Source: Marinobacter sp. (GTDB taxonomy: Bacteria > Pseudomonadota > Gammaproteobacteria > Pseudomonadales > Oleiphilaceae). From it: a stretch of 64,000 bases of DNA. Position 1 is the first letter of the stretch. Each line of letters starts with the position of its first letter. Where the stretch lies: contig JAGPVT010000102.1 in assembly GCA_018066865.1 (NCBI GenBank), positions 1 to 64,000 of the forward strand, written 5' to 3'. The position numbers were made by a program, and so were the translations under genes. Shown piece by piece: positions 1 through 64,000 of this stretch. The notes under the pieces were generated by a model. The model was not told where the DNA came from. It did not search any database and saw only the letters and a program-made list of their open reading frames with translations.

Positions 1-4
1 ATCC

Positions 5-322
5 ATGGCCACGGCGGAGAGTCTGCCGTTCTGGAGCTTTATCAGCGCAGGGCTGGTGAACATATTTGTCCCCTCTGGCGGCGGCCAGTGGGCCGTGCAG
101 GCGCCGGTCGTGCTGCCAGCGGCTCAGGAGCTTGGCGCAAGCATTCCACGAGTAGCCATGGCCGTTGCCTGGGGCGATGCGTGGACTAACCTCCTGCAAC
201 CCTTCTGGGCATTGCCGGTACTCGCTATTGCAGGGCTAAAAGCCAAGGACATTATGGGGTATTGCCTTATGCTGTTAATAATCACGGGCGTGATCATCAG
301 CGTAGGTCTTACCTGGCTATAG
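5..322 (+). CDS. Short-chain fatty acid transporter (AtoE family), C-terminal part; 5' end lies outside the window
   Basis: ORF SLPFWSFISAGLVNIFVPSGGGQWAVQAPVVLPAAQELG... matches the AtoE C-terminal region; open at window start. Confidence 0.85.
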   Translation: MATAESLPFWSFISAGLVNIFVPSGGGQWAVQAPVVLPAAQELGASIPRVAMAVAWGDAWTNLLQPFWALPVLAIAGLKAKDIMGYCLMLLIITGVIISVGLTWL

Positions 323-337
323 GGGTTCGCCAAGCAC

Positions 338-366
338 AACCGGGGGCGCTTCAATTGCCCCCGGTT
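338..366. terminator. Bidirectional intrinsic terminator between atoE-like gene and methyltransferase
   Basis: AACCGGGGGC-gcttcaatt-GCCCCCGGTT perfect 10-bp stem followed by T-rich sequence, between convergent genes. Confidence 0.8.
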
Positions 367-370
367 TTCA

Positions 371-1060
371 TCACGGTTTATGGAAAATCGCCACGTCCTT
401 TCGGGGCACAATCATTGTCCAGCCCAGGCGTTGCGCAATAAGCGCCAGTGTCACCTCACGATAGAATACAACGTGCGTGGGATCCCGCCGGTAATGCCAA
501 TTATCAAACCTGTCATCGCTGGTCTGGAAACAGGTCATTATGCCAAGCCACCCTCCGGGTTTTAATAAACCATCCAGTTGGTTGAACACCTTTGCCGGGC
601 GATGCAGATGCTCCACCACCTCGGTGCAGGTAATAAAATCGTACGAATGGTTCAGCGCTGACTGGGATGGATAGAAAAAAGGATCGTAAAGTACGATATC
701 CATTCCCGCTTCTTGCAGCATATCGGCAAGCGCCGGGCCTGGCCCACAACCGAAATCCAGCCCTGACGCGCCGGGTTGAATACGGTCAAGCAACGGCCCT
801 GCAAGCTTCTCGAGAAAAGCCCGATAACCCGGATCTCCCGGGTCGTTATCATGAAGATCGTAAACCGCGCGCTCCTCATCCGGCGCAAGCCAGCTTGCCT
901 GCGCCATGAGCGTTGCTTCGCAGTGCGGGCATCGCAAATACTCCCGCCCCTCTACCGTCCGAAAGCAGATCAGCACACCCCGTTCACAAACGCTGCAAGC
1001 TGCGCCTTCACAAACGCTGATTTCTGGTGCTTCTCCTGCCTCTGCCGATGGTTTTTGCAT
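371..1060 (-). CDS. Class I SAM-dependent methyltransferase with N-terminal zinc-ribbon-like CxxC motifs
   Basis: GLDFGCGPGPALADML motif I, CTEVVEHLHRP; N-terminal CSVCERG / CPHCEA. Confidence 0.8.
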   Translation of the reverse strand: MQKPSAEAGEAPEISVCEGAACSVCERGVLICFRTVEGREYLRCPHCEATLMAQASWLAPDEERAVYDLHDNDPGDPGYRAFLEKLAGPLLDRIQPGASGLDFGCGPGPALADMLQEAGMDIVLYDPFFYPSQSALNHSYDFITCTEVVEHLHRPAKVFNQLDGLLKPGGWLGIMTCFQTSDDRFDNWHYRRDPTHVVFYREVTLALIAQRLGWTMIVPRKDVAIFHKP

Positions 1061-1179
1061 GCACTCTCCAGCATCGCAAGCTCAAACCCGGAAATAATGG
1101 CAGACTCGGTACCAAAGCGCGAATCGATAGGCCGTCGCCTGTTATGATGCCTTGACTCAGATACACAACCGGACAATCG

Positions 1180-2130
1180 ATGACCAACAATCACTCCACC
1201 CGTCTTAACAAATACATCAGCGAAAGCGGCATGTGTTCACGCCGGGAGGCGGATCGCTACATTGAACAAGGCAATGTCTATATCAATAGCAAGCGGGCCA
1301 GCGTAGGCGATCAGGTATTACCCACCGATACTGTCAGGGTAAACGGCCAGGTTATCGAGCCCCGCACTGAAGACGACCTGGTGTTTATTGCCCTGAACAA
1401 ACCAGTGGGCATCGTCAGCACCACCGATGATGCGGAAAAATACAACATCCAGCGCTTTGTTGGCCACAGTACGCGTATTTTTCCGATCGGGCGCCTGGAC
1501 AAGGATTCACAGGGGCTGATTTTCATGACCAGCAACGGCGACCTGGTGAATAAAATCCTACGGGCCGGCAACAATCATGAAAAAGAATATGTGGTGACAG
1601 TCGACAAACCCATCACCAAGTCGTTTATCCAGGGCATGGCGGGAGGTGTACCCATTCTCGGCACCATGACCAAAAAGTGCAAAGTGGTGCAAGAGAGCCG
1701 TTTTGTATTTCGCATAACGCTGGTGCAAGGGCTGAACCGTCAGATTCGAAGAATGAGCGAACATTTCGGATTTGAAGTCACCCGGCTGGAGCGCGTTCGT
1801 ATTATGAACGTCAACCTGAAAGGGCTGGCTGCGGGCCAGTGGCGGGATCTTACGGAGAAGGAGCTGGCGGGCCTGTTTGAGGCGATTCGTGATTCATCTT
1901 CTGATGTCGCACCGGATAAACCTGCAGCTGCGAAAAAGAAGCCCGCAGGTAAACCCAAACGCTCTTTAAATCAATCGCCCAAGCTACCGGGATCTGGCCA
2001 CCGAACCGGGCCTAAAGCTCCCGGAGCCAGACCCAAAACACCTGGCGTCAGGCCTGAAACCGGCAAAAAACCCAAATCGTCAAAACGGCCCAAAGCAGGA
2101 AAGCCTCGGCAGCGCAGCGTTAAACGTTAA
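1180..2130 (+). CDS. rluF: 23S rRNA pseudouridine synthase RluF with long basic, Pro/Lys-rich C-terminal tail
   Basis: S4 domain ([25 protein letters not shown]), catalytic [20 protein letters not shown]. Confidence 0.85.
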
Positions 2131-2159
2131 GCGAAGCTGAACTGGCCGGGCTGCCTTTT

Positions 2160-2861
2160 CTACTCCGCGGGCGTTGGTCGCACCAGAATTTCATTTACAT
2201 CCACATGGGAAGGCTGGGAGACCGCATAGATCACCGCGCGGGCAATGTCGTCCGGCATCAGCGCGTGGGCCGGTGGCTTATCGAAAAATGGCGTATCGAC
2301 CATACCAGGCTCTATCAGGGTTACCCGCACCCCGGAACCTCGCAACTCTTCCCTTACGTTATAACCGATAGCCGAAACAGCCCATTTGGTCGCGCTGTAC
2401 ATCGAACCGGGAATCGAAACCCTGCCGGCCGCAGAGCCTGTTAGCAACAAGTGTCCCTTGCTTTTACGAAGTGCCGGCAGGCAATGCTGAATGGTCAGGC
2501 CAACCCCGTAAATATTGGTGAGAATCATATCTTTCCAGACATCCGGATCGGCTTCACTGAAGCCTCCCGGCTCCCCTCCCCGGCCAGCGTTGGCAAACAC
2601 ACTGTCCAGGCGACCAAACTTTTTCAGGGCCTGCGCAACCATCGCTTTCTGATCATCACCCTTCTGCACATCGCATTCGACAATCAGCACTTCGCTGTCA
2701 CCACCGAGTTCAGCCTGCAGCGCTTCAAGCTTGCCGGCAGAGCGGGCTGCAAGAACAAGGCGATAACCTTCTTTGGCGGCCGCCCGTGCCGTTGCAGCAC
2801 CAATGCCGGAAGATGCGCCGGTGATCAACATAACGGGGTTTTTTGAGGCATCATCTGCCAT
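2160..2861 (-). CDS. SDR family oxidoreductase
   Basis: TGASSGIG nucleotide-binding motif, NAG, YSATKWA active site. Confidence 0.85.
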   Translation of the reverse strand: MADDASKNPVMLITGASSGIGAATARAAAKEGYRLVLAARSAGKLEALQAELGGDSEVLIVECDVQKGDDQKAMVAQALKKFGRLDSVFANAGRGGEPGGFSEADPDVWKDMILTNIYGVGLTIQHCLPALRKSKGHLLLTGSAAGRVSIPGSMYSATKWAVSAIGYNVREELRGSGVRVTLIEPGMVDTPFFDKPPAHALMPDDIARAVIYAVSQPSHVDVNEILVRPTPAE

Positions 2862-2908
2862 AAATTGCTCGCTCCTTTCATCAGTTAAATGTCATTGAAC
2901 TAGGTGTA

Positions 2909-3223
2909 TCAGAGATTCAGCAATATCAGCGCCAGCACCGCCATGGCCAGTAAAAACCAGCGAGCGTAAGAATTGGATTTGCCATCATCACCTTCCGTGA
3001 CCGGGGTAACATGGCCACTCGCCTCATACTCTGCAACCAACTGCCGCGCCGGATAGAGATCCTCGTCTTCTACATGAACATTACTGAAGCCTGCTGCGCC
3101 AATTTCGCCCATTGCACCCTGCAGGTAATGGCCACCTACGTAAGTTTCAATGCCGTTGGCTTTTAACAACCCTGCAACAATGTGCGCTTCAGTGATGTCC
3201 TTGGCCCGATAGGCTATTTGCAA
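2909..3223 (-). CDS. DUF2007 (putative signal-transducing) domain protein with C-terminal TM helix; TTG start at 3223 preferred
   Basis: LQIAYRAKDITEAHIVAGLLKANGIETYVGGHYLQGAMGE; AAAGGAG upstream of TTG. Confidence 0.75.
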   Translation of the reverse strand: MQIAYRAKDITEAHIVAGLLKANGIETYVGGHYLQGAMGEIGAAGFSNVHVEDEDLYPARQLVAEYEASGHVTPVTEGDDGKSNSYARWFLLAMAVLALILLNL

Positions 3224-3339
3224 TGCCCGTCTCCTTTTGTGACATTTGGGGGTAGAACTCGCAAAAATCTGCGATGCTTTGTAACCAAAGCATAGTGCGC
3301 CCACGCTTTCAGGGCCAACTCTCAGAATACGGACAACTC

Positions 3340-4416
3340 ATGTTCTGGATTATCGCTGTCGTAATTTTACTTGTCGTTGCACTGACTCGGCTTCTGTTTC
3401 GCATTGAAGATATGTCCCATCTGGACGCGTGCAAATATTCCGTGAAGGAAGCAACCCCGAGCGAAGAGAACCTGAAAGTACTGGAGCGTATCCGCGAAAT
3501 GGGCAGGGCCGGGAAAGGCCTTCGTGGTAAAGCGCGGCTGATAGCGCTGCGCAAGCATATGGACAGCCTCAGTGACGACCTGGAGTTCGGGTCAGAATTC
3601 CGGCAATGCGATAGCCCGAACGGTGAGTGGGTTATCGCTTCCGGTGCTGATACCCAACGGCGAATTCTCTATATTCACGGCGGTGCCTGGGCGGCGGGCA
3701 GCCCCCGCAGCCATCGATCCATTACAGACCACCTGTCTCACATTGCCAATGCAGCTGTCTTTGCCGTGGACTATCGCCTTATGCCGGAGCACCGGTTTAT
3801 GGACGGTGTACGTGACTGCCGCAAAGCTTACACATGGTTGATAGAAAATGGCCCAGACGGTCCGGATGAAGCCACCTTCATTCTGATAGCAGGAGACTCC
3901 GCCGGCGGCAGCCATACCCTTGGCCTGCTGGCCTGGATCCGAGAGAGCGGCCTGCGTCAGGCTGATGGTGCCGTTGCGTTTTCCCCCTCCACAGACCTCA
4001 CCCTGAGCGCGCCGAGCAACCGCGGTAATATGGCAACAGATCCAATGCTGGGACCAATGTTTGGCAGTCTGTCGAAAATTCCCCGACCGGTTATCTGGTG
4101 GGCAACGCTTGCAGCATTCCGTATTTCTCCGACCAGTCCTGTCGCATCACCACTACTGGGCAATCTTGCCAACCTACCGCCCACACTGATTCAAGCCAGT
4201 GACTCCGAGATGCTTCTGGATAACGCCAGACGATACGCGGCCAAGGCCAAAGCACAGGGCTCGAAAGTGGTGCTGCATACCTGGCCCGGGATGGTTCACG
4301 TCTGGCAAATCTTCACCCCGTTGCTGCCGGAGGCCGAGGAGGCTTTTGCTGATATAGAATTATTTATCAAGGAAATCGAATCAAAAAAGCGCGAGCCAGA
4401 GGCGAGTCAGACCTGA
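3340..4416 (+). CDS. Alpha/beta hydrolase (HSL/steryl-acetyl hydrolase-like) with N-terminal membrane anchor
   Basis: HGGAWAAGS oxyanion motif, GDSAGG nucleophile elbow, C-terminal H (GMVHVWQ); start moved from ORF start 3274 to ATG 3340. Confidence 0.85.
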   Translation: MFWIIAVVILLVVALTRLLFRIEDMSHLDACKYSVKEATPSEENLKVLERIREMGRAGKGLRGKARLIALRKHMDSLSDDLEFGSEFRQCDSPNGEWVIASGADTQRRILYIHGGAWAAGSPRSHRSITDHLSHIANAAVFAVDYRLMPEHRFMDGVRDCRKAYTWLIENGPDGPDEATFILIAGDSAGGSHTLGLLAWIRESGLRQADGAVAFSPSTDLTLSAPSNRGNMATDPMLGPMFGSLSKIPRPVIWWATLAAFRISPTSPVASPLLGNLANLPPTLIQASDSEMLLDNARRYAAKAKAQGSKVVLHTWPGMVHVWQIFTPLLPEAEEAFADIELFIKEIESKKREPEASQT

Positions 4417-4820
4417 ACCTTGCCCCGCAGGGCTTTGGTTTTACCTTTCTGCGTTTTGCGGTCAACCCGTTTGCGCCGGGCAGATTTTGAGGGGCGGGTA
4501 GCGCGACGCGCCTTTTGCACTTTGACCGCCTCCAGTATCAGTTCTTTCAGGCGCTCAAGTGCATCCTCCTTGTTCAGCTCCAGCGTACGGAATGACTGGG
4601 CCTTGATGATGATAACGCCTTCCTTGCTAATGCGCTGATCCTGCAGCGCCATAAGACGCTCCTTGTAGAACGGCGGCAAGGCGGAATTCTGCACATCGAA
4701 GCGAAGATGCACCGCCGAGGCTACTTTATTGACGTTCTGACCACCGGCGCCTTGGGCCCGGATCTGGGTGATTTCTATTTCCCACTCAGCGATTTCAACA
4801 GCATTGGATATTTTCAACAT
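4407..4820 (-). CDS. arfB: Peptidyl-tRNA hydrolase ArfB
   Basis: RAQGAGGQNVNKVASAVHLRFD GGQ motif and basic C-terminal tail. Confidence 0.88.
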   Translation of the reverse strand: MLKISNAVEIAEWEIEITQIRAQGAGGQNVNKVASAVHLRFDVQNSALPPFYKERLMALQDQRISKEGVIIIKAQSFRTLELNKEDALERLKELILEAVKVQKARRATRPSKSARRKRVDRKTQKGKTKALRGKVQV

Positions 4821-4913
4821 AGTGCAAGGATAACAAATCCTGCAAACCGTAACCTGACATACCGACGATTCAGTAATACAGTGGAATCAAAGAACAGCGG
4901 CTCAGGAATTTGC

Positions 4914-5414
4914 ATGGTTCAGGCTTTCAGGTATGCCTTCATTCTGGTTTTCTCGTCACTTGTGCTGGGGGGTTGTGCGAGCAATCAAAACTTACAACCC
5001 GGCGTAGCCTCACTTCAATACTCACCTGTTGAGTCTGCACCCGGGTCTGAGAAGGCTGCAAAACTATGGCAGGCCTTTGAACGCTATCAAGGCACGCCTT
5101 ATCAGTACGGCGGCACAACCGCACGTGGCTTTGACTGCTCAGGATTCATCACAACTGCGTATCGTGAAAGCCTGGGGCAAAAACTGCCGCGCACAACCTC
5201 GCAAATGCTGCGGCACGGTGACGTGGTGCATCCGGACGATGTTAAGCCAGGCGATATAGTATTCTTCCGAATCGCAGGAAAAGACCAGCATGCTGGCATT
5301 TATATGGGCGACAACCGCTTTATCCACGCATCAACGTCCTCCGGCGTCATAATGTCGGAACTGAACGGTTACTACTGGAAAGACCGTTTCTCTGGCGCAC
5401 GACGGTTTGACTGA
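4914..5414 (+). CDS. C40 family (NlpC/P60) peptidase lipoprotein
   Basis: Lipobox LVLGGCAS; GFDCSGFI, HAGIYMGDNRFIHAS; start assigned to ATG 4914. Confidence 0.85.
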   Translation: MVQAFRYAFILVFSSLVLGGCASNQNLQPGVASLQYSPVESAPGSEKAAKLWQAFERYQGTPYQYGGTTARGFDCSGFITTAYRESLGQKLPRTTSQMLRHGDVVHPDDVKPGDIVFFRIAGKDQHAGIYMGDNRFIHASTSSGVIMSELNGYYWKDRFSGARRFD

Positions 5415-5429
5415 TTCTTCTGATTAACG

Positions 5430-6065
5430 CTACAGACTGCCATTGAGTGCCAGGTGAAGCGCGATGGCCGCCATCATCACACCAATTACGCCGTCGATAA
5501 TCCGCCACGCCAGCGGGCGTGACAGAACCGGCGCCAGTGCGGACCCACTCCAGGCCAGCAAACCAAACCACAGAACAGATGCGCTGCTGGCGCCCGCCAC
5601 AAAGGTCGTCGCGTTTTCCTGTTGTGCGCCTACCGCCGGAATCAGCAACAGGGTATCGAGATACACCTGAGGGTTCAGTAATGTCACTGCCAGCGTCGTA
5701 AAAAGAACGCCTTTCAGGCTGCGACGTGATACCTCTCCTGCTTCAAGTGCGGCCCTGCCCCGGCTGGCCCGAACAAAGGCCTGAATCGCCAGCCAGCCGA
5801 GAAAAGCCACCCCGAGCCAACGCAGGATTTCCAGTGCCTGCGGCATGGCCATCAAAGCCGCGCTGACCCCGAACATGCCAAGTGTAAAAAGGGCAATATC
5901 CGCAGTCATACACAAAACGGCCGCCCACCAGTGGTGCTCACGCCGGATCGCCTGGCTCAGCACGTAGGCATTCTGCGCCCCGATAGCAACGATAATACCG
6001 CCGCACACAATCAAACCCGTCATGTAACTTTCAAGCACCGCTCTTCGCTCCATCTTTGATGCCAC
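5430..6065 (-). CDS. LysE/ArgO family amino acid exporter (start may be ATG at 6023)
   Basis: GAQNAYVLSQAIRREHHW, multi-TM, divergent from argP. Confidence 0.85.
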   Translation of the reverse strand: MASKMERRAVLESYMTGLIVCGGIIVAIGAQNAYVLSQAIRREHHWWAAVLCMTADIALFTLGMFGVSAALMAMPQALEILRWLGVAFLGWLAIQAFVRASRGRAALEAGEVSRRSLKGVLFTTLAVTLLNPQVYLDTLLLIPAVGAQQENATTFVAGASSASVLWFGLLAWSGSALAPVLSRPLAWRIIDGVIGVMMAAIALHLALNGSL

Positions 6066-6127
6066 AAGAATAGCCGCTTGCCGCTATACTTGAAATTCAT
6101 ATTCATAATGATGCATCACTTTTACTT

Positions 6128-6994
6128 ATGATCGATTACAAATTGCTGGAAGCCCTCGCTACAGTTGTCGAGACTGGTGGTTTTGAGCGCGCAGGCGCTG
6201 TGCTTGGTCTGAGCCAATCCGCCATTTCACAGCGCATCCGAACCCTGGAAGTCCGCATCGGGCAACCGGTTCTGCTACGCAGCCCTGTTCCCAGAGCCAC
6301 ACCGGCGGGGCAGCAACTGCTGAACCACGTTCAGCAGGTTCAGTTGCTTGAGAGGGATCTTGCGAAATCGCTTCCCACTCTCTCCGAGCCGGCTGCACGG
6401 TTACGCATCGCACTCAATGCTGACAGCCTCGCAACCTGGTGGGCAAGCGCCATCGGTGAATTCTGCCGGCAGGAAGCGCTGCTGCTGGATATGGTGGTCG
6501 AAGACCAGGACATCGCACTGCGCAGAATGCGCGAAGGTGATGTGGCCGCCTGTCTGTGCAGCAATCCACAGCCGGTAGCCGGGGCACGCTGCGTTCCGCT
6601 TGGCACCATGACCTACCTGCCTCTGGCAACACCTTCATATAAAAAGCGGTATTTCAGCCAGGGCTTTAATGAACAAAGCCTGCAGACAGCGCCTGCAATC
6701 GTATTCGGGCCTAATGACCAGTTGCAGCACCGGTTTCTGGCTCAGAGCGGCTACCCAGGTGCCTTCCCGTACCACCTGTGCCCTTCCTCTGAAGGATTCG
6801 TGAAACTGGCCTTGGCCGGAATGGGTTATGGCATGATTCCGGAGATTCAGGCCCGGTCAAAAATCGAGATGGGACATCTGGTTAGCATTGCGCCCGGTCA
6901 GTCTCTTGATGTTGAGCTTTACTGGCACTTCTGGCGTCACAGCGGAGAGGTTATGGAGCGGCTAACGACTGCATTAAAAGCCGCGCACTCTTAA
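6128..6994 (+). CDS. argP: LysR family transcriptional regulator ArgP
   Basis: LEALATVVETGGFERAGAVLGLSQSAISQRIRTLE HTH; divergent from LysE/ArgO exporter. Confidence 0.85.
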   Translation: MIDYKLLEALATVVETGGFERAGAVLGLSQSAISQRIRTLEVRIGQPVLLRSPVPRATPAGQQLLNHVQQVQLLERDLAKSLPTLSEPAARLRIALNADSLATWWASAIGEFCRQEALLLDMVVEDQDIALRRMREGDVAACLCSNPQPVAGARCVPLGTMTYLPLATPSYKKRYFSQGFNEQSLQTAPAIVFGPNDQLQHRFLAQSGYPGAFPYHLCPSSEGFVKLALAGMGYGMIPEIQARSKIEMGHLVSIAPGQSLDVELYWHFWRHSGEVMERLTTALKAAHS

Positions 6995-7599
6995 TCCTGA
7001 CTTTTGTCTTTGGGTCGCACACTGATGCCAAACCATTCAGGAAACCGGAGCAGGCAAAACAGCGCCGCCATGTCGTAAACACCGTGCCAGACCATGACCA
7101 GGAGAATGCTGTCGGTTAATGCATACGCCAGCCCGAGCACCAACCCGAGGCTTGTGGCGATGACAAAGTAAGTAAAAGACGCGTAATGCACCAAGCCAAA
7201 AAGCACGGATGCAGCCAACACTGCTGTCGTAGTATCCGTATGCACAGCCAGCCAGCCCTGCACAGCGCCTCTGAAAAGGAGTTCCTCACCTATACCGGCG
7301 AAAACCGAGAGCAGAAAAAGAACAAACCAGGAATAACTGGAAGCAAATCTGTGCAGGCCGCGCATTTGCCTGTCGAGGTTATTCGGGAACAGGCCGGGAA
7401 TTTGAGTGAGTAGTAATAGCGTTCCGTAGGTGCACAGGGCACCCAGCACGCCATAGAGCACACTGGGTAAAACTCCGTCTCCGGAGATCTGTACAGGAAT
7501 ACCCACGATGAGGATTGCCAGTAGCCCGACCACCCCGATTCCACCCTGGAAGACCAGGGCGGTAACCGGAGAAACTTTCGATTTACGCTGATTATTCAA
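6991..7599 (-). CDS. CPBP family intramembrane metalloprotease
   Basis: GIGEELLFRG (EExxxR), FGLVHY, WHGVYD motifs. Confidence 0.85.
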   Translation of the reverse strand: MNNQRKSKVSPVTALVFQGGIGVVGLLAILIVGIPVQISGDGVLPSVLYGVLGALCTYGTLLLLTQIPGLFPNNLDRQMRGLHRFASSYSWFVLFLLSVFAGIGEELLFRGAVQGWLAVHTDTTTAVLAASVLFGLVHYASFTYFVIATSLGLVLGLAYALTDSILLVMVWHGVYDMAALFCLLRFPEWFGISVRPKDKSQD

Positions 7600-7608
7600 G
7601 GATATCTA

Positions 7609-8460
7609 CTATTCAAAAAGACCTTTCACAGCGAAAAGATCATCATACTTGGGCGCCTGTTTTTGCGCTTTGGCCTGGAAGGTTTTCATCATGTCCGTGG
7701 GGCGGAACATGCCGGCCTGCCAGGCTGCCATGTACTTCAGGCTATCCGCCACAGTGTGGTCACGGCTGTAGTTCAGCATCTCTTTACAGCCAGTAACCGC
7801 AAGCGGTGAGTTGGCGGCGATCTGAGCGGCAATGTCCATAACGCCTGCGATTAAAGCGTCCTGGTCTGCGTAGAGTGCATTCACAAAACCAAGAGCTTTC
7901 GCTTCCTGCGCAGAGAATTTACGACCGGTGTAAGCCAGCTCACGCACAACGCCTTCCGGCATCAGTTTGGGCAAACGCTGAAGAGTGCCCACATCCGCCG
8001 TCATACCGAGCTCGGTTTCCTTGATTGTGAAGTACGCGTCCTCGGTGCAGTAACGGCTGTCGGCTGAACACACCAGATCCAGAGCACCACCTATGCAGCC
8101 CCCCTGGATGGCCGCCAATACCGGCAGACGAACGTTTTCCAGAGACGTCAGAGTATCCTGCAGCTGCAATACGACGCGGCGCAGGTTTTCTGCCATACGG
8201 CCAGGATCACCGCTCATGGGCACAGCCTTGGAGTCTGTAAAGACACCAAGATCCATCCCCGCAGAGAAATGCTTGCCTGTGGATGACACCACAATAACTC
8301 GCGCATCGGTGTTCGATTCGATTTCCTGCATGCACCTGGGCAGCTCAAGCCAGAAGGCCTTGGTCATGGTATTCATCGCTTCCGGGCGACTGAACTGAAC
8401 ATGGGCAATCTTGTTTGTAACGCTGACAGAAAAACTTTCGTAGGTGGGTAACTCAGACAA
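7609..8460 (-). CDS. Crotonase / enoyl-CoA hydratase family protein
   Basis: GKHFSAGMDL, AIQGGCIGGALDLVCSAD. Confidence 0.85.
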   Translation of the reverse strand: MSELPTYESFSVSVTNKIAHVQFSRPEAMNTMTKAFWLELPRCMQEIESNTDARVIVVSSTGKHFSAGMDLGVFTDSKAVPMSGDPGRMAENLRRVVLQLQDTLTSLENVRLPVLAAIQGGCIGGALDLVCSADSRYCTEDAYFTIKETELGMTADVGTLQRLPKLMPEGVVRELAYTGRKFSAQEAKALGFVNALYADQDALIAGVMDIAAQIAANSPLAVTGCKEMLNYSRDHTVADSLKYMAAWQAGMFRPTDMMKTFQAKAQKQAPKYDDLFAVKGLFE

Positions 8461-8599
8461 GGCAAGGCTCCTGTAAATAGTTCTTGAAAATTCCGGACTA
8501 AAGAATCAAACATACCTCATGTTGCTGAAAATGTCGGGTTTATGCCTATAAGAAAATGCTTTGCTTTTCATCGGCCAACAGGTACAGTACTCCTCGTTG

Positions 8600-8766
8600 G
8601 AAAGATTTAGCAAAGCACTTCATCAATAAGACGCATTTTTGTACCCGCAAGTAGTGCATCGTCCTGTTTTTGATCACGCAAGTTTTTTGTTTCCGCATAT
8701 CGCTGACCAGCCATCAATGTGATGACTTGGCGGCACATTAAATGATTGAATTCAGGAATATTTATT
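8600..8766 (+). promoter_or_regulatory. Probable long structured 5' leader of the cold-shock gene
   Basis: AT-rich non-coding stretch between divergent crotonase gene and csp; long leaders are typical of cspA-type genes. Confidence 0.4.
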
Positions 8767-8973
8767 ATGTCTACTGTTACCGGTACTGTTAAGTTTTTCA
8801 ACGAAGCAAAAGGTTTTGGCTTTATCACTCGTGAAGGCGGCCCCGACGTATTCGTTCACTACAGCGCTATTCAAGGCGGCGGATTCAAGACTCTGGCTGA
8901 AGGCCAGCAGGTTGATTTCACCGTGACTCAGGGCCAGAAAGGTCCTCAGGCTGAGAACGTTGTTGCTGTTTAA
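8767..8973 (+). CDS. Cold-shock protein, CspA family
   Basis: [30 protein letters not shown] (RNP1/RNP2); start ATG 8767. Confidence 0.95.
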
Positions 8974-8988
8974 TTAACAGACAACGCT

Positions 8989-9016
8989 AAAAAAGGCAGC
9001 TTCGGCTGCCTTTTTT
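8989..9016. terminator. Intrinsic terminator (UUCG tetraloop) shared by csp and convergent GGDEF gene
   Basis: AAAAAAGGCAGC-TTCG-GCTGCCTTTTTT. Confidence 0.95.
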
Positions 9017-9028
9017 GTTGCTTTCGTT

Positions 9029-10102
9029 TTATTGCTCCAGAGCTTCTTCCTGTTCTACCCGATCTCTTCCTCCCGCCTTACCACGATACAGAGCTCTGTC
9101 TGCGCGACTGATAACAGAACCTCGATCGTCGTTTTCACACATTTCGCTCACACCAATACTGATGGTAACTTCAATAGGTTCACCTGTAGTGGCCGCCCAA
9201 TCATGGCTGCGAAGCGCATTCCTTATTCTCTCTGCACTTGCCAGCGCACTCTCGATTCCAGTATCCGGAAGAATGACGAGAAACTCCTCACCACCCCAAC
9301 GCGCAACAATATCCTGGGTTCGCAACTGAGTCGGGATAAGCCACCCAATCTCCGCCAGAATTTTGTCCCCCATTTCATGGCCGTAGTGATCGTTGATTAA
9401 TTTGAAATGATCAACGTCCAGCAACATGAAAGCCACTGGATGCTTGGACCGGCGGAAACGAGCGATTTCCTTTTCAGCCAGATCGCTGCCATGGTGGCGA
9501 TTGAACAGCCCTGTCAGCGAATCAACGGTAGCCAATTTTCGAAGCTCACGCTGCGCCGATACCACCATGTTCATATAAAAGAATGACAGGTAGGCGAACA
9601 TCGCAAATACGATGCTCAGATTGAACAAGTGAACGCCGAGCAGAGCCCCGGATGAAATCGGCTGAACAGGCTCGATAAACCACATGAGAATATCGAGCCC
9701 TACGTAATAGCTCCAAAGCCCCACTATCAGAAAAAAAATCGTACTAACACGCACCGAACTGACGCACAGAGCCGGGATGAACATCAGCAGGTAATAGTGA
9801 AAGCCGCTATCCCATCCGATCATTATGGTCCCGAGCGCCGAGTGAACAATCACCTCAAGCCAGATCAGCCCAATAGCCAGACGATTCTGCCGGCGTTCAA
9901 GAGCATAAAAAGCGGCCGCATACATAGCGACACTGGCGACGTTTATCCATGCCAGAATGGGCGATCCGAGAAAATGAAACAGGAAGAAAAAAGAAATATC
10001 GACAGTCGCTGCAAGCAGACACACCCGACGGGAAACCTGCCAGAATTTCAGCCCACGCTCACGCCGTGATGCAGGGTTCACAGTGCTATTATTATTATCC
10101 AT
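9029..10102 (-). CDS. Membrane-bound diguanylate cyclase (GGDEF) with intact active site and I-site
   Basis: N-terminal TM helices; DSLTGLFNRHHG, RTQDIVARWGGEEF (RxxD + 5 + GGEEF); start assigned to ATG 10102 (MDNNNSTVN). Confidence 0.85.
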   Translation of the reverse strand: MDNNNSTVNPASRRERGLKFWQVSRRVCLLAATVDISFFFLFHFLGSPILAWINVASVAMYAAAFYALERRQNRLAIGLIWLEVIVHSALGTIMIGWDSGFHYYLLMFIPALCVSSVRVSTIFFLIVGLWSYYVGLDILMWFIEPVQPISSGALLGVHLFNLSIVFAMFAYLSFFYMNMVVSAQRELRKLATVDSLTGLFNRHHGSDLAEKEIARFRRSKHPVAFMLLDVDHFKLINDHYGHEMGDKILAEIGWLIPTQLRTQDIVARWGGEEFLVILPDTGIESALASAERIRNALRSHDWAATTGEPIEVTISIGVSEMCENDDRGSVISRADRALYRGKAGGRDRVEQEEALEQ

Positions 10103-10313
10103 ATACTGCAAATTCCTCTGCAACAGAACGATCTGTGCCGCCTGAAATGCTGCCATTATGATCCCGGGCAAAAACCAAGGAGCATAAAACTTGGTTACAG
10201 GTATATTCGCGCATGACTTTAGCACAAAAGTGCAACTCTGAATCCTTTTCGACAGACTTGAAGTCACTACCTACTCACACATCAGAAACATCCATTGACT
10301 ACCCCTTTAACTC

Positions 10314-10346
10314 GCAATAAGATACATAACGTATGAATCTTATTGC
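10314..10346. promoter_or_regulatory. 33-nt imperfect inverted repeat, candidate operator (NsrR/Rrf2-like spacing)
   Basis: GCAATAAGAT-A-CATA-ACG-TATG-A-ATCTTATTGC, 14 of 15 arm positions pair, in divergent intergenic region. Confidence 0.5.
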
Positions 10347-10353
10347 CACCAAA

Positions 10354-10367
10354 AAGAGATATCTCTT
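10354..10367 (+). promoter_or_regulatory. Perfect 14-nt palindrome immediately before the CCGGCS peptide start codon
   Basis: AAGAGATATCTCTT directly followed by ATG at 10368. Confidence 0.4.
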
Positions 10368-10544
10368 ATGACACAGTTATTTAAAGAAGTGACCAGCCCC
10401 AAAACCAGCGATAGAACGGAGACTGAAGAACTCAAAGACGAGACCGCTGAGCAAGCCGTCAAAGCGTCCGAAAGCACCGACAAAGAAACTGTAAAGAAGG
10501 GTAAACACGGAGATCCAGGCGTTTGCTGCGGTGGCTGCTCTTAA
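10368..10544 (+). CDS. 58-aa small protein ending in CCGGCS (CCGSCS-motif-like; possible metal-binding or RiPP-type peptide)
   Basis: My translation: MTQLFKEVTSPKTSDRTETEELKDETAEQAVKASESTDKETVKKGKHGDPGVCCGGCS*; absent from ORF track because <60 aa. Confidence 0.75.
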   Translation: MTQLFKEVTSPKTSDRTETEELKDETAEQAVKASESTDKETVKKGKHGDPGVCCGGCS

Positions 10545-10633
10545 CGGCGGCCCGAATGATAAATATCGCCAGTGACGCTTCCACTGCACATTCTGTACTT
10601 CGGAAACGCCGCTGGCTATTTAATCAGGGGTGA

Positions 10634-11146
10634 TCAATGATCCATCTTGTGCCCGGAATGATCCATTTCCTGCTCTTTCATATCAGCGTCCAAGGACTGT
10701 ACGCTCAACTCGACTTCAACAGCCTCCGCACCTTCAAATTCCAGAACCAGGGGAATCGTCTCGCCTTCTTTAAGCGGCTCCGTGAGCTTTTCAAGCATTA
10801 AATGATAGCTCAGAGGTTTGAGCTCCACCGCCTCTCCGGCCGATATTGCCAACCCGTCCTTAAGCGGCTCCATGCGCATAACACCGTCTTTCATTAGCGT
10901 TTTATGCATTGAAACATGATCCGCTCTGGGCGTACTTGCGCTGATCAAAGTGACATCCCTGTCGCTGTGATTCCTGATAACCAGATAACCTACACCCATA
11001 GGAGTGCCTGGCGGCGTCGGCCGGCTCCACGGATGCTCAATAGCAACGCTGCCGTGAGCGTGCTCACTGGCCGTCACAGCCGTGGCAAGGAACGATGTGA
11101 CCAGCAGTGCGTTACTGACCAACAGAAGTGTGATTAGTTTTTTCAT
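10634..11146 (-). CDS. Copper chaperone PCu(A)C family periplasmic protein
   Basis: Signal peptide; WSRPTPPGTPMGVGYLVIRNHSDRDVTLISASTPRADHVSMHKT...MRMEPL; His/Met-rich tail DHSGHKMDH. Confidence 0.9.
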   Translation of the reverse strand: MKKLITLLLVSNALLVTSFLATAVTASEHAHGSVAIEHPWSRPTPPGTPMGVGYLVIRNHSDRDVTLISASTPRADHVSMHKTLMKDGVMRMEPLKDGLAISAGEAVELKPLSYHLMLEKLTEPLKEGETIPLVLEFEGAEAVEVELSVQSLDADMKEQEMDHSGHKMDH

Positions 11147-11299
11147 GAGATCTCGTGTCGTTACTGTGGAGCTGACAATGATTAATGTCAGACTTGAAGG
11201 TTTTAATGCCCACAGTGTTGCGTTCAGATCAGGTCAGCGCAAGCGAAGGGCTGCGTCAAAAGGTCGCAGCGAGCCAGTCAGAGTTCGACATTGCGGGCC

Positions 11300-11638
11300 T
11301 CAGGCCTTTTTAACAAACTCGGATTTAAGCTTCATGGCACCAATGCCATCAATCTTGCAATCAATATCGTGATCGCCGTCTACCAGACGAATACCCTTCA
11401 CCTTGGTACCCACTTTTACAACCGAACTTGAACCCTTGACCTTTAGATCCTTGATGACAGTAACGGTATCGCCATCCTGAAGCTCGTTACCGTTGGCATC
11501 ACGCACCACTTTACTCGCTGCTGCCGCAGCCGCCTCTGCTTCTGTCCATTCATAGGCGCACTCAGGGCAGACAAGCTGAACTCCATCTTCATAGGTATAT
11601 TCAGAAGCACACCGGGGGCAAGGTGGAAGTTGAGACAT
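11300..11638 (-). CDS. yjdM: Zinc ribbon domain protein YjdM (PhnA family)
   Basis: [31 protein letters not shown]...[27 protein letters not shown]. Confidence 0.9.
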
Positions 11639-11849
11639 TGAAGTTTCCTGGTAGTTGAATTTACACAGGATTATACCACCAACACCCCGGCAAATCCGGC
11701 AGCGGCTGCTGAGCCAAGGAGCTTCCCGCGGGGGAAAACCGCCTGCCGCTACCAAAACCTATTAACGTATACGCCAAGGTTGACTACCAGGCTCGCAGCA
11801 ACAACAGGTAAACTCCATCACCAGAACCAAGCTGCATAAGGAATCTCAC

Positions 11850-12311
11850 ATGCCAATCTGGGTCGACGCCGACGCCTGCCCTGTACCCATCCGGGAAATT
11901 CTCTGCCGTGCAGCCACTCGCTGGCAAGTTCAGACGACCTTCATTGCAAACCATGTGATCAAGCTGCCGCCCAGCCCTTATATTAAAGCAAGACAGGTTA
12001 TGCAGGGTTTCGATGTGGCGGATAATGAGATCATGGATCAGCTCAGCGCTGGTGATCTCGTGATCACCCAGGACATCCCGTTAGCGGCCGAAGCCATTGA
12101 GAAAGGTGCCGATGTGTTTAATCCGCGGGGCCAGGCTTTCACCAAGGAAAACATCCGCCAGCGCCTCGCCATGAGGAACTTTATGGAGGAGATGCGTAAC
12201 GCCGGGCAAGTTACCGGTGGCCAGGCCCCATTCAGCCAAACCGACAAAAAAGAATTCGCTGACAAACTGGACCGGTGGTTACAGCGCAACCGCAAGCCCG
12301 GCAACCACTAG
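11850..12311 (+). CDS. YaiI/YqxD family protein (DUF188)
   Basis: MPIWVDADACPVPIREILCRAATR...DLVITQDIPLAAEAIEKGADVFNPRG. Confidence 0.92.
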   Translation: MPIWVDADACPVPIREILCRAATRWQVQTTFIANHVIKLPPSPYIKARQVMQGFDVADNEIMDQLSAGDLVITQDIPLAAEAIEKGADVFNPRGQAFTKENIRQRLAMRNFMEEMRNAGQVTGGQAPFSQTDKKEFADKLDRWLQRNRKPGNH

Positions 12312-12377
12312 CGCAACAAAAAGACCGGCCCCAGCCGCAATCTTCAGCCCTTCCATCATTTCCTGTTCTGCCGTCAT
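12279..12377 (-). CDS. Candidate 32-aa single-TM membrane peptide
   Basis: My translation: MTAEQEMMEGLKIAAGAGLFVALVVAGLAVAL*; GGGAG SD-like sequence upstream (AGGGAGATACAGCC-ATG). Confidence 0.4.
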   Translation of the reverse strand: MTAEQEMMEGLKIAAGAGLFVALVVAGLAVAL

Positions 12378-12459
12378 GGCTGTATCTCCCTGAGCTTATC
12401 GTGTAAACAGATCGTATGAAGAACGCCTGTGCTGATCTGGGCAGGCACACAAATATATT

Positions 12460-12478
12460 AATGATATTGATTGTCATT
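12460..12478. promoter_or_regulatory. Fur-box-like sequence
   Basis: AATGATATTGATTGTCATT, 13/16 by eye to AATGATAATCATTATC core of the E. coli Fur consensus. Confidence 0.45.
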
Positions 12479-12500
12479 TGCAATAATTGAAGGAGGAGAC

Positions 12501-13625
12501 ATGCGCCTAATTCAACTCCTGATCGCACTCAGTGGCTTGCTTCTTCTGGGGCTCCCCTTCGTTGCAGCAAGCCAGACCTTCACCTCTGAAGATGCGCAAT
12601 TCAGGCTGGAAACTGTTGCTGACGGGCTCGAACACCCTTGGGGTTTGGCCTTTCTCCCCGATGGCTCCATGCTCGTTACGGAGAGAGCTGGCAGGCTACG
12701 CGTCATCCAGAATGGAAAGCTGTTACCGCAAGCTGTTCGGGGGCTCCCAGCGCCTGCCGTATCAGGCCAGGGCGGACTGTTCGATATCATCCTGCATCCG
12801 GATTTTAAAGAGAACAAGACGTTATTCCTCAGCTACGCACACCGATCGAACAGAGGAATGACAACGCGGGTAGCCCGCGCGCTATTTGAAGAACGAGCGC
12901 TAAAAAGCGTAACCGTTATCTTCGAAGCGCTCCCGCGTTCCAACACCTCGCGCCACTTCGGTGGGCGAATGGCATTTGACGCATCCGGTTATCTTTATAT
13001 TTCCGTTGGTGACCGTGGCGAAATGGACCGGGCTCAGGATACCCGGGACGATGCTGGCGGTGTCCACCGCATTACGGTAAATGGCGAGCCGGCACCGGGC
13101 AACCCGGGGCTTGATGACCCGAACATTAACAACACCTTTTTTACTTGGGGAAACCGTAATATTCAGGGTATGACCGTTCACCCCGAAACCGGTGATATCT
13201 GGACTCACGAGCACGGCCCGCGCGGCGGCGACGAAATAAACATCCTCAACGCCGGCACAAATTACGGGTGGCCCGAAATAACCTATGGCATTGGCTACTC
13301 GGGGCTTCCAATCACTCTGGACACCAAAAGGGAAGGCATGGCTCAGCCTCTGCACTACTGGGACCCGTCCATTGCGCCCTCAGGCATGGCGTTTTACACC
13401 GGCGCCGAATTTCCCAAGTGGCAAGGCAGTTTGTTCGTAGGCGCTCTCAAATTGCGCAAGCTGGTTCGGCTGGAAATCGAAAACGGCAAGGTCGTCAGCG
13501 AGGAGGATTTACTCACTTCGCTGAAAGAACGAATCCGCGACGTTCGAACAGGGCCGGATGGCACACTGTGGTTATTAACAGATTCACCGCAGGGGAAAGT
13601 GTATCGGGTCGTGCCGGCTCAATGA
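12501..13625 (+). CDS. PQQ-dependent sugar dehydrogenase family (YliI/Asd-like), secreted
   Basis: Signal peptide; LEHPWGLAFLPDGSMLVTERAGRLR, HEHGPRGGDEINI, NYGWPEITYG. Confidence 0.9.
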   Translation: MRLIQLLIALSGLLLLGLPFVAASQTFTSEDAQFRLETVADGLEHPWGLAFLPDGSMLVTERAGRLRVIQNGKLLPQAVRGLPAPAVSGQGGLFDIILHPDFKENKTLFLSYAHRSNRGMTTRVARALFEERALKSVTVIFEALPRSNTSRHFGGRMAFDASGYLYISVGDRGEMDRAQDTRDDAGGVHRITVNGEPAPGNPGLDDPNINNTFFTWGNRNIQGMTVHPETGDIWTHEHGPRGGDEINILNAGTNYGWPEITYGIGYSGLPITLDTKREGMAQPLHYWDPSIAPSGMAFYTGAEFPKWQGSLFVGALKLRKLVRLEIENGKVVSEEDLLTSLKERIRDVRTGPDGTLWLLTDSPQGKVYRVVPAQ

Positions 13626-14032
13626 GGATCGCCGGTACGTTCGGTCTTTTCGTATTGGGGCAATGCGTCAGTAATTTCAAACCAGTCCGACTTTGAACCC
13701 GTGTATACGTGTTGCGCCGGTCCCTTTTCCAAGGGCTCGTTAATCACGCCCACCCGCAGCCGGAGAATGCCAGGGATCGCATCCACACGGCTGTACAAAT
13801 GGCTACCACAACGGCTGCAGAAGGCCCGATACTTACCCGGGCGCGATTCGTATTCAGTCAACTGCTCCTGCCCGGATAAAAACCGGAAGCGCACTTTCTG
13901 CACCGGTGAGCTGGCAGAGAATGCGCTGCCGTGTGCACGCCGGCACTGGCTGCAATGGCAAAGGGAAAGCGGGCCCAGAGGGCCCTCATATTCAAACGTA
14001 ATATCACCACACAGACACTGGCCGGTATACAT
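13619..14032 (-). CDS. GFA family (glutathione-dependent formaldehyde-activating-like) zinc protein
   Basis: GQCLCGDITFEYEGPLGPLSLCHCSQCRRAHGSAF, FCSRCGSHLYS. Confidence 0.9.
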   Translation of the reverse strand: MYTGQCLCGDITFEYEGPLGPLSLCHCSQCRRAHGSAFSASSPVQKVRFRFLSGQEQLTEYESRPGKYRAFCSRCGSHLYSRVDAIPGILRLRVGVINEPLEKGPAQHVYTGSKSDWFEITDALPQYEKTERTGDPH

Positions 14033-14134
14033 AGACTTCCTGCTGATCGTTTCCCGGGGGCTTAAAAAGCTTTTTCAATAGCCGTTCATGATACCTGCCG
14101 CAGTGCCCGTGAAACAGCGAGATCGCCGATTGTT

Positions 14135-14902
14135 TTAACCATACTGCGCGTTCAGATAATCCAGTATGCGAGCAGACTCGAATAGCCCCTCGCCGGTATT
14201 CGGATCTTCAAGATAAGGCACCTGAACCCTGCCGTGCGCCTTGAAGAACGTATCGCGCTTTCCTCCGGGTGCCGGCCTGTATGGACCTGGCTTGATACGT
14301 TGCTTCGCAGGGCCGATTTCAGTCCAATGCTCCTTACCCAGATTATGCAGGGTGTAAGGGATCTCCAGCTCACACAGTCTCTCTCGTACCAACCGGGAGA
14401 AGGGACTGCCCTCAAAGCTCCATAGATGCAGCGGCTGCTCCGGCTGCTTTCCGGAATCGGCCCGCAGCCCCCTCATGGCGCTCGCAACGGAAGCGAACGA
14501 ACCCATAACCGGTTGCCACAACCGCTCACGGTAGTAGCCAGGCACCGGCTGCCCTGCATATTGCAGGAACAGGTACTTGATGATTGCTTCCGACCCATAC
14601 ATCACGGTGTCAGTGTTCTGGTCGACCAGTAAAGGGAACTGCTGCTTGCCGCCTGTCGTCTCTGCCCGTTTCCGGAACACTCGGCCACCCTTGGGACAGG
14701 GCCGGATCTGCACATCGAGATTCAGTGCGGTCAGCGCCTCGCGAACTCGCCGGCAATATGGGCAGCCTTCCATGTCATACAGCACAAGGGGCTTTTCCGG
14801 TTGCGGCACGTCGCTTACCACAAGACATCCACGCCAGGCGGTTAACGACGAGGTTGCAACGGAACCCAGCACGTTCGCGTGGTGAGCGAGTCTGTTAAAC
14901 AT
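14135..14902 (-). CDS. Glutathione S-transferase-like protein with tandem N-terminal thioredoxin/glutaredoxin-like domains
   Basis: LYDMEGCPYCRRVREAL and second LWSFEGSPFSRLVRERL; GGAGG upstream of ATG 14902. Confidence 0.8.
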   Translation of the reverse strand: MFNRLAHHANVLGSVATSSLTAWRGCLVVSDVPQPEKPLVLYDMEGCPYCRRVREALTALNLDVQIRPCPKGGRVFRKRAETTGGKQQFPLLVDQNTDTVMYGSEAIIKYLFLQYAGQPVPGYYRERLWQPVMGSFASVASAMRGLRADSGKQPEQPLHLWSFEGSPFSRLVRERLCELEIPYTLHNLGKEHWTEIGPAKQRIKPGPYRPAPGGKRDTFFKAHGRVQVPYLEDPNTGEGLFESARILDYLNAQYG

Positions 14903-15189
14903 AATCAAATCCTCCATTGATAACCCAACCATTATCACCAAATAAAACGACTTTTCATTGGCCCGGAATAACCGTGAAGGCTGGCAGCAGTGTATCCGTC
15001 CGTATCCTGTTGATACCTGCCTCGCCGCTTCGAGAATGCGGACTTACAGTCAGTCACGAAACTCCATTACAAACAAGCGGTCTACTGGCATTTTTTAACG
15101 TCATGTAGAGGTTTTCTGCATAGTACAACCCGCAATGATGGGCTATTGTTGGTATAGAGAGTTTTTTCACAGTTCATCAAACAGCCATC

Positions 15190-16773
15190 ATGGTGATTAC
15201 GGGTATGCCGCATCCAAATCGCGCAGAAAAAGTCAGCCTCCGTCGCAGGCATCCAGCGCTGGCTTTTTCCGTTGCGCTTGCCATGGCTCCTGCTCTGGCG
15301 AACCTGCCATCCGCACTGGCTGCTGATGGTGACGGCGCGGGCTACAGCGGTAACCGCCTCTGGGCCAGCCAGATGCGGGACTACGCGACAGAATCCCTTA
15401 ACAGCGAAGAAGCTCTGAGTATGGCCGCTGTGCCCCTGAACGGTCCGGGGCTTGATCAAAACATCAATGCCGATGTGCCGATGAGCCCCGGCTCCATCAT
15501 GAAAGTGATCACCACCTACGCTGCTCTGGAAATTCTTGGCCCTACCCATCACTGGGACACAGATTTTCTGACAGACGGGCAAATGCTTGGAGACACCCTC
15601 AAAGGCGATCTCTACGTGCGTTTTGGTGGTGATCCGAAACTCACCTACGAACGGCTCTGGACAACCCTTAGGGAACTCCGCGATATGGGAATTACCCGTA
15701 TTGATGGCGATCTGGTGCTGGATGGCAGCTATTTTGAAATTGACGGCGGGTTCCCTGCGTTTGAAGACAATGGCGACAACCCACACGCGCCGTTTCTGGT
15801 TGAGCCGTCTGCCTACCTGACCAACCTCAATCTCATGCACTTCCAGGTGCGTGCCGACGAACGTGGCACCCAGGCCTGGAGCACACCCGCTCTCGGCGAG
15901 ATCGTTATCGACAACCGTGTAACCGCGGTGGCCGACGGCACCTGCCCGTCGCGCGGCAGTTTTGATTGGGAGCCGGTGTTTCAGAAAGGTGGAAGAATCA
16001 CCGTGCGGGTAACTGGCGAACTGCCGCAAGGCTGTCGCACCACAACCTACCTCTCCCTGTTGCCCCACGAACAATACAGTGCCTCCATGATCCGCTCCTT
16101 GCTTGGAGAGATGGGCATCATCGTATCCGGTGGAAACCTGAACGGATCAACTCCGGAAGATGCCCGACTGGTTATGAAAACCACATCGCCAGATCTGGTC
16201 ACCATGGTGCGGGACATCAACAAGTGGAGTAGCAACGTGATGGCCAGGCAACTGTTGCTGACCATTGGCGCGCAAAACCGCCTGGATAACGAAAAAGACG
16301 ACCGGGTCGCCGGTATCCGCGTTATTTATGAGTGGCTGGAGCGCAAAGGCGTTGACACCTCTGGGATGGTCATCGATAACGGAGCAGGCCTGACCCGCCA
16401 CGGCAAGATCACCGCCCGGCAAGGTACGAAAATTCTGCAACACGCCTGGAACAGCCCCTACGCCTCAGACCTTATGGCCTCCATGCCGATTATCGCTATG
16501 GACGGAACCATGGCTCGTCGTCTGCGCAATACAGGTATGGATGGCGAAGGCCGCATTAAAACCGGTTACCTGGAAAACGTGCGGTCTATTGCTGGCTTCA
16601 CGCGGGATGAGAACAACACGACCTGGGCTGTAGTAGGGATGGTGAATAACGATCCTGCCTGGAATGGTCAGGCTGTGCTGGACCGGATTTTGTATTCTCT
16701 GCATTTCCGGCCGCCGACCGGCACGGCGCTTTCTCGGGTAAATGCAGGTCAACCGCATACTTCCGTTCAATAA
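15190..16773 (+). CDS. dacB: D-alanyl-D-alanine carboxypeptidase/endopeptidase (PBP4/DacB family)
   Basis: SPGSIMK (SxxK), SSN, KTG motifs. Confidence 0.9.
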   Translation: MVITGMPHPNRAEKVSLRRRHPALAFSVALAMAPALANLPSALAADGDGAGYSGNRLWASQMRDYATESLNSEEALSMAAVPLNGPGLDQNINADVPMSPGSIMKVITTYAALEILGPTHHWDTDFLTDGQMLGDTLKGDLYVRFGGDPKLTYERLWTTLRELRDMGITRIDGDLVLDGSYFEIDGGFPAFEDNGDNPHAPFLVEPSAYLTNLNLMHFQVRADERGTQAWSTPALGEIVIDNRVTAVADGTCPSRGSFDWEPVFQKGGRITVRVTGELPQGCRTTTYLSLLPHEQYSASMIRSLLGEMGIIVSGGNLNGSTPEDARLVMKTTSPDLVTMVRDINKWSSNVMARQLLLTIGAQNRLDNEKDDRVAGIRVIYEWLERKGVDTSGMVIDNGAGLTRHGKITARQGTKILQHAWNSPYASDLMASMPIIAMDGTMARRLRNTGMDGEGRIKTGYLENVRSIAGFTRDENNTTWAVVGMVNNDPAWNGQAVLDRILYSLHFRPPTGTALSRVNAGQPHTSVQ

Positions 16774-16774
16774 A

Positions 16775-16798
16775 AAAGCCCCGGAAGTCCGGGGCTTT
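16775..16798. terminator. Intrinsic terminator after dacB
   Basis: AAAGCCCCGG-AAGT-CCGGGGCTTT. Confidence 0.85.
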
Positions 16799-17011
16799 GA
16801 CGTTCAACTCCGATCTGGATTTTTCAGAGCGGGCCTAAAACAAAATCATCCATTGGAGTCACCGTAGCGACATTAGTTGCAGCCGAGGTATGATCAGGAT
16901 CTTCATTGAGGTAAATGTCCACGTTGAGCATGGGAGATGACGAGTTGTGTGCGGCCCGTGAATTTCCGAATACTGTGTTGTCGATCGCCCCGACCAAAAT
17001 GATCAGCACCA

Positions 17012-17328
17012 GCGGAAAAGCAGCAGCTGGAAGTTGATATTGAAAATCTGAAGCAATGGCACTGTCTTCAGGTAACCCAGGCCCAACTGAAGTCAAAAGC
17101 CTTCAAAACCAGCTGATGACGTTCTTCCCGCCGCTGCTTCGTCAAATAACGCCCACCGCTATCAATCTGCTCTCCAGCCTCAGTGATGAGCAGGCGAGGG
17201 AGCTGGCTGACAATATGGCCAATAAGCACCGGGAGCTCGAAGCGGAATCTCTGGTCGGCAGGCACCAAAGTACCATCAACGACTGGTCAGAAAATCGCGT
17301 CGCAAGCTTACGAGTAGCTAAATCGTAA
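17012..17328 (+). pseudogene. Decayed DUF6279-like lipoprotein gene
   Basis: Frame A (17012 on): EKQQLEVDIENLKQWHC; frame B (17056 on): QLMTFFPPLLRQITPTAINLLSSLSDEQARELADNMANKHRELEAES; both pieces resemble DUF6279 proteins but lie in different frames with no signal peptide. Confidence 0.5.
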
Positions 17329-18088
17329 GATAGCCGCCGTCGGCATTGATGCAGGCGCCCGTGGTGTAGCTTGAAGCATTCGATGCCAGATACAGCACAG
17401 TGCCCGCCATCTCGCCGGGATCGGCAACCCGCTTCATGGGAATGTGTGCCATAGCCTGCTTCTTAATGGCTTCATTAGAGGTCAAAGCGCTGGCAAACTT
17501 GGTATCCGTCAACCCCGGTAACAGAGCGTTCACGCGAATATTCTGCTGGCCCAGTTCCATGGCGAAGGATTTGGTCATGGAGATAACAGCAGCTTTGGTC
17601 ACAGAGTATATTCCCTGGTAATGGCCCGGATTCACACCGTTTACAGACGCCACGTTAACAATCGAACCACCGCCGTTTTTCTTCATCATCTGCGCACCAC
17701 GGGCACACATGAAGAAGTAACCGCGAATGTTGACGTCGACTGTTTTATGGAAAGCACCAAGATCTGTGTCTTCAATCGGGCCAAAATACGGGTTAGCTGC
17801 GGCGTTATTGACCAGAATATCCAGCTTGCCGTGTTGTTTTTCAATATAGGCCCAGATGGCTTCAATCTGGTCCATCTCGCCGATGTGGCACGCATAGGCC
17901 TCGGCGCTGCCTCCAGACTCACGGATGCTGCTGGCTACGGCTTCACAACCGTCAATCTTGCGGCTGGTAACAATCACGTGAGCTCCATAGTCCGCGAGAG
18001 TGCGGGCAATGCTTTCGCCAATGCCACGGCTGGCACCAGTAATCAGAGCGATTTTGCCGGTCAGATCAAACAGGTCTTTCTTGCTCAT
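17318..18088 (-). CDS. SDR family oxidoreductase
   Basis: TGASRGIGESIA, NNAA, YSVTKAA, C-terminal YTTGACINADGGYLTI. Confidence 0.9.
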   Translation of the reverse strand: MSKKDLFDLTGKIALITGASRGIGESIARTLADYGAHVIVTSRKIDGCEAVASSIRESGGSAEAYACHIGEMDQIEAIWAYIEKQHGKLDILVNNAAANPYFGPIEDTDLGAFHKTVDVNIRGYFFMCARGAQMMKKNGGGSIVNVASVNGVNPGHYQGIYSVTKAAVISMTKSFAMELGQQNIRVNALLPGLTDTKFASALTSNEAIKKQAMAHIPMKRVADPGEMAGTVLYLASNASSYTTGACINADGGYLTI

Positions 18089-18105
18089 TCATTCACCTCA
18101 ATGTG

Positions 18106-18795
18106 TTATCGGAACGTCACCAGGGCGGGGTCTTCCGCTTCCAGGTGGCTGTAATTATTGAAAACAGACAGGCTGCGGCGGCCAGCGGAGTAGAGAACCC
18201 GGGTAACGCTGGTATTGGCGATCACTTCATTTAACGCCAATGCTCTTTGATCTTCCAGGCCCAGAAGGTACTGGCACATCACCGCAATGGGGCCTCCAGA
18301 TGTGGACACCAGAACATCCCCACCGTCTGCGAACTCAATCATTTCATCAAAGGCTGCAAGCACCCGGTTTTTGAAATCCGTCCAGGTCTCGTCGTACTCC
18401 GCGTCATAATCTCCGGACGCCCACCTGCGCAACGCCTTCACAAAAGTCTGCTGAAAGGCTGCTGCGGGTTTCGGGAAAGCAGCAAGATCTCTTGCCATAA
18501 CCTGCCGATCACTCCATTCGGGCCGGTAGCGGTTAACAACAGAGACGTGATCGAACTCGTTAAAGCCGGTAGTCACCTGCATACCCGGCAACTTAGCACC
18601 GTACCCGGTCGCGATGGCTTCAACGGTCTCTCGATGGCGTTGCAAGTCGCCGCCAAAAATCGCAGCTGGCGCTATCTTGCCGACCATCCAACGGCCCAGA
18701 ACCCTGCCCTGCTCCCAACCTCTGGGCGAAAGCTGATCGTAGTTTTCCTTGCCAAAACTGGCCTGGCCGTGGCGCAAAAGGTACACCGTAGCCAT
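18106..18795 (-). CDS. Histidine phosphatase family protein
   Basis: YLLRHGQASFG RHG motif; VSTSGGPIAVMCQ. Confidence 0.9.
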   Translation of the reverse strand: MATVYLLRHGQASFGKENYDQLSPRGWEQGRVLGRWMVGKIAPAAIFGGDLQRHRETVEAIATGYGAKLPGMQVTTGFNEFDHVSVVNRYRPEWSDRQVMARDLAAFPKPAAAFQQTFVKALRRWASGDYDAEYDETWTDFKNRVLAAFDEMIEFADGGDVLVSTSGGPIAVMCQYLLGLEDQRALALNEVIANTSVTRVLYSAGRRSLSVFNNYSHLEAEDPALVTFR

Positions 18796-19859
18796 TACAG
18801 AAAGCTCTCTGAAATCAGTCGCTGGCAGCGCTTCTCAAGATAGTTGGCCGCATGGCCAAACGCCGCAAAACGCTTGTCGCTGGTCTGGCCGTGGTAGAAC
18901 CGGTAATAGATCTGCTGAACAATCACCGCCAACCGGAACAACCCGTAAATCTCATAGAAATCGAAGTTATCCGCCCGAAAACCGGACGTCTCCATGTAGT
19001 ACGTCACCACTTCCTTGCGTGTGAGCATGCCGGGGCGGTGCGTAGGCTGACGGCGCAGCATCTGGAACGGGCCTTCGTCGTCCGCCTCAATCCAGTAGGC
19101 AAGCGTGTTGCCCAGATCCATCAGAGGGTCGCCAATCGTTGCCATTTCCCAATCCAGCACCCCAATTACCTCAAATGGGTTGCCCGGGTTCAGCACCACG
19201 TTGTCAAAACGGAAGTCGTTGTGAATAACAACCTGGGCAATGTCATTTGGCATCTTGTCATTCAGCCAGGACATAACCGCCTCAAAATCGCCGACATCGT
19301 CTGTGCGGGCTTTACGGAAACGATCACTCCAGCCGCCGATCTGACGCTGAACATACCCCTCACCCTTGCCCAGAGAATCCAGGCCCGCAGCCTTGGTATC
19401 AACTCGGTGCAAATCCACCATCTTGTCAATCACGCTCAGACACAGCTTGCGTGTATCGGTTTCATTCAATTGCAGATCGTTGGGGAAGTCCTGGCGCAGG
19501 ATGATGCCGTTCAAGCGCTCCATCACGTAAAAATCGCACCCCAACACGTCGTGATCGTCGCAAATGGCGATGATATCGGGCACATAAGGGTAGATGGGCT
19601 TCAGCGCCTGCATCACCCTCGCTTCACGCAGCATGTCGTGGGCAGATTTTGCAATCTTGCCAAAAGGTGGGCGGCGCAAAACAAATGAGCGGTCACCGTA
19701 GTCCACCTGATACGTCAGATTGGAAGCACCGCCCGGGTACTGACGGATAATCGGCTCGCCCGTGAGATCCGGGACGGCACCTTTCATAAACCGGTCAACG
19801 GTCGAAAGATCGAGCTCCTCACCTTCGCGGATGTCCTCCGCTTGATCAATCTGGGTCAT
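18795..19859 (-). CDS. APH-like phosphotransferase family protein (ACAD-associated kinase type)
   Basis: PGGASNLTYQVDYGDRSFVLRRPP, VIHNDFRFDNVVLNP, VLDWEMATIGDPLMDLG. Confidence 0.92.
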   Translation of the reverse strand: MTQIDQAEDIREGEELDLSTVDRFMKGAVPDLTGEPIIRQYPGGASNLTYQVDYGDRSFVLRRPPFGKIAKSAHDMLREARVMQALKPIYPYVPDIIAICDDHDVLGCDFYVMERLNGIILRQDFPNDLQLNETDTRKLCLSVIDKMVDLHRVDTKAAGLDSLGKGEGYVQRQIGGWSDRFRKARTDDVGDFEAVMSWLNDKMPNDIAQVVIHNDFRFDNVVLNPGNPFEVIGVLDWEMATIGDPLMDLGNTLAYWIEADDEGPFQMLRRQPTHRPGMLTRKEVVTYYMETSGFRADNFDFYEIYGLFRLAVIVQQIYYRFYHGQTSDKRFAAFGHAANYLEKRCQRLISESFL

Positions 19860-19890
19860 TCCAAGCTCTCCTTTTACTCTCGTGTTCCGG

Positions 19891-20712
19891 TCAGGCCTTG
19901 GCCTTACCGCCCATCTTCTTCATCCAGCGCTTGCTCTCTTCGTACATGAGCTTGTCGAAAGCCCAGGGCACGTAGCGCTTGAATATCCAAAGGCGGCGCT
20001 CTTTGGCGTGGGGTAACACCCAGAAATCCTTGTTCTTGACCGAACGCACTATATCTTCTGCAACGTGATCGGCTGAAATATTGGAGCGCTTCATCAGCTT
20101 ATTCACACTTTGCTGAATACCGGGAATATCCGAACGCATGCTGTTGGTCAGGTTGGTCTGGAAAAACGCCGGGCAAACGCAGCTGACGTGAATGCCGTCA
20201 CTCCGCAATTCCTGGCTTAAAGTTTCCGACAATGCAATAACACCGGCCTTCGATACATTGTAGCTATCCATCAGCGGCGCCAACATCAGGCCCGCCATGG
20301 AGGCAATGTTCACAAACGCACCTGAACCCTGCTTCTTGAACTGCGGCGTAAACGCCTTACAGCCTCGCACCACGCCCAGCACGTTGATATCCAAAATCCA
20401 TTCCCAATCGGCCATGGTGGTATCTTCAATCGACCCGGCAGACGCCACGCCGGCATTATTCACCACCACATCCACGCCGCCCCACTTCTCAGTGAGGTCC
20501 GCACAGATTTTTTCCAGATCCGTCAGCCGCCGAACATCGCACTCTACAAAGTAGCCTTCGCCACCGGCATAGTTGATTTCCTGCTCAACACCAACGCCTT
20601 GCTCGGAATTAATGTCACCGATACAGACCTTGGCGCCTTCTCTGGCATAACGCAGTGCAATGGCCCTGCCAAGGCCGCTTGCGCCGCCTGTTACGAATAC
20701 TCTTTGTGTCAT
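19891..20712 (-). CDS. SDR family oxidoreductase
   Basis: TGGASGLGRAIALRYA, NNAG, YNVSKAG. Confidence 0.9.
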   Translation of the reverse strand: MTQRVFVTGGASGLGRAIALRYAREGAKVCIGDINSEQGVGVEQEINYAGGEGYFVECDVRRLTDLEKICADLTEKWGGVDVVVNNAGVASAGSIEDTTMADWEWILDINVLGVVRGCKAFTPQFKKQGSGAFVNIASMAGLMLAPLMDSYNVSKAGVIALSETLSQELRSDGIHVSCVCPAFFQTNLTNSMRSDIPGIQQSVNKLMKRSNISADHVAEDIVRSVKNKDFWVLPHAKERRLWIFKRYVPWAFDKLMYEESKRWMKKMGGKAKA

Positions 20713-20723
20713 AGTGTTTTCCG

Positions 20724-21935
20724 TTAGTTTTTATATTTGCGTAACTCGATGCGAGCAACCGTAGCCCGATGCACCTCATCCGGGCCATCTGCCAAACGCA
20801 GCACACGAGCATAGGCAAACAATTGGGTCAACGGGAAGTCGTCGTCACTCACCCCGGCACCACCGTGAATCTGAATTGCCTGATCGACAATGGTTTGCAA
20901 CATTGAAGGAACAACCGCCTTGATCATAGCAACTTCCTGAATGGCGCCCGCAATCCCCTTGGTATCCAGCGCCCAGGCACATTTCAGAGTTAGCAGACGC
21001 GCCTGTTCAATCGACATGCGGGCATTGGCAATAATATCCGGATTACCGCCCAGCTTCGCCAACGGGCGACCAAACGCCTCACGGCTCATCGCCCGCTTCA
21101 CCAGAAGTTCAAGCGCACGCTCAGCTGCGCCGATAGCGCGCATACAGTGGTGCACACGGCCAGGCCCAAGACGACCTTGGGCAATTTCAAAGCCACGCCC
21201 GGGGCCTGCAATAAACGCACTCTTGGGCAAGCGCACATTTTCAAACAGCACCTGGCCATGCCCGTAAGGCTCGTCGTACTCCCCAAACACCGGAAGCATA
21301 CGTTCAATTTTCACACCCGGCGCATCAAGCGGAACCAGAACCATGGAGTGGCGGCGATGCTTATGGGCATCCGGGTCCGAAAGCCCCATAAAGATGGCGA
21401 CCTTGCAGTCAGGATGACCAATGCCGGTACTCCACCACTTACGGCCATTCAGCACCACTTCGTCACCTTCAACCACCGCCGTTGCTTCCATGGTGGTTGC
21501 ATCGGAAGAGGCTACGGCGGGCTCAGTCATGCAGAACGCCGAACGGATTTCGCCGCTGAGCAAACGCGGTAACCATTCGGCCTTCTGTTCTTCAGAACCG
21601 TAGTGAATCAGCACTTCCATATTGCCGGTATCCGGCGCATTGCAGTTAAAAATCTCAGGCGCAATAAAACTGCGGCCCGTCTCTTCAGCAATCAGAGCGT
21701 AATCGGAGTTAAGTAGGCCACAACCGTATTTCTCATCCGGGAAGAACATGTTCCAGAGCCCTTGGGCTTTGGCCTTTTCTTTCAACTCCTTGATGATTGG
21801 CAGCACAACCCAGCGATTTTCAAGCGACGCCAGCTCTTTATGGTACTGAGCTTCAACCGGGAAAATCTCTTCCGCCATAAACGCTTTTACACGCTTGAGA
21901 TAATCCTGACCTTTCTCGGAGATACTGAAATCCAT
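20724..21935 (-). CDS. Acyl-CoA dehydrogenase family protein (ACAD10/11-like)
   Basis: FCMTEPAVASSDATTMEATAV, GAAERALELLVKRA, QIHGGAGVSDDFPL-type C-terminus; start ATG 21935. Confidence 0.9.
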   Translation of the reverse strand: MDFSISEKGQDYLKRVKAFMAEEIFPVEAQYHKELASLENRWVVLPIIKELKEKAKAQGLWNMFFPDEKYGCGLLNSDYALIAEETGRSFIAPEIFNCNAPDTGNMEVLIHYGSEEQKAEWLPRLLSGEIRSAFCMTEPAVASSDATTMEATAVVEGDEVVLNGRKWWSTGIGHPDCKVAIFMGLSDPDAHKHRRHSMVLVPLDAPGVKIERMLPVFGEYDEPYGHGQVLFENVRLPKSAFIAGPGRGFEIAQGRLGPGRVHHCMRAIGAAERALELLVKRAMSREAFGRPLAKLGGNPDIIANARMSIEQARLLTLKCAWALDTKGIAGAIQEVAMIKAVVPSMLQTIVDQAIQIHGGAGVSDDDFPLTQLFAYARVLRLADGPDEVHRATVARIELRKYKN

Positions 21936-22088
21936 TGCTGAACCCTCACGAAAATTGAATACCGGAAAAAGAGTGCGATGAACAAAAAGCACGATGAGAG
22001 CAGTCTACGGTTACACCAACTATTACACGACTGAATTATTCTTATCGTTTACTATTAACTTCGTTTATTCACAAAGAGCACACTGAAC

Positions 22089-22982
22089 ATGGCCGGTACT
22101 CGCCTTGACCTCAACCTTCTGCATGTTTTTGACACTATATATCGGGAAGGAAGCCTCACCCGCGCAGCAAAGGCGTTGCACCTGACCCAGCCGGCGGTAA
22201 GCCACTCCCTGTCGCGCCTGCGGGATCATTTCGATGACCCGCTGTTCACCCGTCAGGGCAATCAGATGGTACCAACACCTCTGGCCCGCCGCTTCCTCGA
22301 ATCCATGAAACCCGGGCTTACCCAGATTCAGGGAGCGGTGAATCAGTTTCATGCATTTGATCCGGCGAATCAGCGCAAAACCTATTCACTGGGCCTGAGG
22401 GATGTTCTGGAATCGACTTTTCTGCCGCAGTTCATGCAACGGCTGGATCCTTATCCGGAACTGGAGATTGCCAGCAAACGCATTCCTCGTCGGGAAATGG
22501 AAACACAACTCGCGGCTGGCAAACTGGACTTTGCCGTTGACGTTCTACTGCCGGTCAGCAGTCAAACGTCACATGAGCTTCTAAGGCAGGACAGGCTTGT
22601 GGTTCTGGCACAGAAAGGGCACCCGCTGGCATCAAAGGCATTGGACATGGATGGGTATCTTTCAGCGCGTCACGTGCTGGTTTCGTCACGTACGGAAGGG
22701 CCCGGGATTGAGGATTTTGAACTGTCGAGGCTCGGGGTTCAGCGCAGCATCCGCCTGCGTTGCCAGCATTACTACGCGGCCTGCCGGGTCGTGGAAGCAA
22801 CCGATCTTTTGCTGACCATGCCGGAAACTTACGCCAGAATTATTGCAGAGCGAGCCAACATTACCATAATGAACCCGCCAGCAGACCTGCCCTCACTCGA
22901 TGCGCATCTATATTGGCACAAGGCTTATGGTCAGGAACCTGCGCTAATCTGGTTCCGGGAACAGCTCAAAGCGATTCAGTAA
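22089..22982 (+). CDS. LysR family transcriptional regulator
   Basis: LDLNLLHVFDTIYREGSLTRAAKALHLTQPAVSHSLSRLR HTH; divergent from the ACAD operon. Confidence 0.92.
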   Translation: MAGTRLDLNLLHVFDTIYREGSLTRAAKALHLTQPAVSHSLSRLRDHFDDPLFTRQGNQMVPTPLARRFLESMKPGLTQIQGAVNQFHAFDPANQRKTYSLGLRDVLESTFLPQFMQRLDPYPELEIASKRIPRREMETQLAAGKLDFAVDVLLPVSSQTSHELLRQDRLVVLAQKGHPLASKALDMDGYLSARHVLVSSRTEGPGIEDFELSRLGVQRSIRLRCQHYYAACRVVEATDLLLTMPETYARIIAERANITIMNPPADLPSLDAHLYWHKAYGQEPALIWFREQLKAIQ

Positions 22983-23344
22983 GCGCCCACAGCAGCAAGG
23001 AAGCCAAAAAATCCGATCGCCGTTATACCGAGCGAGGCAGTCACAATACCAAATCCCCACCAGATGGCTGCGCCATCCGAAATAGCGACTCCATGGCCGC
23101 GCAGTGTGCGATAAAACGCCCAAGGCCCAAGAAGAAACGCCCCGACCACTGCAAACACCAACCCGACACTGATGCCAGCAAAGGTCCAGGTAGCAAGCGT
23201 TGTGGCGCGGTCTGAAACACTGGCAGCAGCACTGTCAGTAACCCCGTGATGCTCCAGGAACTTCTTGCAGAAGAACCACAACAGCGCAAAGAGCGCTGCT
23301 ACGAACACAAGGCCACCAATAATAGTAAGAAGGCGATAAAGCAC
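22976..23344 (-). CDS. Hypothetical membrane protein (about three TM helices), GTG start
   Basis: Hydrophobic segments; start abuts upstream small gene stop. Confidence 0.65.
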   Translation of the reverse strand: MLYRLLTIIGGLVFVAALFALLWFFCKKFLEHHGVTDSAAASVSDRATTLATWTFAGISVGLVFAVVGAFLLGPWAFYRTLRGHGVAISDGAAIWWGFGIVTASLGITAIGFFGFLAAVGAY

Positions 23345-23346
23345 GA

Positions 23347-23565
23347 TCAGGCTTCCTGTAAGTTAGGGCAAACGTCAGGCCGGAAAATGCGGCTCTGGCA
23401 AACACTCGAAACCGGGCCTCGCAAACAGATAACATTGGTAGAGAGTAATACCCTGGGAACGTCGACGATAGGCTGAAAGGCAAAGGTAAAAGAAAAGTCC
23501 AGGCCTTCCCCACAGGCGCATTGCTCACAGTGGGACTCATCAAAGAGGATTTCTGGCTTTTTCAC
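23347..23565 (-). CDS. Hypothetical 72-aa cysteine-containing protein (GTG start at 23565)
   Basis: MKKPEILFDESHCEQCACGEGLDFSFTFAFQPIVDVPRVLLSTNVICLRGPVSSVCQSRIFRPDVCPNLQEA; stop next to the 23344 start. Confidence 0.5.
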   Translation of the reverse strand: MKKPEILFDESHCEQCACGEGLDFSFTFAFQPIVDVPRVLLSTNVICLRGPVSSVCQSRIFRPDVCPNLQEA

Positions 23566-23759
23566 ACTGACTCCGATGTTTTGAGCCGGGAAAATCCGCC
23601 GGATCAATAAAAAAGTATCTGGCCGCCACTATAGCCACGAAAAGCTTGCTGGTAAAACGACTTACAGTAAAAGTCTATCAAACGCTGGCATCCGCTAGTC
23701 ACGCAACTACACTGGGCTTTAGCATTCGTTCAAGCCTTTCAATTAAAGGAGTCTCCATA

Positions 23760-24926
23760 ATGGCCCAAACTACCCGTATCGCAGTAACCCCGGGCGATGG
23801 CATCGGCCCGGAAGTCGTGGGGGAAGCCATACGCTGCCTGGAAACCTTGCGCGCAAAGCACAGCCTGGCGCTTGAATGGACGCGCTTCCCCTGGCCTTCA
23901 CATGCCTGGCATCAGGAGCATGGCGAGTCCATGCCCGATGACGCCCTGGCCCAGCTCAAAGCCTATGACGCCATATTACTCGGCGCCTTGGGTGACCCGG
24001 GACCTCTGGACGACCCGAATCGTTATCTATTAACCGACAGCGTCTCTCTGGCGCCTTTGCTGGATATGCGCAAAGGCTTTGACCAGTGGGTGTGCGAACG
24101 CCCTGCTCGCCTGTTACCCGGCGCCCGCCAATATCTCGCCGATGAGCGAGCAAAAGACATCGATATGCTGGTGATCCGGGAAAACTCCGAGGGCGAGTAT
24201 GTGAGCCAGGGTGGCCGGCTGCGCAAGGGAACCGAAGATGAGATTGCCACCCAGATGGAAGTGTTTACCCGCAAGGCGACCAACCGCATTATTCGCTATG
24301 GGTTTGAACAGGCTCGTGCCAGGGCTGCAGACCGCGTTAAAGAGGGCCGTACCAGAAGCTTCCGTACTCCTGATGGCAGTCGGGATGGCCGTAGTTGCGA
24401 AAGTCAGGTGTGCCTGATTACCAAACGCAACGCCCTGCGCTACTGGGGCGACATGTACACCGAGGCATTTGAGGACATCAGCAAGGAGTATCCGGACGTA
24501 GCCACGCACCACGAGCTGGTAGACGCCGCCTGTATGAAGTTCGTGCAAAGCCCGTGGGCCTTTGACGTGGTGGTCGCCAGCAATCTGCAGGGCGACATTC
24601 TTACGGATCTTGCGGCCGTGTTGTCGGGTGGCATGGGCGTTGCCCCATCCTGCAACCTGAACCCCACAGATCCGGAAATGCCCTCCATGTTCGAGCCCAC
24701 CCATGGCAGTGCTCCGGACATTGCCGGCCAGGGCCTGGCGGACCCGACAGCCATGTTGTTTACCACCGCACGCATGCTGGAGTGGCTGGGCCGGAAGGAT
24801 CCTGTTATGGCGGCGGCTGGCAAGGAGTTGTTTGACGCTGTGGCAGCAGACTTGGCAGAGAGTGCCTGTGCCCGGCGGAGAACCAGGGAGATCGGCGAAG
24901 CGATCTGCCAACGGCTTTCAGCCTGA
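23760..24926 (+). CDS. Isocitrate/isopropylmalate dehydrogenase family protein
   Basis: AVTPGDGIGPEVV, VIRENSEGEYVSQGGR, SNLQGDILTDLAAVLSGGMG, FEPTHGSAPDIAGQG. Confidence 0.9.
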   Translation: MAQTTRIAVTPGDGIGPEVVGEAIRCLETLRAKHSLALEWTRFPWPSHAWHQEHGESMPDDALAQLKAYDAILLGALGDPGPLDDPNRYLLTDSVSLAPLLDMRKGFDQWVCERPARLLPGARQYLADERAKDIDMLVIRENSEGEYVSQGGRLRKGTEDEIATQMEVFTRKATNRIIRYGFEQARARAADRVKEGRTRSFRTPDGSRDGRSCESQVCLITKRNALRYWGDMYTEAFEDISKEYPDVATHHELVDAACMKFVQSPWAFDVVVASNLQGDILTDLAAVLSGGMGVAPSCNLNPTDPEMPSMFEPTHGSAPDIAGQGLADPTAMLFTTARMLEWLGRKDPVMAAAGKELFDAVAADLAESACARRRTREIGEAICQRLSA

Positions 24927-24956
24927 GGAATCAGAATAATTGAGAGACCAGAGCAA

Positions 24957-24984
24957 CAGAGCCAGAAAAAGTTTTCTGGCTCTG
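24957..24984. terminator. Bidirectional intrinsic terminator
   Basis: CAGAGCCAGAAAA-AG-TTTTCTGGCTCTG perfect 13-nt arms. Confidence 0.8.
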
Positions 24985-25003
24985 TTTCATTCATAAGCGC
25001 CTA

Positions 25004-25576
25004 TTAATCAGCCATCACAAATTCGAGACGCCCCGGCGCTACACGCACATCCATAGGCACCATGCCGAACATTCGCTGGGCAGCGTTGGTTTCATCCAGA
25101 CGGTAAACCGGCATGGTTTCAAGCATCTGGGCCACAACCCGCATAACGTTGTCGGTGATTGGCGCCAGATCGCCCTTGAAGAAGCCCGCATCAACACTGC
25201 TTTCCAGCAGTTTTATTCTGCGGATGTAAATAGCCTTTTCCTTGCTGTCGTAGACCGGTGCGCCTTCAATCTTCAAAGCAATATCAACCGGCAGTTTGGC
25301 CAGAAATGCGTTCAGCGCGACCTGCCCTTTCAAGTCAATCACCGCAACATCCCGACCATCCGGCCCCAAGGTAACGTCGGCGCCATCAAGGCTCAGACTT
25401 AGTGGAGAGCCATTCTTCAGCTGCAGGCGATCGTAGTCACGAACCGCGTCCTGCAGGTGACGCTCCAGTTCGCCTTCCGAGATTGAATAGGGGGAAAGGC
25501 TGGCACACCCGCTGGACAAGGCAAGCACCAGAAACACCATGCCCCAGAGGCCACTCAGGTGCAGTTTATTCATCAT
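25004..25576 (-). CDS. DUF1439-type lipoprotein
   Basis: Lipobox LALSSGCASL; amphipathic beta-rich body (YSISEGELERHL...). Confidence 0.75.
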   Translation of the reverse strand: MMNKLHLSGLWGMVFLVLALSSGCASLSPYSISEGELERHLQDAVRDYDRLQLKNGSPLSLSLDGADVTLGPDGRDVAVIDLKGQVALNAFLAKLPVDIALKIEGAPVYDSKEKAIYIRRIKLLESSVDAGFFKGDLAPITDNVMRVVAQMLETMPVYRLDETNAAQRMFGMVPMDVRVAPGRLEFVMAD

Positions 25577-25623
25577 TGTCTCTCCATGGGTTTGACCATC
25601 TGCGCGGCGGCAGCGCAGGCCGT

Positions 25624-25815
25624 TTACTCGTTCTCGGCCCGGGCTTCTACGTGAGGGGTAAGATTATCATCGAAAACAACCCGCAATAGAATGGGCTGGC
25701 AGCATACCTGGCAATCTTCAACGTATTCCTGTTCCACTACAGACGGGTCGACGCTGATATCCAGCGTCTCCCAGCAGTAGGGGCACTGGATAAGTACAGA
25801 ATCCAGAGCCGACAT
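25624..25815 (-). CDS. CPXCG motif-containing cysteine-rich protein
   Basis: VLIQCPYCWETLDISVDPSVVEQEYVEDCQVCCQPI. Confidence 0.92.
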   Translation of the reverse strand: MSALDSVLIQCPYCWETLDISVDPSVVEQEYVEDCQVCCQPILLRVVFDDNLTPHVEARAENE

Positions 25816-25824
25816 AGGCGTACC

Positions 25825-27051
25825 TCAGAACTGTTGTTTAGCCATCCACGGAATGATTCGATCAAACGCAGCTTCAAGGTTCTCGCAGGTCGTCGAGAAA
25901 CTGATACGCACAGCGTTGGTACAGGCCTCGCCAAACGCATCTCCCGGCACCATGCATACCCCGGTTTCCTTGAGCATGCGCAGCGCCAGGTCCGAACCAT
26001 CCACATGGGGCGGCAAACCCGGGAACGCAAAGAAAGCGCCACCTGGCTTGTAGCCGGTCATGTAGGGCGTCTGATCTATCAACTCAACCACTTTATCCCG
26101 GCGTTCCCGGTATATATCCAGCATGTCCCTCACACATTGCTGATCACCCGTCAGCGCCGCCACACCAGCGAACTGCGAAGGCGTATTGGCAACCGAAGTC
26201 GTGAACATGTGATAGCGCCGCAGGGATTTAATCGCCGCCTGGCTGGAAATAACCCAGCCTATACGTAACCCCGCCATGCTGTAGGTTTTCGAAAAACTGC
26301 TGATGCACATGATGTTGTCCAGATCCATGGAACAGTTCAGGACACTGGCAAAATCATCGTCATCAAAGATCAGGTGATCATAAACCTCGTCGGCATAAAC
26401 CTGTATGCCCCGGTAGGCGCACTCTTCCAGAATGGTTTCCACGGTACTGCGGGGGTATACCGCTCCGGTCGGGTTATTCGGATTGTTGAGTATCAGGGCA
26501 AAAGTGCGCGGCCCCATGGCACGGATCACCTCGTCAGGATCGAGCTGGTGATCGTTCTCCGCGTGAGTCGGCACAAACTTGACCTCACCTCCGTTCATAC
26601 GAATCAGAGGCGCATACAGCAGGAAGGAGGGGTCCGTCACGATGAACTGTCGCCCCGGCGCTGCTGTAGCAGAAATTGCGAGATACATGGCTTCCGTGGC
26701 ACCGCTGGTGATCAGAATGTTGTCTCGGGTGAGCTTGCGGTTGTAGCGCTTACCATAGTAATCCCTCAGCGCTACCAGCAATTCAGGAAGCCCGGCGTCC
26801 ATGGTATAGCCAGTCTGCCCTGCGTGGAGGGCATCAACATAAGCATCAATAATATGCTTGGGTGTTGGCAAATCCGGCTGACCAATCGAAAGATGGATAA
26901 CATCCTTCATGGTGGCTGCCATATTGACCATACGCCGAATGCCCGGCACCGGAACAGCCTGCATGGCAGGGTTCCAACTGGCCTTGCCTTTCCGGTACTT
27001 CACTTTCTTTGGGCTTTCCTGGCCGGTATCTCTGTTGGCGGCGTCTGCCAT
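25825..27051 (-). CDS. Pyridoxal phosphate-dependent class I/II aminotransferase
   Basis: NNPNNPTGAVY, SFSKTYSMAGLRIGW PLP-lysine motif; start ATG 27051. Confidence 0.92.
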   Translation of the reverse strand: MADAANRDTGQESPKKVKYRKGKASWNPAMQAVPVPGIRRMVNMAATMKDVIHLSIGQPDLPTPKHIIDAYVDALHAGQTGYTMDAGLPELLVALRDYYGKRYNRKLTRDNILITSGATEAMYLAISATAAPGRQFIVTDPSFLLYAPLIRMNGGEVKFVPTHAENDHQLDPDEVIRAMGPRTFALILNNPNNPTGAVYPRSTVETILEECAYRGIQVYADEVYDHLIFDDDDFASVLNCSMDLDNIMCISSFSKTYSMAGLRIGWVISSQAAIKSLRRYHMFTTSVANTPSQFAGVAALTGDQQCVRDMLDIYRERRDKVVELIDQTPYMTGYKPGGAFFAFPGLPPHVDGSDLALRMLKETGVCMVPGDAFGEACTNAVRISFSTTCENLEAAFDRIIPWMAKQQF

Positions 27052-27325
27052 AACAACCTCCTGCAACGGGAACGGGGGCAAAAACATCTACCACTGCAGG
27101 TTAGCCAGTAAGGTCAGGGCATACAAGACAAAAACAGACAAACAATGCATAGGTATTAGTACGTGCCAGCCAGCTTGCCCCGGAAACAACAGAGCCAGGC
27201 CGAGGTTGACCCAATGGCATCTGCCCACCAGACTGTGTCGAGGGCATCGAGGGCCTGACAACGGGAATAACAAGCCTCAGAAAAATCACACACGACAATC
27301 AGCCATCTGACCAGGCGGAGGTTCA

Positions 27326-28309
27326 ATGACTCAACACAGCAAGCCTGTGGTAACCGTTCTCACCGCACCCGGAGAGCAGGAGCCACCGGGTATGGATTCA
27401 CTAAGAGCTCGCGCAGAAGTGCGCTTCGCCAGTGACGAGGCAACCCTGCGCAGCACTCTGCCGGGTACCGACGTAATGATGGTGACGGATTTCCGCACCG
27501 AGGCTCTTGAGGCCGCATGGGGCTGTGCAGACAAGCTGAAATGGATACACGCCACCAGTGCCGGGGTCGATGCTTTGATGTTCCCTGCCCTCACAAAAGG
27601 CAAGGTGGTGGTCACCAACGCCAGAGGCATATTTGACCGAACGATCGCCGAGTACGTGCTATGTACCATTCTGATGTTTGCCAAGGATTTCCCGGGCTCA
27701 ATCCGTTTGCAAATGAAACACCAGTGGAAGCACAGGGATACAGAAAGAGCCGAGGGCAAGCAGGTTCTGGTGGTTGGCGCAGGCTCCATCGGTCGTCAGA
27801 TCGGACGCCTCGTTGCGGCGGCCGGCTTGAGGCCGCACGGTATAGCCAGAACAGCCCGCAAAGACGACCCGGACTTTGTTGCCGTTCACGGCAATGACGA
27901 TCTGTATAACCAGCTGGGCCATGCCGATTATGTGGTTATCGCAGCACCGCTGACACCACAAACCGAAGGCCTGTTTGACGAAAAAGCCTTCAAAGCCATG
28001 AAGAACACAGCGCGCCTGATCAATATCGGGCGCGGGCCGATTGTTAAAACGGGTGATTTGATTGCCGCCCTGTCGAGCGGTGAAATTGCCGGCGCCGGGC
28101 TTGATGTGTTTGATGAAGAGCCATTACCCGAGGATCATCCTCTGTGGGATATGGAAAACGTGACCATGACGGCGCACATGGCCGGCGATTTTATCGGATG
28201 GAAGCGGGCCCTTACGGATCAGTTCCTCGATAATTTCGATCGTTGGCACAGAGGAGAAGAGTTGTTTAACCCGGTTGACAAAGAGCTGGGTTACGCCGGG
28301 AGCAAGTAA
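27326..28309 (+). CDS. D-2-hydroxyacid dehydrogenase
   Basis: GAGSIGRQIGRLVAAAGL, INIGRGPIVKTGDLIAAL, GAGLDVFDEEPLPEDHPLW. Confidence 0.92.
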   Translation: MTQHSKPVVTVLTAPGEQEPPGMDSLRARAEVRFASDEATLRSTLPGTDVMMVTDFRTEALEAAWGCADKLKWIHATSAGVDALMFPALTKGKVVVTNARGIFDRTIAEYVLCTILMFAKDFPGSIRLQMKHQWKHRDTERAEGKQVLVVGAGSIGRQIGRLVAAAGLRPHGIARTARKDDPDFVAVHGNDDLYNQLGHADYVVIAAPLTPQTEGLFDEKAFKAMKNTARLINIGRGPIVKTGDLIAALSSGEIAGAGLDVFDEEPLPEDHPLWDMENVTMTAHMAGDFIGWKRALTDQFLDNFDRWHRGEELFNPVDKELGYAGSK

Positions 28310-28328
28310 GCTATTTTTGCGAGCAGTT

Positions 28329-28370
28329 GGAATAAAAAACGGGAACCTGCGGGCTCCCGTTTTTTATTCC
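28329..28370. terminator. Strong bidirectional intrinsic terminator
   Basis: GGAATAAAAAACGGGA-acctgcgggc-TCCCGTTTTTTATTCC, 16-bp perfect stem. Confidence 0.92.
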
Positions 28371-28383
28371 TGCAATCTGAGGT

Positions 28384-29049
28384 TCAGTTTCCGGACAACG
28401 ACTGATCAGAGGGATCAATCTCCATCTGCTGTATCGCAATCACCGCCTGCGTGCGATTGCGAACCCCAAGCTTCCGGAACACGGCCGTTATATGCGCCTT
28501 GATGGTAGCTTCGGACACCTCCAGATCATAGGCAATCTGTTTGTTCAACAGCCCTTCTGCCAACATACCCAACACCCGGAACTGCTGCGGGGTCAGTGAT
28601 GCCAGTTTCTCTGAGAAGTCAGTGGTGTCGGAATGCATGCGTTCGAGTTTGTCTGCCACGCCTTTGGGCAGCCAGACATCCCCCTCCAGAATGGCTCGAA
28701 TTGCCTCCGTAATGGTGGGCAGAGGCGCCGACTTTGGAATAAAGCCGGATGCCCCATAGTCGATCGACCGCCGCATCACTTGCAACTCTTCCGAACCTGA
28801 CACAACCACCACCGGCAATCCGGGATACTGTCCACGCATGAACACAAGCCCTGAGAACCCGTGGGCACCCGGCATATTGAGATCAAGCAGAACCAGATCT
28901 GCATCCGGGTGCGAGTCTACCGACGCCTGAAGTGCCTTGATGCTGTCAACCTCTACGGTTTCAGCATCAGGTACCGCTTGATTGACCGCCTGTTTCAGAG
29001 CAGCCCGAAACAGCGGGTGATCATCAGCGACGATAATTGTTTGTGTCAT
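28384..29049 (-). CDS. NarL/LuxR-type response regulator, CrbR/ErdR-like
   Basis: REC (VADDHPLF, VLLDLNMPG) plus LTPQQFRVLGMLAEGLLNKQIAYDLEVSEATIKAHITAVFRKL HTH; adjacent to acs. Confidence 0.85.
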   Translation of the reverse strand: MTQTIIVADDHPLFRAALKQAVNQAVPDAETVEVDSIKALQASVDSHPDADLVLLDLNMPGAHGFSGLVFMRGQYPGLPVVVVSGSEELQVMRRSIDYGASGFIPKSAPLPTITEAIRAILEGDVWLPKGVADKLERMHSDTTDFSEKLASLTPQQFRVLGMLAEGLLNKQIAYDLEVSEATIKAHITAVFRKLGVRNRTQAVIAIQQMEIDPSDQSLSGN

Positions 29050-29089
29050 TAAACCGATTCCTCACAGGTTTACGGCCTGCTTTCAGACC

Positions 29090-31039
29090 TTATTTGAACT
29101 CGCGACTGCCGATGAGTTCGTCCACAACACCGGGGTCTGCCAATGTAGAGGTGTCTCCCAGCTGGTCGTGTTCATTTGCAGCAATCTTACGCAAAATCCG
29201 GCGCATAATCTTGCCTGATCGCGTTTTAGGCAAGCCCGGAGCCCACTGAATCACATCCGGAGAAGCGATCGGACCGATTTCCTTGCGTACCCACTGCACA
29301 AGCTCTTTTTTCAGCTCATCAGAAGGCTCTTCGCCCTGCATCAGAGTCACATAGACATAAATGCCCTGACCCTTGATGTCGTGGGGGAAGCCAACAACCG
29401 CTGCTTCAGCAACCTTGTCGTGGGCTACCAGAGCGCTTTCGACCTCAGCGGTACCGAGGCGGTGGCCAGATACGTTGAGCACGTCATCAACCCGGCCGGT
29501 AATCCAGTAATAGCCATCTTCATCACGACGGGCGCCGTCACCGGTAAAGTACATACCTTTATAAGCGCTGAAATACGTCTGTTTGAAGCGCTCATGATCG
29601 CCGTAAATCGTGCGCATCTGGCCAGGCCAGCTGTCCATAATCACGAGATTGCCGTCAGCCTTTCCTTCCAGTACATTACCTTCGCTGTCGACAAGCCCGG
29701 GCTGTACGCCAAAGAACGGCACTGTCGCAGAGCCCGGCTTCAGATCCACCGCACCGGGCAATGGTGAGATAAGAATACCGCCGGTTTCTGTTTGCCACCA
29801 GGTATCCACAATCGGGCACTTTCCATTGCCGATCACGCGGTAGTACCACTCCCAGGCTTCCGGGTTGATTGGTTCACCAACAGAGCCGAGCAACTTCAGG
29901 CTCTTACGGGTTGTGCCGCTCATGCACGCTTCGCCTTCAGCCATCAACGCCCGGATCGCAGTAGGTGCTGTGTAGAGAATATTCACCTGATGCTTGTCGA
30001 CAATCTGGCCCATGCGAGAGCTGTCCGGGTAATTTGGCACACCCTCGAACAATACAGAAACCGCACCGTTACACAGCGGGCCGTAGAGAATGTAGCTGTG
30101 ACCGGTTACCCATCCGAAATCCGCCGTACACCAGTACACATCACCATCGTGATAGTCGAATACGTACTGGTGCGTCATGGAAGCGTAAACCATGTAACCG
30201 CCTGTTGTGTGCAGCACACCTTTGGGCGCGCCGGTAGAACCGGAGGTGTAAAGCATGAACAGAGGGTCTTCCGCGTTCATGGGCTCTGGCGGGCAATCTG
30301 CAGAAGCAGACTTCATCAGATCCTCATAACGCTCATCACGGCCTTCGTTCCAGGGCACGTCCTTATTACCGGTGCGGCTGACAACGATGACTTTCTCGAC
30401 GTTGGCACCATTTTCATTCTTCAGCGCCGCATCCACGTTCTTTTTGAGTGGGACCTTGCGGCCACCACGAAGGCCTTCATCTGAGGTAATTACAAAGCGG
30501 GACTTGCCGTTGGCAACCCGAGCGCCAAGTGCTTCTGGAGAGAAGCCGCCGAAAACAACCGAATGGATCGCACCAATACGCGTACAAGCCAACATCGCCA
30601 CGGCAGTTTCAACAATCATCGGCATGTAGATAGTGACCACGTCACCCTTCTTAACACCCAGGCCTTTCAAAACGTTGGCAAACTTGCTGGTTTCTTCATG
30701 CAGTTCGCGATAGGTAACGTGACGGGAATCGGCCGGATCATCGCCTTCAAAAATAATGGCCGTCTGGTCGCCGCGCGCCGCGAGGTGACGGTCAAGGCAG
30801 TTGGCCGAAGCGTTCAGCTGCCCGTCTTCAAACCATTTGATGGAAAGATTGTCGTAATCGAAAGTGGTGTTCTTGACCTTGGAATACGGCTTGATCCAGT
30901 CGAGGCGTTTGCCATGCTCGCCCCAGAAAGTATCCGGATCCTCGACTGATTGACGATACATTTCGTCATACTGCTCGCGGTTCAACAAGGCCCGTTTGGC
31001 CACGTCCGGGCTTACTGGATAAAGATGTTTATCAGTCAT
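29090..31039 (-). CDS. acs: Acetate--CoA ligase
   Basis: [62 protein letters not shown]. Confidence 0.97.
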
Positions 31040-31159
31040 TGTGTTCCCCTTTGATCAGAGTCTGTTGTCATTGTCGGTTTTGTTAATTCAGAGCGATAGG
31101 GCGGATCGGCCCTGCGGACACATAGATGTAGTTCACCATGTGTGCCACTAAACAATGAA

Positions 31160-31176
31160 TTAGACCAACGTCCTAA
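31160..31176. promoter_or_regulatory. Imperfect inverted repeat upstream of acs, candidate response-regulator site
   Basis: minus-strand TTAGGAC-GTT-GGTCTAA about 120 nt upstream of acs ATG. Confidence 0.3.
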
Positions 31177-31200
31177 CACACTTCAACTATAGACGCACAA

Positions 31201-32721
31201 TCAGGCCGCCTGCTTGCGGGCTCTGGAGGAATGCTGGCGGGGTTTGCTCTTCGTATTGAGTGCGTAACGGTTCAAACCTGCAAGATGAATCTTGCGCAGA
31301 TACACAGCCCAGTCGATCTGGCGCGCATCCACTGGAAACAGAGCCTTGTCGACTTCTCCCGTGCGCGATGCCAGGGCCAGCAACTCATCATTGCGGAATA
31401 TATAATCCGGCGCGGTATAGAAACCGAAAATAGTTGCCAGCGAACGGGTGGTATCAAGGTTTCGCAATACCTTGAGGTCACGTTCCTTTCCCAGCATGCC
31501 CAACTGGCGCATCATGCGCTGCATCATACTCAGGGGAATTCGCGCACCGCCCACCAGAGCATCGAAAACGGTCCGGTTCACAGCAATAAAAGGCTTGACC
31601 GGCTGACGGCGGAAAAGTTGTTCATAGGCTGCGTAATTGGATTTGGCTTCCGCCATCAGGTGATCAATAAACTCACCCAGGGATACAGGATTGGAACTGC
31701 CGCTGCAGCACTGGTAGACCCGCTGCTGTGCTGGCTCACCAAGCGCCTCCGCGACTGCCAGGATAATAGCGTTCGTGACAAGGTCGACAGGGATAACGTC
31801 AATAATGCCGGAGCGTTTACCGGGAAACACGGTTACCTTTTCTCTGGCATAGGCAAGAATAATGGCATCAGCCACTTTCACACCCTCAATCCAGCCCGGC
31901 GCCGGTTCTTCGAGCGCACTCTCAATAATGGACGGGCGCACAATAGTGAGAGCACGGCCATCCAGAGCTTTCATAAGCAACTGCTCACCCAGCCACTTGG
32001 TGAAGGTATAGGTATCACTCCAGCCATAGCGGTTTGCCTCCCGGATACCCAGATCCACAAGCTTGCGTTCCAGCATTTTACCGGAGTAGCGCGAGCGCAC
32101 ATCCGCAATGCTGTCGTTTAGCACCCGGATCAGCTCTTCGATTTCATAGTAGCCCGCTGGGCTACGGGGAATATCATCGCCCGCAGGCTTGATCACCGAT
32201 TCGGTAATTTGCCCTGAGTTCATGCCGTTTACGTAGCAGGTGGACACATGAATAACCGCGAGCTCCGGGTTCTGGCGCGCCAACCCGGCGATATTTTCAA
32301 GGCACAGCGTATTGATGGTCAGGGCCTTATCCAGCTCCTCCCGAAAGTTGACGCTGGCGGCAGAGTTGATAACGGCATCAATACTGTCCGCAAGCTTTCG
32401 GAATGCTTCAGGCTGCAGGCCAAAGCCGTGCTGCGTCATCTCGCCAGTAACGCAGTGCAAGCGCTCCTCCAGAAAAATCTCGAAAGCCTCGCCATTCTCC
32501 TGGCGCAAGCGATCGAACACGGATGAGGTCGCAATTTCATCAAGAAAGCGACTGCGAGCATCAGAGTGACGCCCATTGCCTCGTATCAACAGATGTACGC
32601 CTCCAATGTCCGGCACTGCCCGAATCAGCTTTTCCAGAACAACCTTCCCTAAAAAGCCCGTGGTGCCCGTAACCAGGACATGCTTACCACGAAGCTGCTC
32701 CAGCACCTTTGACGAAGACAT
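31201..32721 (-). CDS. Fatty acyl-CoA reductase-type SDR (alcohol-forming; NAD_binding_4 plus sterile-type domain)
   Basis: VTGTTGFLGKVVLEKLI, HVSTCYVNG, YTFTKWLGE, IVRPSIIESALEEPAPGWIEG; Marinobacter FAR-like; start ATG 32721. Confidence 0.85.
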   Translation of the reverse strand: MSSSKVLEQLRGKHVLVTGTTGFLGKVVLEKLIRAVPDIGGVHLLIRGNGRHSDARSRFLDEIATSSVFDRLRQENGEAFEIFLEERLHCVTGEMTQHGFGLQPEAFRKLADSIDAVINSAASVNFREELDKALTINTLCLENIAGLARQNPELAVIHVSTCYVNGMNSGQITESVIKPAGDDIPRSPAGYYEIEELIRVLNDSIADVRSRYSGKMLERKLVDLGIREANRYGWSDTYTFTKWLGEQLLMKALDGRALTIVRPSIIESALEEPAPGWIEGVKVADAIILAYAREKVTVFPGKRSGIIDVIPVDLVTNAIILAVAEALGEPAQQRVYQCCSGSSNPVSLGEFIDHLMAEAKSNYAAYEQLFRRQPVKPFIAVNRTVFDALVGGARIPLSMMQRMMRQLGMLGKERDLKVLRNLDTTRSLATIFGFYTAPDYIFRNDELLALASRTGEVDKALFPVDARQIDWAVYLRKIHLAGLNRYALNTKSKPRQHSSRARKQAA

Positions 32722-32917
32722 TCCCACCCCCCTTTGCCGCGCTACCATTGTGAAACCTCCTTTTCCCGGACCCTTGCAGTACCTGATCCTTACACAATCT
32801 CAGTGACAGTGCCGTGACATACCGGATCCTTATTACCAGAACGCTACGCCACAAACACAGCTGATGAAATGACGGATTAACCGGCATGTCTGTGCAGAAA
32901 TGATCCATCGAGAGACC

Positions 32918-34231
32918 TCAGTCACCGTTTTTTTCCTTGCCAGCCAGCGACCTGAGGAATTGATTCAGTGAAATATCGGAGGGTTGCTCTTTCAACACCC
33001 GGACCAGTTTGTCCTGATCGCCAAAGCTGACGCGATCGTAGGAGGGCTCGGGAAGTGCAGGCTGCGATGCGCCTTGCTCGCTCTTTACGGCATCTGGAGA
33101 TAACGAAATCTCATCCGCAAGATGTCTCAGGTGAGCTGCCAGGTGCTCACGCTGATCAGGGGCCAGGATTTCCCAGTCGATTGCACCAAGACCGGTCTGA
33201 ATAATTTCAACGATATCACTGTTTGGCGTCTGGCCCAGCAGGGCGAACAACCGCGTGAACGCGTCATAACGCAGCATTGCGTTCTCGGGTGCTTGCCCGA
33301 ATACGGCTTCCAGCTCGCCAACAGCCTGCAGGCAGCGCTCGCGGGGGCTGGCCACCGCAGGCGCAGCCGCATCAGCTTTCTGCTTGCCCCCCGGGCTCCG
33401 CTTCGAAACTGAATGCCAGTATGCGGCGATGCCGGCTTTACGAGGGGGCAATTGCGACAAACGCACATCAAGCATGTCTGCCAAGGTTTCGAACTGACGA
33501 CAAGACGGATCCGAAGGCGGCAACAGTGCAACCGGCCTCTGATGCAGCACCGATTGGCGCAAGGTCTCGTCGCGCCAGATACCCCCCATATAATGAAGAG
33601 AGCACTGCAGATGACGCCGTGCCGCCGAATCGAGGCGCTGGAACACCGAACGGGCCTGGCTGGCACCCTGCGCCATGTTGATCAGCACGCTGGGGGTTCT
33701 GCGGTAACCTCGACGCTTCAGAACCTTGATCAGGGAGAACGCATCCGTCAGCGAGGCCGGATCCGGAGTAACCACAACACAAGCCAGTTCAGCCGCCGCA
33801 ATCATATGCAAGGAAATAGGCTGAAGGCCGGCAGCAGTATCCGTTATAACGTAATCGTATTGGCTCTCAAGCTTGGAGAGGGCGCGCAGGATATGAATAC
33901 TCTCTTCCGGCTCCATGTCCATACACTCCTGGACACCGGAAGCACCCGGAACAATGTGCAGGCCAAAGTCCGCCCCCAGCAAAATATCCTCGAGGTGACA
34001 CTCGCCGGCAATGACATTTGCAAGCGTTCGCTCCGGATAGAGGCCCAGCATGATGCTGACATTGGCAAGATCGGTGTCGCCGTCCAGCAACAGCACACGT
34101 TTTTCATGACGGGCCAGGGTGAGTGCCAGATTAAGGGCAACTGATGTTTTACCCACGCCCCCCTTACCGCCCGTTACAGCAATCGTTCTGGGTGGGTTCG
34201 TTTTATGTTTGCGAGTATCCTGAGCACTCAT
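32918..34231 (-). CDS. MinD/ParA family ATPase with ~170-aa uncharacterised C-terminal extension
   Basis: AVTGGKGGVGKTSVALNLAL deviant Walker A; VLLLDGDTDLANVSIMLGL; start ATG 34231. Confidence 0.85.
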   Translation of the reverse strand: MSAQDTRKHKTNPPRTIAVTGGKGGVGKTSVALNLALTLARHEKRVLLLDGDTDLANVSIMLGLYPERTLANVIAGECHLEDILLGADFGLHIVPGASGVQECMDMEPEESIHILRALSKLESQYDYVITDTAAGLQPISLHMIAAAELACVVVTPDPASLTDAFSLIKVLKRRGYRRTPSVLINMAQGASQARSVFQRLDSAARRHLQCSLHYMGGIWRDETLRQSVLHQRPVALLPPSDPSCRQFETLADMLDVRLSQLPPRKAGIAAYWHSVSKRSPGGKQKADAAAPAVASPRERCLQAVGELEAVFGQAPENAMLRYDAFTRLFALLGQTPNSDIVEIIQTGLGAIDWEILAPDQREHLAAHLRHLADEISLSPDAVKSEQGASQPALPEPSYDRVSFGDQDKLVRVLKEQPSDISLNQFLRSLAGKEKNGD

Positions 34232-34439
34232 GGCACGCGTTTTTACATCCTTGCAACAAAAACAAATGCGCTCTAACCTGTAAAAATTGTACACATATCA
34301 CGCCACAATGAATACGCTGATCAATAAAAGAACAGCGGTTGTTTCCAATCAGCGCTTTTTTGACTAAGCTCCATTTTTATTTTGAAAAAAAAATGAACAG
34401 AGCCTCATAAACTGATCTCCGTGCGCAACAGGCCAACCT

Positions 34440-36422
34440 ATGAACACAATACCCGACCTTCAGCTCCCTAGTCTTCCGGAGGTCACACTGCGCGCGCTTG
34501 AGGCTTGCAACAAGGATGGGAACTATCGCGAGATCAGCGAAATCATCGCCTCAGACACGGCTATGGTGGTTCGGATCCTGGCATTAGGTAACTCTGCCCT
34601 TTACGGCCCCACACCCGGCATTCGCTCAATAGACCAGGCCCTGTCGCGCCTTGGCACCAAGCGCTTCAAGACATTAATACTCACCGCCGCCCTGCAACAG
34701 GTTCTGTTCGAGCTGGGCGCCGGCGCATGGCAACAGTTACGGGATTTCTGGCGACACGCTCTGACCACTGCTTTGACAGCGCGCGCTCTCGCCACCCTGA
34801 CTCGCTATCGAGAAGTCGACGAAGCCTTTATGCTGGGCATGCTCCATAATATCGGGGAGCTGATTGCCATTAAAACGCCGGATGCCGAAACCCGGCAGGC
34901 GTATATGGACCGGCAATCAGACATTGCTGCGGAACTCGTTACGTCCTGGGGACTGGGCCCTTTCGCAGCCGACGCTATGCGTTACCAGCAGGCACTACCT
35001 TCAGAGTTGCGTGATGCCGGACATCTGGTCAAAGTGATCAGCCTCTCCACCCGTTTGGCACTTTCTGATTCGGCCGGCATTGCGGCGGCAGGCACGCTGT
35101 TTGGGCTCAGTGAAGAGCTGACCCGTGAAATAAACCGGCGAATCAGCCACGATGTATCCGCGATGGCGGCCTCTCTGGGAATACCGCTGATCAACAGCTA
35201 CCGTTCCGAGCCTGGGTCACAGGAACTCCGTCAGACCGTATTGCGCCAGGCCATCGCCCAACAAGCCATCGGCTTTGCCGACCTTACCGGCAAGAGCGGC
35301 GTCATTCTTGCAGAAACGGTTAACAGCCTGACGCTGATTACCGGACTGCCCGCACTGTGTTTCGGATTCGATGATGACAGCCTTGTCCTGCTTTCCGGTA
35401 CCACCGGACCACACCCCCACCTGGCGGTGACCGCGCAGGCAGGTGGCAGCGTGCTTACCGAGGCCTTTAACTCGAGGATGCCTGTCAGTCTCAACGAGCA
35501 AAAACCTGCTGTGCTGGACCGCCAGCTTTTATCGTTGTTGCGAACTTCCTCGTTGACAGCCATCCCGGTTGTCACAGGTGATCGGTGCCCTGGCGTGTTT
35601 GTGCTGGGTACCGACGGCAACACACCGGGTACAACCACTGAGCTTATACGCCTGTTTACAGAACAACTGTCCGCTGTTTTGCAGGAAAGAAATGCATCCT
35701 TCGAGAGCGATGCACAGAGCGCCGGGATAAATCATAAAGTTGCCATCGAAAAGCTGCGCAGGCAGGTGCATGAGATCAGCAACCCCCTGACTATAATACG
35801 GCAGTACATTCATCAGCTGCGCGATCGGCTTGATGACCCTGGCGCGCGGGAAGAACTGGGTGTTGTGCAAGACGAACTGGATCGTGCGGGCAACCTGCTG
35901 TTGCAGATGAGCCAAGACAACGGCGACAACACAGGCGAAACAATGTCTGACCTTAATGCCGAATTGCAAAGCCTTGCACGGGTGCTTGAAAACAGCCTGT
36001 TCAGTGCCAACAACCTGCATTTTAACGTGCTAATGTGTAGCACACCGACGCTTGTTATTGCCAGCCCGTCAGCTATTCGCCAGATTCTGATTAACCTGGT
36101 CAGAAACGCCGTAGAAAGTCTGCCAAGTGACGGTGGTGGCGTTACAATAAAGACATCAGCCCCCGTGTGGCAAGGCCACCGCAACTGGGTAGAGATGGAA
36201 GTGACCGATACCGGTACAGGCATCCCCGATACTATCCGGGACGCGCTGTTCACGCCGGGGAAGACCACAAAAGGAGAAGGTCACAGTGGCCTAGGTCTGA
36301 GTATTGTGAAGCAGCTTGTGGATGACATGGACGGTATCATTGCTTGTCACGCGGGGCAGGAAGGCACCACTTTCCGGATTCTGCTGCCGGCGGCGAGCCA
36401 GGAAGGAATCAAATCCGACTGA
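34440..36422 (+). CDS. HDOD-GAF-like-HisKA-HATPase hybrid sensor
   Basis: N-terminal HDOD (LPSLPEVTLRALEAC...MLHNIGELI), H box HEISNPLTIIRQY, N box NLVRNAVESL, G boxes DTGTGIP and GLGLSIVKQLV. Confidence 0.85.
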   Translation: MNTIPDLQLPSLPEVTLRALEACNKDGNYREISEIIASDTAMVVRILALGNSALYGPTPGIRSIDQALSRLGTKRFKTLILTAALQQVLFELGAGAWQQLRDFWRHALTTALTARALATLTRYREVDEAFMLGMLHNIGELIAIKTPDAETRQAYMDRQSDIAAELVTSWGLGPFAADAMRYQQALPSELRDAGHLVKVISLSTRLALSDSAGIAAAGTLFGLSEELTREINRRISHDVSAMAASLGIPLINSYRSEPGSQELRQTVLRQAIAQQAIGFADLTGKSGVILAETVNSLTLITGLPALCFGFDDDSLVLLSGTTGPHPHLAVTAQAGGSVLTEAFNSRMPVSLNEQKPAVLDRQLLSLLRTSSLTAIPVVTGDRCPGVFVLGTDGNTPGTTTELIRLFTEQLSAVLQERNASFESDAQSAGINHKVAIEKLRRQVHEISNPLTIIRQYIHQLRDRLDDPGAREELGVVQDELDRAGNLLLQMSQDNGDNTGETMSDLNAELQSLARVLENSLFSANNLHFNVLMCSTPTLVIASPSAIRQILINLVRNAVESLPSDGGGVTIKTSAPVWQGHRNWVEMEVTDTGTGIPDTIRDALFTPGKTTKGEGHSGLGLSIVKQLVDDMDGIIACHAGQEGTTFRILLPAASQEGIKSD

Positions 36423-36445
36423 TAAAGAAGAACGGATACGCACAG

Positions 36446-38623
36446 ATGGCACCTGAACAGTCCAACAAGCTCCTCTCGCAGGAGGCAACGGCACGTATCC
36501 TCGTGGTCGACGACGAGCCACGCCTGGTGAGCTCGCTGGCCTCGTTGCTACGTGGCTGCGGTTACGATGTCACCGAGGCCAATGGCGGAAAGCACGCGTG
36601 TGAATTGATAGCCACTCAGCAATTTGATCTTGCTCTGCTGGACTTGCGGATGCCAGCGGTCGATGGTTTCGCCGTTATGGCCTATCTTGAGAACCAGCAG
36701 CCCGAATGCGGTAGTATCGTAATCAGTGGAGAAAGCTCATTCACCGCTGTCAGCCGGGCGCTCAGGCGCGGCGCTCTGGACTACATCCGCAAGCCTTTTG
36801 ATCCGGAAGAACTGATCGCCACTGTAAAAGGCGTCGTTGGCAAACAATCGTTACTCAAGGCCCATGAATACATACAGGTCCGCCTTGAGAAATCCGAAGC
36901 CCTGCATCGGTACATTGTAAACAGTTCACCCGATATCGTTTTCATGCTCGATGCAGAAGGCCATTTCTGCTTTATTAACAGCAAGGTCGAAAGTCTGCTG
37001 GGTTACAAGCCGGTGGAACTCTGTGGAAGGCATTTCCGGCATATTCTGGATGACCGTGATGTCGCCAGGGGTATATACGCGCTCAACGCACCGGATATAA
37101 GCGCAGACAACCCCCGCACCCTCGAGATACGCCTTAAAACCCGTGGCAGCCGACGAGCCACCCGACACTTTGAAATAACAGCCTTTCCCATCGACCCTCA
37201 GTCGTGGACACACAACAGTCGCACCCAGGGCGGCGGCAGTGGTCAGAACGCCAGCTACTACGGAACTGCCCGAGACGTTACCGAGCGCAAGGAAGCTGAG
37301 GCATTTATCAATTTCCAGGCTTATCACGACCTGCTCACACGCTTGCCGAACCGCGCCCTGTTCAAAGATCGCCTGGAGCTGGCAATCACCCATGCCCGCC
37401 GAGAGAGGCAGAAACTGGCTGTGATGTTTCTCGATCTTGATCGTTTCAAGGTTATCAACGATACCCTTGGTCACGCGATGGGCGACCGGCTTCTGCAAGC
37501 CGTGACCCAGCGCCTCGAAAGCTGTCTGCGCAAGGGTGACACCCTGTCGCGGTTCGGTGGCGATGAGTTCACGCTGCTGCTGCCATCAATTCACAGCAAC
37601 GAAGATGCCAGCCAGATCGCCAGAAAGCTGATCAAGACGCTCAAAGCACCGTTTGTGTTGGGCGAACATGAAGTATTCGTGGGCGTCAGCATCGGTATCT
37701 CCATATACCCGGAAGCGGGCGACACCATGGATCAGCTTATCCAGAATGCGGATATCGCCATGTACAACGTCAAAGCCAGAGGCAAAGACAGCTACCGCTT
37801 TTTCTCGGAGAGCATGAGTGTCGACAGCACGAACCGCCTGCATCTGGAGCGGGATCTGCGCCTGGCACTTGAGCGGGGTGAGCTACGGGTATTTTATCAG
37901 CCCCAGGTTTGCGCAGCGACGGATCGGATTGTAGGCCTTGAAGCATTGGTGCGCTGGCAGCACCCTGAACGCGGCTTACTCTACCCCCGGGACTTCCTGG
38001 GACTGGCAGAAGAAACCAAACTGATCAGCCGACTGAGCGAGCAGGTTCTGGACCAGGCCTGCCGGGATGTCGGCCAATGGATCCGCGCTGGCCATCAGGA
38101 TCTGCGCCTGGCGGTCAACCTCTCTCCCGTTGAGGTGGAGCATCCCAGATTTGTGGAAACCCTGATGGACCGGGTTAATGCAAATCGGTTCCCTCCAGGA
38201 AACCTGGAGATCGAAATTACTGAAAACGTGATCATGAACGACCTGGAGCAGATCAGCCAAAAGCTCCGTGAGCTCGCCGACCTGGGCGTCCGTATTGCCA
38301 TCGATGATTTTGGTACCGGTTATTCGTCACTAAATTATCTGCACCGGTTACCTATCCACACCCTGAAGGTAGACCAGTCCTTCGTTAAAGCCATTCGCAG
38401 TGGCGTGGATGATGCCTGTATTGTTAATGCCATTATTGCCATGGCCCACGGCCTGAAACTGGAAATCGTCGCCGAAGGTGTGGAAACAGATAAACAACTT
38501 GAGTACCTGCGCACTCTTGGCTGTCATCAGGTACAGGGCTTCTTCTACGGCCCGGCACAGCCCGCGACAGATATCAGCAAACTACTGGCACTGACAACTG
38601 TCCCTACTGCCGTACCTGGCTGA
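36446..38623 (+). CDS. Response regulator REC-PAS-GGDEF-EAL
   Basis: VVDDEPRL/LLDLRMPAVDG, PAS IVNSSPDIVFMLDAEG, RKGDTLSRFGGDEF, EALVRWQHPERG and DDFGTGYSS; start ATG 36446. Confidence 0.92.
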   Translation: MAPEQSNKLLSQEATARILVVDDEPRLVSSLASLLRGCGYDVTEANGGKHACELIATQQFDLALLDLRMPAVDGFAVMAYLENQQPECGSIVISGESSFTAVSRALRRGALDYIRKPFDPEELIATVKGVVGKQSLLKAHEYIQVRLEKSEALHRYIVNSSPDIVFMLDAEGHFCFINSKVESLLGYKPVELCGRHFRHILDDRDVARGIYALNAPDISADNPRTLEIRLKTRGSRRATRHFEITAFPIDPQSWTHNSRTQGGGSGQNASYYGTARDVTERKEAEAFINFQAYHDLLTRLPNRALFKDRLELAITHARRERQKLAVMFLDLDRFKVINDTLGHAMGDRLLQAVTQRLESCLRKGDTLSRFGGDEFTLLLPSIHSNEDASQIARKLIKTLKAPFVLGEHEVFVGVSIGISIYPEAGDTMDQLIQNADIAMYNVKARGKDSYRFFSESMSVDSTNRLHLERDLRLALERGELRVFYQPQVCAATDRIVGLEALVRWQHPERGLLYPRDFLGLAEETKLISRLSEQVLDQACRDVGQWIRAGHQDLRLAVNLSPVEVEHPRFVETLMDRVNANRFPPGNLEIEITENVIMNDLEQISQKLRELADLGVRIAIDDFGTGYSSLNYLHRLPIHTLKVDQSFVKAIRSGVDDACIVNAIIAMAHGLKLEIVAEGVETDKQLEYLRTLGCHQVQGFFYGPAQPATDISKLLALTTVPTAVPG

Positions 38624-38644
38624 TTTCTTCAAACCCTCCATGCA

Positions 38645-39817
38645 TTGTCTGACATTCCTAACCAAAACCTTGACCGTGTTTGCAAAGTGTTGCCACGCGT
38701 TAATTTGTGTATCCGGAAACGCGCATTGCTGCACATAATTTCCCTACCTTGTTCACTAAGCTCTGATTTACAAGACATTGGCCCCGTATACGATTTCCTC
38801 AGCAATCTCTACAGCGGCAAAAACATCCATCGTTGTAAAACCGCGATGCTGGACGTGGAGACGGTAAAGCCTGGCGACCGCATCCTGTTTGCCGGTGTTG
38901 GCCATGGTAGGGACGCCATACGCGCAGCGGAACTGGGAGCCGAGGTTACCGTGGTTGACCTGTCAGAAACCATGTTGCGGAAGTTCGGAGAATCCCAGGA
39001 AAGCGAAGCCCCTCACCTGACCATTCGCCGCATTCACAGCGACACCATGAAAGTGGAGGAGTTCGGCCAGTACGACATGGTCGTCGCCAATTTTTTCCTC
39101 AATGTATTTGACGAAACCATGATGGTGCGGGTTCTGGAACACCTGATTCAGCTGGGCAAAGCCGACGCCAGCGTTGTTGTGGGTGATTTCTGCTACCCGA
39201 CAGGCAATGTGTTCTCGCGCATGTCCAAGAAGCTGTACTGGTACATGGCCGTTTTCACCTTCTGGTTGTTCGCCAACAATGCCTTCCACAAAATCTACAA
39301 CTATCCGGAGCACATGCGGCGCCTGGGCCTCAAGGTCACGGAGAAAAAGCACTTCAAGCTAATGAACATGGATTACCGGGAGAATGAGCACCATTTTTAC
39401 GCATACCAGGATGGTAAGGCTGTAGGATTTATCTACTTTGACCCGATTTATCGCAACAACGAAATCATCAGCTACGTGCCTAACATTTCCCGCGCCAACG
39501 CAGATTTCAAACAAGGCATTTTTTATACCTTGATGGCGCATGCCATGAACGCTTTCAAGGCCGAGGGAGTTCCGCATCTGGACTTGGGGCTTATCCCACT
39601 GTCTCTTGATGCCACTACGGAGCATCAGGAAAGCCGACTTCTGAAGCGAATCCTGCACGGCCTCTACAACAGAGGTGATTTTATCTATAATTTCAATTGG
39701 TTGGAGCTTACTAAATCACGGTTTCGGGGCAACAACCTCAAAACCTACTGCTGCCATAACCGGAGCATACCGGCCTTGGAGTTTCTTGCCATGTTCAAAC
39801 TAACCCAGGTGCTATGA
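38645..39817 (+). CDS. SAM-dependent methyltransferase fused to a DUF2156/GNAT-like C-terminal domain (TTG start uncertain)
   Basis: ILFAGVGHGRDAIRAAELGAEVTVVDLS motif I; C-term HFYAYQDGKAVGFIYFDPIYRNNEIISYVPNISRANADFKQGIFYTLMAHAMNAFKAEGVPHLDLGLIPLS. Confidence 0.75.
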   Translation: MSDIPNQNLDRVCKVLPRVNLCIRKRALLHIISLPCSLSSDLQDIGPVYDFLSNLYSGKNIHRCKTAMLDVETVKPGDRILFAGVGHGRDAIRAAELGAEVTVVDLSETMLRKFGESQESEAPHLTIRRIHSDTMKVEEFGQYDMVVANFFLNVFDETMMVRVLEHLIQLGKADASVVVGDFCYPTGNVFSRMSKKLYWYMAVFTFWLFANNAFHKIYNYPEHMRRLGLKVTEKKHFKLMNMDYRENEHHFYAYQDGKAVGFIYFDPIYRNNEIISYVPNISRANADFKQGIFYTLMAHAMNAFKAEGVPHLDLGLIPLSLDATTEHQESRLLKRILHGLYNRGDFIYNFNWLELTKSRFRGNNLKTYCCHNRSIPALEFLAMFKLTQVL

Positions 39818-40633
39818 TTTGCTGGGCCAATGCCCGGTAACCCTCTTCGGTTGCAGCCCCAGGTCCGCCATATACCTGGCAACACCTTCCGGGGCATTGC
39901 CCGAGAAGAGAGCCGCTACCACCGTACCGCCATACTCAAGCGCTTCGACAGGCTTACCAGCTTGGGCCAGAAGCCACACGACACGGCGGGCGATAGCATC
40001 CCCTGAATCTACCCAGAATTTTACCTCAGGCAGGCTCTGTTTAAGGCTCTCGAGCAAAAGCGGATAGTGGGTGCACCCAAGAACAACGGTATCGACGCCG
40101 GCATCGCGTAGTCTCGCAACCGCATTGTCGAGTTCGCCTTGAGGCACTGGAACCCCGCGCGCCAGATCCTCCGCCCATTGCACAAGTCCCGGGTGACCCA
40201 CGCGTTCAACCTGGCAATCGGCTGCGAACTCCCGAACCAGCTCGTCGAGATAGGGCCGGCGCACCGTTGCCGGGGTGGCCAAAAGACCTATGCGATGATT
40301 CAGTGTCTGGGCTGCTGCCGGTTTAACAGCCGGCACCACCCCAACTACCGGTACCTCTGTCATCGCTCGCAGGTGCGGCAGCACGATGGTGCTGGCGGTA
40401 TTGCAAGCTATAACAATCGCGTCGCAAGGGTATTGTTCAAGCGCGCTGGCAATGAGGGTGCAGCAACGCTCAATCACAACAGATTCTGGCTGCCCGCCGT
40501 AGGGAAAAGCTGCGTTATCCGCCAGATATACAATCGCCGCGTGTGGCAGTTTTTCATGAACACAGACCGCAACGCTCAGCCCGCCGATACCGGAGTCAAA
40601 AACCAGAATCCGGGGCGCCCCATGCTCGCTCAA
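39812..40633 (-). CDS. murI: Glutamate racemase
   Basis: VFDSGIGGLSV, YLADNAAFPYG, ACNTAST, GCTHYPLL. Confidence 0.97.
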   Translation of the reverse strand: MSEHGAPRILVFDSGIGGLSVAVCVHEKLPHAAIVYLADNAAFPYGGQPESVVIERCCTLIASALEQYPCDAIVIACNTASTIVLPHLRAMTEVPVVGVVPAVKPAAAQTLNHRIGLLATPATVRRPYLDELVREFAADCQVERVGHPGLVQWAEDLARGVPVPQGELDNAVARLRDAGVDTVVLGCTHYPLLLESLKQSLPEVKFWVDSGDAIARRVVWLLAQAGKPVEALEYGGTVVAALFSGNAPEGVARYMADLGLQPKRVTGHWPSKS

Positions 40634-41457
40634 AGCCCTCGCCCTCCGCTAGCGATCCTGATTTCCATATCCCGAATCAGGCGCCCGGATATGGTGGTAT
40701 CCGGTGGAACCGGGGGTCTGCTTCCGGGCAAAAACCAGCCAGCGTCCGCCAGCTCGTCTTCCTGAAGAACCAGCTCGCCACCGGCATAATCGGCGAAGAA
40801 TCCTGCCATCAACTGGTGCGGGAAAGGCCAGGGCTCTGACGCCTGATATTGAATATTGGTGATATCCAGGCCGGTTTCTTCTTTCACTTCACGGGCAACC
40901 GCGGCTTCGAGGCTTTCTCCGGGCTCCACAAAACCCGCAATAAGGCTATAAAAATGACGTTTAACGCGAGACGACTTTGCCAGGAGATACCGATCCTGCT
41001 TGCGTATAACCACAATAACGCAAGGGGCAAGCCGCGGGTACCAGGGAATATTGCAGTTGTTACACCATTTCGCCCGCTCCCGCGGATGAAAAACCGTGCT
41101 ACCACCGCAGCGGCCACAGTACTGATGATCCTGGAACCACTGCCATACCTGAAAGCCGGTACTGAGCATAGCTGCCGGTACATCACTGATCATCATCAGC
41201 GCATCCCGCAGCGGAACAACGTCGCGGCCCACAACCAGAGATTCCGGTACTTGCGTCACGAAAACCGGGCGACCATTGACGCTTCCAAGCGATACAAAGC
41301 CAGCATTTCCGGGATTGTCAGGGATACTTTCCAGCGTTTGCAACCAGCCATCGTCCGGTTTGAAAATACCGGAGCCAGACAGCGCCAGAACCAGATCACC
41401 CTGCTCGGGTGCCTTGGTGGTCCAGCCAGGACTCCACTGAATTGTTGATGTCGCCAT
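40630..41457 (-). CDS. nudC: NAD(+) diphosphatase (Nudix)
   Basis: YCGRCGGSTVFHPRERAKWC zinc ribbon; GFVEPGESLEAAVAREVKEETGL Nudix box. Confidence 0.95.
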   Translation of the reverse strand: MATSTIQWSPGWTTKAPEQGDLVLALSGSGIFKPDDGWLQTLESIPDNPGNAGFVSLGSVNGRPVFVTQVPESLVVGRDVVPLRDALMMISDVPAAMLSTGFQVWQWFQDHQYCGRCGGSTVFHPRERAKWCNNCNIPWYPRLAPCVIVVIRKQDRYLLAKSSRVKRHFYSLIAGFVEPGESLEAAVAREVKEETGLDITNIQYQASEPWPFPHQLMAGFFADYAGGELVLQEDELADAGWFLPGSRPPVPPDTTISGRLIRDMEIRIASGGRGL

Positions 41458-41595
41458 CTGTCATCGAACCTTGGTGATAAGCGGGCCAACCCGAAATGTA
41501 CCACAGAGCTGTGGTCATCAAGAATGCAGCCTTGGCTTTCCGGCCTGTACGCAACCAAGTAAACTTGGCCCCTGTTTTCATCGGAGCGACTTTTT

Positions 41596-44064
41596 ATGCG
41601 TCTTTACCAGGGTATTCGAAGCCTGATCCTGACCTTTTTCCGGAAAATACTGTTTCTATGGGTCCGGACAGATGTCAGCGGAAACAGCGTTGATGCCTTG
41701 GGGCTGACGCCGGAAAAGCCGGTGTGTTACGTGCTGCAGTACAGCTCTCTTTCCAGTCGCCTGGTGCTTGAACAGGAAGTGATACGGGCGCAACTGCCGG
41801 GTGCAACCACATCGCTTCCGGTAAAAAACGGCCCTTCACATTCGTTTTTTTTTCTCTATCTGCGTATTGGTGGCCTGTTCCGTAGGCGCCAGACACCCGT
41901 TCCGACCACCGAATTCCAGGCGCTGGTGCGCTACGGCCTTGAGAATCCAGAGCAGGATGTTCAGATTGTTCCGGTATCTCTTTTCTGGGGTCGCTCCCCG
42001 GACAAAGAAAAATCTCTGGTGAAACTGCTGCTATCCGACACCTGGTCTGTCGCTGGCCGGCTGCAGAAGTTTCTGATTATTCTGGTGCACGGCCGCAATA
42101 CCTACGTGCAATTCAACAGACCGCTCTCCCTGAAACAGGTCATCGACGAATATCGTCACAGCGAAGAGCGCGCAAACCGCAAACTTGCCCGAATTCTGCG
42201 CACCCATTTTCGCAAAATTCGACAAGCCGTGCTTGGCCCTGACCTGTCACACCGGAGAACGTTGGTTGAAGGCCTGCTAAGGACCCAGGCGGTAAAGGAA
42301 GCCATACGGGAAACGGCGATTAAAGAGGACATTGCGCCAGCAAAGGTGCGCGCCCGGGCACTCAAATACGCCGATGAAATCGCTGCCAATATGTCCGTCG
42401 TTACCATCCGTGTTTTTGAGGTGCTTCTCGCCTGGTTGTGGAACCGCATCTACAACGGAATTTCGGTCAACAACATACGTGTTGTGAAAGAATCCGCGCA
42501 GAACAATGCCGTGGTTTATGTGCCCTGCCACCGCTCTCATATCGACTACCTTCTGCTGTCTTACGTACTCTACAAGAACGGCTTGATGCCCCCGCATATC
42601 GCTGCTGGTATCAACCTGAACATGCCGCTGGTCGGGCCAATTCTGCGCCGGGGCGGTGCTTTTTTTATGCGCCGAAGCTTCCGCGATAATCCACTGTATT
42701 CAACAGTTTTCAATGAATACATGCATGTCATGCTTACCCGCGGCTATTCGGTTGAGTATTTTGTGGAAGGTGGCCGCAGCCGCACCGGGCGCATGCTACA
42801 ACCGCGCCCGGGCATGCTCTCCATGACCGTGCGCAGCTTTCTGCGTGATCATCGCAAGCCGATCGTGTTCGTGCCCGTGTATATCGGGTATGAAAAAGTC
42901 ATGGAGGGGCGCTCTTACCTTGGAGAACTCAGAGGCAAGAAAAAACAGAAGGAAAGTGTATTTGGTTTGGCAAAGACCGCCCGCAAACTCAACAATTCCT
43001 TCGGGCGTGTTGCGGTTAACTTTGGTGAAGCCATACATCTGTCTGACGTCCTGGACGAGGTTCATGAAAGCTGGCGGGATGAAGCCTATGATTCCGAATA
43101 CCGCCCTGCCTGGCTGAACGACGCTGTTTCCCATCTGGCACTGCGAGTCGCCTCAGACATCAACTCCTCTGTTGCCGTTAATCCTATTGGCATGACCGCA
43201 ACCGTGCTGCTTGGCGCCGAGCGACTGGCTATGGATGAAGGCCAGCTTATTCGTCTGGCGGATCAGTACGCGGAGTTGCTGAAAGCCTTTCCTTACGCCG
43301 AAACGGTAACCTTGCCTGAAGGAACCGGCAAAGACTGGGTCGCCTATTGTGAATCCATGGGGCTGATCTCGCGCCAGCCGCAAAAACTGGGAGACATCAT
43401 CGGGCTGCAAGGCAGCAATGCGATTCTGATGACTTACTACCGCAACAATATCCAGCACCTTTTTGCATTGCCGGCATTGGTGGCCAGCCTGTTCGAGAAC
43501 AAGAGTTCCCTCGCCCGGGACAGGATCGTTTTCCTCGCCAGCGTTGCCTACCCTTACATTCAGTCGGAACTGTTCCTGAAATACCAGCCCGAAGAAGCAG
43601 AAGCGGTGATCAACCAGTGGATTGATGTTCTGGTAGATCAGGGCCTGCTGGTCGCTCTCGACAATGAGCGAATCGAGCGCCCGGAAGAAGGCACCGAGGC
43701 CATGTTGCGCCTGAGGGTACTATCACGCTTCATCATCCAGACTGTGGAGCGTTACCACATTGTTCTGGGCATACTGCGCAAATACGGTTCGGCCAAAATC
43801 ACCGCAGAGGAACTGGAAGAGCAAAGCACCCTGCTGGCCGAGCGCATGTCCATTCTGTTCGGCCTGAATGCACCTGAGTTTTTTGACAAGAGCCTGTTCC
43901 GTAGCTTTATCGCAAACATGCAGAAGAACGGCGTTATCACCACAGATGACAACGGGCTACTCTGCTATGGCGAAGGACTGGATGAGGTGGCTGACGATGC
44001 CCGACTGGTACTGAGCGTTGAGAAACGCCAGGCTATTCAGCAAGTGACCATGCTGGGCGTCTGA
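41596..44064 (+). CDS. plsB: Glycerol-3-phosphate 1-O-acyltransferase
   Basis: VPCHRSHIDYLLLSYVLY, GAFFMRRSF, YFVEGGRSRTGR acyltransferase blocks. Confidence 0.97.
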   Translation: MRLYQGIRSLILTFFRKILFLWVRTDVSGNSVDALGLTPEKPVCYVLQYSSLSSRLVLEQEVIRAQLPGATTSLPVKNGPSHSFFFLYLRIGGLFRRRQTPVPTTEFQALVRYGLENPEQDVQIVPVSLFWGRSPDKEKSLVKLLLSDTWSVAGRLQKFLIILVHGRNTYVQFNRPLSLKQVIDEYRHSEERANRKLARILRTHFRKIRQAVLGPDLSHRRTLVEGLLRTQAVKEAIRETAIKEDIAPAKVRARALKYADEIAANMSVVTIRVFEVLLAWLWNRIYNGISVNNIRVVKESAQNNAVVYVPCHRSHIDYLLLSYVLYKNGLMPPHIAAGINLNMPLVGPILRRGGAFFMRRSFRDNPLYSTVFNEYMHVMLTRGYSVEYFVEGGRSRTGRMLQPRPGMLSMTVRSFLRDHRKPIVFVPVYIGYEKVMEGRSYLGELRGKKKQKESVFGLAKTARKLNNSFGRVAVNFGEAIHLSDVLDEVHESWRDEAYDSEYRPAWLNDAVSHLALRVASDINSSVAVNPIGMTATVLLGAERLAMDEGQLIRLADQYAELLKAFPYAETVTLPEGTGKDWVAYCESMGLISRQPQKLGDIIGLQGSNAILMTYYRNNIQHLFALPALVASLFENKSSLARDRIVFLASVAYPYIQSELFLKYQPEEAEAVINQWIDVLVDQGLLVALDNERIERPEEGTEAMLRLRVLSRFIIQTVERYHIVLGILRKYGSAKITAEELEEQSTLLAERMSILFGLNAPEFFDKSLFRSFIANMQKNGVITTDDNGLLCYGEGLDEVADDARLVLSVEKRQAIQQVTMLGV

Positions 44065-44099
44065 CAGGGATTGGATGCCGGGAGAGGATAGAAACGCTT

Positions 44100-44948
44100 T
44101 TAGCGTTGGGGCAGCGCGCGTATCGGGTAGATGTCGTAACGACTGCTCTTGCCTTCTACCCGGGTGCCTGGCTCCGGCCCGCTAATCGCCGGGGCCTTGC
44201 GCGGGCGTTTCACCACCACCCGATACTTTGCTGCGGCTAATGCAGCCTCCAGCAAGGCTTCTGAATCGTCGTCATCCCCCACAACGGTTCGGAACACCTG
44301 CATTTCCTTCTTCACCAGCGCCGATTTGTCCCTGTGCGGGAACATGGGGTCGAGATAGATGACATCTGCAGCGTCGGGCGTTTCCGACGCTTCCCCGGCG
44401 TTAGTCAGCCAGTCAATGCTGCTACCGGCCCGGAGTGTCATCCGGGCGATGATCGGTGCGCAATCCATATTCAGTGCCGCCCGCGCCAAGCCATCTGCCA
44501 GCAGCGCGTGAATCACAGGGTTGCGCTCGAAAAGGCTAACCCGACACCCCAAACCAGCAAGCACAAAAGCATCCTGACCCAGGCCTGCCGTGGCGTCCAG
44601 TACATGCAGTCCCGCCTTTGTTTTCTGCAGGCCTACGGCGCGGGCTACAAGTTGGCCTGAGCCACCACCATGCTCACGGCGATATCCCATCTTGCCGGTT
44701 ACGAACTCTGCCCTCACTGGGCCTGGAGCGCCTTTCCCGGCCACCTGAAGACACAAGCCGTTTTCATCCAGAAACAGCAGAGCATTGGCATGTCGTACAT
44801 CTTTGGGGAGCACTACACCCAGATAAGGCAAGGAAAGATCGGTACTCAGGGACAGGGCTTGATGATCATCACCCAAGGGGCTTCTGGCAATTGCCAGCGG
44901 AATGGTTTCAGCTTGGGGCGAGGCATTCGAAACGTTGGAGCGTGACAT
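44100..44948 (-). CDS. rsmJ: 16S rRNA (guanine(1516)-N(2))-methyltransferase
   Basis: [50 protein letters not shown]. Confidence 0.93.
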
Positions 44949-45307
44949 CAGACCAGAATATCGATTCCGGCGAGCGCTTCGCTGCCAGATTCCTGACCCG
45001 CTGCAGCGACGCTGGCAAAGGTCGATAACGCCCGGGCAGCGGGTAGTGGAACCTCATCCGCACGGAAACGCTCCAGACGCACATCATCAGCCGCGCGACG
45101 AGCCTCTACACGACGCTCCGCGCTCTCGCTGACACTTCGTTCTGAGGCTGGCTGAAGCGGGCTGCCTGCAAGATCACGGTGGGCTGATTCGGCTGGCTTC
45201 TCGGGAGCAGACGCCGGAGAACGGGCAATATCATTGCGTTCCCGTACAGGGCTGTTGGTGCCCGACTGATAGGAGAGTGTACTGCCTGGGTTAATACCAC
45301 CAATCAT
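44948..45307 (-). CDS. Hypothetical protein, disordered N-terminus; stop/start overlap with rsmJ
   Basis: [23 protein letters not shown]...AGIDILV; TGATG junction with rsmJ. Confidence 0.65.
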
Positions 45308-45384
45308 CGTCAGAGCACCACTGGCTTCAGAGAAATAATCGCTACTTGCCGAAGTATGGAAGAAGTCCGGGTCGATTAAAAGAC

Positions 45385-46086
45385 TTACTCGCGGCCAGGC
45401 AGCTTCTTCCAGGTAACTTCATCGCGGATATATACCGGCTGGGCCTGCTCTGCCGGCACAGCCATGTCCTGGCTATACTTCACCGCAGCCAGGCGTGCTA
45501 CCCAGCTGGCCCGGGGGATAAGTGCTTCATCTATCGAATTGATTCGTGCCGATACGTCGTCAGGCATGCCGTTGCGAAAAGCCCAGCCTTGGCCTGCGCC
45601 AATCCAATTTACAATGCCAGCTTCCATCAGAGCCACTCTGGATGGCGGACAAACCCTCTCCTCACCCAGCGGCTCCGGCAAACCCGAACGATTGCGAAAA
45701 CATCCCCAGTAGACCTCACTCATACGGGCATCAAAAGCAACAGCAATGCCCTCGCCCTCACTCACCTGTAAAGCTTCAATGGCCCCCAAAGCAACCGTCT
45801 CCAGAGAAGATACAGCAACAACTGGTAGCCCAAGGCCCCACGCCAATCCCTGAACCACACCTGTGGCAATGCGAACACCGGTAAATGATCCAGGGCCGCG
45901 AGCGAACGCCAAAGCGTCAAGATCTGCAGGTTTCAGTCCTTGTTCCGCCAGCAACGCGCGAATCATCGGCATCAGCAGGCGAGTATGGCCTCTGGGGGCA
46001 ATTTCAAACTTCTCAGTAACTCTACCATCTGCAAAAAGGGCTGCAGAGCAGCCCTCCGATGAGGTGTCCAGTGCCAAAAGTTTCAC
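45385..46086 (-). CDS. tsaB: tRNA threonylcarbamoyladenosine biosynthesis protein TsaB
   Basis: LALDTSSEGCSAALF, RGPGSFTGVRIATGVVQGLAWG. Confidence 0.95.
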   Translation of the reverse strand: MKLLALDTSSEGCSAALFADGRVTEKFEIAPRGHTRLLMPMIRALLAEQGLKPADLDALAFARGPGSFTGVRIATGVVQGLAWGLGLPVVAVSSLETVALGAIEALQVSEGEGIAVAFDARMSEVYWGCFRNRSGLPEPLGEERVCPPSRVALMEAGIVNWIGAGQGWAFRNGMPDDVSARINSIDEALIPRASWVARLAAVKYSQDMAVPAEQAQPVYIRDEVTWKKLPGRE

Positions 46087-46105
46087 AAGCGAGCGCGGCC
46101 TCGGA

Positions 46106-46780
<675 letters not shown>

Positions 46781-46797
46781 TCATTATAGTTTGAAAA

Positions 46798-46829
46798 GTT
46801 GTTGCAAAAACCTGCGTCTTTGCAACAAC
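46798..46829. terminator. Hairpin, likely minus-strand terminator after the HDOD gene
   Basis: GTTGTTGCAAA-10 nt-TTTGCAACAAC perfect 11-bp stem followed on minus strand by TTTTC. Confidence 0.5.
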
Positions 46830-46960
46830 CTCTCCCTTCAGAACAGATGTCCGAAGGATTCAACGATGGCACATTATACGAAGCCAGGCACCTCAGAGAA
46901 AGTCGACCTCCGTATCATCTCCGGAAAACAGACGTGCTGCAGAAGCCCGAAAGGTCGCTG

Positions 46961-48355
46961 TCAGGTGGTCAGTGATGATGCAAGAACATCCAGCTCCGGG
47001 GCAACCTGATCAATTTCATCCATCAGTTCGCTTACGACACCAGGCGCCAATTCCAACCCTTTCAGCAACGCCGGAATGTCATCGGGGTTAAACTCATCAC
47101 CGATACCCCGATCCTTTAACAATGCATTGGCCAGTTGAACCATCATTACATAGTTCTCATGCTCACCTTGATAACCCGGTTGCTGATGAACGCCTGCTGC
47201 TTTGACCACCGGATCAGGCAATTCCCATAACCGATGCAAAATACCACCAATGGCTCCGTGCCCAACCGCAATAATTTCCTGCTCACTGCCCTGACCAAAC
47301 ACCTGTTGTTCAAGTGATTGCATACTGGCTTCGGGATTCGCTTCGCGCAGCCGGTTGAGCTCTTTGAATTCGATAGGAAACAGATGCCCCACCAGCAGCA
47401 AACCAAAGTTGTGCAAAAGCCCACACAGATAGGCCAGGCCCTTGTCCGCACCACAGCGAGGGGCAATGCGTTGGCACATAAAGGCGCAGTATAGTGAGTG
47501 GCGCCAGAAATTATCCATTCCCAGGATGCCTGTCCTGGGCACATCAAACGCGCGCACTGAGGCGATACCCAGTGCTATATGAGCGACGCGATCAAAGCCC
47601 AATACGCGGGTGACCGCTTCCTGAACGGAATTGATCTGGCCAGGGTAGTTGAACAGGGCTGACCGTGCATAGCGCATCACCTGCGCTGTCAGGCTGGGGT
47701 CAAACTCGATCAGCTCTGCCAACTCACGGGCAGTGGCCTCGGTGTTGGAAGTCAGGCGCAGAATGCGTAAAGCCAATGCCGGCATCGGTGGTAGCCGGTA
47801 CAGTTTTTTCAGCTTGCTCGCCACTTCTGCCAATGTCAGCGCCTCCCGGGCACCATCATCGCCCGGGCCGCGGATCGCCAGATGCCCTTCCCGCGAGCCG
47901 GCCATGGCCATGCTCAGGGCATGGCCATTCATTTCAACCAGAGAGTGGTCCGTGCCACTGGAAAACAGCACCTGCTCGGCCCGGGCAATATCATCGTCCA
48001 ACAGAACCGGTAGATCGTAAGCATTGCCAATCGGTGGTATAAATCCGGGATCGCAGTCGCTGAAAAGCCGCATGGTCTGATGCGCCGTGAGCGGCTGCAA
48101 GTGGCGGCCGGTCAATTTCCGGAGGGCTTCTGTATCGAGCGCACTGTCGTATCTGTGAACGACCATCACAATCCCACTGATATCAATCAGCAGCGTTGCC
48201 CTGATAACCTTATCCCGGGATTGCCCCAAAGCAGTCACCGCCGCATCCAGGCTTGGAACCAGATCAATAGATCGCTCTTTGTAGGCTATGCCCTGTTGAT
48301 CCAGGAACTGCTCCAGTCGCACTGCAAGAGCCACAAGAATACTCCTGTTGTCCAT
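46961..48355 (-). CDS. YbaK/aminoacyl-tRNA deacylase-like domain fused to HDOD domain
   Basis: N-terminal LEQFLDQQGIAYKER...IDISGIVMVVHRYDSALD...LFSDCDPGFIPPIGNAYDLPVLLDDDI; C-terminal HDOD LPPMPALALRILRLTSNTEATARELAELIEFDPSLTAQVMR. Confidence 0.85.
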   Translation of the reverse strand: MDNRSILVALAVRLEQFLDQQGIAYKERSIDLVPSLDAAVTALGQSRDKVIRATLLIDISGIVMVVHRYDSALDTEALRKLTGRHLQPLTAHQTMRLFSDCDPGFIPPIGNAYDLPVLLDDDIARAEQVLFSSGTDHSLVEMNGHALSMAMAGSREGHLAIRGPGDDGAREALTLAEVASKLKKLYRLPPMPALALRILRLTSNTEATARELAELIEFDPSLTAQVMRYARSALFNYPGQINSVQEAVTRVLGFDRVAHIALGIASVRAFDVPRTGILGMDNFWRHSLYCAFMCQRIAPRCGADKGLAYLCGLLHNFGLLLVGHLFPIEFKELNRLREANPEASMQSLEQQVFGQGSEQEIIAVGHGAIGGILHRLWELPDPVVKAAGVHQQPGYQGEHENYVMMVQLANALLKDRGIGDEFNPDDIPALLKGLELAPGVVSELMDEIDQVAPELDVLASSLTT

Positions 48356-48393
48356 GGCAGGGGCTCTGCGCCCCTCATCCGTTACCAGCCGTT

Positions 48394-51039
48394 TCAACCG
48401 GTGTTACGCATACCAGCGGAAATGCCCGCCATTGTAACCTTAAGCGCACGTTCTACGAGCTCTGGCACCTTGCCCTTGCCTTCGCTCTCACGGTCACGCT
48501 TCAACAGCTCCGCCTGCAAATAGTGCAAAGGGTCGGTGTAGGGGTTGCGTACACGCATTGAGTGGGCGAACACCGGTTCGCCTTCCAGCAGCTCATGTTG
48601 TTCCTTGAGTTCCAGAAGGCGCTGAACACAGCCCTCAAGACGATTGCCCAGGCTGGCACCGAGTGCTCTCAGCTTATCGTCGTCCAACAGGGTCTTTTCG
48701 TAATAACCGGCGATTCGAAGGTCCGCTTTGGCCAATACCATTTCAAGCATGTCTACATAGGTGCGGAAAAATGGCCAGCCCTGCATCATCTCACGCAACA
48801 CGGGCAACCGTCCCTCTCTGGCCGCATCTTCAAGCGCCACGTCACTGCCCAGCCAGCTGGGCAACATCAGCCGCATTTGGGTCCAGGCAAAAATCCAGGG
48901 AATGGCCCGCAGGCTTTCCACACCCCCTGAGGCCTTGCGGCGCGCCGGCCGGCTGCCCAGCGCCAGTTTTCCCAGCGCCTGTTCAGGAGTTACCTGCCGA
49001 AAGTAAGGTACAAAATCCGGGTTCTCCCGAACCACTTCCCGATAAGCCTTGAGTGAGCGCTCGGTCAGCCAGTCCATGGTGTCACGCCAGTTATCCTGCG
49101 GCTCTGGTGGCGGCAACAGAGTCGCCTCAATCACCGCTGTGGTGTACAGCGTCAGGCTTTGCACTGCCAGCTGCGGCAGGCCAAATTTGAAGCGGATCAT
49201 CTCACCCTGTTCGGTAATGCGGAAACTGCCATTCACCGAGCCCGGGGGCTGGGACAGGATCGCACGATTCGCCGGGCCGCCGCCACGGCCAACCGTTCCA
49301 CCACGACCGTGAAAGAGCGTCAGATGTACGTCGTACTGACTCGCTACCTGCGTGAGCTTTTCCTGAGCCTGGTATTGAGCCCATGCCGCCATAAGCTGGC
49401 CGGCATCCTTGGACGAATCCGAGTAGCCGATCATGACTTCCTGCCGACCCTGGCAGTAATTCTGATACCACTCAACCTCGTAAAGCGCCGCCATACTGTC
49501 GGGCGCACCACGCAGGTCGTCCAGCGTTTCAAACAGAGGAACCACCCGCATGGGGAATTTCATGCCCGACTCGCGGAGCAGCAGGATAACACTGAGCACA
49601 TCCGAGGGCTTGCTGGCCATGGAAATGACATAGGAGCCCAGCGCTTCCGGTGTTTGCTTGGCAACTACCTCACAGGTGTCCAGCACCTCGCGCACCGATT
49701 CAGAAGCCTCCCAGTTGCGCGGGACCAGCGGGCGACGCCCCCGAAGCTCCTTTACCAGAAATGCCTGGCGTTCGTTTTCATTCCAGGACAAATAATCGCC
49801 CAGACCAAGATACTCCACCATCTCGGCCACGGCCTCCGCGTGACGGGTCGCCTCCTGTCGGATGTCCAGACGAATCAAAGGAAGCCCGAACGTATGAGCA
49901 CGCCGAATGGTATCCAGCAACGAACCTTTGGCAATTTGTTCGAGCCCACACTCAACCAATGAGCGATAGCAGAGCTCCAGCGGAGCCGCCAGATCCTGGT
50001 TTTTGAACAGAATGCCGGTAATGTCTGCAGGCTCGCCACTGACACTGGCTTCGGCCCAGTCCCGGGTTTTGAGCAGGCGTTCCCGGAGTTCGGCCAGCAC
50101 ATATCTGTATGGTTCCCGGGAATCGCCTGCCAGGCCACGCAGTTCGTCACTCGCCTGCCACATGGAAAGCTCGGCCCGCAATGACTGAATATCACGGAGA
50201 AAAAGATCCGCCGCCATCCAGCGCCCGAGCATAAATACCTTTTGGGTCACCCGATGGGTGACGTTCGGGTTGCCGTCCCGGTCCCCGCCCATCCAGGACG
50301 CAATCCGGACGGGGGTTGCCTGCAATGGCAAGCCTTTTCCAGTCGCCTTTTGCAGCGAAGCGTCAAGGTTCCCAAGAAACCGCGGCAGGGCCTGCCAAAG
50401 GCTGTTTTCGATGACTGCAAACCCCCACTTGGCTTCATCAACCGCCGTGGGCCGCTCATGCCGGATCTCATCCGTGTGCCAAGCCTCTGCCACCAGCCGG
50501 GACAGACGCTCGGTAATCGCCTCTCGCTCGACCGGCATAAGGTCATCGTGATCCAGACTGGCCAGGCATTCCGACATTTCATCGTATTTCATGATCAGCG
50601 TGCGCCGCGCCACTTCAGTAGGGTGCGCTGTCAAAACGAATTCTACACGCAGGTCTGCCACACACTTGTGAAGCGCTTCAGGACTGACACCGCAGCTTTC
50701 CAGGCGTTCAAATACGCCGTCAATCGGCTCGACCATCAGGTCAGAAGGGTGGTCACGCCTGCGGCGAATGCCATGATATTGCTCAGCAAGGTTCGCAAGA
50801 TTGAGAAACTGATTAAACGCTCTGGTAACCGGTAGCAGTTCATCGTCGCTCAGCTTGCCGAGAAGATTTACCAGGCGTTGACCGGAGCCGCTTTCCTGCC
50901 GCCGATCGGATTTTGCCGCAGCGCGAATTTCCTCAATAAGCTCAAAACAATCCTGACCCGGGTGGCGCTGGATACTCTGTCCCAGCAGCTCACCCAGCAT
51001 ACGGACATTTTCACGAAGATCAGGGTGCAACTCAGTCAC
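48394..51039 (-). CDS. ppc: Phosphoenolpyruvate carboxylase
   Basis: VLTAHPTEVARRTL, GGDRDGNPNVT, GYSDSSKDAG, FHGRGGTVGRGGGP, MRNTG C-terminus. Confidence 0.98.
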   Translation of the reverse strand: MTELHPDLRENVRMLGELLGQSIQRHPGQDCFELIEEIRAAAKSDRRQESGSGQRLVNLLGKLSDDELLPVTRAFNQFLNLANLAEQYHGIRRRRDHPSDLMVEPIDGVFERLESCGVSPEALHKCVADLRVEFVLTAHPTEVARRTLIMKYDEMSECLASLDHDDLMPVEREAITERLSRLVAEAWHTDEIRHERPTAVDEAKWGFAVIENSLWQALPRFLGNLDASLQKATGKGLPLQATPVRIASWMGGDRDGNPNVTHRVTQKVFMLGRWMAADLFLRDIQSLRAELSMWQASDELRGLAGDSREPYRYVLAELRERLLKTRDWAEASVSGEPADITGILFKNQDLAAPLELCYRSLVECGLEQIAKGSLLDTIRRAHTFGLPLIRLDIRQEATRHAEAVAEMVEYLGLGDYLSWNENERQAFLVKELRGRRPLVPRNWEASESVREVLDTCEVVAKQTPEALGSYVISMASKPSDVLSVILLLRESGMKFPMRVVPLFETLDDLRGAPDSMAALYEVEWYQNYCQGRQEVMIGYSDSSKDAGQLMAAWAQYQAQEKLTQVASQYDVHLTLFHGRGGTVGRGGGPANRAILSQPPGSVNGSFRITEQGEMIRFKFGLPQLAVQSLTLYTTAVIEATLLPPPEPQDNWRDTMDWLTERSLKAYREVVRENPDFVPYFRQVTPEQALGKLALGSRPARRKASGGVESLRAIPWIFAWTQMRLMLPSWLGSDVALEDAAREGRLPVLREMMQGWPFFRTYVDMLEMVLAKADLRIAGYYEKTLLDDDKLRALGASLGNRLEGCVQRLLELKEQHELLEGEPVFAHSMRVRNPYTDPLHYLQAELLKRDRESEGKGKVPELVERALKVTMAGISAGMRNTG

Positions 51040-51154
51040 ATTGGCGTCCTTTTAAATTGACGGAGGCAAAGTAAACTAACGATACTAAGGAACAGCCGGA
51101 AAAGTCTATTGGCGATTGTTGTCGTAGCTGCGGTAGCACATACAAGGAGCCCCC

Positions 51155-51388
51155 ATGAAAGTCACAGATCTGCCCAAGCAGTGGGAACAAAAGAAGAAGT
51201 CTGCAGAGCGAACCCACGATTATAATCTCAGACTTCCCCTGGAAGACGCTGCGCGTATCTCTGCGCTGGCAGAGCTTTATCCTGACCGCAGCGAAAGCGA
51301 CATTCTCAACGACGTGATTGGTGCAGCCCTGGACGATCTGGTCAGCCAAGGCACGCTAAAAGAAAAGTTGGGCAGCAAGAACAATTAA
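51155..51388 (+). CDS. Hypothetical 77-aa protein, apparent paralogue of 51414-51758
   Basis: MKVTDLPKQWEQKKKSAERTHDYNLRLPLEDAARISALAELYPDRSESDILNDVIGAALDDL; AAGGAG upstream. Confidence 0.75.
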   Translation: MKVTDLPKQWEQKKKSAERTHDYNLRLPLEDAARISALAELYPDRSESDILNDVIGAALDDLVSQGTLKEKLGSKNN

Positions 51389-51413
51389 ATCAGCCTGGCG
51401 CAGGGCTGCTCAG

Positions 51414-51758
51414 TCACGCCACGGATTCGAGCTGACGTGCTTTAAGACGCTTGATGTGCTTCTGGCTCAGACGCACGAATTCGGGGGTGACACCTTCATC
51501 TTCGTATATCTCAAAGCCGTCCTCATCGTAAGCCACAACCTTGGCGCCCTGGACGTAGGGGAAGTCGGTTTCTATTTCATCGAGAGCCGCCGATATGAGA
51601 TCCCGCATCAGATCCTGGGGGGCCTTCAAGGGATAGAGAGCCGCCAGCTTTTCAAACTGCTGGTGGTGCTGATCAGACAACGCCATAAAATAGGCATCCC
51701 GGGTAAGCCGGCCTCGTGCATGCTTGTCCCAGTAACTGACCAGATCTTTGATTTTCAT
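51414..51758 (-). CDS. Hypothetical protein (annotated as pilin assembly protein in related genomes, from memory)
   Basis: MKIKDLVSYWDKHARGRLTRDAYFMALSDQHHQQFEKLAALYPLKAPQDLMRDLISAALDEI; start ATG 51758. Confidence 0.7.
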   Translation of the reverse strand: MKIKDLVSYWDKHARGRLTRDAYFMALSDQHHQQFEKLAALYPLKAPQDLMRDLISAALDEIETDFPYVQGAKVVAYDEDGFEIYEDEGVTPEFVRLSQKHIKRLKARQLESVA

Positions 51759-51895
51759 CGAGCCTGACTCCTGCATCCAGTTGAACACACATCTCGCACA
51801 AACAAAGGTGCGTTTGCTTAGTGAGAAGTGTAGACGAAGCTCATGAATGGGCACCTGGCAAATTGGTAACGGATTGTACCTATGCCTGCCTGCAG

Positions 51896-52747
51896 TCAGC
51901 TTTTCTTTTCCACCCCCTTGACGGATTGCCAGATCTCATCGAGCGCTTCAAGAGTTTCTTCATCAAAGGAGCGGCCTTGGCGCTCCAGAACCTGCTCAAT
52001 AGCGCGAAAGCGCGCCTCAAATTTGTGGTTAGTGCGGCCAACCGCCTGCTCCGGGTTAACTTTCATAAAGCGCGCCAGGTTCACGCACACGAACAGTAGG
52101 TCACCCAGCTCATCCTCAACGGCATCATGATCACCCTGTCCGGATTCAGCGGCCTGCCAGGCCTCCTTCAACTCGTCGATTTCTTCATGCAGCTTGTCGA
52201 ACACCGGCTCTATGTTGGGCCAGTCAAACCCGTGCCGTGCCGCCCGCTTTTGTAATTTTTCGGCCCGCACCATCGCCGGCAAAGTCCGGGCAATACCATC
52301 AAGCCGGCCTGGCGTTGCTGCCGGCGAATCCTCCGCGTGTTTCTGAGCCCGCTCTTCAGCTTTTATGCGCTCCCAACTCTCTTTAATCCAGGCTTCATCT
52401 GGCCGGTTGTCCGGATCAATACGGCTATCCAGCGTGCCCTCCGGGAACACATGAGGATGACGACGTACGAGCTTGCGCACCAGATTATCGACTACCGAAT
52501 CAAAGCTGAACTGGCCCTCTTCCGCGCCTATCTGTGCGTAGAAGATCACTTGAAACAACAAGTCGCCCAACTCGTCTTTTAAATCCGCATGGTTCTCCCG
52601 TTCAATCGCGTCCGCCACCTCATGGGCCTCTTCCAGTGTGTGCGGCACAAGGCTTTTGAATGTCTGCCTGGCGTCCCAGGGACAACCGGTCTCCGGGTCT
52701 CTCAGCCGGGCCATCAAAACTTTCAGGTCTTCAATGGAATAGCTCAT
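51896..52747 (-). CDS. mazG: Nucleoside triphosphate pyrophosphohydrolase MazG
   Basis: LRDPETGCPWDARQTFKSLVPHTLEEAHEVADAIE, second EEIDELKEAW...DELGDLLF. Confidence 0.96.
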   Translation of the reverse strand: MSYSIEDLKVLMARLRDPETGCPWDARQTFKSLVPHTLEEAHEVADAIERENHADLKDELGDLLFQVIFYAQIGAEEGQFSFDSVVDNLVRKLVRRHPHVFPEGTLDSRIDPDNRPDEAWIKESWERIKAEERAQKHAEDSPAATPGRLDGIARTLPAMVRAEKLQKRAARHGFDWPNIEPVFDKLHEEIDELKEAWQAAESGQGDHDAVEDELGDLLFVCVNLARFMKVNPEQAVGRTNHKFEARFRAIEQVLERQGRSFDEETLEALDEIWQSVKGVEKKS

Positions 52748-54984
52748 GACCGCTTGCGCCTGACGTCGATAATGTTGCGGAGATTGCGGATCTGAGCAAG
52801 CAATCGCGCCAACTGTTCCAAGCTGGAGATTTCCACACTGACAATCATGGTGGCGGTGTTCTCATCACGATTTGTCACCGTGTGGAGGGCCAGAACATCG
52901 CTCTTTGAAGTCGATAAAACCTGAGTAATATCCCGCAGCAGGCCAGACCTGTCGTACGCTTCGATTTCGATGTCTACCGGGTAGACCGAAGCCTGCTGAC
53001 CACCCCAGCTCACTTCAATAATGCGGTTGGGCTCAAGTTCCTGCAGATTCAGAAACGTCAGGCAGTCCTGGCGGTGGACGGTCACGCCCCGTCCGACCGT
53101 AATGTATCCACCGATGGCATCTCCAGGCAAAGGCTTACAGCATTTTGCCACCTGGGTCTTTAGCTTGCCCACACCCAGAATGTGAATATCGGATTCGGTA
53201 TCGTAGGGCTTGCGTCGCTGAGCTGCCAGCTTCAGATCAAGCTGTTCTGGTTTTGGCTCCAGCATTTGCTGTGCTACGTTGGCAACGGCCGCCGGGCGAA
53301 GATCACCGGCGCCAATAGCGGCAAACATGTCTTCGGCACTGTGATAATTCACTTTTACGGCCAGTGCGCCCGCATCTACATCGTGCAACGAAAGACGCCG
53401 GAATTCGTCTTCAATAATGGCACGGCCATCGGCTACGTTACGCTCGCGATTCTGCTGCTTGAACCAATGCGTTACCTTGGCCCGGGCCCGCGAGGTCTGA
53501 ATATAGCCAAGGTTCGGGTTCAGCCAGTCCCTGCTGGGCGCGACATTATTTTTAGAGGTCAGAACGAATACCTGCTCTCCTGTCCTCAAATGATACGTCA
53601 GCGGTACGATACGACCGTTCACCTTGGCACCACGGCAGGCATGGCCGACCTCAGTGTGAACACGGTATGCGAAGTCAACCGGTGTGGCGCCCTGGGGCAG
53701 ATCAACAACGTGCCCTTCGGGCGTGAAAACATAGATCCGATCCGAGACTACATCGGATTTCAGGTGGTCTGCCAACCCGGACAAATCACCCAGCTCTTCC
53801 TGCCATTCGAGCACCTGCCGGAGCCAGTTGATTTTGGCTTCGTAGCCAGATGATTTATTAGCTTTATCCGTGCCCTTGTACAACCAGTGCGCACACACGC
53901 CCAGCTCAGCATCTTCGTGCATGGTATGGGTACGAATCTGGACTTCCATGACCTTGCCATCCGGCCCGATCACCGCTGTATGCAGTGATTGGTAGCCGTT
54001 TTCCTTGGGGCTGGCAACGTAATCGTCGAATTCATTGGGTATGTGACGCCAGAGCGTGTGCACAATCCCGAGAGCTGCGTAACAATCCCGTACTTCCGGA
54101 ACCAGTATCCGCACCGCTCTTATGTCATACACCTGGGAGAAATCGATGCCCTTGATGCGCATTTTCCGCCAGATGCTGTAAATATGCTTGGCGCGACCGG
54201 AAAGCGAGGCTTCAATACCGGAAGCTTTCAGCTCCGCCTGCAGGGTGGCAATAACACTACGGATATAGCCTTCACGATTGAGGCGTTTTTCATCCAGAAG
54301 TTTTGCAATTTTCTTGTACGCCGTCTCATGCAGGTAGCGGAACGAGAGGTCTTCCAACTCCCATTTGATATGGCCTATACCCAGGCGATGGGCCAGCGGC
54401 GCATAGATATCGAACACTTCCCGGGCAACCCGCATGCGCTTTTCTTCCGGCGCATTCTTTACCCCACGAATAGCACAGGTGCGCTCAGCAAGCTTGATCA
54501 GCGCAACTCGCACGTCATCAATCATGGTAACCAGCATTTTACGGACGTTGTCCAGCTGGCCTTCGCTCTGCCCAAGCACGTTGCCCTTGAGAGGGTGGTG
54601 TATGGAAGAAATGGCCGCCATCTGCTGCACGCCGTTAATCAGCCCGGCTATTTCGTCACCAAACTCCTTGCGGATTACCTCAAGGGCAACCCGCTCCTCT
54701 CGCACCGCCCGGTATAGAATGGCAGCAACAAGACTGGCCTGATCAAGGCGTAGCTCAGAAAGCACCTGCGCCATTTCAATGCCGATGAGGAAGCTGCTGG
54801 AACCAGAAGCCCACTGCCTGTCTTCCCGGAATGCCTGCAAATCGATTTCAGCGGCTTTTTCACAGGCCCTGCGAAACTGCTCCACATTATCCAGGTGGGT
54901 TTGCGAGGCGATCTGCTGAACCCAGCCCTCGATATCGACCTGTCCATCGCCGGTCACTGCGTAGTCTTCGCGAACTTTTACCAT
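52744..54984 (-). CDS. relA: GTP diphosphokinase RelA
   Basis: RXXD-type synthetase SPKENGYQSLHTAVIGPDGKVMEVQIRT, TGS VFTPEGHVVDLPQGATPVDFAY, ACT. Confidence 0.96.
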   Translation of the reverse strand: MVKVREDYAVTGDGQVDIEGWVQQIASQTHLDNVEQFRRACEKAAEIDLQAFREDRQWASGSSSFLIGIEMAQVLSELRLDQASLVAAILYRAVREERVALEVIRKEFGDEIAGLINGVQQMAAISSIHHPLKGNVLGQSEGQLDNVRKMLVTMIDDVRVALIKLAERTCAIRGVKNAPEEKRMRVAREVFDIYAPLAHRLGIGHIKWELEDLSFRYLHETAYKKIAKLLDEKRLNREGYIRSVIATLQAELKASGIEASLSGRAKHIYSIWRKMRIKGIDFSQVYDIRAVRILVPEVRDCYAALGIVHTLWRHIPNEFDDYVASPKENGYQSLHTAVIGPDGKVMEVQIRTHTMHEDAELGVCAHWLYKGTDKANKSSGYEAKINWLRQVLEWQEELGDLSGLADHLKSDVVSDRIYVFTPEGHVVDLPQGATPVDFAYRVHTEVGHACRGAKVNGRIVPLTYHLRTGEQVFVLTSKNNVAPSRDWLNPNLGYIQTSRARAKVTHWFKQQNRERNVADGRAIIEDEFRRLSLHDVDAGALAVKVNYHSAEDMFAAIGAGDLRPAAVANVAQQMLEPKPEQLDLKLAAQRRKPYDTESDIHILGVGKLKTQVAKCCKPLPGDAIGGYITVGRGVTVHRQDCLTFLNLQELEPNRIIEVSWGGQQASVYPVDIEIEAYDRSGLLRDITQVLSTSKSDVLALHTVTNRDENTATMIVSVEISSLEQLARLLAQIRNLRNIIDVRRKRS

Positions 54985-55042
54985 ATCGATCTTGTTATTC
55001 CTGGTGGTTCACACAGCAGTCCTTTGCTGCGCACAACGCTAT

Positions 55043-56404
55043 TCAGTGTGAGTCCCGCTCAAACAGCGCAATAGACTCGACGTGTGTGGTATGAGGGAAC
55101 ATATCCATCACACCGGCACGCACCAAACGGTAACCGTTCCGCGCCATCACTCCTGCATCCCGGGCAAGTGTGGCCGGGTTGCAGGACACATACACGATAC
55201 GCTTGGCATTAAATGCGGTCAGGTATTTGCAGATTTCCTCAGCACCCGAGCGCGGGGGATCGATAAGAATTTTATCAAAACCCTCTTTTGCCCAGCTCTG
55301 GCCGGTAAAATCACCGTGCAGATCCGCGCCATGGAAAGACACATTCGTGAGCCCGTTCAGCTCAGCATTCTCCCGACCTCGGGCCACCATGGCATCATCA
55401 CCTTCCACGCCAACAACCTGAGCGCCCTTGCGCGCAAGGGGCAGCGTAAAGTTACCCAACCCGCAGAACAGATCCAGAACTCGCTCACCCGGCTGCACAT
55501 CCAGCCATTCTACGGCCCTGTTTACCATTTCCTTGTTGATGCCTGCATTGACTTGCGTAAAGTCCATGGGATGAAATTTCATGGTCAGATCAAATGCATC
55601 AAGCCGGTAACTCAGGCGTTCATCATCTCTGCCCGCTGATTCTGGCCAGATGCGGTGAACGGTATCGGGGCCCTTGGGTTGCAGGTAAACATGCAGATCC
55701 TGGGCCTCACCAAAGGCAACCAGCTTTTCCCGATCGCTAATGCTCAACTCATCCATGTTGCGGAAAACCATGGCCGCCGTATCATCACCACAAGCAACTT
55801 CGACCTGGGGAATACGAGCATAGGCATCCATGCTGTGCAACAACTCACGCAAAGGAAGAATACGTTCGCCAATGCGTGGGTCCAGTACTACACAGCGATC
55901 AATATCTGTCAGGAAGCTGTTGCGCTTCTCACGGAAACCTACCAGCACTGATTCACGGGCTTTTACATAGCGCACGCCCATACGTGCCTTGCGGCGGTAT
56001 CCCAGCGTACTCTCAAGAGTGTTCCCCGGCCGCATCGGCTCAATCCACTCTTCAGGCTCTATGCCACCAAAGTGGGCAAACTGTTCACGCAGTGTACTTT
56101 CCTTGAACCCGATCTGCGCATCGCTGCTCATGTGCTGAAGGCTGCAGCCACCGCAAAGGTCTGCGAACTCGCACGGAGGCGTTTGGCGATCGGGCGCTGC
56201 CTCCAGCACCTCAAGCGTGCGCAATTCATCAAATTTACTTCGGGTGGAGACCACTTTAGCCATCACTGTCTCACCCGGCAAGGCGCCATCCACGAACAGG
56301 ATCTTGCCGTCCTGACGAGCGATACCGCGGCCATCATGGCTAAGCTTTTCCACGTCACAGCGCACGGGTTCCGTAGGAAGTACCTTCCTGCGTCGTCTGC
56401 TCAT
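55043..56404 (-). CDS. rlmD: 23S rRNA (uracil(1939)-C(5))-methyltransferase
   Basis: [15 protein letters not shown] Fe-S motif, [28 protein letters not shown]. Confidence 0.96.
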
Positions 56405-56430
56405 AATCTGTTCTCTTGATGTCGTCAGAT

Positions 56431-57324
56431 TCAGGCGCCAGGGAAGACGCCGGTCGATAAATAGCGGTCGCCACGGTCGCAGATAATGGCCACAATAATG
56501 GCGTTTTCAACCTGCTTTGACAGTCGGAGCGCCGCTGCGATGGAGCCGCCAGATGACACTCCACAGAAAATACCCTCCCGCTCAGCCAGAGCGCGCATGG
56601 TCTCCTCGGCTTCCTGCTGGCCGATATCCAGCACCTGATCCACACGCGTCGCGTCGTATATGCGGGGAAGATACGCTTCCGGCCAGCGGCGGATACCGGG
56701 TATGGACGCGCCTTCTTTTGGCTGCAGGCCAATGATGCTGATATCGGGATTGCGCTCTTTAAGGTAACGGGAAACGCCCATGATAGTGCCTGTGGTACCC
56801 ATAGAGCTGACGAAATGAGTTACCCGTCCCTCGGTCTGCTCCCAGATTTCCGGGCCCGTGGTCCGGTAGTGGGATAGCGGATTATCCTGGTTGCTGAACT
56901 GGTCCAGCACCCTGCCCTTGCCTTCCGCTTGCATTCGAAGAGCCATATCCCGGGCCACCTCCATACCTTCTTCCTGGCTTACAGTAATAATCTCGGCACC
57001 GTAAGCGCGCATGGACGCCCGGCGTTCATCGCTCATATTCGCCGGCATGATCAGCACCATGCGGTAACCCTTGATAGCTGCTGCCATGGCCAGAGCGATA
57101 CCGGTATTGCCGCTGGTTGCCTCAATCAGCGTATCGCCTGGCCGGATTTCACCGCGGCGCTCGGCTTCCTGAATCATCCCCATAGCAGGTCGATCCTTTA
57201 CAGAACCCGCCGGATTGTTACCCTCCAGCTTTGCCAGAATCACATTGCTGGTATCGCCGGGAAGGCGTTGCAACCGAACCAGAGGCGTATGCCCGACATA
57301 ATCTTCAATCGTGGGAAAATGCAT
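56431..57324 (-). CDS. cysM: Cysteine synthase CysM
   Basis: [22 protein letters not shown] lysine, [30 protein letters not shown]. Confidence 0.96.
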
Positions 57325-57406
57325 ATGAGAACCCTGTGGTACACTTTTGCGATGGCATGATACGCGTTATGGCCCCGGTCGCCCAATACAGCTTCTCGCT
57401 AATTCC

Positions 57407-57526
57407 ATGACTGCCAGCTATATCAAAAGTGTATTTTCCGTTCAGATCGGTACTGACAACAAGGTTAAATGTGCCCGGACGATCTACTATTACAAGGACG
57501 TAACCCGCTTCAACAAGTGGTGTTAA
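57407..57526 (+). CDS. Speculative 39-aa ORF upstream of gacS/barA
   Basis: My translation: MTASYIKSVFSVQIGTDNKVKCARTIYYYKDVTRFNKWC*; no clear SD. Confidence 0.2.
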   Translation: MTASYIKSVFSVQIGTDNKVKCARTIYYYKDVTRFNKWC

Positions 57527-57547
57527 GCTATTTTTCGGGAATCTGGT

Positions 57548-60424
57548 ATGCGGCGTTGGGGCATTCGCAAAAAAGTGCTGGTGGTAACTCTCGTTCCCAC
57601 CCTCCTCACCACACTGATGCTGGGGCTGTTTTTTACCTATAGTTGGGTGACCAATATTGACAGCATGCTTAGGGACCGCGGCGAATCGCTTTCTCGCCAG
57701 CTTGCTGCCGGCTCGGAATATGGCCTCTTCACTGCCAATCGCAGTCTGTTAAGCAGCCTCTCCAACGCTCTGCTGGAAGAGCAGGATGTGCGATCAATCA
57801 CCTTCTTCGACGGCGATCGCCGGCGCTTGCTACACACCGGCCCTGGCAGCTCTGACAACATTAACAGTAAAGAACTGACGGGAGAGCAGGCGAGCCGCAT
57901 CGCCCGCAAAACCAGCACACGCTTTGTCACACCGGTTTTCCTTCAGGATCTGATGATCCAGAACATGCTCGACACAGGCGCCCGACAGCCGGCTTCTCAA
58001 CAACGCGAGCCCTTGGGTTGGGTAGCCGTCGAGATGTCCCATATCCGCACCGAAAAAGAAACATACAAGGCCTTGTTGCTCTCGCTTCTGCTGGTACTTG
58101 GCGGCGTTGTTTTCAGCCTGTTGATCGCACTGCGCCTGAGTCGCGCTTTTACCGGCCCGGTGTTCGAGTTGAACGAGGCAGTGGCAAAGCTCAAGCAAGG
58201 CAGACTCGACACCCGGGTTCATACCCGGGCAGGTCCGGAGTTTGAGCAACTGGAATCCGGCCTCAACGCCATGGCGGAGGAGCTGAGCAACGCCCAGGCA
58301 GAAATGCAGCAGAACATTGACCAGGCAACGGAAGATCTGCGCGAGACCCTGGAGACCATTGAAATCCAGAACATTGAGCTGGACCTCGCGCGTAAGGAGG
58401 CCCTGGAGGCCAGCCGGATAAAGTCTGAGTTTCTGGCAAACATGTCCCACGAGATCCGCACCCCGCTCAACGGCATCATCGGCTTTACCGAGTTACTGCT
58501 CAAAAGTCCGCTGCCCCGCCAGCAACGAGATCATTTGAGCACCATACGCAAGTCTTCCGAAATTCTTCTGACGATCATCAACGACATTCTGGATTTCTCA
58601 AAGATTGAGGCGGGCAAGCTGATCCTGGATCGCGTTCCCTTCCAGCTCAGGGACATTGTGGAAGAAGTCATGGTTATGCTCGCCCCTGCGGCCCACAGCA
58701 AAAACCTGGACCTTGTGCCTCTGGTTTATAACGACGTGCCGGACAACATTATTGGGGACCCCCTTCGGGTCAAGCAGGTGATTACCAATCTGGTCAACAA
58801 TGCCATCAAATTTACCCAGACCGGCGAGGTGGTACTGCGTGCCAGTCTTGAAGATGAGGACAAGGAAAACAATCGGGTTACCCTTCGTCTGAGCATCACA
58901 GACTCCGGCGTGGGACTGTCCCGGGTTCAACAACAATCACTGTTCAACGCGTTCAGCCAGGCCGACGCGTCAACGGCCAGACAATACGGCGGAACCGGTC
59001 TGGGCCTGGCTATTTCCAAGCGCCTGGTGGAAGAGATGGGCGGCAAGATTGGCCTGCAAAGTGAATTGGGGAAAGGCTCCACCTTCTGGTTTACCCTGAC
59101 ACCGGAGCTTTCTTCCAGTGGTGAAGCGATTGCGCCCCGGGACGCTCTGCGGGGTGAACGGGTTATTTATCTGGAGCACCAGAAAACCTGTGGCCTTGCG
59201 GTTGAGCACCTTCTGCGGGAATGGGGCATGACGGTTGACCGCGTTGCATCGCCTGGTGCCATGCTGGAACAGATCGCAGACGCTCAGAAAAGCCAGTCTG
59301 GGTACGCAGTGGCAATTGTCGGAATTACCCGACACCTGCTCAAATCAAACCAGTACCGTGAGCTGGTGCGGGCTCTGGAGATCGAACGCGATTGCCGCAC
59401 ACTGTTGCTGACACCAACCCTGGAAGTCCACGATACGCTTTTGTCCGGGCTGGCAAGCGGCCACCTGTCCAAACCGGTATGTCGTGACGCACTTTATGAC
59501 GAACTGCTTCTTCTGGTGCACGGCATTGACACCGCTGGACAGGGTATTTCGCACCAGGAAAACGCCCCCCACCTGATACCGGCTCCCGTCAACATGCCCA
59601 GAATACTGGCCGTGGATGATAACGAAGCCAATCTGAAACTCGTCATAACACTGCTGCAGGACTATCAGTTGGAGACAGAAGGTGCATCAAGCGGTTTTGA
59701 GGCCCTGAGCAAAACCCGGAAAAGGTCGTTCGATCTGGTCTTCATGGATCTTCAGATGCCGGGTATGGACGGCGTGGAAACCACCTCCCGCCTTCGTGAG
59801 CTGGACAACAGCAATCACAGAACAACGATCATTGCTCTTACGGCGCATGCATTGGCCGACGAACAGGAACGATTGCTCAAACAGGGCTTTGATGGCTATC
59901 TGCCAAAGCCCATCAACAGTGGGCAGCTTGCCGAAACCATACTGGAGTGCACGGGGTATCATTGCCGAGGTGCCGGCCAGGCTGGCCAGTTTTCTGTGCC
60001 GGAAGTCCGGGATACGAGACGTGCATTGAGACCCTCAACGCGCAAAATGCAACGAGACTGCATGAGCGTGGATGAGAGCATCCAGCTGGCCGCCGGCAAG
60101 ACAGACCTGGCAGAAGAGTTATTCAGTATGCTTTTGGAGCAGCTGACTGCCGACTTGACCCGGATTGAACAGCTCTGGGTTCAAGGTGACCTGGAAAACC
60201 TGTTGGAATGCGTGCACAAACTTCACGGTGCAACACGTTATTGCGGGGTTCCGGAGTTGCGCTCCGCTGCAAATCGCCTGGAGACAGCACTCAAAGGTTC
60301 AACCCCCGACATGGAGCTACAGAAGAATCAGCTGATCGCCGCCATCGAGCGACTGCAAAACTGGAGCGAGCAGACCGACTGGCAGGAACTGTTCAGAAAA
60401 CACCATCAGCGGGAGACCATCTGA
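57548..60424 (+). CDS. Hybrid sensor histidine kinase GacS/BarA (HAMP-HisKA-HATPase-REC-Hpt)
   Basis: FLANMSHEIRTPLNGIIGF, GTGLGLAISKRLVEEMGG, VDDNEANLKLV / FMDLQMPGMDG, Hpt HKLHGATRYCGVPEL. Confidence 0.93.
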   Translation: MRRWGIRKKVLVVTLVPTLLTTLMLGLFFTYSWVTNIDSMLRDRGESLSRQLAAGSEYGLFTANRSLLSSLSNALLEEQDVRSITFFDGDRRRLLHTGPGSSDNINSKELTGEQASRIARKTSTRFVTPVFLQDLMIQNMLDTGARQPASQQREPLGWVAVEMSHIRTEKETYKALLLSLLLVLGGVVFSLLIALRLSRAFTGPVFELNEAVAKLKQGRLDTRVHTRAGPEFEQLESGLNAMAEELSNAQAEMQQNIDQATEDLRETLETIEIQNIELDLARKEALEASRIKSEFLANMSHEIRTPLNGIIGFTELLLKSPLPRQQRDHLSTIRKSSEILLTIINDILDFSKIEAGKLILDRVPFQLRDIVEEVMVMLAPAAHSKNLDLVPLVYNDVPDNIIGDPLRVKQVITNLVNNAIKFTQTGEVVLRASLEDEDKENNRVTLRLSITDSGVGLSRVQQQSLFNAFSQADASTARQYGGTGLGLAISKRLVEEMGGKIGLQSELGKGSTFWFTLTPELSSSGEAIAPRDALRGERVIYLEHQKTCGLAVEHLLREWGMTVDRVASPGAMLEQIADAQKSQSGYAVAIVGITRHLLKSNQYRELVRALEIERDCRTLLLTPTLEVHDTLLSGLASGHLSKPVCRDALYDELLLLVHGIDTAGQGISHQENAPHLIPAPVNMPRILAVDDNEANLKLVITLLQDYQLETEGASSGFEALSKTRKRSFDLVFMDLQMPGMDGVETTSRLRELDNSNHRTTIIALTAHALADEQERLLKQGFDGYLPKPINSGQLAETILECTGYHCRGAGQAGQFSVPEVRDTRRALRPSTRKMQRDCMSVDESIQLAAGKTDLAEELFSMLLEQLTADLTRIEQLWVQGDLENLLECVHKLHGATRYCGVPELRSAANRLETALKGSTPDMELQKNQLIAAIERLQNWSEQTDWQELFRKHHQRETI

Positions 60425-60457
60425 TGGCATTCTGTAACGCTCAGCCATCCGGATTAA

Positions 60458-61198
60458 TCAGGCCCTTCCGCACGCCCGGTCAAGAATCTCCTTCATATCC
60501 CGGACAGCCTCTTTAAGGCCGCAAAATACCGCTCTGGCAATAATAGCGTGCCCGATATTAAGTTCATTAATACCGGGGATAGCGGCGACTTGCTCCGTGT
60601 TGTGGTAGTGCAGACCATGGCCCGCATTCACAATCAGACCCTTTTTGCGAGCGTAAGACACTGCATCGGCCAGAGCCATGAAGGCCGCGTCTTGCGCTTC
60701 TGCACCAACCGCCTCAGCGTATTCCCCGGTGTGGAGCTCGATAACAGGGGCACCACAGCGCACTGCAGCATCAATCTGCGCCCGATCCGGATCGATAAAC
60801 AGGGAAACCTCTGCACCCTGCTTGGCCAGTCGTTCGCACGCACTGGCCACGCGGTCCTCCTGACCTTCCACATCAAGCCCACCCTCGGTCGTCAATTCTT
60901 CCCGCTTTTCCGGAACCAGGCAGACGCACTCGGGCCGAACTTGCGCAGCAAAATCCAGCATCGCATCGGTGACCGCCATCTCGAGATTCATTTTTGTCTG
61001 AAGCACTTGCTTCAGCAGCAGTACATCGCGATCCTGAATATGCCGCCGGTCTTCTCTGGGGTGGATTGTTATGCCGTCTGCGCCAGCTTCCTCCGCCATC
61101 AATGCCGCCTGGACAGGGTCGGGATATCGCGTTCCCCGGGCCTCACGTAAGGTGGCGATATGGTCGATATTGACACCAAGCAATACTCTAGGATTCAT
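60458..61198 (-). CDS. pdxJ: Pyridoxine 5'-phosphate synthase
   Basis: [56 protein letters not shown]. Confidence 0.98.
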
Positions 61199-61919
61199 GT
61201 CGTTCTCCCCTTGGATGACTGAAAAGGCTGCGACTGTTCAGCGGGCGCCCCTGCAACAGGTAATCTGTCAGTATGCGCATGACCCGCTTTGAGACCCGAC
61301 GACTTGCGGCGGCCTCGTAATCCCCGCCGGCAAGCGCCAAAAGAGCGTCTCCGGGCAGGTTCTGCAACCGCACACCGGCAGAAACCCCAGCGACAATACC
61401 CTGTTCGGGGTCGTAGCAATAGGTCTGTGTTGCACGGATGGTTTGGCCGGTATCCGTGGCCAGATCCCAGGCAAAATCGTAACCCAGAGCCGTGGCAAAC
61501 GCCTGCTCGAACTTCCGTAACACAGGCTCTACATCAGGCGTTTCCGCGAGCAGGCCAAGCGCCTCAATATAAGCAGCAAAAAGTGTTGGGTGAGGATCGG
61601 CCTGGGGCAATATCCGCTGCATAAGCTCATTCAGATACAAGCCGCTGTAAAGGGATACGGTGCGACGCAACGCAGGGCCATCGCGCACATCTACCTGGGT
61701 CAGGGTTTTCAGGTCACCGCGCCCTACCCAACCCAACAACAGGGGCTGAAAGGGCTGAAGCTGGGCCTTGAGCGGGCTTTTGCTACTGTTGGCACCCCGG
61801 GCAATCACGCTCAAGCGACCGTGATTGAGGGTAAACAGATCGACCATGAGGCTGGTTTCCCGCCAGGGCCGTCGGTGTATCACATAAGCGGGTTCTTGCT
61901 GCTGCGCGTCTCTACTCAT
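61188..61919 (-). CDS. recO: DNA repair protein RecO
   Basis: [33 protein letters not shown]. Confidence 0.96.
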
Positions 61920-61943
61920 AGTGCCTCAAGGGGCATGACAGCC

Positions 61944-62861
61944 TCAGAGGTCGTTCATGCCCAGGCTTTTCAACGCGCGGTCACTGTCGGCCCAGCCGCG
62001 TTTCACTTTCACCCACAACCGCAGCATGACTTTACTGTCAAACATCCGTTCCATATCGGCCCTGGCGTCCTGACCAATGCTACGCAATCTGTCGCCTTTA
62101 TCGCCAATCATGATTTTTTTCTGGCCCTCGCGCTCCACAAGGATCAGTGCCGATATATGCAGCGTTTTGCCATCACGTTTGAATTCTTCTATTTCTACCG
62201 CGACAGAGTAAGGTAGCTCGGCTCCGAGCTGGCGAGTGATTTTTTCGCGCACCATCTCCGAGGCCATAAAGCGTTCGCTCCGATCGGTTATCTGATCATC
62301 GGGATAGAAGTGAACGCTCTCAGGCAGAAAACGGCCCACCGCTTCTTCCAGCGGCTCAAGGTTGGTTTCCTTCAACGCTGACATGGGGATGATTTCAGCA
62401 AAATCGCGTTTCCGGGAAAGCATATCCAAGTGCGGCAACAGGTTTTCCCGCTTCTCAATCCGGTCCACTTTGTTCACCGCCAGAATAACCGGGCATTCAA
62501 GTTTGCTCAGTTTTTCCAGCACCATCTCGTCAGCAGTGGTCCAGGCTAGCTGATCCACCACGAATACCACCACATCCACACCAGAAAGTGCCGAAGTAGC
62601 CGCTTTGTTCATATACCGGTTCAGAGCTCTGGGCTCTTCCACGTGCATCCCGGGCGTATCCACATAAATCGCCTGCACCGGGCCCACGGTTTTGATTCCC
62701 AGCACCTTATGGCGCGTGGTTTGTGGCTTACGAGAGGTAATACTTAGCTTCTGCCCCAGAATATGGTTCAGCAGTGTCGACTTGCCTACGTTGGGGCGAC
62801 CAACAATCGCGACAAAGCCGCAACGGCTGTCGGGGTTCTCAGGACGGGTAATATCGTTCAT
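61944..62861 (-). CDS. era: GTPase Era
   Basis: [39 protein letters not shown] domain [14 protein letters not shown]. Confidence 0.98.
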
Positions 62862-63550
62862 CAGGGTGTCTCCACGCCAAGTTGTTTCAGCGCGCTGCGT
62901 GCCGCTTCCTGCTCCGCCACGCGGCGGCTGCTGCCAATCCCGCTGGTTTCACGGTCCAGCGAAGACAACACACAGGACACATGAAATGTCTGGTTATGAG
63001 CTTCTCCATCTACAGAGATAACATCGTATCTGGGTAGGGGAAACTGTCGGGACTGCAGATACTCCTGCAAACGGGTCTTGGGATCTTTCTGGGTGTCCTG
63101 AAGGTCCAGCTGCTCGAGACGGAGTTCGAACCAACGCAGTATCTGTTCCCGGCAGGTCTGGAAATCGCTGTCGAGGTAGATGGCACCGATGATTGACTCT
63201 ACCGCATCGGCAAGGATGGATTCACGGCGAAAGCCACCGCTTTTCAGCTCGCCTGACCCCAGGCGCATGTAGCTTCCCAGCTGGAACTCGCGGCCAATCT
63301 CGGCCAAAGTGACACCTTTGACCATTCTGGCCCGCAAACGGCTTAAATGACCTTCCCGAGCCTTTTCAAAGTTCAGGAACAGATACTCTGCGATAACCAT
63401 ATTTAGGATGGAATCTCCAAGGAACTCCAGCCGCTCATTATTCTGGTTGCCATAACTTCGGTGAGTCAGCGCCAGCGTAAGGCGCTCGGGCGACTTGAAC
63501 TGATAGCCAATGCGGCGTTGTAGCTGATCCAGATCCGGCTGTGAACTCAC
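62861..63550 (-). CDS. rnc: Ribonuclease III
   Basis: [34 protein letters not shown], dsRBD C-terminus. Confidence 0.98.
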
Positions 63551-63936
63551 TTGCCCTTCATCTCATATCTGTGCTGGAAGTGAACAACAGTATCCACATT
63601 ACGGAAAATGTTGTTGCGAACTTCGTAGTCGACATTGATCACCACAAGCTCGCCGTCTTTCTCAATCGTAATATCCTTGGCATCAAAGCCCCGAATACTG
63701 TTAACGCTCAAGCGCTTGTTGATCAGGGTGCGGAGCTGTGCCGGCCCCATGCGTGACAAACCCTCAGTACCATCCAGCCCTTCCAGAGCTTCCTGAATGG
63801 TCAGATCGTCCATATACGCTGGCCCGACCTTTATAACCAGCGACAGCAGGCTGCCGAAAAACAATACCATAATCAGGATAACAAGCGCCGAAGCACCCCC
63901 CTGGCGACCCATGGCGGTTAGATTATTTTTCCTCAT
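63547..63936 (-). CDS. DUF4845 domain protein
   Basis: [31 protein letters not shown]; between rnc and lepB. Confidence 0.9.
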
Positions 63937-63963
63937 TACAACTGAACTCCAGAATCGTCAGAA

Positions 63964-64000
63964 TTACTCAATACCGCCTACACGCTTGAAAGATGGCAGA
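63964..64000 (-). CDS. lepB: Signal peptidase I, C-terminal tail only (gene continues past window)
   Basis: Minus-strand ...LPSFKRVGGIE* upstream of DUF4845-rnc-era. Confidence 0.7.
   Translation of the reverse strand, partial: LPSFKRVGGIE

What the first reader, a model, noticed from the sequence alone, without database searches (positions are those of the whole stretch)
10368..10544. Unlisted 58-aa peptide ending in CCGGCS: candidate modified or metal-binding peptide
Seen directly: ATG-initiated ORF MTQLFKEVTSPKTSDRTETEELKDETAEQAVKASESTDKETVKKGKHGDPGVCCGGCS*. The first ~45 residues are charged and low complexity with no aromatic after F5, and all three cysteines sit in the last six residues. 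That leader-plus-Cys-core layout is typical of RiPP precursors or thiol/metal-binding tails. From memory it resembles a family named for a C-terminal 'CCGSCS' motif in marine gammaproteobacteria; I cannot verify this. No modification enzyme (radical SAM, MNIO/DUF692, YcaO) is visible in this window, so maturation, if any, would be in trans.
Basis: partly seen in the sequence, partly recalled or inferred. Interest (0 to 1): 0.85.

Follow-up and report, generated by a model that had tools for sequence, protein, structure and literature searches.

The report
Nitric-oxide-switched cysteine-tail peptide in Marinobacter
A small gene in the marine bacterium Marinobacter makes a 58-amino-acid protein with a three-cysteine tail, and it carries the DNA switch of the nitric-oxide sensor NsrR, so this family of unknown function is probably part of the cell's defence against nitric oxide.

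Summary
It is under strong coding constraint. The tail KGKHGDPGVCCGGCS is nearly frozen (dN/dS about 0.02), while the charged linker drifts. I found it only in Marinobacter: 35 of 125 genomes, in three gene neighbourhoods. No modification enzyme travels with it. The RiPP reading is therefore not supported, though not excluded.

The new result is its regulation. A sigma-70-type promoter (10295-10323) is overlapped by a 23-bp inverted repeat, AAGATACATAACGTATGAATCTT (10319-10341). This matches the binding site of NsrR, the nitric-oxide-sensing Fe-S repressor. A matrix built only from E. coli NsrR sites ranks it first in the window. All 34 intact homologues carry such a box, and the one truncated homologue lacks it. 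A strict box occurs 13 times in 125 genomes, 10 of them before this gene. NsrR is encoded in the genome.

Best reading: an NO-induced cytosolic thiol peptide whose H-G-x4-C-C-G-x-C-S tail binds metal or nitrosyl-iron. The regulation is well supported; the chemistry is inferred.

The parts
10295..10323 (+). sigma-70-type promoter: -35 TTGACT (10295-10300), 17-nt spacer, -10 TAAGAT (10318-10323)
   Evidence: the TTGAC element lies 18 nt (17-19) before the box in nearly all homologues
10319..10341 (+). NsrR box AAGATACATAACGTATGAATCTT (11-1-11 inverted repeat) overlapping the -10 element
   Evidence: E. coli-derived NsrR matrix: 18.65 bits, best site in the window, next 10.96; the only zero-mismatch site of its kind in the genome; equivalent box in 34 of 34 intact homologues
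10351..10359 (+). ribosome-binding-like stretch AAAAAGAGA
   Evidence: sequence directly
10368..10544 (+). 58-aa CCGSCS-motif peptide gene (TIGR04101), single gene between divergent and convergent neighbours
   Evidence: homologues; coding constraint
10368..10394 (+). conserved N-terminal segment MTQLFKEVT (possible docking segment)
   Evidence: dN/dS about 0.10 in context A
10395..10493 (+). variable charged linker, residues 10-42
   Evidence: dN/dS about 0.26; lowest confidence part of the AlphaFold2 model
10494..10541 (+). conserved tail KKGKHGDPGVCCGGCS (residues 43-58), candidate His/Cys metal or nitrosyl-iron ligand set
   Evidence: dN/dS about 0.02 in context A; H47, G48, C53, C54, G55, C57, S58 conserved across all three contexts
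9029..10267 (-). divergent neighbour: GGDEF diguanylate cyclase (context only)
   Evidence: PF00990; syntenic in context A only
10634..11146 (-). convergent neighbour: PCu(A)C copper chaperone (context only)
   Evidence: PF04314; syntenic in context A only

Best explanation
The gene encodes a small, probably disordered cytosolic protein of family TIGR04101. It is kept off by the Fe-S repressor NsrR, which sits on a box overlapping the -10 element, and it is switched on when nitric oxide destroys the NsrR cluster, for example during denitrification or under nitrosative stress. Well supported here by sequence and comparison: the family, the coding constraint, and the NsrR-type operator conserved across species and across three gene neighbourhoods. 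Inferred: derepression by NO. Inferred with less certainty: the conserved tail H-G-x(3-5)-C-C-G-x-C-S, tethered by a variable charged linker to a conserved N-terminal segment, is the working end. It would capture iron (as a dinitrosyl-iron thiolate), another thiophilic metal or NO equivalents set free by nitrosative damage, and buffer them or hand them on. My estimates: NsrR control about 0.93; metal or nitrosyl-iron binding by the tail, given that control, about 0.5.
For: A matrix from 22 NsrR sites listed for E. coli CFT073 (PMC5320621, Table 4) scores the box 18.65 bits, first in 64 kb and about 0.35 expected per Mb at random. Homologues score 16.5-29.4 bits; 34 of 34 intact genes have the box, and the one truncated gene (G635) lacks the box, promoter and N-terminus. 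The box is kept in three unrelated neighbourhoods at a fixed distance from the -35. A strict box pattern occurs 13 times in 125 genomes: 10 before this gene, the rest before nnrS (with divergent sirB), a hemerythrin/Fe-S ORF and a CZB chemoreceptor. nnrS and the hemerythrin-type dnrN/ytfE are core NsrR targets in PMC1274295. An NsrR-like Rrf2 protein with a three-Cys motif is in 122 of 125 genomes and in all carriers. 73 of 121 nsrR loci carry such a box, always within 1 kb upstream and never elsewhere in the scanned stretch, including this genome (17.8 bits), which implies autoregulation. Carriers have cytochrome cd1 nitrite reductase domains more often (25 of 35 against 31 of 90, p = 0.0003; tree-aware test p = 0.02). 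His and Cys residues of the tail are conserved.
Against: No expression, binding or peptide data exist here. The NsrR-like protein scores below the NCBIfam NsrR cut-off (142 against 182 bits). The left half of the box overlaps the -10, so part of its conservation may be promoter conservation. Ten carriers, including all five ELB17-type genomes, lack cd1, so the role is not tied to NirS denitrification. Nothing direct shows that the tail binds metal; the profile search of PDB sequences gave only chance-level matches and the model is low confidence. The cd1 association rests on a single-gene nsrR tree.
Confidence: 0.62

Rival explanations
1. RiPP precursor: the conserved N-terminus is a recognition leader and the CCGGCS tail a core modified by a trans-acting enzyme (MNIO, radical SAM, YcaO), with NO inducing the product.
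For: Conserved N-terminal segment, variable middle and invariant Cys core; Cys-rich cores are typical of MNIO substrates (own knowledge).
Against: No modification enzyme is shared between the three contexts. MNIO is absent from this genome and 34 of 35 carriers, and is if anything depleted. SPASM proteins are not enriched, and seven carriers have none. YcaO was not tested.
Confidence: 0.12
2. Thiol redox or S-nitrosothiol carrier: the vicinal cysteines reduce or trans-nitrosylate targets without binding metal.
For: NsrR-type regulation and a vicinal Cys pair plus a third nearby Cys.
Against: No thioredoxin-like fold or other Pfam domain, and no partner enzyme in the neighbourhood. The conserved His-Gly and terminal Ser are not needed for simple thiol chemistry.
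Confidence: 0.2
3. Small protein modulator: the N-terminal segment docks on a partner (respiratory, iron or denitrification protein) and the tail signals NO or metal status.
For: Both ends conserved and linker free to drift; low-confidence model compatible with disorder.
Against: No partner identified; neighbours differ between contexts.
Confidence: 0.2
4. The box is bound by another Rrf2-type regulator such as IscR, so the gene answers Fe-S status rather than NO.
For: Rrf2 proteins share related sites, and a second, IscR-like Rrf2 protein is encoded (35.5 bits).
Against: The same box precedes nnrS, a hemerythrin-domain gene and the nsrR operon itself, and the E. coli NsrR matrix fits it.
Confidence: 0.06

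Closest known systems
NCBIfam TIGR04101 'CCGSCS motif protein'
   Same: Length, N-terminal segment and Cys tail; 49.2 bits over a cut-off of 28.
   Different: This member ends CCGGCS, not CCGSCS. The family name carries no function; regulation by NsrR is proposed here.
NsrR regulon of gamma-proteobacteria (hmp, ytfE/dnrN, hcp, nnrS; PMC1274295, PMC5320621)
   Same: A 23-bp 11-1-11 inverted repeat overlapping the promoter, an NsrR-like regulator in the genome, and co-occurring sites at nnrS and a hemerythrin-domain gene.
   Different: The target is a small Cys-tail peptide, which is not among the targets in the passages of those papers that I read.
MNIO-modified RiPPs (methanobactin, TglA and bufferin type)
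   Same: Short precursor with a C-terminal Cys core.
   Different: No MNIO gene in this genome or in 34 of 35 carriers.
Bacterial metallothioneins
   Same: Small, Cys- and His-bearing, probably metal-binding.
   Different: Only three Cys and one conserved His; no Pfam metallothionein match.

Membership tests
TIGR04101 CCGSCS motif protein | Profile score above the curated cut-off | tested here: met
   49.2 bits against 28
TIGR04101 CCGSCS motif protein | Short protein ending in CCG[SG]CS | tested here: met
   58 aa ending CCGGCS; CCGGCS and CCGSCS both occur among relatives
NsrR regulon member | NsrR-type 11-1-11 box in the promoter | tested here: met
   18.65 bits with the E. coli matrix, best in window, overlaps the -10
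NsrR regulon member | Regulator present in the same genome | tested here: met
   Rrf2 protein, 142 bits to NF008240 with Cys motif, in 122 of 125 Marinobacter genomes; below the curated cut-off of 182
NsrR regulon member | Box conserved in front of orthologues in different species and contexts | tested here: met
   34 of 34 intact genes, three contexts
NsrR regulon member | Derepression by NO or by loss of nsrR | not testable with these tools
   needs RNA or reporter data
RiPP precursor | Modification enzyme encoded nearby or co-occurring | tested here: not met
   none shared between contexts; MNIO in 1 of 35 carriers; SPASM not enriched
RiPP precursor | YcaO cyclase in the genome | not tested
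RiPP precursor | Mass shift of the native peptide | not testable with these tools
   needs LC-MS
Metal- or nitrosyl-iron-binding peptide | Conserved ligand residues | tested here: met
   H47, C53, C54, C57 conserved
Metal- or nitrosyl-iron-binding peptide | Measured binding | not testable with these tools
   needs purified peptide

The most novel reading that the evidence does not exclude
TIGR04101 is a new kind of NO-defence effector: a disordered peptide made on NO demand whose H-G-x4-C-C-G-x-C-S tail traps dinitrosyl-iron or released iron from damaged Fe-S clusters and passes it on for repair.
Probability: 0.3. Interest if true: 0.78.

Novelty: new variant of a known kind. Interest (0 to 1): 0.6.

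Why it matters
The name TIGR04101 carries no function. Placing the family under NsrR gives it an inducer, a regulator and a phenotype to look for, so the open question becomes directly testable. If the tail traps nitrosyl-iron or released metal, it would add a dedicated peptide buffer to the known NO defences (Hmp, YtfE, Hcp, NnrS) in marine bacteria, many of which make NO themselves during denitrification.

Tried and rejected
Co-occurrence with MNIO was tested and not found; SPASM radical SAM likewise. A class-wide DNA pattern for the tail was void: I wrote 12 free positions instead of 13, so it could not match even the window. It is not used as evidence. Weak family hits in other genera (L004-L009) showed no CCGxCS tail with a family-like N-terminus and are noise. 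Two sub-cut-off Marinobacter hits (G703, G708) showed neither tail nor box. A profile search of PDB sequences gave only chance-level matches; the AlphaFold2 model is low confidence (pLDDT 55) and was not used for fold search. No plasmid match and no viral-contig relative. No Rfam element. No paper in the library mentions CCGSCS, and none holds both ELB17 and NsrR. The RegPrecise database could not be consulted and may hold an earlier prediction of this site.

Full report
OBSERVATION. The 58-codon ORF lies at 10368-10544 on the + strand exactly as reported. It matches NCBIfam TIGR04101, 'CCGSCS motif protein', with 49.2 bits against a curated cut-off of 28, and no Pfam family. In this member the last motif reads CCGGCS; both CCGGCS and CCGSCS occur among relatives.

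DISTRIBUTION. Above-cut-off members are in 35 of 125 Marinobacter genomes. In an even sample of 387 genomes of the class the window's own genome was the only hit. In 248 genomes of the order only Marinobacter passed the cut-off. A motif-limited scan of 85,488 species genomes returned ten loci, all Marinobacter, including strain ELB17. No plasmid matched and no viral contig encodes a relative.

ANATOMY AND CONSTRAINT. Three segments evolve differently. In context A, residues 1-9 have dN/dS about 0.10, residues 10-42 about 0.26, and residues 43-58 about 0.02 (synonymous sites are near saturation, so the ratios are approximate). M1, the position-5 aromatic, H47, G48, C53, C54, G55, C57 and S58 are conserved. 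The AlphaFold2 model has mean pLDDT 55, which fits a flexible peptide but proves nothing. No signal peptide is evident by eye, so I take it as cytosolic.

NEIGHBOURHOOD. Three contexts were found. Context A, as in the window, lies between a divergent GGDEF gene and a convergent PCu(A)C gene (Pfam). Context B is the ELB17 type. Context C comprises the shorter, about 53-aa members. No partner gene is shared between the contexts, and in the window the gene stands alone.

THE SWITCH. Upstream lies TTGACT-N17-TAAGAT (10295-10323), overlapped by AAGATACATAACGTATGAATCTT (10319-10341). NsrR, the NO-sensing Fe-S repressor, recognises an 11-1-11 inverted repeat (PMC5320621), and the enterobacterial core is gATGyAT-N5-ATrCATc (PMC1274295). 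I built a matrix only from 22 E. coli CFT073 sites printed in PMC5320621 (Table 4). It ranks this box first in the window at 18.65 bits, the next being 10.96, with about 0.35 such hits per Mb of random sequence. With the same matrix 34 of 34 intact homologues have a box of 16.5 bits or more, nearly all 17-19 nt after the -35. The one homologue without a box (G635) is a truncated remnant that has lost the promoter and N-terminal half together.

SPECIFICITY. In this genome the degenerate box occurs once with no mismatch, here, and once with one mismatch, upstream of a CZB-domain chemoreceptor. Across 125 Marinobacter genomes the strict pattern AANATNCATNNNNNATGNATNTT occurs 13 times. Ten are in front of this gene. 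The others precede nnrS (divergent from sirB), an ORF with hemerythrin and Fe-S domains opposite an Fe-S-assembly-domain ORF, and the same chemoreceptor. nnrS and dnrN/ytfE are core NsrR targets (PMC1274295). An NsrR-like Rrf2 protein with a C-x6-C-x5-C motif is present in this genome (G000:C135:7666-8103), in 122 of 125 genomes and in all carriers, although its score is below the curated NsrR cut-off (142 against 182 bits). In 73 of 121 nsrR loci a box of 17 bits or more lies within 1 kb upstream of nsrR and none lies elsewhere in the scanned stretch. In this genome it is at 17.8 bits, in front of a small ORF-DUF454-nsrR series. This autoregulatory arrangement ties the motif to this regulator.

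DENITRIFICATION LINK. Cytochrome cd1 (PF02239) domains occur in 25 of 35 carriers and 31 of 90 non-carriers (Fisher p = 0.0003). A Pagel-type test on an nsrR tree gives p = 0.02, with about 11 changes of the peptide gene on the tree. This is supportive but modest: a single-gene tree, and ten carriers without cd1.

RiPP HYPOTHESIS. MNIO (PF05114) is in 16 of 125 genomes, absent from this one and present in only one of 35 carriers. SPASM radical-SAM domains are common in the genus and not enriched in carriers: 28 of 35 against 80 of 90. YcaO was not tested. Together with the lack of any shared neighbour this makes a dedicated modification system unlikely, though not impossible.

MECHANISM. Shown by sequence and comparison: family, constraint, and a conserved NsrR-type operator on the promoter. 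Inferred from established NsrR biology: repression without NO, derepression with NO. Inferred more weakly: the His-Gly and three-Cys tail binds iron, nitrosyl-iron or another thiophilic metal liberated by NO, with the N-terminal segment as a docking site. No experiment in hand bears on the last step.

VERDICT. The family is known by name, but that name carries no function. The NsrR regulon assignment, which I did not find stated in the papers I could search, moves it from an orphan motif to a testable NO-response effector.

Noticed in passing
G000:C109:6783-6805 (L048, L038); also L062:1501-1523: NsrR-type box upstream of a CZB-domain (zinc-binding) methyl-accepting chemotaxis protein in two Marinobacter genomes, which suggests NO-controlled chemotaxis.
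   Followed up: partly
L047:6936-8103 (G000:C135): NsrR-type box in front of a small membrane-like ORF, a DUF454 ORF and nsrR, beside moaA; a box in this position is common across the genus (73 of 121 loci).
   Followed up: partly
L065:422-1477 and 1711-2553 (G714): NsrR-type box between an ORF combining a hemerythrin domain with SdhB-like 2Fe-2S/4Fe-4S domains and an ORF with an Fe-S assembly (PF01883) domain.
   Followed up: partly
L071:278-1989 (G745): NsrR-type box between divergent nnrS and sirB genes.
   Followed up: partly
window 10354-10367: Perfect inverted repeat AAGAGATATCTCTT directly before the start codon, overlapping the ribosome-binding stretch; largely kept in the closest relative (L025) but not in the family.
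   Followed up: no
L199 / L036 (G635:C69): Truncated homologue keeping only the tail MKGKHGDPGACCGGCS; promoter, NsrR box and N-terminal half are gone.
   Followed up: yes
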